From contig NZ_VUNN01000021.1 in NCBI RefSeq assembly GCF_009695635.1, forward strand, positions 1 through 40,348: a DNA stretch of 40,348 bases. Direction: 5' to 3'. Made by a program: the position numbers and the translations under genes. Source of the stretch: Bullifex porci. Its GTDB lineage: Bacteria; Spirochaetota; Spirochaetia; Sphaerochaetales; Sphaerochaetaceae. Below, piece by piece: positions 1-40,348 of the stretch (its first letter is position 1; each line of letters begins with the position of its first letter). The notes under the pieces are model-generated. The model did no database searches, had not been told where the DNA came from, and saw only the letters and a program-made list of their open reading frames with translations.

Positions 1-139
1 TGTAAAGGTTACTGTAAAGGTTACTGTAAAGGTTACTGTAAAGGTTACTGTAAAGGTTACTGTAAAGGTTACTGTAAAGGTTACTGTAAAGGTTACTGTA
101 AAGGTTACTGTAAAGGTTACTGTAAAGGTTACTGTAAAG
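1..139 (+). repeat. 12-bp tandem repeat TGTAAAGGTTAC, 11 full copies plus 7 nt
   Basis: Eleven uninterrupted identical copies of TGTAAAGGTTAC fill 1-132, and a twelfth begins and breaks off after TGTAAAG at 139. The repeat probably continues left of the window. Its length is a multiple of three, so changes in copy number would lengthen or shorten the protein linker (VKVT)n without shifting frame. No base differs between copies, which suggests recent expansion or active homogenisation. Confidence 0.97.
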
Positions 140-313
140 CAGCAAAAGATATTGAAAGCTATAAAAGATAATCCTTTTATTACACAAGATGAACTTTCAA
201 AAGTAATTGGACTCTCAAGGAAGAGTATTATTCAAAATATGAATAAAATGAAAGATAATGGCTTAATAAAGAGAGTGGGTGCAGCTATAAACGGACATTG
301 GGCAATTCTTTAA
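2..313 (+). CDS. 3' end of AlbA_2/COG2865-type transcriptional regulator (partial)
   Basis: This frame is open from the window edge to a TAA at 311-313, giving 103 residues with no start in the window. Residues 1 to about 46 are a VKVT tetrapeptide repeated about 11 times, encoded by a perfect 12-bp tandem repeat. It is followed by VKQQKILKAIKDNPFITQDE and then LSKVIGLSRKSIIQNMNKMK and a GLIKRVG-like wing, which together read as a winged helix-turn-helix. From memory, proteins with an N-terminal AlbA_2 (divergent AAA_4) domain often end this way: a low-complexity tetrapeptide linker (KVTEKVTE-like) and then a wHTH. The family name therefore rests on the C-terminal third only. The role would be DNA or RNA binding regulation; the target is unknown. 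The second open frame through the repeat (CKGY) runs to a stop at 171 but leads into nothing recognisable. Confidence 0.7.
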   Translation, partial: VKVTVKVTVKVTVKVTVKVTVKVTVKVTVKVTVKVTVKVTVKVTVKQQKILKAIKDNPFITQDELSKVIGLSRKSIIQNMNKMKDNGLIKRVGAAINGHWAIL

Positions 314-336
314 ACAATATTTGGTTAAACGCTCTA

Positions 337-388
337 ATAGGTATTTTTTTAAGATTTATAATTTAAAATAAATATATTTTAAACCTAT
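337..388. repeat. Long AT-rich inverted repeat after the regulator gene
   Basis: ATAGGT at 337-342 pairs with ACCTAT at 383-388, and the interior is almost pure A/T and partly self-complementary (TTTAT/ATAAA). It may help end transcription of the upstream regulator gene, but it has no GC-rich stem and U-run, so this is weak. Confidence 0.3.
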
Positions 389-435
389 ATCGGATTGTTT
401 TAAGAATTAATAACTATTTTATTTAGATTAATAAA

Positions 436-465
436 AGGTGCATACCCAAAACTGGATATGCACCT
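436..465 (-). terminator. Intrinsic terminator of pspA-pspC
   Basis: A perfect 9-bp inverted repeat (436-444 and 457-465, AGGTGCATA/TATGCACCT) can extend in the loop by CCA/TGG. Read on the minus strand it is followed by TTTTATTAAT, as in a Rho-independent terminator. It lies about 20 bp past the pspC stop. Confidence 0.85.
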
Positions 466-485
466 ATCAAGGGGTAAATTGCAAA

Positions 486-692
486 TTAATACTGAGGTCC
501 TACAGGTAGGATAATTGCAAGGAGGATGTAAATCAGGCCTACCGGGAAGAAGCCAGTAGCACAGAAAGCGATAAATGTAATAAGTCTAACTAGAGTAGTT
601 GAAATACCAAGTCTTCTGCCAAGTCCTGCACATACTCCAAAGAGCATTCCATTTGGAACTCTTAATAATCTTCTCTGGTAAGCTGAAAACAT
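486..692 (-). CDS. pspC: PspC domain protein, phage-shock membrane protein
   Basis: This 68-residue protein is a stand-alone PspC domain: a basic N-terminus (YQRRLLRVPNGMLFGVCAGL), the conserved GVCAGLGRRLGI turn, then a hydrophobic helix at about 36-62 that would sit in the inner membrane. PspC family proteins sense or transmit envelope stress and bind PspA. AAGGAG lies about 8 nt before the ATG, inside the tail of pspA, and only one base separates the two genes, so they are co-transcribed. A strong terminator follows. The size fits the minimal PspC domain, lacking the C-terminal extension of the enterobacterial protein. The start is well supported. Confidence 0.9.
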   Translation of the reverse strand: MFSAYQRRLLRVPNGMLFGVCAGLGRRLGISTTLVRLITFIAFCATGFFPVGLIYILLAIILPVGPQY

Positions 693-693
693 A

Positions 694-1362
694 TTAGTTA
701 TTCTCCTTATTATTCTTTAACTTATTGAGCTCTTCTTCGATGTCTCTCTCTAATTCCATCTCTTCAAAGCTCTCTTTTGTGCTCTTTATTTGTTTCTGAG
801 AAGGGGAGAAGATCTTTGCCTCAGCCTCCCATTTCTCGATTCTAGATTGAAGCTCCTCAAAGCGCTTAGCATACTTAATGCTATCTGCTTCTCTTAGAGT
901 CTCATTTACCTTCATCTTTTCCTTTGCTGCATTTGCACGAGATAGAAGGTCATTTCTCTTTGTTTTCATCTCATTGAGCTTTGCACTTACTTCGTTAAGC
1001 TGTTCCTTTAAGGAAATGATTATGTTTTCAAGAGTTGCACTGTTAGCTTCTAATGCTTTGAGATTTTCAAGTGCATTTCTCTTCTCAATGATAGCTTCCT
1101 TAGCCATATCATCATTACCCTTATCTACAGCCATCTGAGCTCTATCAGCCCAACGCTTTACAGTATCATCAGCAGAAGAAATATTTCTCTTAATACTTTC
1201 AAGCTCTGCACTCTTTTCTGCAATAGATACCTTTATTTCTCTTTCAGTATCTTCCATCTCTGTAATCATTAAATTGATCATCTTCTTTGGGTCCTCCATC
1301 TTATCGAGGGCACTGTTTACATTAGAGGAGATGATGTCTCCCATTCTTTTAAATACGTTCAT
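694..1362 (-). CDS. pspA: Phage shock protein A (PspA/IM30 family)
   Basis: PspA/IM30 proteins form helical, ESCRT-III-like assemblies that coat and repair damaged inner membrane. The 222-residue sequence opens with MNVFKRMGDIISSNVNSALD, the typical amphipathic PspA N-terminus, followed by DPKKMINLMITEMEDT and a long heptad-rich coiled coil to about residue 200. The size matches the family. The frame is open 66 bp further upstream, but I place the start at 1362 because GAAGGAG stands about 8 nt before this ATG and the longer version would run through the sigma-54 promoter at 1411-1428. It is first in a two-gene operon with pspC. Confidence 0.93.
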   Translation of the reverse strand: MNVFKRMGDIISSNVNSALDKMEDPKKMINLMITEMEDTEREIKVSIAEKSAELESIKRNISSADDTVKRWADRAQMAVDKGNDDMAKEAIIEKRNALENLKALEANSATLENIIISLKEQLNEVSAKLNEMKTKRNDLLSRANAAKEKMKVNETLREADSIKYAKRFEELQSRIEKWEAEAKIFSPSQKQIKSTKESFEEMELERDIEEELNKLKNNKENN

Positions 1363-1410
1363 TTTTATATCTCCTTCATGGAATAATTTTTTATTTAGAC
1401 GTAAATACAT

Positions 1411-1428
1411 ATGCAAATAGCGTGCCAA
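1411..1428 (-). promoter_or_regulatory. Sigma-54 (RpoN) promoter of pspA-pspC
   Basis: On the minus strand the sequence reads TTGGCACG, four bases, TTGCAT. This matches the sigma-54 consensus (TGGCACG-N4-TTGCW), with GG and GC exactly 12 bp apart. If GC is at -12, transcription starts near 1401, leaving a leader of about 40 nt with a good ribosome site before the pspA ATG at 1362. PspA is sigma-54 dependent in enterobacteria. Activation would require an enhancer-binding protein, which is not encoded in this window. Confidence 0.88.
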
Positions 1429-1518
1429 CCCGTGAAATTAGGTTAAACAATTAGTTTTTTACCCCTCTGTTGGTTCTTTTTCCCATTTTAAATGGTGTAA
1501 TTAGCCAAAGTGAGTGTG

Positions 1519-1548
1519 TTGTAAAGTATGTGCTTTGTAAATTATGAT
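1519..1548 (+). promoter_or_regulatory. Sigma-70-type promoter of rsmI-trmH, probably leaderless
   Basis: TTGTAA (1519-1524), an 18-bp spacer and TATGAT (1543-1548). Only six bases separate the -10 box from the rsmI ATG at 1555, so the predicted transcription start falls on or beside the A of the start codon. No Shine-Dalgarno sequence is present. Confidence 0.6.
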
Positions 1549-1554
1549 TATCCC

Positions 1555-2259
1555 ATGAGTACTTTATATATGGTTGCAACACCAATTGGAAATTTGGAAG
1601 ATATAACGATGAGAGCACTTAATGTCTTAAAAAGTGTAGATGTCATCGCATGCGAAGATACTAGACATACATCTCTATTGCTTTCACGATACGATATTAA
1701 GAAGAGAACTATAGCTTGCCATGCTCATAATGAGGAGGCTAGTAGTAAGGGAATTATTGCTCTTCTTGATCAAGGACAAAGTGTTGCATATTGCTCTGAT
1801 GCAGGAACTCCTGGAATTTCTGATCCAGGAGCTAGGCTATGTGAGAATGTTAGAGCAGCAGGACATGATATAGTACCAATCCCAGGTGCTTCTGCCGTAA
1901 TTACTCTTTTATCAGCTGCTGGTAATGTAGGAAAGACCTTTACCTTTGAAGGGTTTTTATCACCAAAGAAGGGTAGAAGAACTAAGAGATTAAGTGAGTT
2001 AATTTCTAGAGGTGAGACCTTTGTATTTTATGAGTCCCCTTTTAGAATTGTAAAAACCTTAAAGGAAATAGAGGAGCTAATGCCAAGTGCTAGAATTTCT
2101 ATGGGACGTGAGCTTACTAAGGCCTTTGAGGAAATTAAGGTTGATAACATATCTAATATTATAAAGCTCTTAGAGTCTCGTGATAGCATTAAGGGAGAAT
2201 TTGCAGTTGCTGTTACTCCACAAGTTGTAGATGAAGATGATAACACTGAAGAAGATTAA
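1555..2259 (+). CDS. rsmI: 16S rRNA 2'-O-ribose C1402 methyltransferase RsmI
   Basis: RsmI methylates the ribose of C1402 in the ribosomal decoding centre using SAM. The 234 residues carry the tetrapyrrole-methylase fold motifs in order: LYMVATPIGNLEDIT at the N-terminus, ACEDTRHTSLLLSRY, YCSDAGTPGISDPG, IPGASAVITLLSAAG and FVFYESPFRI. The protein is shorter than the usual 270-290 residues, mainly lacking the C-terminal extension. An upstream ATG at 1528 is in frame, but the family N-terminus fits the ATG at 1555, which lacks a Shine-Dalgarno site and sits right behind a -10 box. The 3' end overlaps trmH by 29 bp. Confidence 0.93.
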   Translation: MSTLYMVATPIGNLEDITMRALNVLKSVDVIACEDTRHTSLLLSRYDIKKRTIACHAHNEEASSKGIIALLDQGQSVAYCSDAGTPGISDPGARLCENVRAAGHDIVPIPGASAVITLLSAAGNVGKTFTFEGFLSPKKGRRTKRLSELISRGETFVFYESPFRIVKTLKEIEELMPSARISMGRELTKAFEEIKVDNISNIIKLLESRDSIKGEFAVAVTPQVVDEDDNTEED

Positions 2260-2995
2260 AACCCTAAAGCCTAGAGTTCAGCTTAGAAAGTGTGCAGGTC
2301 AAGCTTATTTAGCTTCAAAGGGAGAGACCTTTGAAAGTGAATATATCTTAGGACTTAAGGATATTGCTCTTTCTTTAGATTTTGTTAGTGATAAAGAATA
2401 TTTTGAAAAGGCTTTTCTTGAATTAGCAGCTGGAAATCTAAAAAGAGGTGAGGACATATACTATAAGAGCTTAGCTATCTTAGGTGAGGAGGTAGCTGAT
2501 TGGGATATTATCGATAGTGATAATAAGCTTGATAATAGTATTAGAAAAGTAATGCCTCGCTACTTACTCCTTGATAGAATACGCTCTCCATATAATATTG
2601 GCGCAATCTTTCGTTCAGCTGAAAGCTTTGGAATAAAGCATATATACCTTTATGAATGTGGAGATGTTAATTCTCCTAGAGCAATTAGAACTAGTAGAGG
2701 AGCAATAGATGTCGTTGAGCACTCTATTATTAATTCATTAGATGAGGTAAAAGGGCCTTTCTTTGCTCTTGAATTAGGTGGAAAGGATATAAAAGAATTT
2801 TCCTTTCCAGCAGAGGGTACCTGTATCTTAGGTAGTGAAGAAAGTGGGGTATCGCCTGAGTGTTTAGAGCTAGCTAAAAGCTCTCTTGGAAAGGTAGAGA
2901 TCCCATTGCATGGCGCAAAGGGATCTATAAATGTTTCTGTTGCAGCTGGAATATTGATGTATAGCTGGGATCAATTTCCTTTTCCGCTCTCATAG
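2231..2995 (+). CDS. TrmH/SpoU-family RNA 2'-O-methyltransferase
   Basis: This is a SPOUT-class SAM-dependent RNA ribose methyltransferase. The three family motifs are present: RSPYNIGAIFRSAESFGI (about 118-135), LGSEESGVSP (about 200-209) and IPLHGAKGSINVSVAAG (about 224-240), which build the trefoil knot that binds SAM. The about 100-residue N-terminal part looks like the substrate-binding extension of rRNA-type members, but I cannot tell whether it acts on 23S rRNA (RlmB-like) or tRNA. It overlaps rsmI by 29 bp, so translation is probably coupled, and the pair groups two ribose methylases. Its 3' end overlaps the convergent Lon-like gene by 25 bp. An ATG at 2237 is an alternative start. 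Confidence 0.88.
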   Translation: MKMITLKKIKTLKPRVQLRKCAGQAYLASKGETFESEYILGLKDIALSLDFVSDKEYFEKAFLELAAGNLKRGEDIYYKSLAILGEEVADWDIIDSDNKLDNSIRKVMPRYLLLDRIRSPYNIGAIFRSAESFGIKHIYLYECGDVNSPRAIRTSRGAIDVVEHSIINSLDEVKGPFFALELGGKDIKEFSFPAEGTCILGSEESGVSPECLELAKSSLGKVEIPLHGAKGSINVSVAAGILMYSWDQFPFPLS

Positions 2996-4842
2996 AGCTT
3001 TTTTAGATTATCTTCTATTACTCTATTAAAAGAGCCTGGCTTAAATAAACCTCTTTTATCTCTACTACTAGATGGAAGACCTGTTAAAAGCTCCATACCT
3101 TCTTCGATTGTTGAAAGAGCCCAAAGATGGAAGTTTCCTTTTTTAATATCATCTTCAACTTCATATGGAAGTATTAGTGATCTTATGTTTTGCTTTGGAA
3201 TAATTACACCTTGAGTGCCTGTAAAGCCACATAGCTTACAGGTATGGTAAAAGCCTGTAATCTTTTCATTTATTCCACTAACTGGCTGTAGAATACCCAT
3301 TTGGTTAACAGATCCTGTAATTGCGATATCCTGTCTTACTGGAAGCTCTCCAATAGCAGAAAGTAGTGCATATAGCTCAGATGATGATGCTGAGTCTCCA
3401 TCGACCTCACTATAGTTTTGTTCAAAGCATAGTCCTGCATATATTGAAAGAGGAAAGGAACGTGCATAGTTCTTTCTTAGATAGCCTTGTAAAATTAAAA
3501 TTCCTTTATCATGTATCTCGCCACTAAGACCTGCTTCATGCTCGATATTTACAATACCCTCACTTCCTGGTGCAACTGTAGCTGAGATTACAGCTGGAGT
3601 TCCGAAGGAAGCAGCACCACGGTCCATGACAGCGAGTCCATTAATAATTCCAACCTTACTTCCACTTGTACTAACTAAAAGCTCTCCGCTTTTGATCTCT
3701 TGGTTTATTCTATCCTCTAATAAATCTGTTAGCTCAGCTCTATCCTTAATTGCTCTTTTAATATCATCTCCAGTAATTTTACCATTACTATATAAAGCGG
3801 CTTCTGAGATTAAATCACCTAGGAGTGTTAGCTGACAGGTTAATTGATCTCTTGATTCACAAATAGAGGATGAATATCTTAAAGCCTCTTCGCAAGCTTC
3901 CTTTGTGATATTAGGATTAATCTTTTTTAAATATGCGATTGTTCCTAGGATATTTTCTTTATTTGCTTCCATCATGTAATCAAATTGAGGAGCAACTTTA
4001 AAGAGTCTTAAAAATCCTTCATCCTTATCACATAGCTCATCAAAGATATCTTCACTTCCAAGTAATATTACCTTAGTAGGAAGGGCTATTGGTTCTGGTC
4101 TTATTCTTTCATCCTTTCCAAGTGATCCTTGAACTCCACTAGTTGATAGTGCCATAGCTGTTGAATCTAAATGACGTTTAATAGCATCCCAAAGTCCTTT
4201 TTGGGAGAGGACCTCAGCTGCTGTTAATACTAAAAAGCCTCCAGAGGCTTTAGCATAGGAACCTATATGAATTGCTAAGTGAGGAATATCTTCACTTTTA
4301 TCAGCATAGCCAAATAGGTTTTCAAAGGTTGGATGAGATTCAACGATAAATGGTCTTTTATTATCGAGACTTCTATCAAGAACAAGGTTTACTTTGTAGT
4401 TGTTTTCATTAAATGTACTCTTTGATAATAAAGCTGCATACCTTGTAGCTTCAGGAATTTGATTCTTCACTTCTTCAAGAACCATCTGGTAGTTTTCAAT
4501 TGTAGCAGAGCTAAGTAAAGCTTTTAGCTTATTACCATCGCCCTTATTTAAGCAAAGTGAAATAGGAAAGTATGGGTTTGAAGGATTTGCAAGATAAACT
4601 ACATCCTTAATCATCTCTTCATCTGTGCAGTTTTCAGCCTCCTGCCTTACAGATGTAAGCTTACCTGTACCCATCTCACCACTAATAAATAGGTTATATC
4701 CATTTCTATTTGTTTTTAAGCCAGTTCTTAAAGCCTTTAGTGCTCTTTCCTGTCCTACTATACCTCTTTCAGATATTTCTAAATCTGTATCTTGTAAAGA
4801 ATATTTGAAAGAGATCTCTTTGTTATCAAGTTCAACAATCAT
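2971..4842 (-). CDS. Lon-related ATP-dependent protease (COG1067 type)
   Basis: This cytoplasmic AAA+ serine protease resembles the YcbZ/LonB-like family rather than classical Lon. A Walker A motif (GEMGTGK, residues 55-61) begins the ATPase region. A long AAA_32-like domain follows, and the Lon protease domain starts near residue 395 (GLAVMDRGAASFG). The catalytic Ser-Lys dyad is visible as S484 in EVDGDSASSSELYALLSAI and K527 in SGINEKITG. At 623 residues it is shorter than the usual 750-800, so inserted regions of other members appear reduced. It has no Shine-Dalgarno sequence and starts 8 nt after a good -10 box. The 3' end overlaps trmH on the opposite strand. Confidence 0.9.
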   Translation of the reverse strand: MIVELDNKEISFKYSLQDTDLEISERGIVGQERALKALRTGLKTNRNGYNLFISGEMGTGKLTSVRQEAENCTDEEMIKDVVYLANPSNPYFPISLCLNKGDGNKLKALLSSATIENYQMVLEEVKNQIPEATRYAALLSKSTFNENNYKVNLVLDRSLDNKRPFIVESHPTFENLFGYADKSEDIPHLAIHIGSYAKASGGFLVLTAAEVLSQKGLWDAIKRHLDSTAMALSTSGVQGSLGKDERIRPEPIALPTKVILLGSEDIFDELCDKDEGFLRLFKVAPQFDYMMEANKENILGTIAYLKKINPNITKEACEEALRYSSSICESRDQLTCQLTLLGDLISEAALYSNGKITGDDIKRAIKDRAELTDLLEDRINQEIKSGELLVSTSGSKVGIINGLAVMDRGAASFGTPAVISATVAPGSEGIVNIEHEAGLSGEIHDKGILILQGYLRKNYARSFPLSIYAGLCFEQNYSEVDGDSASSSELYALLSAIGELPVRQDIAITGSVNQMGILQPVSGINEKITGFYHTCKLCGFTGTQGVIIPKQNIRSLILPYEVEDDIKKGNFHLWALSTIEEGMELLTGLPSSSRDKRGLFKPGSFNRVIEDNLKKLYESGKGN

Positions 4843-4850
4843 ATTTTTAA

Positions 4851-4879
4851 ATTGTAGGAGGTGTAAAAATATGTGTCAA
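4851..4879 (-). promoter_or_regulatory. Strong sigma-70-type promoter of the Lon-like gene
   Basis: On the minus strand: TTGACA (4874-4879), a 17-bp spacer, TACAAT (4851-4856). The start codon at 4842 lies 8 nt past the -10 box, giving a leader of 0-2 nt and no room for a ribosome-binding site. Confidence 0.75.
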
Positions 4880-5016
4880 CGCACATAAAAATTGGAAAAA
4901 TGGAAATATTTAATCAAAATATTATTGGAAAAACGGACAAAATATGTTTGTTTTGTGTTGGAAAAAAGGCAAAAATGATATTATCCTTAAATCATACAAG
5001 GAGATAAATAGTTTTA

Positions 5017-6372
5017 ATGCTAAAGAGGAAAATTTCAGATTACTTAGAATCTTACTTTACACCTAATAGACGAGAAGCTTTATTAATTACAGGAGCTCGT
5101 CAAGTTGGGAAAAGCTATGCAATACGTGAGTTTGGAAAGAGTCATTACTCCTCTTTTATTGAAATAAATCTACTAGAGGATTCTATTGCTAGGACATCAA
5201 TATCAAAAGCTAGTAATAGTAAGGATTTACTTTTGAGGATTACTGCTATTGCATCTCAACCTCTAATTAAGGGAAAAACATTAATCTTCTTTGATGAGGT
5301 GCAAGTAGTTCCAGAGATAGTGACAGCTATTAAATTCCTTGTTGAGGAAGGAAGCTATCAATATGTACTCAGTGGATCATTATTAGGTATTGGGTTAAAG
5401 AGAATATCTTCTATGCCTGTTGGATATTTAACAGTCAAAGAGATGTATCCATTAAATCTTGAGGAGTTTTATCGAGCTTGTGGCATATCTGATAACATTT
5501 TTAGTGTTCTTGAGGAAGCCTTTAAAGCGGAAAGAGAAATCGATAGTATAATTCATAGAAAGTTGATGGAGCTTTTTCGTCTATATCTTATCGTTGGAGG
5601 TATGCCTGCTGTTGTTCAGACTTATTTAGATACAAATGATATAAAAAAGGTTGTGAATAAACAGAGAGAAATCCTTTCAATGTATGTAGAGGATATTTCT
5701 CAATATGATATTAATAATAAGCTTTATATAAAGGATATTTTCAATCTCATACCTGCTGAATTAAATAATCCAAATAAGAGATTTATTTTGAAAAATTTAA
5801 ATGAAAATACAAAGTTTAGCAGATTAGAGAATAGCTTTATTTGGATTAGAGAAGCAGGCGTAGCTATAGGTGTTTATAATATTGAAGAACCAAAGCTTCC
5901 TTTAGAGCTTGCAAAACTTAGAAATCTATTTAAACTATTTTCAAATGATGTAGGTCTACTAGCCTGTCAGTATGCTGATGGCATTCAACTTAGAATACTA
6001 AATAATGATATAGATATAAATTATGGTTCTATTTATGAAAATGCAGTTGCCGAAGAACTATATTCTCACGGATTGAAGCTATACTATTTTAATAGTAAGA
6101 AGCAGGGAGAACTTGATTTTGTAATAAAGCTTGATGATAAGATTCTTCCAATTGAAGTAAAATCTGGAAAGAACTATTTAAGGCATAATGCATTAAAGAA
6201 TGTAATTGAAAATAAAGATTATGAAATAGAGAAAGCTTATGTTTTATATAATGAAAATATAAAGAGAGTTGGTAATATTGTTTATCTGCCAATATATTTA
6301 ATGATGTTTATCAAAAATAGAGAAATTGAGAATTTAATTTGGAAAATTGATTTATCATCTCTTCCTCAATAA
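5017..6372 (+). CDS. AAA ATPase with DUF4143 (AAA_14) domain
   Basis: The 451-residue protein has a P-loop near the N-terminus (TGARQVGKS, residues 25-33), a Walker B block (KTLIFFDEVQ, about 86-95) and the LSGSLLG sensor typical of AAA_14 proteins. The C-terminal DUF4143 part carries a PD-(D/E)XK-like core (GELDFVI...LPIEVKSGKNY, about 366-390). The family is widespread, often in many copies and frequently horizontally mobile. The biochemical role is not known; nuclease or regulatory functions have been suggested. AAGGAG stands 11 nt before the ATG. It is a single-gene unit between the Lon-like gene and nif3. Codon use resembles its neighbours. Confidence 0.88.
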   Translation: MLKRKISDYLESYFTPNRREALLITGARQVGKSYAIREFGKSHYSSFIEINLLEDSIARTSISKASNSKDLLLRITAIASQPLIKGKTLIFFDEVQVVPEIVTAIKFLVEEGSYQYVLSGSLLGIGLKRISSMPVGYLTVKEMYPLNLEEFYRACGISDNIFSVLEEAFKAEREIDSIIHRKLMELFRLYLIVGGMPAVVQTYLDTNDIKKVVNKQREILSMYVEDISQYDINNKLYIKDIFNLIPAELNNPNKRFILKNLNENTKFSRLENSFIWIREAGVAIGVYNIEEPKLPLELAKLRNLFKLFSNDVGLLACQYADGIQLRILNNDIDINYGSIYENAVAEELYSHGLKLYYFNSKKQGELDFVIKLDDKILPIEVKSGKNYLRHNALKNVIENKDYEIEKAYVLYNENIKRVGNIVYLPIYLMMFIKNREIENLIWKIDLSSLPQ

Positions 6373-6410
6373 ATTACTTTTTGCTTAGCAAATATTATAG
6401 TTTCTTGAGA

Positions 6411-6439
6411 TTGTGGAAAATATCCATTCAACGTATTAT
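6411..6439 (+). promoter_or_regulatory. Promoter of the nif3-lspA operon
   Basis: TTGTGG (6411-6416), 17 bp, TATTAT (6434-6439). The nif3 ATG at 6450 is 10 nt further on, so the leader would be about 0-4 nt. The lemA promoter at 29885 uses the same two hexamers with the same spacing. Confidence 0.6.
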
Positions 6440-6449
6440 ACTTACCTTC

Positions 6450-7208
6450 ATGAAATTAAAAGAACTCGATAAATTTTTAAGAGATAAATTGGAAATTGCT
6501 AATTTTTCATTTGATGCATCATTAAATGGAATTCAAATAGCTTGTAGTGATAAAGAAATTAAAAAGATTGGTTATGCAGTTGATGCCTCTCTTGCAACAA
6601 TTAAAAAGGCAGCTGAAGCAGGGTGTGATATGCTCTTTGTCCATCATGGTCTTTTCTGGGGTGAACCTATCGCAATTAGAGGACCTCACTACGATAGAGT
6701 AAAGGCTTGCCTTGATAACGATATGGCTCTATATGCATGTCACCTTCCACTTGATGCTCATCCTGTATTTGGAAATAATGCTCAAATGGCACAGTGCTTA
6801 GGCATGAAGGGCTATGATATGTTTAGTGAATATCATGGAAGAATGATAGGAGTTAAAGGTAAACTTCCATTTCCAATGAGTGTTGAGCAGGTAATACGAT
6901 TATTAGATTTTTCAGATGCTAGTGGACTTAGAACTTTAGAGTTTGGTAAGGACCTTTGTGAGAGTGTAGGTATTGTATCTGGTGGGGCTGGTAATGATGT
7001 TGCTGATGCTATTGCCGATGGCCTAGATTTATTCATTACTGGAGAAATTTACCATCAAAACTTCCATGAGGCTCTCGAAAACAAAATTAATGTAATAGCC
7101 GGTGGACACTATCAAAGTGAGACCTTTGGTGTTAAAGCAGTAATGAGAATGGTATTAGGTGAATTAGGTATTGAGGGAGAGTTCATTTCATGGCCAACAG
7201 CACTGTAA
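6450..7208 (+). CDS. Nif3-like dinuclear metal centre protein (GTP cyclohydrolase 1 type 2 family)
   Basis: Nif3/DUF34 proteins form hexameric toroids with two metals per subunit; the exact reaction is unsettled. The 252-residue sequence starts MKLKELDKFLRDKLEI and shows the metal-ligand blocks DMLFVHHGLFWG, YACHLPLDAHPVFGNN and, near the end, VIAGGHYQSETFGVKAV. The length matches the short form without the PII-like insert. A TTG at 6381 would extend it by 23 residues, but that stretch carries the promoter and does not look like the family. No Shine-Dalgarno is visible. It is first in a run of five tightly packed genes, and its 3' end overlaps lspA by 19 bp. Confidence 0.9.
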   Translation: MKLKELDKFLRDKLEIANFSFDASLNGIQIACSDKEIKKIGYAVDASLATIKKAAEAGCDMLFVHHGLFWGEPIAIRGPHYDRVKACLDNDMALYACHLPLDAHPVFGNNAQMAQCLGMKGYDMFSEYHGRMIGVKGKLPFPMSVEQVIRLLDFSDASGLRTLEFGKDLCESVGIVSGGAGNDVADAIADGLDLFITGEIYHQNFHEALENKINVIAGGHYQSETFGVKAVMRMVLGELGIEGEFISWPTAL

Positions 7209-7714
7209 AGAGATTCTTGCCCCTTTCACTAACAGCCTTTGTGATCCTCTTAGACCAAATATCAAAGGCCTTAGTAGTAAAGTACATACCTGAAAATACT
7301 ATCTTTAAAAGCTTCTTTTGGGATTTTTTAGAGATAATACATGTAAGAAATGATGCTATTGCCTTTTCTATTGGTTCAGCTCTAGATGTACCTATAAAGA
7401 TAGTATTTTTTATTATCCTTCCGATAATTTTAATGGTACTTGTGATATATTGTGTTTTAAGCACAAAGACAGATAAGGATTTTACTGTTTTTCAAAAATG
7501 GTGCTTAGCTGCTATTGCAGGTGGAGGCATTGGAAACCTAATAGATAGAGTCTTCAGACAGCTAAGAGTTGTAGACTGGATAAGTACAGATATGTATGGA
7601 TTTCTAGGTTTTGATCGATTCCCAACCTATAATATTGCAGATGCATCTATTGTCGTATCAGTGTGCTTAATATTATTATCATTTCTTATAGGAGAGAGGA
7701 AAAAAATTGAGTAA
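7190..7714 (+). CDS. lspA: Prolipoprotein signal peptidase (signal peptidase II)
   Basis: LspA removes the signal peptide from diacylglyceryl-modified prolipoproteins in the inner membrane. The 174 residues contain four hydrophobic segments (about 10-30, 65-90, 104-118, 150-168) and the two aspartate blocks of this aspartyl protease: GGGIGNLIDRV (D119) and FPTYNIADASIVVS (D151). HVRNDAIAFS is the usual conserved N-x-G/A-x-A-F region. The start is supported by GGGAGAG just upstream, inside the end of nif3. Lipoproteins are abundant in spirochaetes, so the gene is expected. Confidence 0.95.
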   Translation: MANSTVKRFLPLSLTAFVILLDQISKALVVKYIPENTIFKSFFWDFLEIIHVRNDAIAFSIGSALDVPIKIVFFIILPIILMVLVIYCVLSTKTDKDFTVFQKWCLAAIAGGGIGNLIDRVFRQLRVVDWISTDMYGFLGFDRFPTYNIADASIVVSVCLILLSFLIGERKKIE

Positions 7715-8003
7715 GAAAACTAATTCATTGATATTTATGTTACTAGCAACACTGCTAAACCTCGTTCTACTTATTGTTTTCTTTATTTTAGGTTTTGTAA
7801 TTCTAAATTTAGTTATTAGTGCAATGCCAGAGAATGTTGCAGTAGTACAAATTGGTGTTGTCCTTGTATTTGTTTTTGCAATTGGTCTTTCATTCTTTGT
7901 CTATTCTAGAATAGTTAGCCTCTTAACTAAGAAGTTTAATCTTGAAGAAAAACTAGATCCACTATTTGTTAGAAAAGGCTCAAGAAGACCTAAGGGAGAA
8001 TAA
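7707..8003 (+). CDS. Small two-helix membrane protein downstream of lspA
   Basis: This 98-residue protein begins with TTG at 7707, overlaps lspA by 8 bp and has GGAGAGGA 6-8 nt upstream. It has two hydrophobic segments (about 9-37 and 44-66) and a basic cytoplasmic-looking tail ending GSRRPKGE. I recall Treponema genomes carrying a similar roughly 100-residue protein right after lspA, sometimes labelled 'leader peptide processing enzyme'; that name has no experimental basis known to me. The tight coupling suggests a role beside signal peptidase II, but the function is unknown. Confidence 0.75.
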   Translation: MSKKTNSLIFMLLATLLNLVLLIVFFILGFVILNLVISAMPENVAVVQIGVVLVFVFAIGLSFFVYSRIVSLLTKKFNLEEKLDPLFVRKGSRRPKGE

Positions 8004-8977
8004 TGCGTTATCCTTCCTTTGCTACCTTAGAGGATGCATCATGGTATGCATACTCTGATAGTCCGATTCAAACAAGTCCATTTTATAAGCCAGGACTCTA
8101 CGACCCTGTAGTTATACAGAGAGAGGAGTCCCCTGATAATTTATGGCACCTATTTGCAAATACTTGGGTTGGAATTGAGCACTATACTTCGCAATCTGGT
8201 TTTGATTATCGTGTACAGCACGTAGTACTTTTGAGAGGACATTCACCTTTTATATTTAAAGAGGGTGGAACCTATTATTTACTATATGAAACCCATGATA
8301 GAGATTACTTTCAGATGAAGATGAAGGGTAATAGGCTATCTATTTCAAGAATAAATATGATCTCTAGTACAGATTTAAAGCTTTGGTCTAAGCCTAAAGT
8401 ATTATTAACTGCTCTAGATGTTCCATATGCTTCAGATTTCTCAGAGCCAAGACTATCGAGACCACAGCTAGTAATGTGGGAGGGGAAATATAGATTATAC
8501 TTTGGTGCATCTCATAGAGTTTTATATGATACTAAGCAAAAGTGTACTCAATACCTTTCATTTGCAGAGAGTGATACCATAGAAGGTCCTTATGTTCCTT
8601 TACAAAAGCCTTTGATGGCTACCGATCCTGATAGTGAATATTGTAATTTAGCTCTTGGTAGTGTGAAGATAATTCCATGTGCACAGGGCTTTGCTGCTAT
8701 ACAGTGTCCATTCTTCTACGATAAGGAAGAAAAGAGAAGTCGTTCTCTTATGCTTTTATTAACTAGTGAGGATGGGATTAAATTTGAGCAGAAAAGAGTT
8801 ATCATGCCTCCTGTTAAATCGGGCTGGGCTTCAAGGTATATTACCTCCTGCGATGCTATTTATAGAGCAGAGGAGAAGGCTTGGTACTGTTACTTTAGTG
8901 CTAATGGAATTGATGAGGATTTAAAATTTATACATTTTAGAGAGTCTTTAGGACTCTTAATTGGTAATCAAAGATAA
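8003..8977 (+). CDS. Five-bladed beta-propeller glycosidase-like protein (GH43/GH32/GH130-like)
   Basis: The 324-residue protein has the repeating pattern of furanosidase-type propellers: GLYDPVVIQ, GHSPFIFKEGGTYYLLYE, MISSTDLKLWSKPKVLL, SRPQLVMWEGKYRLYFGAS, and AESDTIEGPYVPLQKPL. It has no signal peptide, so it would act in the cytoplasm. Acidic residues sit at expected blade positions (D in LYDP, E in LLYE and FSEPRLSRP), but I cannot fix the catalytic set, and substrate and activity are unknown. The start overlaps the previous stop by one base (TAATG). Its place between the lspA pair and a DHH phosphoesterase gives no clear pathway. Confidence 0.7.
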   Translation: MRYPSFATLEDASWYAYSDSPIQTSPFYKPGLYDPVVIQREESPDNLWHLFANTWVGIEHYTSQSGFDYRVQHVVLLRGHSPFIFKEGGTYYLLYETHDRDYFQMKMKGNRLSISRINMISSTDLKLWSKPKVLLTALDVPYASDFSEPRLSRPQLVMWEGKYRLYFGASHRVLYDTKQKCTQYLSFAESDTIEGPYVPLQKPLMATDPDSEYCNLALGSVKIIPCAQGFAAIQCPFFYDKEEKRSRSLMLLLTSEDGIKFEQKRVIMPPVKSGWASRYITSCDAIYRAEEKAWYCYFSANGIDEDLKFIHFRESLGLLIGNQR

Positions 8978-8978
8978 T

Positions 8979-9959
8979 ATGAATAAAGAAATAAAGGATA
9001 AGATTTTTCAAAAAATAAAGGAATCAGATAGAATTATTATAGCAAGACACTTTCGCCCTGATGGTGATGCAATAGGTTCCTCTAGAGGCTTAGAGAGAAT
9101 ATTAAAGCTTACATACCCTGAAAAAACTATTAAGCTTTGTAATAAAGATAATTCTGATTTTTTAGCGTTCTTAGGGAGTGAGGATGAGGAAATAAGTGAT
9201 GAGTTTATATCATCATCTCTTGCTATCATCCTAGATACTGCTACTTCTGAACGTCTCTCTGACCCTAGAGCATTAAATGCAAAATATGTTATTAAAATTG
9301 ACCACCATATTGAAGTAAATAAATATGGGAACCTCTCTTGGGTTGAGGATTACAGAAGCTCCTGCTCTGAGCTTATTGCTGATTTCTATAACACATATAA
9401 ATCTGAGCTTAAAATAGATAAATATGCTGCAACCTGTATTTATACTGGTATGAATACAGATAGTGGTCGCTTCTGTTTTTCATCAACTACAGGAGAGACT
9501 CTACGTCTTGCGGGCTTAATGCTAGACTATGGTGTTGATATTGAAAACCTTCAAGCTAACTTAGATTTAAGAGAGTTTAAGGTTTATAAATTCCAAGCAG
9601 ATGTATTTGAGAAAATAAAGGTCACAGATAGTGGTCTTGCATACCTATATTTAGATCAAGAGATGCAGAAAAAGTGGAATTTAACAAGAGAGGAAGCTAG
9701 TGATAGTGTTTCATTAATGTCCTCTATTAAAGGCTCTATCGCTTGGATTGCATTTATAGAAAACCCAGATAAAACTATTAGAGTTAGACTCCGTTCAAGG
9801 TTTATGACTATAAATCAAGTTGCTGAGCGCTACCATGGAGGTGGACATGATAAGGCTTCGGGTGCTACCTGCTACAGTCATGAAGAGATGGAGAGCTTGA
9901 TAAAGGATGCTTCTGAAGCTGTAAAAATATATAAAGAAACCCATAACGATTGGATCTAA
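8979..9959 (+). CDS. DHH-family phosphoesterase, NrnA-like (oligoribonuclease/pAp phosphatase)
   Basis: NrnA-type enzymes degrade nanoRNAs and dephosphorylate 3'-phosphoadenosine 5'-phosphate using Mn2+. The DHH domain motifs are in order: ARHFRPDGDAIGSSRG (about 23-38), ILDTATSERL, KIDHHIEVNKYGN and YTGMNTDSGRFCFSST. The C-terminal DHHA1 domain ends with RYHGGGHDKASGAT. The length of 326 residues is normal. I prefer the ATG at 8979, one base past the previous stop, over an upstream TTG at 8961 that lies within the preceding gene. A terminator whose stem begins in the stop codon closes the nif3-to-DHH operon. Confidence 0.9.
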   Translation: MNKEIKDKIFQKIKESDRIIIARHFRPDGDAIGSSRGLERILKLTYPEKTIKLCNKDNSDFLAFLGSEDEEISDEFISSSLAIILDTATSERLSDPRALNAKYVIKIDHHIEVNKYGNLSWVEDYRSSCSELIADFYNTYKSELKIDKYAATCIYTGMNTDSGRFCFSSTTGETLRLAGLMLDYGVDIENLQANLDLREFKVYKFQADVFEKIKVTDSGLAYLYLDQEMQKKWNLTREEASDSVSLMSSIKGSIAWIAFIENPDKTIRVRLRSRFMTINQVAERYHGGGHDKASGATCYSHEEMESLIKDASEAVKIYKETHNDWI

Positions 9960-9985
9960 AGTACGGTTAGCGCCGTACTTTTTTA
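9958..9985 (+). terminator. Terminator of the nif3-lspA-DHH operon
   Basis: AAAGTACGG (9958-9966) and CCGTACTTT (9973-9981) form a 9-bp stem with a 6-nt loop, followed by a T-run. The stem overlaps the TAA of the DHH gene. Confidence 0.88.
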
Positions 9986-10014
9986 TTGCCTTACTACCAC
10001 TATCCTAGTATGAT
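9986..10014 (+). promoter_or_regulatory. Promoter of abrB-acyltransferase operon
   Basis: TTGCCT (9986-9991), 17-bp spacer, TATGAT (10009-10014). The -35 box starts directly after the T-run of the upstream terminator. Confidence 0.65.
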
Positions 10015-10032
10015 TAGTTATACAAATCATAC
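10008..10032. promoter_or_regulatory. Palindrome over the -10 box of the abrB-like gene, candidate autoregulatory operator
   Basis: GTATGATT (10008-10015) is repeated in reverse complement as AATCATAC (10025-10032) with 9 bp between. The left arm contains the -10 box, so a dimeric repressor bound here would block transcription. That the AbrB-like protein just downstream is the repressor is inference. Confidence 0.55.
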
Positions 10033-10051
10033 TTTTTATACGGAGCTTAAT

Positions 10052-10261
10052 ATGGGATTTGAAGGAAAATATGCTTGGACTGTGACTGTAGGAGAAAAGG
10101 GGCAGATTGTAATACCAAAGCAGGCAAGAGAGGTGTTTGGAATAAAACCTGGTGATAATTTGCTTTTACTAGGTGATAAGGATAGAGGACTTGCAATTCC
10201 TCCAAAGTCATCCCTTGATGAAATAGCTAAGCTAATATTTTCAAAGGATGATGAAAAATGA
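10052..10261 (+). CDS. AbrB/SpoVT-type transcriptional regulator
   Basis: The 69-residue protein has the swapped-hairpin AbrB fold signature: WTVTVGEKGQIVIPKQAREVFGI followed by KPGDNLLLLGD and a short helix at the end. Such proteins dimerise and bind AT-rich DNA. I choose the ATG at 10052 (ACGGAG upstream); the frame runs further up from a TTG at 9986, but that stretch holds the promoter and palindrome. The stop overlaps the next gene by 4 bp (ATGA), so it is coupled to the membrane acyltransferase. Confidence 0.85.
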   Translation: MGFEGKYAWTVTVGEKGQIVIPKQAREVFGIKPGDNLLLLGDKDRGLAIPPKSSLDEIAKLIFSKDDEK

Positions 10262-11307
10262 GAAAGCACTATATTGATAATCTGAGAACCTCAATTGTCC
10301 TTTTAGTTATTATTTACCATGTTTGTTATATTTTTAATGGAGTCGGAGTATTAGGTGGAATTCCTAATTCTTTAAGTCTTCCTATCTGTGATGGCTTTGC
10401 ATCTTTAGTTTATCCCTGGTTCATGGTGCTTTTATTCATAATCGCTGGTATGAGTAGTGCATATAGCTTAGAGAAAAGAAGTACTAAGGAATTTATAGCA
10501 TCTAGAACTCAAAAGCTATTAGTGCCTTCAACCTTGGGTCTTTTTGTATTTCACTTCATTACAGGGCTTGTTAATACAAGGCTAGGAGGAGCAGAGCTTT
10601 CTAATGTTCCTCTACTAGTTAGATATTTTATATATGTGCTCTCTGGAACAGGTGTTTTATGGTTTGCTCAGCTACTTTGGTTTTTTTCTTTAATTCTCTG
10701 TTTACTTAGAAATATAAAGCTCTTTGAGAAATATAGATTAAAGGAAAAAAAGAGTATCTATTTACCTGTCATAATAATTTATCTTTCATCATTAGTTTTA
10801 AATGCACCAATTATCACAGTATATAGAGTTGGAATATATCTTGCTTCATATCTAATTGGCTACTATGTATTTTCTGATGAGAATGTGGTTGAGAGAGTTG
10901 AGAAAACTGTTTATATATCCTTAGCTATTGCATTAGCCTCAGGTGTAATTTATATATCTAGCTTTTATGGCTCTGATTACACAGCTCCAAGCTGCTTACA
11001 AAATGTGATTACTAATATATATGCATACTTTACTTCGATCTTTTTAATTGGAATATTTAAAAGATTCTTTGATAAAACCAATAGTGTTCTTAGCTATTTA
11101 TCAGCTTCATCCTTTGGGTTTTATGTTCTTCACTACACTCCAATTCTGTTAATAGGAGTTTTAGTTTCAAATAGTGGATTAAATGTTTATTTACGTTATC
11201 TTTTAACATTATTACTTGGTTCTATTTCTACTCTATTACTTTACGAAGTAATTAAGAGAATACCTTTTTATCGATATTTAGTTTTAGGAATAAGAAACAA
11301 AAGATGA
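10258..11307 (+). CDS. Membrane acyltransferase (acyltransferase 3 family, OpgC-like)
   Basis: This 349-residue polytopic protein begins RKHYIDNLRTSIVLLVIIYH, the usual first helix of acyltransferase-3 proteins with its conserved D, R and H. About ten hydrophobic segments follow, with FASLVYPWFMVLLFIIAGMS as the second and SFGFYVLHYTPILLIG near the C-terminus. These enzymes move acyl groups (acetyl, succinyl) onto sugars of glycans or peptidoglycan outside the membrane. The substrate here cannot be told. It is co-transcribed with the AbrB-like regulator. Confidence 0.85.
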   Translation: MRKHYIDNLRTSIVLLVIIYHVCYIFNGVGVLGGIPNSLSLPICDGFASLVYPWFMVLLFIIAGMSSAYSLEKRSTKEFIASRTQKLLVPSTLGLFVFHFITGLVNTRLGGAELSNVPLLVRYFIYVLSGTGVLWFAQLLWFFSLILCLLRNIKLFEKYRLKEKKSIYLPVIIIYLSSLVLNAPIITVYRVGIYLASYLIGYYVFSDENVVERVEKTVYISLAIALASGVIYISSFYGSDYTAPSCLQNVITNIYAYFTSIFLIGIFKRFFDKTNSVLSYLSASSFGFYVLHYTPILLIGVLVSNSGLNVYLRYLLTLLLGSISTLLLYEVIKRIPFYRYLVLGIRNKR

Positions 11308-11342
11308 AGAGGTTTTTGCAAAATAGTAATGTGTTTTATTGT

Positions 11343-11371
11343 TTTACATAACTTGCTAGTAAAACTATAAT
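11343..11371 (+). promoter_or_regulatory. Promoter of the aminotransferase gene
   Basis: TTTACA (11343-11348), 17-bp spacer, consensus TATAAT (11366-11371). The leader would be about 45 nt and ends with AGGGGG 6-8 nt before the ATG. Confidence 0.75.
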
Positions 11372-11423
11372 CTAGAAAAAATATCTCCTATGATGGTATA
11401 TTTTCCACAATAGGGGGTATTTT

Positions 11424-12587
11424 ATGAAAAATCTTTCAGATAGAAGTAGTTATTTTACTGATTCAGTAATAAGACGTATGACCCGAATTTCAATAGAGCA
11501 TGGCTCTATAAATTTATCACAGGGATATCCAGACTTTAATCCACCACAGGAGATTTTAACTAGACTTAAAGAGGTAGCTGATGAGGATTACCATCAATAT
11601 TCAATTACCTGTGGTGCTGTTAATACAAGAAAAGCGTTAAGTGATAAGATGCTTCACTTTTCAGGAGTTTATTATGATCCTAGTAGTGAAGTTACAGTTA
11701 CCTGTGGCTCTACTGAAGCTATGATGGCTTCAATGATGAGTGTAACAGACCCTGGTGATAAGGTTGTAATATTCTCTCCTTTTTATGAAAACTATGGTGC
11801 TGATACTATTTTGTGTGGAGCAACTCCAATTTATGTTCCTTTAGTACCTCCTACCTTTAATTTTGATGCAAATGTTCTTGAAGAGGCTTTTAAGCAAGGT
11901 CCTAAGGCATTAATACTATGTAATCCATCAAATCCATGTGGAAAGGTATTTTCAAAGGAGGAGCTAGAGACTATAGCCTTCTTAGCTAAAAAGTATGATG
12001 TATATGTTATTACAGATGAAGTTTATGAGCACATAATATATGCGCCACATAAGCACACATATTTATCTTCCTTACCAGGAATGAGAGAAAGAACTATTTG
12101 CTGCTCATCTCTTTCTAAGACCTATTCAATTACAGGGTGGAGACTTGGATATACAATGGCACCTGTTGAGATATCAGACCACATTAGAAAGGTTCATGAC
12201 TTTTTAACAGTTGGTGCTGCTGCTCCATTGCAGGAGACTATAATTACAGCACTACGTTTCCCGGATAGCTACTATGAAGTTTTGCAAAATGAGTATACGA
12301 GGAAGAAGAATCTATTCTTATCTGGACTTGATAACCTTGGCTTAAAGCATAATGACCCTAAGGGTGCATACTATGTTTTAATGGATATTTCTGAATTTGG
12401 TTATGATAATGACTCAGATTTTGCTTATGATATGTCTAAAAAGGTTGGTGTAGCCGCTGTACCTGGTTCTTCATTCTTTAGGGAAGATGAAAATAGATAT
12501 GTTCGTTTCCACTTTGCAAAGAAGGATGAAACCTTAATAAAAGCACTTGATAGAATGAGCTCTATTAAAAGACTATTAGCTAAATAA
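11424..12587 (+). CDS. PLP-dependent class I/II aminotransferase
   Basis: This is a fold-type I aminotransferase of 387 residues. Visible motifs are INLSQGYPDF near the N-terminus, NPSNPCGK (about 167-174), VYVITDEVYEHIIY with the PLP-nitrogen aspartate (D198), and SSLSKTYSITGWRLGY with the Schiff-base lysine K232. The C-terminus has VRFHFAKKDE, the arginine that binds the substrate carboxylate. It belongs to the aspartate/aromatic/methionine aminotransferase group; the amino acid used cannot be read from the sequence. It has its own promoter and terminator, so it is monocistronic. Confidence 0.9.
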   Translation: MKNLSDRSSYFTDSVIRRMTRISIEHGSINLSQGYPDFNPPQEILTRLKEVADEDYHQYSITCGAVNTRKALSDKMLHFSGVYYDPSSEVTVTCGSTEAMMASMMSVTDPGDKVVIFSPFYENYGADTILCGATPIYVPLVPPTFNFDANVLEEAFKQGPKALILCNPSNPCGKVFSKEELETIAFLAKKYDVYVITDEVYEHIIYAPHKHTYLSSLPGMRERTICCSSLSKTYSITGWRLGYTMAPVEISDHIRKVHDFLTVGAAAPLQETIITALRFPDSYYEVLQNEYTRKKNLFLSGLDNLGLKHNDPKGAYYVLMDISEFGYDNDSDFAYDMSKKVGVAAVPGSSFFREDENRYVRFHFAKKDETLIKALDRMSSIKRLLAK

Positions 12588-12592
12588 TTATT

Positions 12593-12628
12593 AATAGATA
12601 CACGGGATGCTGTGTATCTATTTTTATA
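12593..12628 (+). terminator. Terminator of the aminotransferase gene
   Basis: Perfect 11-bp stem (12593-12603 and 12612-12622, AATAGATACAC/GTGTATCTATT), 8-nt loop, then TTTTAT. Confidence 0.9.
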
Positions 12629-12689
12629 TTTTAGCCTTGAGTCAAGATTATCAATAACGGCTTTCAGAGTTTATACATTTATAATAAAA

Positions 12690-12800
12690 GCAATAGACAA
12701 ATACTATTTCATTTGTTATCCTCACCTTCGTCTAATCGAAACCATGGCAGTATTGCAGGTGGCGTAGGGGAGTAATTACTCTTGACTATTCTATTTCGAG
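12690..12800 (+). promoter_or_regulatory. Candidate structured leader of yhhQ (possible riboswitch, class not recognised)
   Basis: About 180 bp lie between the preceding terminator and yhhQ. They contain ACAAAT/ATTTGT around an 8-nt loop, CACCT and AGGTG enclosing two small hairpins (TCG/CGA and GCA/TGC), and then the palindrome GAGTAATTACTC. This resembles a multi-branch leader RNA. Because the gene is a queuosine-precursor transporter, a preQ1 or related sensor would make sense, but I could not match the preQ1-I or preQ1-II consensus. Confidence 0.35.
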
Positions 12801-12809
12801 GTTAACAAT

Positions 12810-13502
12810 ATGTTAAATGAAATGTGGTGGGTACTAATGCTAGTACTCAACTTTGTCGCGATTTTATTTGCTTATCGCGTTTGGGGAAAGCTCGGGCTTT
12901 TCATCTGGATTCCAATCTCTGTTATTGTTGCAAACATCCAAGTCACTAAGAATGTCAATTTATTTGGTCTAGAAGCTACTTTAGGTAACATAGTTTACTC
13001 TACAAGCTTTTTAGCTACCGATATTCTTTCTGAAATGTACGGTCCTAAAGATAGTAAAAAGGCTGTAACAATTGGATTTTTCTCTGTAATCGTTATGACT
13101 ATAATGATGCAGCTTGCAATTCAGTTTAATCCAGCTCCTTCAGATTTCGTTCAAGAATCAATGGAAACTATCTTTGGCTTTATGCCACGTATTGCATTTG
13201 GTAGTATCATTGCATATGTAATAAGTAACTTCCATGATATTTGGGCATTTGAGCTTTGGAAGAAGCTTAAACCAGGTAAAAAGACACTTTGGATGAGAAA
13301 CTGCTTCTCTACAATGGTCAGTCAGCTACTTGATTCTCTTATCTTTACATTCATCGCATTCTTTGGCGTTTATGAGATGAGTGTTTGGTGGCAAATTGTT
13401 TTAACAACATATCTTTTAAAGTTTATTGTAGCTGTTTGTGACACTCCATTTATGTATATTGCAAGAAAATGGTTCGATAATAATAAGATTTGTGAAGGTT
13501 AA
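12810..13502 (+). CDS. YhhQ-family queuosine precursor transporter
   Basis: The 230-residue integral membrane protein has about six hydrophobic segments and the family hallmarks: VANIQVTKNVNLFGLEATLG, then FLATDILSEMYGPKDSKKAV, then SQLLDSLIFTFIAFFG and KFIVAVCDTPFMYIARKWF. YhhQ (QPTR) proteins import queuosine precursors (preQ0, preQ1 or queuine) for the tRNA wobble modification. No queuosine biosynthesis gene is in the window. A weak GAGGTTAAC precedes the ATG. The long leader upstream may be regulatory. Confidence 0.9.
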   Translation: MLNEMWWVLMLVLNFVAILFAYRVWGKLGLFIWIPISVIVANIQVTKNVNLFGLEATLGNIVYSTSFLATDILSEMYGPKDSKKAVTIGFFSVIVMTIMMQLAIQFNPAPSDFVQESMETIFGFMPRIAFGSIIAYVISNFHDIWAFELWKKLKPGKKTLWMRNCFSTMVSQLLDSLIFTFIAFFGVYEMSVWWQIVLTTYLLKFIVAVCDTPFMYIARKWFDNNKICEG

Positions 13503-13508
13503 TAATTA

Positions 13509-13537
13509 TTGATTAATTTTACGTATGTACATATAAT
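13509..13537 (+). promoter_or_regulatory. Promoter of cstA
   Basis: TTGATT (13509-13514), 17 bp, consensus TATAAT (13532-13537). The leader of about 60 nt contains a small hairpin (13558-13579) followed by TATTTTT. Confidence 0.7.
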
Positions 13538-13557
13538 GTCAAAAAACTAAAAATCTG

Positions 13558-13583
13558 ATACAGCCGTTTAAGGCTATATTTTT
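13558..13583 (+). promoter_or_regulatory. Leader hairpin with T-run before cstA, possible attenuator
   Basis: AGCC (13562-13565) pairs with GGCT (13572-13575), extended by three A/T pairs across one mismatch, and is followed by TTTTT. It lies after the predicted transcription start of cstA. It may be a weak terminator for yhhQ or an attenuator; the stem is short. Confidence 0.35.
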
Positions 13584-13606
13584 AACCTTTTCGGGAGGGT
13601 ATGACA

Positions 13607-15286
13607 ATGAGTGGTATAGTCATCATGATCATCGCCATCGTTGTATTAGTAGCCGGTTATATTTTCTATGGTAAGTGGCTTGCTAAGAAATGGGGTGTTG
13701 ATCCACAGAAAAAGACTCCTGCATATGAATTGCAAGATGGAGTCGATTATGTTCCTACAGATAAGCAGGTAGTATTTGGTCACCAGTTTGCTTCTATTGC
13801 AGGTGCAGGCCCAATTAACGGACCAATCCAGGCTGCAGTATTTGGTTGGGTACCAGTTCTTCTTTGGTGTCTTATCGGTGGTATCTTTATTGGTGCCGTT
13901 CAGGACTTCTCATCAATGTATGCATCAGTAAGAAATAAGGGTCGTTCTATTGGTGTTATTATTGAGCTCTATGTTGGTAAGGTTGGTAAGAGACTATTCT
14001 TACTCTTCGTTTACCTCTTCTCAATGCTTGTTATCGCAGCTTTCGCAGATATCGTTGCTAAGAGCTTTGGCGTAAATGCAGGTGCAGATGCTACAACACA
14101 GATTGCTAACTCACAGGTTGCTACAGTATCAACACTCTTTATCGTAGCAGCAGTTGGATTTGGTATCTTCCTCAAGAATGCAAAGCCTAATACAACAGTA
14201 AATACAATTGTATCTATCGTACTTCTTATCCTTTGTATTGCTATTGGTTACCTCTGCCCATTCTTAAAGATGAGCACAAATGTATGGCTTTATCTTGTAT
14301 TCTTATACATCTTAATTGCATCAGTTACTCCAGTACAGTACCTCTTACAGCCAAGAGACTACCTCAACAGCTACCTCTTAGTTGCAATGATTGTAGCAGC
14401 TGTTCTTGGTATCTTCGTATCTAACCCTAAGATGAACCTTCCTGCATTCACAGGATTTGTTGCTTCAAGTGGTGCAATGTTCCCAATTCTCTTCGTAACA
14501 GTAGCTTGTGGTGCTGTATCAGGCTTCCATAGCTTAGTATCTTCAGAGACAGCTTCTAAGCAGGTTAAGAACGAGAACGATATGCTCCCAATCTCATATG
14601 GTGCAATGCTTGTTGAAGTACTCCTTGCAGTTATCGCAATCATCGCTGCAGGTGCTGTTGCTGATAAGCTCACAGGTGCTCTTCCTGCAGGTACTCCTCA
14701 GCAGATCTTCTCAACTGCTGTAGCATCATTCCTCGCAGGTATTGGTATTCCTCACCAGCTCAGCTTCACACTCATTTCACTTGCTGTATCAGCATTCGCT
14801 CTTACATCTCTTGACTCTGTAGCTCGTGTTGGTCGTCTCTCATGGCAGGAGCTCTTCCTCGATGATGACGAAGATGAAGCTAACATGGCTTCTTGGAAGA
14901 AGATCATCACAAATAAGTGGGTTGCAACTATTATCGTATTAATTCCTTCTTACCTCCTTGGACAGGTAGGTTATGCTGAAATTTGGGCTCTCTTTGGTTC
15001 TGCTAACCAGCTTCTTTCTGTACTTGCACTTGCAGCTGTAGCAGTATTCTTAAAGAAGACAAAGAAGGACAACAAGATGATGTTCATCCCAATGTTCTTC
15101 ATGCTCGCAGTTACAGTTGTAGCTCTTATCCAGCTCGCATTTAACAACATCAAGACATTTGGTAACGCAAAGATTTCTGTAATGGGCCAGAGCCTCCAGA
15201 TTCTCTTCGCAGTACTCCTCCTTGCTCTTGCTATTATCGTAGTTGTTAACTGCTGTAAGAAGCTCTTTGGTAAAGATGAAGAGTAA
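13607..15286 (+). CDS. cstA: CstA-family carbon starvation protein, peptide/pyruvate transporter
   Basis: CstA proteins are polytopic inner-membrane symporters that take up pyruvate or peptides when preferred carbon runs out. The 559-residue protein has about 14 hydrophobic segments and the family's N-terminal blocks: VPTDKQVVFGHQFASIAGAG, GPIQAAVFGWVPVLLW and QDFSSMYASVRNKGRSIG. FHSLVSSETASKQV is in the middle and ALTSLDSVARVGRLSWQEL later. I prefer ATG 13607 to 13601 because GGGAGG is only 2 nt from the first and 8 nt from the second. Codon use (many CTC leucines, GTT/GTA valines) differs from its neighbours and matches groEL, as expected for high expression. Confidence 0.93.
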   Translation: MSGIVIMIIAIVVLVAGYIFYGKWLAKKWGVDPQKKTPAYELQDGVDYVPTDKQVVFGHQFASIAGAGPINGPIQAAVFGWVPVLLWCLIGGIFIGAVQDFSSMYASVRNKGRSIGVIIELYVGKVGKRLFLLFVYLFSMLVIAAFADIVAKSFGVNAGADATTQIANSQVATVSTLFIVAAVGFGIFLKNAKPNTTVNTIVSIVLLILCIAIGYLCPFLKMSTNVWLYLVFLYILIASVTPVQYLLQPRDYLNSYLLVAMIVAAVLGIFVSNPKMNLPAFTGFVASSGAMFPILFVTVACGAVSGFHSLVSSETASKQVKNENDMLPISYGAMLVEVLLAVIAIIAAGAVADKLTGALPAGTPQQIFSTAVASFLAGIGIPHQLSFTLISLAVSAFALTSLDSVARVGRLSWQELFLDDDEDEANMASWKKIITNKWVATIIVLIPSYLLGQVGYAEIWALFGSANQLLSVLALAAVAVFLKKTKKDNKMMFIPMFFMLAVTVVALIQLAFNNIKTFGNAKISVMGQSLQILFAVLLLALAIIVVVNCCKKLFGKDEE

Positions 15287-15310
15287 TTAGCTAAAAGCTA
15301 ATGTATAAAG

Positions 15311-15339
15311 CCATCAAGTATTTTCCTTGATGGTTTTTT
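15311..15339 (+). terminator. Terminator of cstA
   Basis: CCATCAAG (15311-15318) and CTTGATGG (15326-15333) form an 8-bp perfect stem, followed by six T. The T-run touches the stop codon of the AraC remnant on the other strand. Confidence 0.9.
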
Positions 15340-15640
15340 AATGCCTTTCTCTATATTCTGAAGGTGTTAGACCGACCTCCTGTTTAAATAGCTTTGAGAA
15401 GTGGCTAATATATGAGTACCCAAGCTTATACGATATTTCAAAAATAGTTAAATTAGTCGTTGAAAGAAGTCGCTTCACATAATCAGTTCTAATTTCCTTC
15501 ATATAGCTAACAACACTTCTATTTAAATATCTTTTAAATGCGTTAATTAATACAGGCGCAGAATATCCTGATAGATTATAAATATCATTAGCACTTAGTG
15601 TAATATACTCAGGAGAGTGTAGCCTACTGTACCTTGGTCT
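15338..15640 (-). pseudogene. AraC-family regulator remnant, C-terminal HTH domain only
   Basis: Read on the minus strand and ending at a TAA (15338-15340), the sequence encodes about 100 residues of an AraC double-HTH domain. Motifs include LSANDIYNLSGYSAPVLINA, then KEIRTDYVKRLL and the signature GYSYISHFSKLFKQEVGLTP, then SEYRERH. The frame stays open to about 15690 but has no plausible start or Shine-Dalgarno, and the ligand-binding N-terminal half is missing. The homology fades near 15640, where the opposite-strand mannosidase remnant begins. It is therefore a truncated gene, probably cut by the same deletion that beheaded the mannosidase. AraC regulators commonly sit divergently from glycosidase genes, which fits the ancestral layout. 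Confidence 0.82.
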
Positions 15641-16330
15641 GATTGTATTTACTTTTACACTAAGGGTTCTTGGAATGAAACAGATAAAATGCTAAGCGCT
15701 GAATTTGAGCCAGCAATATGGAGTGATGAAATTATTTGTGAAATTCAGGATGGGGTAATAAAGCGAAAAACAAAAAATGAAACTCTAGTTGAAAGAGCTC
15801 AATTTGAGATTTGTAATCATAAGTTCTCAACTATTATTAATGATGGCTATGCTTTTACGCTTGTAAATGATTCAAAGTATGGCCTAAGAGCTAAGGATGG
15901 AAAGCTATCACTTAATTTACTTCGTTCTCCGACCTTCCCTGATGAAAGTGCAGATAAATGTGAGCATGAGTTTATATATTCTATATTACCTCATAGAGAT
16001 AATGAATTAATTAATAGTGTAAGGAGTGCTCATAACTTAAATAGACTACCTTTAGTCTATAGAGCAGATTACGCTATGGAAAGGCTCGTTAAGCTATCGA
16101 ATAGCTCTTTAGTTTGTGATTGTATAAAAGTAAGTGAGGATAAAAAGGAGGGTATAGTAGTTAGAATCTATGAGCCATGCGGTAATAGTGTGACTACAAG
16201 CTTAGCTGTTTATTTTTCATATAAAAGAGTTTTTGAGTGTATTTTAATTGAAGGTAACAGAAAAGATGTTGATCTTAACAAGCTTAGCTTTTCGCCTTGT
16301 GAAATAAAAACTTTATACTTTGAAATATAA
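15640..16330 (+). pseudogene. GH38 alpha-mannosidase remnant, C-terminal domain only
   Basis: The frame is open from about 15623 and matches the C-terminal beta-domain of GH38 alpha-mannosidases: FYTKGSWNETDKMLSAEFEP (typically DWxERHKLLKVxFP), then HEFIYSILPHRDN, then NSSLVCDCIKVSEDKKEGIV and VRIYEPCGN, ending SFSPCEIKTLYFEI. A full enzyme is about 800-1000 residues; here only about 220 remain and the catalytic N-terminal barrel is absent. An internal ATG at 15689 would allow a 213-residue product, but it has no Shine-Dalgarno. It lies head to head with the AraC remnant. The 3' end and terminator look intact, so the loss came from the 5' side. Confidence 0.8.
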
Positions 16331-16336
16331 AATAAA

Positions 16337-16369
16337 AGTCTCCATGTGGGATGCTAAAACATGGAGACT
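16337..16369. terminator. Bidirectional terminator between the mannosidase remnant and hpt
   Basis: An 11-bp perfect stem (AGTCTCCATGT at 16337-16347, ACATGGAGACT at 16359-16369). T-rich sequence follows on the plus strand (CGTTTTCTT) and TTTTATTTTA on the minus strand, so it could serve both convergent units. Confidence 0.8.
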
Positions 16370-16530
16370 CGTTTTCTTATTTGGAAAGAATTACGCATGG
16401 TGCTGTTTGCGCTCAATCTACACCCATTGTTAAAATTTATACTGCTTTAGCTAGTAATGCAAGTAATATTTTTTTGCTACACCTAACTTTAATTACGTCA
16501 AAAACGCAAATTAAGCGTTTAAATAGGGCT
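16370..16530. other. Gene-free stretch with a weak minus-strand terminator
   Basis: No coding pattern was recognised. A 6-bp inverted repeat (AAACGC at 16502-16507, GCGTTT at 16515-16520), read on the minus strand, is followed by TTTGACG and may be the proximal terminator of hpt. Confidence 0.4.
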
Positions 16531-16875
16531 TTAAGCTTCTTCTTCCTTCTGTAATATCTCAGAAATTTTATTATATTCATTCTTTAAGACTTCGAAGGAA
16601 GTGCTAATCTTTCCACTTTTTGCATCTTCGAGAATAGCTGCATATTTTACTAAATCTGTTAGTCCAAGCTTCTCACCAGTCTTCTTAACCTTGTGTGCAC
16701 ACTTTTTAATTAGCTCTTCATCATTTTGCTCTACAGCACTCTCAAGAGCTGTAAAGTTACAATCTGTAATAAATGATTCTAGCTTTTTTCTAACTTCGCT
16801 AGTATCTCCGCAGAAATCTTCAATAACGTTGTCATAATCCATGCCAATACGGCTTGCAATTGCTTTAATGTTCAT
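16531..16875 (-). CDS. Histidine phosphotransfer (Hpt) domain protein
   Basis: The 114-residue protein is a single Hpt domain: a helical bundle with AHKVKKTGEKLGL around residue 60, where H61 is the likely phospho-acceptor. The residues after it (KVKKTG) fit the family pattern HxxKGxxxxxG apart from T in place of the small residue. It would pass phosphate between a hybrid histidine kinase and a response regulator. No partner kinase or receiver gene is in the window, so the phosphorelay is encoded elsewhere. The gene is monocistronic and has no Shine-Dalgarno; its -10 box ends 7 nt before the ATG. Confidence 0.85.
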   Translation of the reverse strand: MNIKAIASRIGMDYDNVIEDFCGDTSEVRKKLESFITDCNFTALESAVEQNDEELIKKCAHKVKKTGEKLGLTDLVKYAAILEDAKSGKISTSFEVLKNEYNKISEILQKEEEA

Positions 16876-16882
16876 GAAGAAA

Positions 16883-16910
16883 ATTTTAGAAAAAAGGCGT
16901 GAAAAGTCAA
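16883..16910 (-). promoter_or_regulatory. Promoter of hpt, probably leaderless
   Basis: On the minus strand: TTGACT (16905-16910), 16 bp, TAAAAT (16883-16888). Seven bases separate the -10 box from the ATG at 16875. Confidence 0.6.
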
Positions 16911-16930
16911 CTTACTTTTGATAAAAAGAT

Positions 16931-16965
16931 TAAAAAGAGGGTGCCACAGCAACAATGACACCCTC
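16931..16965 (-). terminator. Terminator of the NSS transporter operon
   Basis: GAGGGTG (16937-16943) and CACCCTC (16959-16965) form a 7-bp stem. On the minus strand it is followed by TTTTTAATC. Confidence 0.82.
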
Positions 16966-16992
16966 AAAATTTCCCTCATTAGGATATGAGTA

Positions 16993-17020
16993 AGTGTGAC
17001 CTTATCCCCTCAGTCACACT
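16993..17020. repeat. Inverted repeat AGTGTGAC/GTCACACT downstream of the NSS genes
   Basis: An 8-bp perfect stem with a 12-nt loop lies between the second NSS gene and its terminator. It has no T-run. It may stabilise the mRNA 3' end or be a protein site. Confidence 0.6.
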
Positions 17021-17057
17021 AAATAATGCAAAATATTTTGAGATAATTATTATAACA

Positions 17058-18431
17058 TTAAAATAGTTTATCCCAAATACCTTTTATCATAATAAATAGC
17101 ACAATAATAGGAATTATATAAGATAAATAAAAGCGTAGAAGATTAGAAATTTTAAGACCTTTACCCTTATTTATCTCTTTGAGTGCATTTTCAAATCCCC
17201 ACCCGGATGATCTAGTACAAAATAGAATAAAAAGTAGTGAGCCAAATGGTAGCAAGAGATTTGAAACTATAAAATCCTCTAAATCTAAAATATTGCTTCC
17301 CTCTCCAAATGGCTGAATTGAAGAAAGAACGTTAAATCCTAAAATACATGGAAGTGATAGCACTATTAGTAAAATTGTATTTACTACACATGCTTTAGTT
17401 CTAGAGTAGTGTTTTACATCAATCCAGTAGCTTATGATATTTTCACATACTGCTATTATCGTTGATAGGGCTGCAAAGGACATGAATAAAAAGAAAAGGG
17501 ATGCCCAAATCCTTCCTCCAGTCATCTTTGAAAAGATATTTGGTAGTGTGATGAATAATAACGATGGACCTTGTCCTACAGAAACTCCATATGAGAAGCA
17601 TGCTGGGAAGATAATCAAGCCAGCTGTTATAGCAACGAAGGTATCGAGCGCAATTATTCTAGCACTCTCTCCTCCCAAGGATCTTTCATCATCTATGTAG
17701 GAGCCAAATATACTCATTGCTCCAATTCCAACTGAGAGTGTAAAGAAGGCTTGGCCTAAGGCTTCATATAAAATTGTAGAAAAGCCAATCTCCTTCATCG
17801 ACTTAAAATTCGGTATCAAGTAGAACTTTAAGCCCTCAGCAGTTCCAGGAAGTGTTAATGAGTGAATAGTAAGCAAAAGCATAATGAAAAGTAGAGCAAG
17901 CATTATGTATTTTGTTATCTTCTCAACTCCATTTTTTAGTCCGATTGCAACTACACTCATACTAATTACTACAACAGCCACCATCCAAGTAATTTGTTTA
18001 GTTGGGTTAGCTACTAATGCTGAGAAGAATGTGTTAACACCCTCTGCTGTAATATTATTAAACTCTCCTTTAGCTGCAGAGATAAAGTAATAAAATATCC
18101 ACCCTGCAATTGTAGTGTAGAACATTAGTAGAACGTAGTTACCTATTACAGCTAATGGTCCATATAGATGCCATTTTGAGCCCTTTCTCTCAAGAGTCTT
18201 TAAGCTTAGTGCGATATTTTGTTTACTACCTCTACCGATAGCAAACTCCATTGCCATAACAGGAAGACCTAATAAGACTAGGAAGATTAGATAAATTAAT
18301 ACAAACCCAGCTCCTCCGTTTTTCCCTGTGATAAATGGAAAGCGCCAAACATTTCCAAGTCCAATTGCACATCCTGCAGATAGTAGAATAAATCCTAATC
18401 TACTACTTAATGTTTCCCTTTTATTTTCCAT
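17058..18431 (-). CDS. NSS/SNF-family Na+-dependent transporter, copy 1
   Basis: This 457-residue, roughly 11-12 helix symporter belongs to the neurotransmitter:sodium symporter family (LeuT-like), which imports amino acids or related amines with Na+. The first helix carries the signature SRLGFILLSAGCAIGLGNVWRFP, split around the unwound Na+ site, followed by NGGAGFVLIYLIFLVLLG. GEGSNILDLEDFIVSNLLLP near the end is typical of bacterial members. I start at ATG 18431 (TTGAGGG upstream), 8 bp after the stop of copy 2, rather than at a TTG four codons earlier. Substrate is unknown. It is a tandem duplicate of the next gene. Confidence 0.9.
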   Translation of the reverse strand: MENKRETLSSRLGFILLSAGCAIGLGNVWRFPFITGKNGGAGFVLIYLIFLVLLGLPVMAMEFAIGRGSKQNIALSLKTLERKGSKWHLYGPLAVIGNYVLLMFYTTIAGWIFYYFISAAKGEFNNITAEGVNTFFSALVANPTKQITWMVAVVVISMSVVAIGLKNGVEKITKYIMLALLFIMLLLTIHSLTLPGTAEGLKFYLIPNFKSMKEIGFSTILYEALGQAFFTLSVGIGAMSIFGSYIDDERSLGGESARIIALDTFVAITAGLIIFPACFSYGVSVGQGPSLLFITLPNIFSKMTGGRIWASLFFLFMSFAALSTIIAVCENIISYWIDVKHYSRTKACVVNTILLIVLSLPCILGFNVLSSIQPFGEGSNILDLEDFIVSNLLLPFGSLLFILFCTRSSGWGFENALKEINKGKGLKISNLLRFYLSYIIPIIVLFIMIKGIWDKLF

Positions 18432-18439
18432 AATAACCC

Positions 18440-19810
18440 TCAAATTAATTTATCTAAGATACCCTTTGCCATGATAATTGCTATCAATATAGGTACTATA
18501 TATGAGACATAAAATTTTGCTTTAGAAGGGAATTTTAATCCTTCTCCTTTATTTGCTTCCTTTAAAAAGCTATCCCAACCCCAACCAGATTTTCTAGTAA
18601 CAAAGAGAACAAATAATAAGCAACCGAGTGGAAGCATTATATTAGAAACTATAAAATCCTCTAGGTCTAAAATATTACTTCCCTCTCCAAATGGTTGAAT
18701 TGAAGAAAGAATGTTAAAGCCTAAAATACACGGAAGTGATAGTACTAATATTAAAATATAGTTAATTAAGCACGCCTTCCTTCTGCTCATCTTCTTTACA
18801 TCAATCCAATAGCTGATAATATTTTCAAATACAGCAATTAATGTTGATAGAGCAGCAAATGACATAAATAAAAAGAACAAGGATGCCCAAATCCTTCCAC
18901 CCTTCATCTGAGAAAATATATTTGGAAGTGTGATAAATAGTAGAGAAGGTCCTTGGTCTGGTGCAACGTCATAAGAAAAGCATGCTGGGAAAATAATAAT
19001 TCCTGCTGTTATTGCAACGAAGGTATCGAGTGCAATAATTCTTACACTTTCTCCAGCTAGAGAGTGCTTATCATCGATGTAGGAACCAAAAATTGCCATT
19101 GATCCTATTCCAACTGAGAGTGTAAAGAAGGCTTGCCCTAAGGCTTCATATAGTATTGTGAAAAAGCCGATTTCTTTCATCGACTTAAAGTTAGGTATCA
19201 AGTAGAACTTTAAGCCCTCAGCAGTTCTAGAAAGTGTTAATGAGTGAATAGTAAGCAAAAGCATAATGAAAAGTAGAGTAAGCATTATGTATTTAGTAAT
19301 TCTCTCAACACCCTTCTCAAGTCCAATAGCTACTACAAGCATTGAAATTGATACTGCGACTGCCATCCAAATTGTTTGCTTCAAAGGATTAGCTGTTAAA
19401 GAAGAAAAAACTTTAGCAATATCAGTTGTATCAAGATTATCAAAGGTGCCAACTAAAGATGAGATGAAATATGAGATTATCCAGCCTGCAATACATGAGT
19501 AGAACATAATTAATATATAATTTCCAACTATTGCAGTTGGACCCCAAAGATGCCATTTAGCTCCTTGTTTTTCTAATTTTTCTAATCCATTACCTATACT
19601 TTGTTTACTACCTCTACCGATTGAAAATTCAATTGTCATCATCGGTAGTCCTAATAGAATTAGAAAAATTAGGTATATTAATACAAACCCAGCACCTCCA
19701 TTTTTTCCTACGATATATGGAAAGCGCCAAACATTCCCAAGTCCAATTGCACATCCTGCAGAGAGTAGAATAAAGCCTAATCTACTACCTAATGTTTCCC
19801 TTTTATACAT
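18440..19810 (-). CDS. NSS/SNF-family Na+-dependent transporter, copy 2
   Basis: A 456-residue paralogue of copy 1 and first in the two-gene operon, with the same LeuT-like signature (SRLGFILLSAGCAIGLGNVW). The centre and C-terminal parts (KFYLIPNFKSMKEIGF, YEALGQAFFTLSVGIG, GGRIWASLFFLFMSFAAL) are almost identical to copy 1, while residues about 95-170 and the last 60 differ much more. GGAAG precedes the ATG by about 8 nt. The two genes may have different substrates, since the diverged segments include outer helices and loops, but this cannot be read from sequence alone. Confidence 0.9.
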   Translation of the reverse strand: MYKRETLGSRLGFILLSAGCAIGLGNVWRFPYIVGKNGGAGFVLIYLIFLILLGLPMMTIEFSIGRGSKQSIGNGLEKLEKQGAKWHLWGPTAIVGNYILIMFYSCIAGWIISYFISSLVGTFDNLDTTDIAKVFSSLTANPLKQTIWMAVAVSISMLVVAIGLEKGVERITKYIMLTLLFIMLLLTIHSLTLSRTAEGLKFYLIPNFKSMKEIGFFTILYEALGQAFFTLSVGIGSMAIFGSYIDDKHSLAGESVRIIALDTFVAITAGIIIFPACFSYDVAPDQGPSLLFITLPNIFSQMKGGRIWASLFFLFMSFAALSTLIAVFENIISYWIDVKKMSRRKACLINYILILVLSLPCILGFNILSSIQPFGEGSNILDLEDFIVSNIMLPLGCLLFVLFVTRKSGWGWDSFLKEANKGEGLKFPSKAKFYVSYIVPILIAIIMAKGILDKLI

Positions 19811-19896
19811 TACTTACTTCCATTTGTTATAATTTTAATTATGTAAGACAATAGTGTAGCATGAGTAACATATAGAAACAAGGCTAAGAAAAGTAA

Positions 19897-19915
19897 TGCC
19901 GAGGTTTACTCGGCA
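19897..19915 (-). terminator. Probable terminator of gdhA-DUF1846
   Basis: TGCCGAG (19897-19903) and CTCGGCA (19909-19915) form a 7-bp GC-rich stem. On the minus strand it is followed by ATTACTTTTC, a weak T-run. Confidence 0.65.
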
Positions 19916-19924
19916 ACTATTAAG

Positions 19925-21439
19925 TTAAGGATTATAAATATTTTTTGTCGGGAACTTAGGCTCAGCAGTTACATTCATGCCTAATTTTCTAAGTCCTATT
20001 AAGTCTCCAGCTGAAGGTATGTGAGAAAAATGAACCTCTGAACCCTTTAATTCAGGAAGCTTATTCATTGCCTTTTCTGCATACTTGTTACTTGTTGCAC
20101 TCATAGCAAGGCAAATTAATATCTCATCAATGTTTAGAGATACTCCTCTACCTGTAAGGATATCACGCTTCATCCGTGTGATACTTTCAATTACTTCTGG
20201 AGAGATTAAGTTTATTTCTTGATCAATATCAGAAAGCTTTTTTAGTGCATTTAGAATGAGAGCGGAGCCTGCATGCATTATCTCTGAGTTATGAGCTGTA
20301 ACAATAGTTGAATCATTAATTTCTATTGCAGCAGCACAAACTGTACCCTTGTTTCCCTTGAGAGAACGAGAAATTGCACTATCAAGGGCAAGCTTACAGG
20401 CAGGTACTACCTTTCTATCCTCTGGAACAAGGCCTGCTTTATCCATTATAGCCTTTGCTCTCATGATGCATTCATCACTGCAAAGACCTGAAGCATAATC
20501 CATTTGAGCACGGAAGAATCTTCTAATAATTTCTTGCTTTCCAGCTTCTTTACAAACCTCATCATCTATTATGCCAAAGCCAATACGGTTAACGCCCATA
20601 TCGGTTGGAGATTTATAGATACTCTTTCCAGTAATTTTAGTTAGGATTGCAGATAAAAGAGGGAAGGCCTCAATATCTCTATTATAGTTAACTGCGACCT
20701 TATTATATGCATCTAAATGGAAGTGGTCGATTAAGTTGTAATCGCCAATATCTAGGGTTGCAGCTTCATAAGCAATATTTACTGGATGCTGAAGCGGTAG
20801 ATTCCAAACCGGAAATGTTTCAAATTTTGAATATGTACTTTTTATTCCAGCCTTAGACTCATGGTAAAGCTGACTTAAGCAGGTAGCAAGCTTACCACTG
20901 CCTGGACCTGGAGCTGTTACTAATACTATAGGCTTATCGGTAGGGATATAGCTATTCTTTCCATATCCCTCATCCGATACTATTACATCAACATTTGATG
21001 GGTAGCCAGGTGTTGCAGAGTGGGTAAATACATTAATACCCTTACTCTCAAGCTTTTTCTTAAAGAGTACTGCAGCACTCTGACCTGCGAATCTAGTAAT
21101 GACAACATTATGGCATCTTAAGCCATAGGAGGCAAAGTCATCGATCATCTTGAAAACATCACTGTCATAGCTGATACCGAAATCTGTTCTGATTTTCCTT
21201 CTCTCGATATCTCCTGCATAGATACAGATGATCACATCAATCTTATCCTTTAGGCTTTCAAATACCTTCATCTTTATTGAAGGATCGAAACCAGGAAGTA
21301 CACGAGCTGCATGGTAGTCAAAGAGTAACTTACCGCCACACTCAATGTAGAGCTTTCCTTCACTATTATTTACGCGATCAAGGATGAACCTTGCCTGCTC
21401 CTCAATGTACTTTTTGTTGTCAAAACCAATCTTTTTCAT
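19925..21439 (-). CDS. DUF1846 family protein
   Basis: The 504-residue cytoplasmic protein matches my recollection of DUF1846 in length and N-terminus (KKIGFDNKKYIEEQARFI, then ECGGKLLFDYHAARVLPGFD). A glycine-rich loop, LVTAPGPGSGKLATCLSQL (about residues 172-190), resembles a P-loop and may bind a nucleotide. The family is conserved in Firmicutes and some spirochaetes and its function is not established to my knowledge. It lies 7 bp after gdhA in the same operon, so a link to nitrogen or amino-acid metabolism is plausible but inferred. Confidence 0.82.
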   Translation of the reverse strand: MKKIGFDNKKYIEEQARFILDRVNNSEGKLYIECGGKLLFDYHAARVLPGFDPSIKMKVFESLKDKIDVIICIYAGDIERRKIRTDFGISYDSDVFKMIDDFASYGLRCHNVVITRFAGQSAAVLFKKKLESKGINVFTHSATPGYPSNVDVIVSDEGYGKNSYIPTDKPIVLVTAPGPGSGKLATCLSQLYHESKAGIKSTYSKFETFPVWNLPLQHPVNIAYEAATLDIGDYNLIDHFHLDAYNKVAVNYNRDIEAFPLLSAILTKITGKSIYKSPTDMGVNRIGFGIIDDEVCKEAGKQEIIRRFFRAQMDYASGLCSDECIMRAKAIMDKAGLVPEDRKVVPACKLALDSAISRSLKGNKGTVCAAAIEINDSTIVTAHNSEIMHAGSALILNALKKLSDIDQEINLISPEVIESITRMKRDILTGRGVSLNIDEILICLAMSATSNKYAEKAMNKLPELKGSEVHFSHIPSAGDLIGLRKLGMNVTAEPKFPTKNIYNP

Positions 21440-21446
21440 TTTCTAA

Positions 21447-22802
21447 TCAAACGTAACCCTGTGCAATCATAGCTTCAGAGACTTTGAGGAAGCTTGCAAT
21501 ATTTGCACCATCAACAAAGTTATTATGCTCTGAATACTTGTCTGCAGCAGAAGAGATACTATCATAGATGCCTTTCATGATCTGTTGTAGCTTCTGATCT
21601 ACCTCTTCACTTGTCCACTTGAGGCGCATAGAGTTCTGGCACATTTCAAGACCAGATACTGCAACACCACCAGCGTTAGCTGCCTTAGCAGGAGCGAGTA
21701 ATACACCATTTTCAAGGAATATTTTCTCTGCCTCTGCCTGACATGGCATATTAGCACCTTCTCCTATTAATTGTATACCATTATTAACTAGGTTCTTTGC
21801 ATCTGCAACTGTGATTTCATTCTGAGTTGCACAAGGGAAAGCATAATCAGCCTTGATATCCCAAATTGGATTTGGCTTAGATGTATCACGAGCGATATAC
21901 TCAACGTTATACTTTTCAGCATATTCGTGGATTCTACCTCTCTTAACGTTCTTAAGCTGCTTTACATATGCAAGCTTCTCTGGTGTGATACCACTTGGGT
22001 CATAAATCATACCGTTAGAGTCAGAAAGTGTTACAACCTTTGCACCTAATGAGTTGAGCTTTTCAACTGTGAACTGAGCAACGTTACCACTACCAGATAC
22101 TAGACATTCCTTACCTTCAAGTGTCTTACCTTCACCCTTAAGGATGTAGTCTGAGAGGTAAACAAGGCCATAGCCTGTAGCTTCTGGTCTAATTAAAGAA
22201 CCACCATAGGTCTGTCCCTTACCAGTTAATACGCCCTCAAAGCGGTTTGTAAGTCTCTTATACTGACCAAATAGGAAGCCAATTTCTCTTCCGCCAACAC
22301 CGATATCACCTGCTGGTACGTCTGTGTTAGGTCCAATGTGTCTATAAAGCTCTGTCATGAAGCTCTGGCAGAAGCGCATTACTTCAGCATCACTCTTTCC
22401 CTTTGGATTGAAGTCAGAGCCACCCTTACCACCACCCATTGGGAGACCTGTAAGAGCATTTTTGAAAACCTGTTCAAAAGCTAAGAACTTCATGATTGAA
22501 AGGTTTACAGAAGGGTGTAATCTTAAGCCACCTTTATATGGGCCGATAGCTGAAGACTGCTGAATTCTAAAGCCTCTGTTAATCTGAACGCGACCTTCGT
22601 CATCAATCCAAGGAACGCGGAAGATAACTGCTCTTTCTGGTTCAACCATTCTCTCGAGAATCTTGTGATATGTTACTTCTGGGAGCTCATCAATAATCTT
22701 ATCCATTGAAAGTAAGAATGTGTAAACTGCCTGCTGGAACTCTTTCTGGTCTGGATCAAGCTGGCATACGCGCTTATAAACGCTTTCTGTAACTTCATGC
22801 AT
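21447..22802 (-). CDS. gdhA: NADP-type glutamate dehydrogenase
   Basis: GdhA makes glutamate from 2-oxoglutarate and ammonium with NAD(P)H. The 451 residues match the hexameric bacterial enzyme in length. LPMGGGKGGSDFNPKGKSDA contains the catalytic lysine region, TDVPAGDIGVGGREIGFLFG follows, and the dinucleotide fold begins at CLVSGSGNVAQFTVEKL. ANAGGVAVSGLEMCQNSMR is near the C-terminus. AAGGAG stands 9 nt before the ATG. Codon bias is toward the highly expressed set, as in cstA. It is followed after 7 bp by the DUF1846 gene. Confidence 0.95.
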   Translation of the reverse strand: MHEVTESVYKRVCQLDPDQKEFQQAVYTFLLSMDKIIDELPEVTYHKILERMVEPERAVIFRVPWIDDEGRVQINRGFRIQQSSAIGPYKGGLRLHPSVNLSIMKFLAFEQVFKNALTGLPMGGGKGGSDFNPKGKSDAEVMRFCQSFMTELYRHIGPNTDVPAGDIGVGGREIGFLFGQYKRLTNRFEGVLTGKGQTYGGSLIRPEATGYGLVYLSDYILKGEGKTLEGKECLVSGSGNVAQFTVEKLNSLGAKVVTLSDSNGMIYDPSGITPEKLAYVKQLKNVKRGRIHEYAEKYNVEYIARDTSKPNPIWDIKADYAFPCATQNEITVADAKNLVNNGIQLIGEGANMPCQAEAEKIFLENGVLLAPAKAANAGGVAVSGLEMCQNSMRLKWTSEEVDQKLQQIMKGIYDSISSAADKYSEHNNFVDGANIASFLKVSEAMIAQGYV

Positions 22803-23283
22803 TGTAGTTTTCTCCTTGGGAGAAGATAACTGTGTCGTTGTGTTATTTTCCTTCCCGCCGATAATATAGACGAAAAAAAGTCAATTTGAAAAGAGTTATT
22901 AATGAATAAATTGTGAATAAAAATGCACCATTGTGCATAAAAATTTTTAAAATTATTTCATGATAATAAAATTTTTCTTAATGAGATTAGTAAATCATCA
23001 AAAAATAAAAATAAAAATGAAGAAATCATAAATAAAATTTTTTTTATTTATATTTACTTAAAATATTGATTTATAATTCTATTGAAGAGCTTTGTGCTAT
23101 TGTTACACACAATACCAATTATATTGGAAGCAAATACAACATATTAGAAAAAAATCTTACCTAAGATTTATTAAATGCAAAATTTATACTTTTTAACATT
23201 GTTAAGATACCTTTATCAATAATAGGAAGAAATCAATGTGATACAATTTACCATATAAACAATAAGTGAGATTAAGTTGTTTT
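22803..23283. other. 481-bp AT-rich region without a recognisable intact gene
   Basis: This stretch separates gdhA from the cas1 remnant and is very AT-rich. It contains a small hairpin (ATGCAC/GTGCAT around 22923-22938) with T-rich sequence on the minus-strand side. A short open stretch at 23108-23148 translates to NTNYIGSKYNIL, which recalls the start of D12-class adenine methyltransferases but is too short to call. The first roughly 100 bp should include the gdhA promoter; TATTAT is present on the minus strand but without a well-spaced -35 box. Confidence 0.5.
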
Positions 23284-23521
23284 ATGGAAAGAGTAACTGA
23301 ACTAAAATCAATAATACATTCAAAAAGAGCTAATTTGTATTATTTAGAAAAATGTAGGGGTAATGGTAAAAGATGGGAGAGCAGTATATTTATCTGAGGA
23401 ATCAAAACAGCTTGATTATTGGAATATACCTATTGCTAATACAACTGTAATTATTCTTGGAACTGGGACATCAATAACAAATTCCGCTGGTGTTTTGATT
23501 AGAAAAATGGAAATAGGTTAA
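23284..23521 (+). pseudogene. cas1: Type I-F cas1 remnant, N-terminal part, frameshifted and truncated
   Basis: The ATG at 23284 opens with LKSIIHSKRANLYYLEKCR, the well-conserved N-terminus of type I-F Cas1. At the run GGGG (23357-23360) the frame is shifted by one extra G. Reading on in the corrected frame gives VMVKDGRAVYLSEES and then DYWNIPIANTTVIILGTGTS. The usual next block (about ITQAAMRELARAGVLVGF) is shortened to ITNSAGVLIRKMEIG, then TAA at 23519-23521. About 78 of roughly 320 residues remain, without the active-site region, so the integrase is dead. No cas2-3, Cascade or cas6f gene is present between it and the array. In canonical I-F loci cas1 is the first gene of the cas operon and the array follows the last gene, so a deletion probably joined the two. 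Confidence 0.85.
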
Positions 23522-23605
23522 GATGAATCATTAGCACGATTAAAGGGTATTAGATAGTTTTTTAATTTTCTAGCGTAGGAAAGGATTTAATCAAAAAAAA
23601 CTACA

Positions 23606-23753
23606 GATTGCTGCCGCGTAGGCAGCTTAGAAATTTTATGTATACAGACTCCTTAAAGAAACTTAGATTGCTGTCGCGTAGGCAGCTTAGAAAAAATCCT
23701 CAAATTGATATGGACGTATCTTTAAGATTGCTGCCGAGTAGGTAGCTTAGTGC
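23606..23753 (+). CRISPR. Type I-F-like mini CRISPR array: 3 repeats, 2 spacers
   Basis: Three 28-bp repeats at 23606-23633, 23666-23693 and 23726-23753 are separated by two unrelated 32-bp spacers, an exact 60-bp period. Repeat 1 contains GATTGCTGCCGCGTAGGCAG followed by CTTAGAAA. It closely resembles the I-F repeat ending CTGCCGTGTAGGCAGCTTAGAAA, including the CTGCC/GGCAG hairpin bound by Cas6f. Repeat 2 has C-to-T in the stem. Repeat 3 has two changes in the hairpin and a different 3' end, as expected of the leader-distal repeat. The leader side would be the left, toward the cas1 remnant. No effector genes are in the window. Confidence 0.85.
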
Positions 23754-23756
23754 AAC

Positions 23757-23778
23757 TTGCGACCTATTGTGGTCGCAA
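23757..23778. repeat. Perfect inverted repeat just after the CRISPR array
   Basis: TTGCGACC (23757-23764) and GGTCGCAA (23771-23778) form an 8-bp stem with a 6-nt loop, 3 bp after the last repeat. No T-run follows on the plus strand. It may mark the end of the array transcript. Confidence 0.6.
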
Positions 23779-23960
23779 ATGCATTATTTAACGGTTATTT
23801 TGTTTATAAAGCGGGTTGTTACTTATATATGCATCTAACCCAGGAAACTTATTTAAAGGAGTTAAACTAATTTTCGAGTGTATTAAGTTTGTTCAGAACA
23901 TTTTACTTTAAATTGTTTATGCAAATTGATGTATTATTATACATAAAATATACACAACTG

Positions 23961-23989
23961 TTGACTTTTGTTTATCTTATCACTAATCT
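23961..23989 (+). promoter_or_regulatory. Promoter of the ABC transporter operon
   Basis: TTGACT (23961-23966), 17 bp, TAATCT (23984-23989). Predicted start near 23996. Confidence 0.6.
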
Positions 23990-23990
23990 A

Positions 23991-24034
23991 ATAGAGAATT
24001 GTCCCTTCGGGGCGGTATTTTTTTCTCTATAAAG
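23991..24034 (+). promoter_or_regulatory. Leader hairpin with UUCG tetraloop and U7 run before the substrate-binding protein gene
   Basis: CCC-TTCG-GGG (24003-24012) forms a very stable small hairpin, extendable by wobble pairs, and is followed by seven T (24018-24024), so it looks like an intrinsic terminator inside the leader. ATAGAGAA (23991-23998) can also pair with TTCTCTAT (about 24023-24030), and CTCT can instead pair with AGAG of the ribosome-binding site. Whether the left arm is transcribed depends on the true start site. It may be an attenuator or a 5' stabiliser. Confidence 0.5.
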
Positions 24035-24043
24035 AGGTAGATT

Positions 24044-24994
24044 ATGAAAAAAGTTCTCGTCGTTTTGTTAGCTCTATTGATGTGCGCATCTGTATTTGCT
24101 CAGGGTTCTGCAGAGTCAAGTAAAAAGTACACAGTTGGTATTTGTCAGTTAGTTCAGCATCCAGCTCTTGATGCTGCTACACAGGGTTTCAAAGACGCTC
24201 TTATTAAAGGACTCGGTGATTCAGTCGTTATCGATGAACAGAACGCTTCTGGTGAAGCTACAAACTGTTCAACAATTGTAAATGGTTTTGTTGCTAAGAA
24301 TGTTGACTTAATTCTTGCTAATGCTACTGCTCCTCTCCAGGCTGCAGCTTCTGCAACAAGTAAGATTCCTGTACTTGGTACATCTATTACAGACTATGCT
24401 TCAGCTCTTGAAATTGACGGCTGGACTGGTACAGTTGGAACTAACGTTTCTGGTACATCTGACCTTGCTCCACTTGATAAACAGGCTGAAATGGTTAAGG
24501 AGCTCTTCCCAACAGCTAAGAAAGTAGGTTTACTCTACTGCTCAGCTGAAGCTAACTCAGTTTACCAGGTAGAAGTTATGGAAAAAGAACTTGCTAAGCT
24601 TGGATATGAAACAGCTAGATTCTCATTCACAGATACAAATGATGTAGCATCTGTTGCTCAGAAGGCTGCTGACAGTGTAGATGTTATTTACATCCCTACA
24701 GATAACACAGCTGCTTCTAACACAGAAGCTATTGCAAACGTAGTAATTCCTTCAAAGACTCCAGTAGTTGCTGGTGAAGAGGGTATTTGTTCAGGTTGTG
24801 GTGTTGCAACACTTTCAATCAGTTACTATGATATCGGTTATGCTACAGGTGAGATGGCAGTTTCAATCCTCAAGGATGGTGCTGATGTTTCTAAGATGCC
24901 TGTTCAGTATGCACCACAGGTCACAAAGAAGTATAACGCAGCTATTTGTGAAGCCCTCGGAATTGCAGCTCCAGCAGGTTACGTAGCTATCTAA
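24044..24994 (+). CDS. TrpX-like ABC transporter substrate-binding protein (COG2984)
   Basis: The 316-residue periplasmic binding protein starts with a signal peptide (KKVLVVLLALLMCASVFAQG). Cleavage after VFA is likely, though LLMC offers a poor lipobox and spirochaete lipoboxes are relaxed. The mature part shows the COG2984 pattern: YTVGICQLVQHPALDAATQG, IVNGFVAKNVDLILANATAP, KKVGLLYCSAEANS, DVIYIPTDNTA, and near the end SYYDIGYATGEMAVSILKDG. TrpX-type proteins bind tryptophan or related amino acids; the true ligand is unknown here. AGAGG precedes the ATG. Codon bias indicates high expression. The permease and ATPase genes follow directly. Confidence 0.88.
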   Translation: MKKVLVVLLALLMCASVFAQGSAESSKKYTVGICQLVQHPALDAATQGFKDALIKGLGDSVVIDEQNASGEATNCSTIVNGFVAKNVDLILANATAPLQAAASATSKIPVLGTSITDYASALEIDGWTGTVGTNVSGTSDLAPLDKQAEMVKELFPTAKKVGLLYCSAEANSVYQVEVMEKELAKLGYETARFSFTDTNDVASVAQKAADSVDVIYIPTDNTAASNTEAIANVVIPSKTPVVAGEEGICSGCGVATLSISYYDIGYATGEMAVSILKDGADVSKMPVQYAPQVTKKYNAAICEALGIAAPAGYVAI

Positions 24995-25017
24995 TAATAT
25001 CTTTAGGGGTTGTTGTA

Positions 25018-25929
25018 ATGATTTCACTCTTGAATGCACTTCCAGGTGCAGTATCACAGGGCTTGATTTGGGGTATAATGGCTTTAGGTGTATATGTCAC
25101 CTATAGAATCCTCGATGTAGCCGATCTTACTGTTGACGGTTCTCTTGCTACAGGTGGCGCTGTATGCGTTGTCATGATTAGAGCGGGAGTTAATCCATAT
25201 ATTGCAGTTCTTGCTGCCACCGGTGTAGGTGCAATCGCTGGGCTTATCACAGCAGCCCTTCATACAAAGTGTGGTATTCCTGCTATTCTTGCGGGAATAC
25301 TCACTCAGCTTGCTTTATATTCTGTAAACCTAAGAATTATGGGCGGAAAGTCAAATCAGCCAGTAAGTGTTGATAAATATGACTTATTAGTATCACAACG
25401 CTATGTTCGTGATCTTTCATTCGATAACCCAGTTCTTTTGTTATTAATTCTTTTAGCAATTCTTATTGGTGTTATTTATTGGTTCTTTGGAACAGAAAAA
25501 GGTTGTTCAATGAGAGCAACTGGTGCCAATAAGGATATGGCTAGAGCACAAGGTATTAACCCAGATAACGATATTATCCTTGGCCTTATGATTTCTAATG
25601 CATTAGTAGCACTCTCAGGTGCACTAGTTGCTCAATATCAAGGTGCTGTTGATGTTAACATGGGTCGTGGTGCAATCGTAATTGGTCTTGCTTCCGTTAT
25701 TATCGGTGAAGTTGTATTTAAGAAAATTAAGCATAACTTTGCAGGAACTCTTTCCTTTGTTGTCTGCGGTGCAATTATCTACTATATCGTTATCCAAATC
25801 ACTCTCCAGCTCGGATTAAACACAAACGATCTCAAGCTCATTACAGCTGTAATTGTTGCGCTTTTCTTAGCAGTTCCTTATTGGAAGAGTAAAGTATTTT
25901 CTCATCATAAGGGGGTAAAGAATGCTTGA
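25018..25929 (+). CDS. ABC transporter permease (TrpY-like, COG4120)
   Basis: The 303-residue membrane protein belongs to the branched-chain/ribose-type permease family (BPD_transp_2). It begins LPGAVSQGLIWGIMALGVYV, then RILDVADLTVDGSLATGGAV, typical of COG4120. EKGCSMRATGANKDMARAQGINP is the cytoplasmic coupling loop facing the ATPase. About eight hydrophobic segments are visible. AGGGG stands before the ATG. It lies 23 bp after the binding protein gene and overlaps the ATPase gene by 8 bp, forming a standard three-gene importer. Confidence 0.9.
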   Translation: MISLLNALPGAVSQGLIWGIMALGVYVTYRILDVADLTVDGSLATGGAVCVVMIRAGVNPYIAVLAATGVGAIAGLITAALHTKCGIPAILAGILTQLALYSVNLRIMGGKSNQPVSVDKYDLLVSQRYVRDLSFDNPVLLLLILLAILIGVIYWFFGTEKGCSMRATGANKDMARAQGINPDNDIILGLMISNALVALSGALVAQYQGAVDVNMGRGAIVIGLASVIIGEVVFKKIKHNFAGTLSFVVCGAIIYYIVIQITLQLGLNTNDLKLITAVIVALFLAVPYWKSKVFSHHKGVKNA

Positions 25930-26719
25930 GCTGAAGAATATTTCAAAGACCTTTAATAAAGGTACAATTAATGCAAAGCTAGCGCTTGATAACTTAAGCT
26001 TAACACTTAATGATGGTGATTTCGTTACTGTTATCGGCGGTAATGGTGCTGGTAAATCAACAATGCTAAATGCTATCGCTGGTGTATTCTTCGTAGATGA
26101 AGGTACTATCAAAGCAGATGATGTTGATTTAACAAACATGCCAGACTACAAAAGAGCTACAATGCTTGGACGTGTATTCCAAGATCCTATGAAGGGTACA
26201 AATCCTAACATGATGATCGAGGAAAATATGGCTCTTGCATTAAGACGTGGTCAAAGAAGAGGTTTAAAATGGGGTATTACTAAGGATGAACGTGAGATGT
26301 TCTACCAAGCTCTAAAAGGACTTAACCTCGGTCTTGAGGATAGACTTACTACAAAGGTTGGTCTACTCTCTGGTGGACAGCGTCAAGCACTAACTCTTTT
26401 GATGGCAACCTTAAAGAAGCCAAAAGTACTACTTTTAGATGAGCACACAGCAGCTTTGGACCCTAAGACAGCTGAAAAGGTTCTTGCTATGTCTGATAAG
26501 GTAGTTTCAGAAAATAATTTAACAACCATGATGGTAACACACAACATGAGAGATGCTATTGCACATGGTAATAGACTTATCATGATGGATGCTGGTCATA
26601 TTGTTGTTGATATTTCTGGTGATGATAAGAAAAAGCTCACTGTACCTGATCTTTTAGATATGTTCTCAAAGGCAAGTGGAAGTACAGAAGCCAATGATGC
26701 AATGCTTTTATCAAAATAA
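25922..26719 (+). CDS. ABC transporter ATP-binding protein (TrpZ-like, COG1101)
   Basis: The 265-residue ATPase energises the importer. Walker A is GGNGAGKS (39-46), the signature is LLSGGQRQAL, Walker B is VLLLDEHTAAL and the H-loop is MVTHNM. Histidine follows the Walker B glutamate (DEHTAALDP) where DEPTSALDP is usual; this DEH variant is typical of COG1101. GGGGG lies about 7 nt before the ATG, within the end of the permease gene. A terminator follows 21 bp after the stop. Confidence 0.92.
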   Translation: MLELKNISKTFNKGTINAKLALDNLSLTLNDGDFVTVIGGNGAGKSTMLNAIAGVFFVDEGTIKADDVDLTNMPDYKRATMLGRVFQDPMKGTNPNMMIEENMALALRRGQRRGLKWGITKDEREMFYQALKGLNLGLEDRLTTKVGLLSGGQRQALTLLMATLKKPKVLLLDEHTAALDPKTAEKVLAMSDKVVSENNLTTMMVTHNMRDAIAHGNRLIMMDAGHIVVDISGDDKKKLTVPDLLDMFSKASGSTEANDAMLLSK

Positions 26720-26733
26720 AAAATAAATTTATA

Positions 26734-26763
26734 TCGATTAAGCCTCCCGAAAAAGTATATAAT
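26734..26763 (+). promoter_or_regulatory. Promoter of the SDR gene inside the terminator loop
   Basis: The consensus TATAAT (26758-26763) lies in the loop of the ABC terminator. A weak -35 (TCGATT at 26734-26739) precedes it by 18 bp. The predicted start near 26770 gives a leader of about 16 nt beginning just before GGGAGG. Confidence 0.55.
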
Positions 26764-26785
26764 TAAATAGACGGGAGGCTTTTTT
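26740..26785 (+). terminator. Terminator of the ABC operon, overlapping promoter and RBS of the SDR gene
   Basis: AAGCCTCCCG (26740-26749) pairs with CGGGAGGCTT (26772-26781) and runs into a T-run ending at the ATG of the next gene. The 22-nt loop contains TATAAT (26758-26763), and the 3' arm contains GGGAGG, which is the Shine-Dalgarno for the SDR gene 7-8 nt downstream. Confidence 0.88.
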
Positions 26786-27550
26786 ATGAAAAGATTAGAT
26801 GGAAAAGTATGTATTATCACAGGTTCTAACTCAGGCGTAGGTGCTGCAACTGCTGAGCTTTTTGCTGCTGAGGGTGCAAAGGTAGTTATTACTGCAAGAA
26901 GAGTTGATAAGCTTGAAGAAGTTGCTAACAAGATTAAGGCTAATGGTGGTGAAGTATTAGCTGTTAGATGTGATGTTAGTAATGAAGAAGATGTAAAGAA
27001 CATGGTAAAGGCCGCAGTTGATACCTTTGGAACAGTAGATGTACTTGTTAACAATGCTGGCATTCTTGAAGAGGGCTTAAAGCCAATTGATAAGTGTACT
27101 CTCGAGGATATCGAAAAGGTTTACTCAATCAACGCTAAGGGCACAATGCTTTGTTCTAGAGAAGCTACAAAGGTAATGAAGGAGCATGGAAAGGGTTCTA
27201 TTGTTAACCTAGATTCTGCTGCAGGCTACTATGGTTGTGGTGGTGCTGCATATGTAGCAAGTAAGGGTGCTGTTATCTCACTTACTAAGCACATTGCAAT
27301 GCGCTTTGCTGGTCAGGGAATTAGATGTAACTCAATTTGTCCAGGAACTATCGTAACTCCTATGACAATGAAATTAAATCCAGCAGCATTAGATCCTGAT
27401 ATGATGGGCCAGATGGCTAAGCATGCTGACTTAAAGGTTCAGCCATGTATGCCTGATGATGTTGCAAAGATCCTTTTATTCCTTGCAAGTGATGATTCAA
27501 GACCTATTACAGGACAAATTATTGTAACTGACTTTGGTTCTTCACTTTGA
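26786..27550 (+). CDS. Short-chain dehydrogenase/reductase (SDR, FabG-like)
   Basis: The 254-residue classical SDR has the cofactor loop TGSNSGVG (12-19), with basic residues after beta-2 (TARRVDKL) suggesting NADP(H). It also has NNAG, the catalytic serine region NLDSAAGYYG and YVASK with the Tyr-Lys pair. The C-terminus ends RPITGQIIVTDFGSSL, close to the usual GQxxxVDGG pattern. The substrate is unknown; FabG, sugar or steroid-type SDRs look alike at this level. The gene is monocistronic, with its start directly on the upstream terminator's T-run. Confidence 0.88.
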   Translation: MKRLDGKVCIITGSNSGVGAATAELFAAEGAKVVITARRVDKLEEVANKIKANGGEVLAVRCDVSNEEDVKNMVKAAVDTFGTVDVLVNNAGILEEGLKPIDKCTLEDIEKVYSINAKGTMLCSREATKVMKEHGKGSIVNLDSAAGYYGCGGAAYVASKGAVISLTKHIAMRFAGQGIRCNSICPGTIVTPMTMKLNPAALDPDMMGQMAKHADLKVQPCMPDDVAKILLFLASDDSRPITGQIIVTDFGSSL

Positions 27551-27559
27551 TAAAGTGAA
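27541..27559 (+). repeat. Hairpin over the SDR stop codon
   Basis: TTCACTTT and AAAGTGAA pair around a 3-nt loop spanning the TGA stop. It may slow decay of the mRNA or be chance in AT-rich sequence. Confidence 0.45.
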
Positions 27560-27571
27560 AATACAAACGAA

Positions 27572-27606
27572 AAAATGGGCTGTTTTACAGTCCATTTTAT
27601 TTTCTC
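27572..27606 (+). terminator. Terminator of the SDR gene
   Basis: AAAATGGGCTG (27572-27582) pairs with CAGTCCATTTT (27588-27598) with one G-T wobble and a 5-nt loop. TATTTTCTCTTT follows. Confidence 0.85.
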
Positions 27607-27610
27607 TTTA

Positions 27611-27641
27611 AAAAAGAAAACTACCGGGCGAGCCGGTAGTT
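27611..27641 (-). terminator. Terminator of argR-pgi
   Basis: AACTACCGG (27619-27627) and CCGGTAGTT (27633-27641) form a 9-bp stem. On the minus strand TTTTCTTTTTT follows. Confidence 0.9.
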
Positions 27642-27662
27642 ATATTTTGTTTAAAGCTTAAA

Positions 27663-29225
27663 TCAGATTAATAAATCTGCAAAAGCCTTTAAGATTTCAT
27701 CTCCCTGACAGCCATTGAGAACCTTCTTAGCAAGTACCTTACCAAGCTGTACACCTTCTTGGTCGAAGGAGTTAAGGTTCCATAAGAAGCCCTGGAACAT
27801 TACTTTATTCTCGAAGTGTGCGAGAAGAGCACCAAGAGCAAGAGGAGTTAATCTGTTAGCATAGATTAATGAGGATGGTCTTTCTCCATCAAATTCCTTA
27901 TTAGGATTGTCATCATTCTTACCAAGAGCAAAAGCAACTATTTGAGCTGCAAGGTTTGCATTAAGCTTTACTTGGCTTGTAGAACCCTCGATTACGATAT
28001 CTCTTCCAGCCTGGTTTTCCTTAAAGCCAATAAACTGAAGTGGGACGATATCTGTTCCCTGGTGTAGTAGCTGGTAGAAACTATGCTGACCATTAGTTCC
28101 TGGCTCACCAAAGATAACAGGTCCTGTAACGTAATTTAGCTTTTCTCCAAAGCGATTTACATGCTTACCATTTGATTCCATATCGAGCTGCTGTAGATGA
28201 GCTGGGAAGCGTGAGAGAGCTTGAGAATATGGAAGAATAGCAGTTGAAGGGTATGAGTATACATTTCTAAGATACATACCAATTAATGCATCCATTAAAG
28301 CTGCATTCTTTGTAATATCTGTTTCAAGTGCATTCATATCTGCTTCATGAGCACCCTTTAGAATTTCTTCAAAGGTTTCATAGCCAAGAGCAATAGAGAG
28401 GATAACACCACCAACAGCACTAGTTGAGCTATATCTACCGCCAATGTAATCATCAATAAAGAATGCATCTAATACATCCTTACTTGAAGCAAGAGGGCTT
28501 GTCTTACTTGTTACAGCAACAAGATGCTTAGCAGGGTCTACACCCTTTAAAGATGATGTAACAAGAAGCTGGTTAGTAAGAGTTTCAAGAGTAGTACCTG
28601 ACTTTGAAACTAATACAAATAGAGTTGTCTCTGGATTAATTGTTCTAATTACAGATGCTGCATCATCTGGGTCAACATTTGAGATGAATTTTGCATTCAA
28701 ATGCTTAACAGGTGAGTTGTTGATATATTCTGCAAGTGCAAGGTATAGAGCTCTTGGACCAAGGTCTGAACCACCAATACCAATTTGACATACTGTATCA
28801 AAAGGCTTACCTGTTGAACCCTTAATTACACCATTTCTTACCTTTTCACTAAAATCCTTAATTCTTGCAAGCTGTGAGGAGTAGAATTCACCTTTATCCT
28901 CTCCATCTGCTAGAACAGGAGTTCCTAAGCAGTTACCACGTGTAAGCTGGTGTAATACTAATCTCTTTTCCCCTGGGTTCATAACTTGACCAGATAAAAT
29001 AGCCTTATATTTTTCTACTAGCTCATCCTCATCTGCTAAAGCTTGCATTAGACTAATAGCCTCATCTGTTACAGGCATAGCAGCATAGTTATAGGTTAAT
29101 GAACCACCAGCAGCTATATTACATTTTTCAACTCTCTCCTTTGAGAGAAGCTCCTTAATTGAAGCTTTTTTACTATTTGAAAGCTCTGCAAATGCTTTCA
29201 AAGTATCGAGATTCTTATATTCCAT
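27663..29225 (-). CDS. pgi: Glucose-6-phosphate isomerase
   Basis: Pgi interconverts glucose-6-phosphate and fructose-6-phosphate in glycolysis. The 520-residue protein has the two SIS-type sugar-phosphate sites: QIGIGGSDLGPRALYLAL and VSKSGTTLETLTNQLL. DYIGGRYSSTSAVGGVILSI and GEPGTNGQHSFYQLLHQGT, with catalytic region residues, follow. I start at ATG 29225 (AAGGAG 7 nt upstream) rather than an upstream in-frame codon at 29279 that would overlap argR. The gene follows argR by 13 bp on the same strand. Confidence 0.95.
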   Translation of the reverse strand: MEYKNLDTLKAFAELSNSKKASIKELLSKERVEKCNIAAGGSLTYNYAAMPVTDEAISLMQALADEDELVEKYKAILSGQVMNPGEKRLVLHQLTRGNCLGTPVLADGEDKGEFYSSQLARIKDFSEKVRNGVIKGSTGKPFDTVCQIGIGGSDLGPRALYLALAEYINNSPVKHLNAKFISNVDPDDAASVIRTINPETTLFVLVSKSGTTLETLTNQLLVTSSLKGVDPAKHLVAVTSKTSPLASSKDVLDAFFIDDYIGGRYSSTSAVGGVILSIALGYETFEEILKGAHEADMNALETDITKNAALMDALIGMYLRNVYSYPSTAILPYSQALSRFPAHLQQLDMESNGKHVNRFGEKLNYVTGPVIFGEPGTNGQHSFYQLLHQGTDIVPLQFIGFKENQAGRDIVIEGSTSQVKLNANLAAQIVAFALGKNDDNPNKEFDGERPSSLIYANRLTPLALGALLAHFENKVMFQGFLWNLNSFDQEGVQLGKVLAKKVLNGCQGDEILKAFADLLI

Positions 29226-29238
29226 ATTTGCACTCCTT

Positions 29239-29709
29239 TTAGTTTTCAATTTCAGGGATTCTTGTTTGGAAGCTCTCAAGAAGATCTTCCTTTGTCATTC
29301 CTTCACGTAGGACTAGGAAGATTGTGTCATCGCCTGCTATAGAGCCTAATATTTCAGGTAGGTTTAATACATCAAGCGCAAAACCAACACTATTTGCATG
29401 TCCTGGTCTTGTTTTTACAACACCAACGTTTCCAGAGAATTCGATAGAGATAATACCTCTACGAACATCTTGGATATAACTCTTTTCTGATTCAGATACT
29501 AAATCGTTCTCAGGAAGAGAATAGTAATAACCTGACCAACCATCAGAAATCTTTCCGACCTTTAACATCTTTAAATCTCTTGATAATGTTGCTTGGGTTA
29601 CGTTAAAGCCTTCTTCTTTTAATAAATCTAGGAGGGTATCTTGGTTATCAATTCTATTATTTTTGATAATCTCCTTAACCACGCTGAGACGATTATGACG
29701 TTCTCTCAC
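29239..29709 (-). CDS. argR: ArgR-family arginine-responsive regulator
   Basis: The 156-residue protein has the N-terminal winged helix of ArgR (RHNRLSVVKEIIKNNRIDNQ, then GFNVTQATLSRDLKML with the SRDL motif) and the C-terminal oligomerisation and arginine-binding domain (VVKTRPGHANSVGFALD, then LGSIAGDDTIFLVLRE with the GDD aspartates). It would control arginine metabolism. The start is GTG at 29709, preceded by AAGGAG at 6 nt; the frame is open 30 bp further but into the promoter. It is co-transcribed with pgi, which is unusual for a pathway regulator. Confidence 0.92.
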   Translation of the reverse strand: MRERHNRLSVVKEIIKNNRIDNQDTLLDLLKEEGFNVTQATLSRDLKMLKVGKISDGWSGYYYSLPENDLVSESEKSYIQDVRRGIISIEFSGNVGVVKTRPGHANSVGFALDVLNLPEILGSIAGDDTIFLVLREGMTKEDLLESFQTRIPEIEN

Positions 29710-29726
29710 ATTGTACTCCTTTATGC

Positions 29727-29755
29727 ATTTTATATACAAAAATTATACATCTCAA
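29727..29755 (-). promoter_or_regulatory. Promoter of argR-pgi
   Basis: On the minus strand: TTGAGA (29750-29755), 17 bp, TAAAAT (29727-29732). The predicted start near 29720 coincides with the AAGGAG of argR, so the leader is only about 11 nt. Confidence 0.6.
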
Positions 29756-29884
29756 ACGTTTTGATTGCAATGAATTTTAAGACTTGATCTTAAATATTGA
29801 GGATAAAGCTCCCAGTTTTTTTCTTAGCTAAGAAGTACAACTTATTAATACAATTTCCATCCTTTATTTATTAAATTAATGTTT

Positions 29885-29913
29885 TTGTGGACACTTCAGC
29901 ATTTAAATATTAT
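29885..29913 (+). promoter_or_regulatory. Promoter of the lemA operon
   Basis: TTGTGG (29885-29890), 17 bp, TATTAT (29908-29913). Leader of about 30 nt, with GGAGG 5 nt before the ATG at 29951. Confidence 0.65.
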
Positions 29914-29950
29914 CCTCAAAGGGAAATAAATATTTTATTTGGAGGATGAT

Positions 29951-30502
29951 ATGACAGCATTAATCGTTATCATCGCTATTATTGCGATTATTTTGATATA
30001 TTTTATTTCAGTTTATAATTCATTTGTAAAGCTTAGAAACCAAGCTGAAGAGTCTAGCGCTGGTATAGATGTTCATCTAAAGCAAAGATATGACTTAATC
30101 CCAAATTTAGTTGAGACCGTAAAGGGATATGCAAAGCATGAAAATGAGACTCTAGAGGCTGTTATCAAGGCAAGAAATAGTGCAATTAATGCTACAACTA
30201 TGGAAGCTAAGGATGCTGCTAATAATGCTCTATCTGGAACCTTAAAGTCTCTATTTGCTCTTTCTGAGAGCTACCCTGAATTAAAGGCTAATACTAACTT
30301 CTTAGATCTTCAAAAGCAGCTCACAGAGATAGAGAAGGGCTTATTAAATGCTAGAAAGTACTATAACGCAATTGCTAAGAGATTAAACGAAAAGGTTGAG
30401 ATGTTCCCTTCTAATATTGTTGCGTCTATGACAGGCTTTAAGAAGCTTCCTTATGCAGAGGTAGAGGAAGCTGCAAAGGCAAGAGTTGAAGTAAAATTTT
30501 AA
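29951..30502 (+). CDS. LemA family membrane protein
   Basis: The 183-residue protein has one N-terminal membrane helix (about 2-20) and then the LemA coiled-coil domain: YNSFVKLRNQAEESSAGIDV, then HLKQRYDLIPNLVETVKGYA, then KHENETLEAVIKARNSA, and NARKYYNAIAKRLNEKVEMFPSN. The domain is predicted outside the cytoplasm. LemA proteins are widespread, often paired with DUF2207 or TPM-type proteins, and their role is unknown. I start at ATG 29951, not an upstream TTG at 29939. The stop abuts the DUF2207 start with no gap. Confidence 0.92.
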   Translation: MTALIVIIAIIAIILIYFISVYNSFVKLRNQAEESSAGIDVHLKQRYDLIPNLVETVKGYAKHENETLEAVIKARNSAINATTMEAKDAANNALSGTLKSLFALSESYPELKANTNFLDLQKQLTEIEKGLLNARKYYNAIAKRLNEKVEMFPSNIVASMTGFKKLPYAEVEEAAKARVEVKF

Positions 30503-32341
30503 ATGAAAAAGTTATTTGCTATTATTGCTCTCTGTTTTGTTCTTTTTACTCTTCAGGCAGAGAGCTTCTACATTGAAAATTACGATATTTCTATCACGGT
30601 AGAGGAAAACCGTGTCTATAGAGTTACTGAAAACATTGACATGTACTATACATCTCCATCTCATGGATTTTATAGGGATATCCCTGTAAATTATGATAGT
30701 GGTTTTAGAGCAATACTCTCTAATATTGATGTAAATGCTACTTGGGATGAAGAGGAGAATAACGATTATATCTCTATAAAAATTGGAGATGCTGATCGCT
30801 TAGTAGAGGGAAGACAGCACTATACTATTTCATATGATTATGATTTAGGTGCAGATATATATCCTGATTACGATGAATTTTATTTTAATATTATAGGTCC
30901 TGAGTGGAATTGTAATATTAATAATGTTTCCTTTAATGTGGATTTTCCAAAGCCTATTGATAGAAATAAAATTTGGCTAACCTTTGGAGAATATGGAAGC
31001 ACAAGTCAAATTAAATATTCCTTTGATGGTTCAAGAAGTGTTAGTGGCTCTCTTTCAGGCTTAAATAATAACCAAGCACTAACATTAAGAGTTGAGATGG
31101 ATGAGGGGTACTTTGTTGGTGCAAGAGTTCCAAAGGATTATTCAGCTTTAGGACTTTCGATTACAGCAATTTCAGCTATTATTGTACTTATTATATTAAT
31201 TGTACTTTACAAAAAGTATGGTGTTGATAAGCCAATAGTAATTGTTCCAAGATTTGAACCACCTGAGGGACTTTCACCATTAGCAGTAGGATATATTTAT
31301 GATTCTTCAGCAGATGATAGAGACTTTTCTGCTATGATTTTCTATTGGGCAGATAAGGGCTACATCAAAATTGAGGATGATAATAAGAGCTTTATCCTTC
31401 ATAAGGTAAAGGACCTTGATAGTGCTCCAGATGAGGAGAAAACACTTTTTAATGCACTATTTGGTAGTAGAGATAGCCTTTCAACTAAGGAAATAGCTTC
31501 AACAAATCTAGGGTTGATTTTGCAAAATAAAGTTAAGCCTTCATTAGTAAGAAGATTTTCAAAAGGCGAGCAGTCTCTTAAGGCAAAGAAATCTGAAAGA
31601 ATGTCAAATCTAGCAGCTATAATTGCTATTATATTTGCTATTGTATCTGGTATTGCAATTAATATCGGAGATATGGAATTTGCAGTATTTTGTGTATTTA
31701 TTAATATTTTCTATTTTGCGATATGCTCTGTTTTAGTATGGTCTGCTAGTAGAAAGCATGAAATAAGTACACCATTAACTATTCTATTTGCAATTATCAT
31801 GATAGTAATGACTTTGATTGTCACTGCGGTAACCTTTTCTTTCGCAATTACTGTTAGATGTACTCCTATCTTTGTCTTTATTTCATGTGCTATAAGCTCT
31901 ATTTTAATAGCTGTAGCGGCTATTCTTTCTCAGCTTATTACAAAGAGAAGTGAGTATGGCCAAAAAATTGTTGAAGAGATTTTAGGGTACAGAGAATTTA
32001 TTGAAAAGGTTGAGATTGACCAGCTTAAGACATTAATTGATCAAGATCCAGAGTATTACTACCATAACCTAAGCTATGCTATTGCACTAGGCTTAGAGGA
32101 TAAGTGGTCAAAGAAATTTGAGAACTTATTCTTTACACAGGCTTCCTGGTATTATAGCTCTAACCCAATTCTTGATTATTATTTCTATACTAGAATGTTT
32201 AGAAGATTTAACTCTTCATATACTTCTAAGCTAATTACAAGTGGCTTTGAAGGGAAGAGTAGTGGTGGCTCGATAACCTTCTCTGGTTCCTCCGGCTTCT
32301 CTGGCGGTGGCTTTGGAGGTGGTGGAGGACGTTCATGGTAG
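30503..32341 (+). CDS. DUF2207 family membrane protein
   Basis: The 612-residue protein has a signal peptide (KKLFAIIALCFVLFTLQAES), an extracytoplasmic beta-rich domain to about residue 210 (HGFYRDIPVNY is the family's conserved block), a membrane helix at about 217-236, a cytoplasmic segment (YIYDSSADDRDFSAMIFYWA) and further helices around 375-480. The C-terminus is glycine- and serine-rich (SGFSGGGFGGGGGRSW), as in other members. Function is unknown, but it is commonly adjacent to lemA. It starts immediately after lemA and its end overlaps the next gene by 7 bp. Confidence 0.9.
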   Translation: MKKLFAIIALCFVLFTLQAESFYIENYDISITVEENRVYRVTENIDMYYTSPSHGFYRDIPVNYDSGFRAILSNIDVNATWDEEENNDYISIKIGDADRLVEGRQHYTISYDYDLGADIYPDYDEFYFNIIGPEWNCNINNVSFNVDFPKPIDRNKIWLTFGEYGSTSQIKYSFDGSRSVSGSLSGLNNNQALTLRVEMDEGYFVGARVPKDYSALGLSITAISAIIVLIILIVLYKKYGVDKPIVIVPRFEPPEGLSPLAVGYIYDSSADDRDFSAMIFYWADKGYIKIEDDNKSFILHKVKDLDSAPDEEKTLFNALFGSRDSLSTKEIASTNLGLILQNKVKPSLVRRFSKGEQSLKAKKSERMSNLAAIIAIIFAIVSGIAINIGDMEFAVFCVFINIFYFAICSVLVWSASRKHEISTPLTILFAIIMIVMTLIVTAVTFSFAITVRCTPIFVFISCAISSILIAVAAILSQLITKRSEYGQKIVEEILGYREFIEKVEIDQLKTLIDQDPEYYYHNLSYAIALGLEDKWSKKFENLFFTQASWYYSSNPILDYYFYTRMFRRFNSSYTSKLITSGFEGKSSGGSITFSGSSGFSGGGFGGGGGRSW

Positions 32342-32982
32342 TAGACCAAAACATCCTTTCCCTCTTTGTGTCGGTATGTTTTGTATGTTTTACAGTCCTA
32401 GTAGCTTTCTTGCTTTATAGATTTTTACATCTTAGAAATGAAACTGTAAGAAAGCTAATTCATATTACAGTATCAAACTGGGTGTTTATCTTAGTTTATG
32501 GGTTTGACAATATAGGCTATGCTTTACTCGGACCTATAATGTTTATCTTTATAAACACTGTATTTGTATATGGAGGCTTTGGACGTTACCTTGGAATGGG
32601 AGATAGAAAAAGAGATAATGGACTTATCTATTTCCCAATAACACTATTAATTTTAACACTCTCATATTATAAGGGGATAATGAGAGAGTGTGATGTAATA
32701 CTTGGTGTTCTTGCTATGGGCTATGGTGATGGCTTAGCGGCTCTTATTGGTTCACGTATTGGAAAGCATAAATATAATGCTTTTGGAGCAAATAAGAGCT
32801 ATGAGGGTAGCTTTGTAATGTTTGTTACAACCTTAGTTATTGCACTGCTGCTTGATTATTCAATTCCTGTTTCAGTAATTGTAGCTGTAGTAGCTACAAT
32901 ACTTGAATCGATAACTCCTCTTGGTCTTGATAACCTAACAGTACCAATAATGACAGCCCTAATTGGAGTAATATCGTGTTAA
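32335..32982 (+). CDS. Phytol/dolichol kinase-like CTP-dependent membrane kinase (VTE5/SEC59-like)
   Basis: The 215-residue polytopic protein (about seven hydrophobic segments) carries the CTP-dependent isoprenoid kinase signature: LRNETVRKLIHITVSNWVFI near the N-terminus and GYGDGLAALIGSRIGKHKYN, then ANKSYEGSFVMF. These motifs are shared by dolichol kinase, phytol kinase VTE5 and CdsA-related enzymes. It overlaps DUF2207 by 7 bp and the next gene (VTE6-like) by 7 bp. The VTE5-VTE6 order suggests sequential phosphorylation of an isoprenoid alcohol; the substrate is unknown. Confidence 0.82.
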   Translation: MVVDQNILSLFVSVCFVCFTVLVAFLLYRFLHLRNETVRKLIHITVSNWVFILVYGFDNIGYALLGPIMFIFINTVFVYGGFGRYLGMGDRKRDNGLIYFPITLLILTLSYYKGIMRECDVILGVLAMGYGDGLAALIGSRIGKHKYNAFGANKSYEGSFVMFVTTLVIALLLDYSIPVSVIVAVVATILESITPLGLDNLTVPIMTALIGVISC

Positions 32983-33809
32983 GTCTTGTTGATAAATATT
33001 TTTTCACAATTCCAATTATATATAGAGCTCTTATTTCCTTAGGAGTTATCTTAATTATTGCGCTTTTAGCATATAAGCTAAAGCAGCTTACAATCTCTGG
33101 TGCTTTCGCTGCTACTATTATGGGCTTTACGACACTATTTTTATCGGGAACCTCTGCTTTAATGCTATATTTATTTTTCTTTATAAGTGCAGCCTTTATA
33201 TCAAAGAGCTCAAAAAGAGTTAGAGGTGTTGAGAAAATACATAAAAAGGGTGCAACAAGAGATTATAAGCAGGTCCTAGCAAATGGATTACTACCTTTAA
33301 TTTCTATAGTGCTATATAGAATAACTACTAATGGAGTGTTCCTGCTTACCTTCTCAGCTACTTTAGCTGAAGCCTGTGCAGATACTTGGGGTGGTGATAT
33401 AGGAATATTATCTAAGGAGCCACCTGTCTCAATTTTAACCTTTACTCGAGTTGAAAGAGGGCTCTCTGGTGGAATATCTATGCTAGGGTGCTCAAGCTCT
33501 CTATTAGCTTGTATTTTATATGGTATTTTTTACTACTCTACCTTTAATTCAACTCTTTCAGGTGCTCTTTTAGTTGCAGCTGCGGGCTTTTCAGGGTGCT
33601 TAATTGATAGCATTCTAGGAGCAAGTATCCAAGTTCATTATATCGATGAAGAAACTGGAAAGCTAACTGAAAAGGAAAAGGATGAGAAGGGAAATAAGAG
33701 AAGAGCTGTTAGAGGAATAAAGTACTTTGATAATGATATGGTGAATTTTACTAGTGGTGTTTTTTCTTTTTTACTTAGTTTATCACTTGGCCTGTTTTTA
33801 CATATTTAG
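32976..33809 (+). CDS. DUF92 family membrane protein (VTE6-like isoprenoid phosphate kinase)
   Basis: The 277-residue protein has about seven hydrophobic segments and DUF92 motifs: LKQLTISGAFAATIMGFTTL, then LAEACADTWGGDIGILSKEP, then RVERGLSGGISMLG, and a conserved charged loop near the end (KRRAVRGIKYFDNDMVNF). DUF92 includes plant VTE6, which phosphorylates phytyl phosphate to the diphosphate. It starts at GTG 32976 with GGAG upstream and overlaps the VTE5-like gene by 7 bp. It ends the lemA operon; I see no clear terminator after it. Confidence 0.85.
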   Translation: MLSLVDKYFFTIPIIYRALISLGVILIIALLAYKLKQLTISGAFAATIMGFTTLFLSGTSALMLYLFFFISAAFISKSSKRVRGVEKIHKKGATRDYKQVLANGLLPLISIVLYRITTNGVFLLTFSATLAEACADTWGGDIGILSKEPPVSILTFTRVERGLSGGISMLGCSSSLLACILYGIFYYSTFNSTLSGALLVAAAGFSGCLIDSILGASIQVHYIDEETGKLTEKEKDEKGNKRRAVRGIKYFDNDMVNFTSGVFSFLLSLSLGLFLHI

Positions 33810-33813
33810 GCCT

Positions 33814-33842
33814 TGCCGATAAATAAGAATTTAAGTATTTTA
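33814..33842 (+). promoter_or_regulatory. Probable promoter of groEL
   Basis: TTGCCG (from 33814), 17 bp, TATTTT (to 33842). No CIRCE-type inverted repeat (TTAGCACTC-N9-GAGTGCTAA) is present in the 77 bp before groEL. AAGGAG precedes the ATG by 7 nt. Confidence 0.4.
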
Positions 33843-33886
33843 TCACATGTTGATTTTGAAAACGTAAAGATATAAGGAGATATATT

Positions 33887-35515
33887 ATGGCAAAACAGTT
33901 ACAGTTCAATGAAGAGGCTAGAAAGTCTCTAGTTAACGGTGTTGAAAAGATTTCAAAGGCTGTTATGACAACATTGGGACCAAAGGGAAGACTTGTTCTT
34001 CTTGATAAGAAATATGGTGCTCCTACAGTAACAAAGGATGGTGTATCTGTAGCACGTGAAATTGAGCTTGAGGATCCATTTGAAAACATGGGTGCACAGC
34101 TTTTAAAGGAAGTTGCTTCAAAGACTAATGATGTTGCTGGTGACGGAACAACAACAGCTACAGTACTTGCATATGCTATTACAAAGGAAGGTATGAAGAG
34201 TGTTGCTGCTGGTGTTAACCCAATGGGCATCAGAAGAGGTATTGATAAGGCTGTTAAGCTTACAGTTGAAGAGATTAAGAAAGATGCAAAGATGATTCAG
34301 GAGAAGGAAGAAATCGCACAGGTTGCATCTATCTCCGCTAACAACGATAGAACTATCGGTGATGAAATTGCTAATGCAATGGATAAGGTAGGTAAGGACG
34401 GTGTTATTACAGTTGAAGAGTCTAAGACTATTGAGACTACCGTTGATTTCGTTGAAGGTATGCAGTTCGATCGTGGTTATCTCTCAGCTTATTTCTGCAA
34501 TAATAGAGACACTATGACAAGTGTTATGGAAAACCCATATATCCTTATTTATGATAAGAAAATTAGTAATATGAAGGATCTTCTCCCAGTTCTTGAGAAG
34601 GTTGTTCAGACAGGTAAGGGCTTATTAATTATCGCTGAGGATGTTGATGGCGAAGCATTAACAACACTCGTACTTAACTCAGTTAGAGGTACTATCAATG
34701 TAGTTGCTGTTAAGGCTCCTGGCTTTGGTGATAGAAGAAAGGCAATGCTTGAGGATATCGCAGTTCTAACAGGTGGTCAGGTAATTACTGAAGAGCTCGG
34801 TATGAAGCTTGAAAATGCTGATCTTTCAAGTCTCGGTAGAGCTAAGAGTGTAAAGGTTGAAAAGGAAAATACAACTATTATTAATGGTGCTGGTTCTACA
34901 GATGCTATTCGCGATAGAATCGCACAGATTAAGAACCAGATTGTTGATTGCACATCTGACTATGATAGAGAAAAGCTCCAGGAGCGCCTTGCAAAACTCG
35001 CAGGTGGTGTTGCTCTAATCAATGTTGGTGCAGCTACAGAGGTTGAGCTCAAGGAGAAGAAGCACAGAGTAGAGGATGCTCTTTCTGCAACTCGTGCTGC
35101 TATTGAAGAGGGTGTTATCCCAGGTGGTGGTGTTGCTCTTGTTCAGGCAGTTAATGCTCTTGCTTCTCAGGATCTTTCAAGCCTCACAGAGGATGAGAAG
35201 GTTGGCTTCAATATCGTTAAGAGAGCACTCGAAGAGCCTATCAGACAGATTGCAGAGAATGCAGGTCTTGATGGTGCAGTTATCGCTGATCATTGTAAGA
35301 ATGAGAAGAAGGGTGTTGGCTTCGATGCTAATGAGATGAAGTGGGTTAACATGGTTGAAGCAGGTATCATTGACCCAGTAAAGGTAACAAGATCTGCTTT
35401 ACAGAATGCAGCTTCAATTGCAGCATTAATCCTCACAACAGAGTGTGCTGTTACAGATATCCCTGCACCAGCTCCAGCTATGCCAGCAGGTAACCCAGAG
35501 ATGGGTATGATGTGA
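33887..35515 (+). CDS. groEL: Chaperonin GroEL (Cpn60)
   Basis: GroEL forms the double-ring ATP-driven folding chamber. The 542-residue protein is full length: [20 protein letters not shown] at the start, [17 protein letters not shown], the ATP site [27 protein letters not shown]-like [18 protein letters not shown] and a C-terminus ending [12 protein letters not shown]. The tail lacks the repeated GGM of many GroELs. No groES is upstream or downstream, as in Treponema pallidum, where the two genes are unlinked. Codon bias is toward the highly expressed set. Confidence 0.97.
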
Positions 35516-35534
35516 TAAATAATCACTGAGTAAT

Positions 35535-35572
35535 AAGAGCTCCAAGGTCTTAATGGTCTTTGGAGCTTTTTT
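35535..35572 (+). terminator. Terminator of groEL
   Basis: AGCTCCAA (35538-35545) and TTGGAGCT (35560-35567) form an 8-bp stem, extendable by A/T pairs, with TTTTTT after it. Confidence 0.9.
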
Positions 35573-35602
35573 AATATCTTTGTTTATGTTATTTTTTTGC
35601 TC

Positions 35603-36799
35603 ATGGGAAAAGTCACTATAAAAGATGTAAGTATTCAAGAGCTATTAAGCTTAATTAATCATATTCCGCAATATAAGAGTGTATATACTTGGGATGGCCA
35701 AAAGACCTCTGAATTAATTAAGGATATCGCAATTGCAAAGGAAAGCTATCCATTGGGTACAATAATCTTTCATAGGGATGATTTAGTAGATGGACTTTCT
35801 CGTGTAATAACTCTATCTCTTGCATTTAAGGCACTTGGATATAAATATCCTGAGCTTACTAAAAGCTGGACTCCTGAGGAGCTAAAAAGAATTAAAGAGA
35901 ATTGGAGAATAATTAAAAAAAGTATAGAGGGCTTTGATAAGGAAAGCTTTAAAAACTCATTACTTAATAATACATTTGTCACTTTAATCATAGCTGAGGA
36001 GCTAAGTGATTGCTTTAGCTTCTTTGATAGTGGGCATGAAAGGGGTAGAGAGCTTGATATGGCCGATATTTTGAAGGCTTACCACCTAGTTTCTATGAGA
36101 GGTGATAGTGAGAAGGATAAAATTGATAGTGTTGCAAAATGGGAGAGCTTTGATAAAGCAGAGCTACTTCATCTATTTATGCTTCAATCTATGCTATGGC
36201 ACTATTTAAGAGGTGAAGGAGCTTATCCTTTAACTAAGGAGCATGCCTTTTTATTTGAAGGTGTTGAGAAGGATCGTGATTACCCATATGTAAAGAGAGT
36301 ATTAGATACACTCTATTGCTTAGAGAGTCCTATGATAAATGGAAAGTGGTTCTTTGATCATACCTTTCATTATATAGATCTTCTTAGAGAAGTTTATAAA
36401 ATGACTGAAAATGAAATTCCTACTGTTCTAAAGAGAGTTGATTTAAATAATCCAAGCCAAGAGAGATGCTTTGATCTATACCTTGCACTAGCGCTCTTTG
36501 CAGCAGATAGGTTTGGAGATAAAACTCAAATATTACTTAAGAAAATATTTAAATATTCATTTGCACCACTACTTGAGGATTTATCTGTAACGCTTTCAAA
36601 ATTAAATGAGCACGTCTTAGATAGTAAATCATCACTATTAAATGTAATTAGATATTCCTCTGATGTAGGTGAGGTTGATTCCTATAACCTAGCATTAATG
36701 CTTGATGGAATGAAGAATATCTCATTTAGAGGCAAGGGACCTGTTAGAGATATTGATTTTGATAAAGATTTTGATATGTGGCTTAAAGAGGAGTGTTGA
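35603..36799 (+). CDS. DUF262 family protein with altered DGQQR motif
   Basis: The 398-residue protein begins KDVSIQELLSLINHIPQYKS and keeps the YxW block of DUF262 (SVYTWDGQKTSELIKDIAIA), the GSxxF-like strand (YPLGTIIFHRDD) and the central motif as LVDGLSRVITLSLAF. The usual motif is DGQQR; here QQ is LS, so nucleotide hydrolysis may be lost. No HNH (DUF1524) domain is seen. DUF262/GmrS proteins occur in modification-dependent restriction and other defence systems. The start is at ATG 35603 without an obvious Shine-Dalgarno. It is followed after 2 bp by a second DUF262 gene. Confidence 0.75.
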   Translation: MGKVTIKDVSIQELLSLINHIPQYKSVYTWDGQKTSELIKDIAIAKESYPLGTIIFHRDDLVDGLSRVITLSLAFKALGYKYPELTKSWTPEELKRIKENWRIIKKSIEGFDKESFKNSLLNNTFVTLIIAEELSDCFSFFDSGHERGRELDMADILKAYHLVSMRGDSEKDKIDSVAKWESFDKAELLHLFMLQSMLWHYLRGEGAYPLTKEHAFLFEGVEKDRDYPYVKRVLDTLYCLESPMINGKWFFDHTFHYIDLLREVYKMTENEIPTVLKRVDLNNPSQERCFDLYLALALFAADRFGDKTQILLKKIFKYSFAPLLEDLSVTLSKLNEHVLDSKSSLLNVIRYSSDVGEVDSYNLALMLDGMKNISFRGKGPVRDIDFDKDFDMWLKEEC

Positions 36800-36801
36800 A
36801 G

Positions 36802-38160
36802 ATGGATTTAATGAAATTAAAGATGCTCTTAAATAGCGATAAATATATAGTTCCTGTATATCAAAGAGAATTTGCTTGGAGCCAAGAGGAGCTTATAAGA
36901 TTAGTAAAAGATATTGAGGATTCAAGAAGGTGTGGTAAAGAGGAGTACTATATGGGCTCTCTAGTTACCTTCCATCTTGAGGACCACTACGAGTTAGTTG
37001 ATGGACAGCAGCGCTTAACAGCCCTTGCTCTCTTATTTACTCTCTCAAATGATGATAGAAGAATTAACCTTTCCTATGAGGCTCGTCCTGCCTCTGTTGA
37101 GAGTCTTGAGAGTCTTCAAAGGGGAGAAGGAAAGAGTGGCCATATTTTTTATCGTTCAAGAGAAATTCTTTCTAGTGAGGTAGAAAAGGTTGATAGAGAA
37201 GCTTTCTTTGAGTATTTAAGAGAGCATGTTTATATCCTTAGAACAGAATTAAGTAGCTCTACAGATTTAAACCACTACTTTAAGATTATGAATTCACGTT
37301 ACCCTCAATGCACAAAGGGAGATGTAGTATTCTCTATCTTACTTTCAAAGCTAGAGAATCCAAAGGAGAGAGAAATAGCTAAGGTTATTTGGAGAGGCCT
37401 TGATTCCTTTTCAGGCTTTCTTGCAGGGTGTATTCCAGAGCGCTTATATAACAGAATGATATACGGAGATGGTGTTGCACCTCTATTAGATAGCAGCTAT
37501 AAATCGTGGTGGAAAATGATAACAAGCCATACAGAGGGTGATGATGATAATATCACATGCTCTCTTGATGATGCTTTAGTTTTTGATAGTGAAGAATATA
37601 TTCGTCCTATGATGAGAAGTGAAAAGGGTGGATGCTTTTATTCAATATTAACCTTTGAAGAGTTTTTAATGTATGGAGCCTCTCTAATTTTAGAGCTTGA
37701 AAACGACTTTGATGATAAGAAAATATTAGAAGTATATTCCCATCTTTCTAGCTTTAATAGTGAAGAGGTTAAAAGCTTTTTATATGATTTACTAATTTTA
37801 AGATATTTATTTGACACCTATATTATTAAACGAAATGGTGATGATTGGTGTTTATTAAAATATAAAGATATCAATGAATACGTTTTAGCCTTTGATGAAA
37901 TGAATAAAAAGCTAGTTAACCTAGAGAGCCTCTATGCTTCAGCTATTGACACTAAATTATGGCTAAAGCCTATCTTAATATTCTTAAGAAAAAATGTTCA
38001 CTCCTCTGGTGAGGAGCTATTAAAAGCTCTTGAGAGCTATAGCTTTGATTCACAGCTATACTTACTCTATAAGGAGAAGTATTACGATAATAATCTTAGC
38101 TCAAAATCATACAAAATTGTCAAAAATGGGTCGCTATTTGATATTTTCAATGATAATTAA
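36802..38160 (+). CDS. DUF262 family protein (GmrS-like)
   Basis: The 452-residue protein has canonical DUF262 motifs: NSDKYIVPVYQREFAWSQEE, LIRLVKDIEDSRR, YYMGSLVTF and HYELVDGQQRLTALALLF with the full DGQQR. DLNHYFKIMNSRYPQCTKGD replaces the usual FERLNxRGxxLSxxD block. The rest is helical; no DUF1524/HNH motif is visible. GmrS-type proteins couple NTP hydrolysis to DNA cleavage in type IV restriction, but the nuclease half is missing here. I start at ATG 36802 (GAGGAG 8 nt upstream) rather than GTG 36793. It forms a two-gene unit with the preceding paralogue. Confidence 0.85.
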   Translation: MDLMKLKMLLNSDKYIVPVYQREFAWSQEELIRLVKDIEDSRRCGKEEYYMGSLVTFHLEDHYELVDGQQRLTALALLFTLSNDDRRINLSYEARPASVESLESLQRGEGKSGHIFYRSREILSSEVEKVDREAFFEYLREHVYILRTELSSSTDLNHYFKIMNSRYPQCTKGDVVFSILLSKLENPKEREIAKVIWRGLDSFSGFLAGCIPERLYNRMIYGDGVAPLLDSSYKSWWKMITSHTEGDDDNITCSLDDALVFDSEEYIRPMMRSEKGGCFYSILTFEEFLMYGASLILELENDFDDKKILEVYSHLSSFNSEEVKSFLYDLLILRYLFDTYIIKRNGDDWCLLKYKDINEYVLAFDEMNKKLVNLESLYASAIDTKLWLKPILIFLRKNVHSSGEELLKALESYSFDSQLYLLYKEKYYDNNLSSKSYKIVKNGSLFDIFNDN

Positions 38161-38196
38161 ATTAGCATATATTATTTCCTAGAAGGATTTTAAAAG

Positions 38197-39390
38197 ATGA
38201 ACTTTATTTTTATATCACCTCAATTTCCTCATACCTATTGGAATTTCTGCAATAGGTTAAAGAAGAATGGAGTAAACGTTCTTGCAATCGGAGATAGCTC
38301 ATATGATTCTCTATCAAAGGAGCTAAAGGAATCAATAACAGAGTATTATCGTGTTAATAACATGGAAGATTATGACCAGATGTATAGGGCTGTAGCTTTC
38401 TTCGCCTTCAAATATGGTCGTATCGATTGGTTAGAGTCTAATAATGAATATTGGCTCGAGCAGGATGCAAAGCTAAGAACTGATTTTAATATCACAACTG
38501 GTGTAGATAATAAGGGAATAAAAAAATATAAGTCTAAATATGAGATGAAGAAGTACTACATCAAGGCTGGTGTACCTGTTGCAAGAATTCATAAGGTTAG
38601 TGATTTAAAGAAGGCAAAGAAGTTTATCGATGAAATTGGTGGTTACCCAATTATTGCAAAGCCTGAGTGTGGTGTAGGTGCTGCTCATACATATAAAATT
38701 ACAAATGATAGTGAGCTTGATTCTTTCTTTGCATCAAAGCCTAACTATGAATACGTTATGGAGGAATTCATCGAGGGTGATATCGTATCCTACGATGTAA
38801 TTACAAATTCAAAGTGTGAGCCTCTCTTTGAATCTATGACCTGTTGGCCACCTTCAATTGCTGATATTGTTAATAACAAGCTTGATCTTGATTATTACAC
38901 AGCAGCCGATGTACCTGAGTCATTAAGAGCTCTTGGAAGAGCAACTGTTAAGTCCTTTGATGTTAAATCAAGATTTGTACACCTTGAATTCTTTAAGCTA
39001 AGAAAGGATAAAAAGGGCCTTGGTAAGAAGGGTGATTTCGTTGGTCTAGAGGTTAATATGAGACCAGCTGGAGGATATACTCCTGATATGATGAATTGGG
39101 CTCATGCAACAGATGTATATCAAATTTGGGCAGATATGGTTTGTCAGGATAATAGAGTAGTACCTGAGCTCAGAATGGATCACTTCTGTGTTTATGCTTC
39201 TAGACGTGATAATTACTCATATAAGCACTCCTATGATGAGGTTATTAATAAATACAAGGATAAGATCGTTATGGCCGAGCGTCTTCCAGCTCTTTGGTAT
39301 GATGCTATGGGTAACTATATGTTTACTGCTCATGCAGATGATGAAGCAGCAGCTCTTGAGTTTATTAGCTTTGTAGAGGAGAGAGCTTAA
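38197..39390 (+). CDS. ATP-grasp family carboxylate-amine/thiol ligase
   Basis: The 397-residue cytoplasmic protein has an N-terminal Rossmann-like domain (NFIFISPQFPHTYWNFCNRL) and an ATP-grasp domain: KYKSKYEMKKYYIKAGVPVA, GGYPIIAKPECGVGAAHTYK with the ATP-binding lysine and glycine loop, YVMEEFIEGDIVSYDV and, late, GDFVGLEVNMRPAGGYTPDM with the metal-binding E-x-N. Such enzymes join a carboxylate to an amine or thiol through an acyl phosphate. The substrates are unknown. AGAAGGA precedes the ATG. The stop overlaps the esterase start by one base. Confidence 0.88.
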   Translation: MNFIFISPQFPHTYWNFCNRLKKNGVNVLAIGDSSYDSLSKELKESITEYYRVNNMEDYDQMYRAVAFFAFKYGRIDWLESNNEYWLEQDAKLRTDFNITTGVDNKGIKKYKSKYEMKKYYIKAGVPVARIHKVSDLKKAKKFIDEIGGYPIIAKPECGVGAAHTYKITNDSELDSFFASKPNYEYVMEEFIEGDIVSYDVITNSKCEPLFESMTCWPPSIADIVNNKLDLDYYTAADVPESLRALGRATVKSFDVKSRFVHLEFFKLRKDKKGLGKKGDFVGLEVNMRPAGGYTPDMMNWAHATDVYQIWADMVCQDNRVVPELRMDHFCVYASRRDNYSYKHSYDEVINKYKDKIVMAERLPALWYDAMGNYMFTAHADDEAAALEFISFVEERA

Positions 39391-40136
39391 TGGAAGGAAA
39401 AATAAGAAGCTCTTTTTCTAAGGTCTTAAATCGTGAGATGACATATAAGACCTTTGGAAAGCGTGGAGGAAGATTATGTATCGCATTTGCTCCTCAAAAT
39501 GGTAGATATTATGATTTTGAGAGCTTTGGAATGGTCGATACCATAATGCAATACATTGATAGCGGTAAGATTTACCTTGCTCTTGCAGATTCTCTTGATG
39601 AGATTTCTTGGTCTTCAAAGACCTTAGATGGTGCAACTAGAGCTAATAACCAAGAAAAATGGTACCACTATATTGTTGATGAGCTATATCCAGATTTAAA
39701 GAGACAGTGTGGAAATAAAGAAAGAGCAATAGCTATCGGCTGTTCTATGGGTGGCTACCATGCTGGTAACTTCTTCTTCCGTCGTCCAGATAAATTTGGT
39801 GCTATGGTATCTCTTTCAGGAACCTTCAACTCAGATTTATTCTTTGGCCAATATATGGATTCTACTCTATATGATAACTGTCCAGCTGCATTTTTAAGAA
39901 ATATGCCCCTAGACCATCCTTGGGTAGAGCTATATAAAAATAGTGATATTATTACCTGCTGTGGCCAAGGAGCTTGGGAGGAGGATTTATTAAGAGGCAC
40001 TAGAGAGCTTGATGAAATCCTAACAAGAATGGAAATTCCACATTTCTCAGATTATTGGGGCTATGATGTTAACCATGATTGGCCATGGTGGAGAAAACAG
40101 CTTCCATATTTCTTTGAAAAGTTTATTATCAAATAA
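39390..40136 (+). CDS. Alpha/beta-hydrolase esterase (putative esterase family, esterase D-like)
   Basis: The 248-residue protein has the nucleophile elbow GCSMGGY (serine around residue 117), followed by FRRPDKFGAMVSLSGTF, typical of the esterase D/Fes-like family, and a C-terminal histidine in YDVNHDWPWWRKQLPYFF. No signal peptide is present. Members hydrolyse S-formylglutathione, siderophore esters or acyl esters. It is translationally coupled to the ATP-grasp gene (TAATG, GGAGAG upstream), so it may process the product or substrate of that ligase. A terminator follows. Confidence 0.87.
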   Translation: MEGKIRSSFSKVLNREMTYKTFGKRGGRLCIAFAPQNGRYYDFESFGMVDTIMQYIDSGKIYLALADSLDEISWSSKTLDGATRANNQEKWYHYIVDELYPDLKRQCGNKERAIAIGCSMGGYHAGNFFFRRPDKFGAMVSLSGTFNSDLFFGQYMDSTLYDNCPAAFLRNMPLDHPWVELYKNSDIITCCGQGAWEEDLLRGTRELDEILTRMEIPHFSDYWGYDVNHDWPWWRKQLPYFFEKFIIK

Positions 40137-40144
40137 GATTATTT

Positions 40145-40170
40145 AAGGTGCTATATGGCACCTTTTATTA
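40145..40170 (+). terminator. Terminator of the ATP-grasp/esterase pair
   Basis: AAGGTGC (40145-40151) and GCACCTT (40158-40164) form a 7-bp stem with a 6-nt loop, then TTATTAT. Confidence 0.85.
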
Positions 40171-40221
40171 TCTTCAAAAGCACCCACTTTAAAAAAAAAT
40201 CGAATCTTTTTGTATTATTAA

Positions 40222-40259
40222 TAGGTAGAAGTAAAAAGAAATGTCTACCTAAAGGTAGG
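40222..40259 (+). promoter_or_regulatory. Alternative hairpins around the RBS of the last gene
   Basis: TAGGTAGA (40222-40229) can pair with TCTACCTA (40244-40251). The same CTACC (40245-40249) can instead pair with GGTAG (40254-40258), which is the ribosome-binding site of the gene starting at 40264. The two folds exclude each other. Whether the left arm lies in the transcript is unknown. Confidence 0.45.
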
Positions 40260-40263
40260 TTTT

Positions 40264-40348
40264 ATGGATACAAAAGAAGCGATGTATCACTTAGATGAAT
40301 GTTGTAAAAGGGTAATAAGAAGGCCAGAGATAACAGCTCGGTTTTTGA
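40264..40348 (+). CDS. 5' end of an unrecognised gene (partial)
   Basis: The ATG at 40264 has AGGTAGG 4-5 nt upstream and opens 28 codons that run off the window, starting DTKEAMYHLDECCKRVIRRP and then EITARFL. I do not recognise the family from this stretch. It follows the terminator of the esterase operon after about 100 bp, so it begins a new unit on the same strand. Confidence 0.5.
   Translation, partial: MDTKEAMYHLDECCKRVIRRPEITARFL

Follow-up and report, generated by a model that had tools for sequence, protein, structure and literature searches.

What might a tandem pair of DUF262 proteins do when neither carries the nuclease of its relatives and only one keeps an intact nucleotide pocket? 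This question is raised by two genes of Bullifex porci that lie within the 40,348-nucleotide stretch of contig NZ_VUNN01000021.1 analysed here (the window):

35603..36799, + strand: protein A, 398 amino acids (ATG at 35603, TGA at 36799), a DUF262 domain with degenerate QR, DGQQR and FxxxN motifs, then a C-terminal helical DUF7834 domain
36802..38160, + strand: protein B, 452 amino acids (ATG at 36802, TAA at 38160), a DUF262 domain with all three motifs intact and a helical linker

The stop codon of A and the start codon of B are separated by two bases, and the ORF coordinates, together with the detection of PF03235 in both proteins, bear out what had been said of this arrangement in an earlier account made from the letters alone (the sequence-only reading). 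The Pfam match of A to GmrSD_N/DUF262 (PF03235) is above the cut-off (E 7e-13) and its C-terminal half belongs to a recognised family, DUF7834 (PF25202, E 1e-18), a point omitted in that reading; no mention of DUF7834 was found in the open-access papers searched. Protein B matches PF03235 only (E 1.5e-23). As had been claimed, neither protein has a DUF1524 domain, PF07510 being absent from both in the Pfam search; the EHxxPQ motif is also absent from B, which ends at the point where the HNH core of its relatives starts. The three motifs are canonical in B (YQR, DGQQR and FKIMN) and all degenerate in A (YKS, DGLSR and FFDSGH). The sequence-only reading had set DGLSR in A against DGQQR in B; the motif table confirms this and extends the degeneration of A to the QR and FxxxN motifs. 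This split is not due to chance, because the orthologous pairs that follow groEL in two more species show the same asymmetry (A with DGLSR and DGEAR, B with DGQQR). NCBIfam gave no match for the pair. Matches to the PADLOC defence library were HEC-06, Orf5 and SspE, with the N-terminal DUF262 domain as the top-scoring stretch and some weaker matches of A covering a stretch up to about residue 213. B had no counterpart in the phage collection.

The missing nuclease was sought in structure models as well as in sequence families. The model of A (pLDDT 81) matches SspE in its DUF262 part (Z 12.5, 2.1 Å over 146 residues). That of B, with a mean pLDDT of 66, is good to about residue 150 and weak beyond; it matches SspE and DndI with a Z of about 15 and BrxU with a Z of 6, and it aligns to residues 9-509 of 771 in SspE and 6-399 of 588 in DndI, in both cases short of the nuclease end. 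ParB and Srx chains matched the models weakly (Z 3-5), the better matches being DUF262 proteins, which according to the literature belong to the ParB/Srx-fold NTPase superfamily. None of the structural matches of the A or B model supplied a nuclease. At the groEL site B ends in a tail of about 35-40 residues (about 416-452), modelled with low confidence and without a Pfam match, at the position where the HNH domain of the relatives starts; the B protein of a second chromosomal site, at cysK, ends earlier and lacks the tail. A hidden nuclease in B was rejected in agreement with the sequence-only reading, as neither sequence families nor structure comparison gave one, the last 37 residues being too uncertain to be judged alone. 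A stand-alone DUF1524 partner acting in trans was likewise rejected: PF07510 was not found in five of the six genomes with the pair (G003, G004, G006, G010 and G013, the last being 62% complete), and both matches in the window genome lie on contig C4. The possibility that the pair is a guard against a resident GmrSD enzyme was also rejected, since four carriers (G004, G006, G010 and G013) have no DUF262 protein besides the pair.

For comparison, pairs were taken from plasmids, other Spirochaetia and viral contigs; the alignment, with the nuclease-less clade included, comprises 19 A and 20 B proteins. In most comparison pairs the first protein has about 430-530 amino acids and the second about 590-790. 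PF03235 was detected in every protein of both sets, and PF25202 in each of the 19 A. The pair is homologous to these systems; for A the homology was checked against pairs of the same architecture (plasmids, viral contigs, Spirochaetia). PF07510 was found in 14 of the 20 B proteins, the six without it being five members of the nuclease-less clade and an intron-interrupted gene on contig C4 whose HNH lies downstream. The motifs of the comparison A proteins, DGQQR included, are intact wherever they can be read, and an HNH domain is present in every comparison pair with a readable full-length B. Among the pairs examined, the double loss, of the motifs in A and of the HNH in B, is confined to the clade of the window pair.

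Contig C4 of the window genome (G000; locus L025) has features of its own. It encodes a TgvAB-like pair whose B gene contains a group II intron and then a frameshift before the readable HNH. Two identical copies of a 420-amino-acid group II intron reverse transcriptase are present on the minus strand (6307-7569 and 14735-15997), one of which interrupts the B gene, and near this pair a separate DUF262 protein of 582 amino acids (12427-14175, minus strand) has the C-terminal HNH-like sequence VEHIMPQ. On a Picosynechococcus plasmid (L021, 6346-9081) the second gene of a DUF262 pair is annotated as two pieces and is followed by an IS1 transposase and then a separate HNH family gene.

Within the nuclease-less clade all six copies of A lack the R of QR, the first Q of DGQQR and the N of FxxxN but keep the D, G and R of DGxxR. 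Counted over the clade copies, 24 of 54 motif cells are lost in A against 0 of 45 in B. The combination of one degenerate and one intact pocket noted in the sequence-only reading is therefore real and has been conserved that way in six species. None of the nine motif positions of B is changed, as against 36 of 66 other conserved positions with a change in one or more copies (p = 0.002). The losses in A show no significant bias towards the pocket (3 of 9 motif positions lost in all copies against 8 of 48 other conserved positions, p = 0.35) and a claim of pocket-concentrated loss was dropped. Protein A may still bind or even hydrolyse nucleotide, because the D, G and R of DGxxR are kept and because BrxU with the motif changes Q101A or R102A binds nucleotide without hydrolysing it.

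The surroundings of the pair in the window are as follows:

33887..35515, + strand: groEL, the upstream neighbour (Pfam Cpn60)
35538..35573, + strand: hairpin resembling an intrinsic terminator 3' of groEL, AGCTCCAA...TTGGAGCT followed by a T-run, found by eye and also present in L017
35587..35595, + strand: candidate extended -10 element TGTTATTTT, found by eye a few bases 5' of the ATG of A
38197..39390, + strand: ATP-grasp protein, downstream neighbour (Pfam ATP-grasp), syntenic in L017 and L018
39390..40136, + strand: esterase-family protein, downstream neighbour (Pfam PF00756)

As a terminator-like hairpin follows groEL, the pair is probably not an extension of the groEL operon; the hairpin is missing from the list of the terminator scanner, which has a loop limit of 8 bases. 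The candidate -10 element was not flagged by a consensus promoter scan. A TGnTAT-like box occurs at the same place 5' of A in L017, L026, L027 and L028 and, in weaker form, in L018. No Shine-Dalgarno sequence was seen by eye before the ATG of A (positions 35579-35603), and this, together with a -10-like box so close to the start codon, suggests that the message of A is leaderless. The occurrence of the box at both chromosomal sites suggests that the promoter moved together with the pair. The genes groEL, A, B, ATP-grasp and esterase are found in the same order in G010 (L017) and G003 (L018), and in G003 the block is followed by yajC-secD (named from their sequences). Other members of the genus that were examined have no DUF262 pair after groEL: in G006, G004 and G013 yajC-secD follows groEL directly and in several others at least one unrelated gene intervenes. 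The pair with the ATP-grasp and esterase genes therefore lies between groEL and yajC only in the groEL-site group. The distribution of ATP-grasp homologues coincides exactly with that of the pair (the same six genomes), but in the cysK-site genomes they lie at different loci.

Within the genus, the nuclease-less pair is present in all six species of a single lineage and in none of the ten other species. In a species tree of 16 genomes of the genus, built from groEL and PGI, the carriers form one clade (support 100/100); six species are a narrow base for the interpretation given below. Two chromosomal sites are occupied, groEL-yajC and cysK. A more distant version is carried by G006, G013 and G004, in which A has DGYQR and B stops after the linker without an HNH; cysK adjoins the pair in G006 and in G004, the copy in the latter, only partly assembled genome being divided across contigs. 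The HNH-less A and HNH-less B proteins each form one clade (99/98 and 100/100), which argues for a single origin. The gene trees of A and B agree with the species tree, and GC3 of the two genes (0.22-0.70) tracks each host. No internal stops are present in the five complete copies. The dN/dS of A is 0.08 between G000 and G010 and 0.12 between G006 and G013, rough values given a dS near 2; for B, dS is saturated, and in the same two comparisons pN is 0.16-0.21 against a pS of 0.74-0.76. Purifying selection has thus acted on the pair over a long period of vertical inheritance; the pair is fixed in the lineage and has changed its chromosomal position once.

The reading that we favour, with a rough probability of 55%, is that the pair derives from a TgvAB-like two-protein modification-dependent restriction system of the GmrSD type and forms a heteromer that no longer cuts and has a single live NTP pocket. 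The homology to such systems, the lack of an HNH domain in B, the loss of pocket-motif residues in A and the retention of the pair are established by the comparisons above; the complex, its NTP use, its DNA binding and its function are inferred. A heteromer of A and B is plausible because published relatives need both proteins. In it, B would be the sole live NTP switch and A a pseudo-NTPase that acts as scaffold or sensor, and the complex would bind a target, probably DNA, under NTP control and without cutting it, as a sensor, regulator or roadblock and not as a restriction enzyme. The features on which its relatives depend have been lost, yet the pair has been kept by a lineage of gut spirochaetes, and this suggests a new, non-cutting use. 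More tentatively, and at somewhat less than even odds, the pair may be a domesticated restriction system: the DUF262 heteromer, passed on vertically in this one spirochaete lineage, would have taken on a cellular role as a DNA-binding or regulatory complex that is switched by NTP.

It could be argued that the pair is still an anti-phage system, in which an A-B complex would detect phage DNA that carries modifications and then either recruit another nuclease in trans or block replication or transcription. Its presumed ancestors are defence systems that require both proteins, the pocket of B is intact, and A is only 62-78% identical between species whose GroEL proteins are 97-98% identical. However, the flanking genes, DUF92 and DUF2207, have diverged about as much, so that divergence alone is no mark of an arms race. 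Defence in the published systems depends on the nuclease: in TgvAB it is abolished by a change to DGQQR in either protein or to the HNH of TgvB, both proteins being essential (PMC11411939), in GrwAB by changing the motif R in either protein or the nuclease (PMC12137116), and in E. coli ECOR17 an HNH-dead GmrSD2 gives none (PMC12373910). No stand-alone DUF1524 was found in five of the six carriers, and the housekeeping surroundings, vertical inheritance and fixed presence of the pair are unlike those of a mobile defence island. A conserved pair restricted to housekeeping neighbourhoods had been named in the sequence-only reading as a ground for giving up its proposal; for this clade the neighbourhoods, groEL/yajC and cysK, are indeed of that kind, and this makes defence a weaker reading without casting doubt on the pair itself. 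On balance we consider continued anti-phage function unlikely.

The remaining explanations are much less probable. The phage T4 internal proteins Ip2 and Ip3 inhibit GmrSD enzymes, the two-gene ECOR17 system among them, and a nuclease-less look-alike could serve as bait for such anti-restriction proteins, or could poison GmrSD-type enzymes by mixed assembly. On contig C4 the window genome does encode both a TgvAB-like pair and a DUF262-HNH protein, but in G004, G006, G010 and G013, with no other DUF262 protein, there is nothing resident to protect or to poison, and a decoy role is therefore improbable. We give no more credence to a split system, in which a new catalytic activity, located in the tail of B or in the adjacent ATP-grasp or esterase protein, has taken the place of the nuclease. 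The constant order of the four genes in the groEL-site clade and the restriction of ATP-grasp homologues to the six carriers speak for it; against it, the ATP-grasp gene of the cysK-site genomes G004 and G006 lies apart from the pair, and the short tail of B, predicted poorly and matching no Pfam family, is missing from cysK-site B. The loss of nuclease and pocket residues is also what would be expected at the start of the decay of a restriction system. That the pair is such a relic is the least probable of these readings and is strongly disfavoured by selection and retention: with synonymous sites near saturation the complete ORFs still contain no stops, A shows a dN/dS of about 0.1, the motif residues of B are all unchanged, and every member of the lineage has kept the pair.

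A non-cutting heteromer of this kind would be a candidate case of a restriction system that has become a lasting part of the cell. As a natural version with one live pocket and no nuclease it separates sensing and switching from cutting, and would allow work on NTP use, partner binding and target recognition free of toxicity, over-expression of both active ECOR17 proteins being toxic (PMC12373910).

The sequence-only reading had suggested an undescribed module. This does not hold for the architecture, as tandem DUF262 pairs are a described class that includes TgvAB, GrwAB and GmrSD-ECOR17. TgvAB of Vibrio cholerae VPI-2 (PMC11411939) resembles the window pair in having two adjacent DUF262 genes, a first protein without a nuclease and a second whose DUF262 domain has intact QR, DGQQR and FxxxN motifs; it differs in the motifs of TgvA, all three of which are present, and in the DUF1524 HNH domain of TgvB, so that of the features of a TgvAB-type system the window pair shows the gene arrangement and the intact motifs of B and lacks the intact motifs of A and the HNH of B. 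Nor does the pair conform to the GmrSD type IV definition of DUF262 with DUF1524, whether in one chain or as a GmrS plus GmrD pair. GmrS1-GmrSD2 of E. coli ECOR17 (PMC12373910) likewise has a GmrS-only first gene and a second GmrS gene, but it also has an HNH, which it needs for defence and which is absent from the window pair. E582-H583 are present in the comparison pairs L019 and L157, and their numbering coincides with that of the active-site residues altered by mutation in GmrSD2, which suggests that both pairs belong to the ECOR17 group. A DNA query with a Raoultella A gene gave no match in the E. coli genomes. GrwAB of the V. cholerae WASA lineage (PMC12137116) also consists of two DUF262 proteins acting together, with the nuclease on GrwA and a long extra C-terminus of unknown domains on GrwB, whereas the window pair has no nuclease and a DUF7834 domain in A. 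The single-chain members of the GmrSD family, SspE, DndI and BrxU, correspond to the model of B in DUF262 domain and linker, and SspE to A in the DUF262 domain; unlike the window pair they have an HNH on the same chain and no second DUF262 protein. Why a second DUF262 protein is needed is left open in the reports on TgvAB and GrwAB (PMC11411939; PMC12137116). No nuclease-less, one-pocket version of a tandem DUF262 pair was found in the open-access papers searched. The tandem DUF262 architecture is thus already known, and what appears to be new is the nuclease-less form with a degenerate first subunit.
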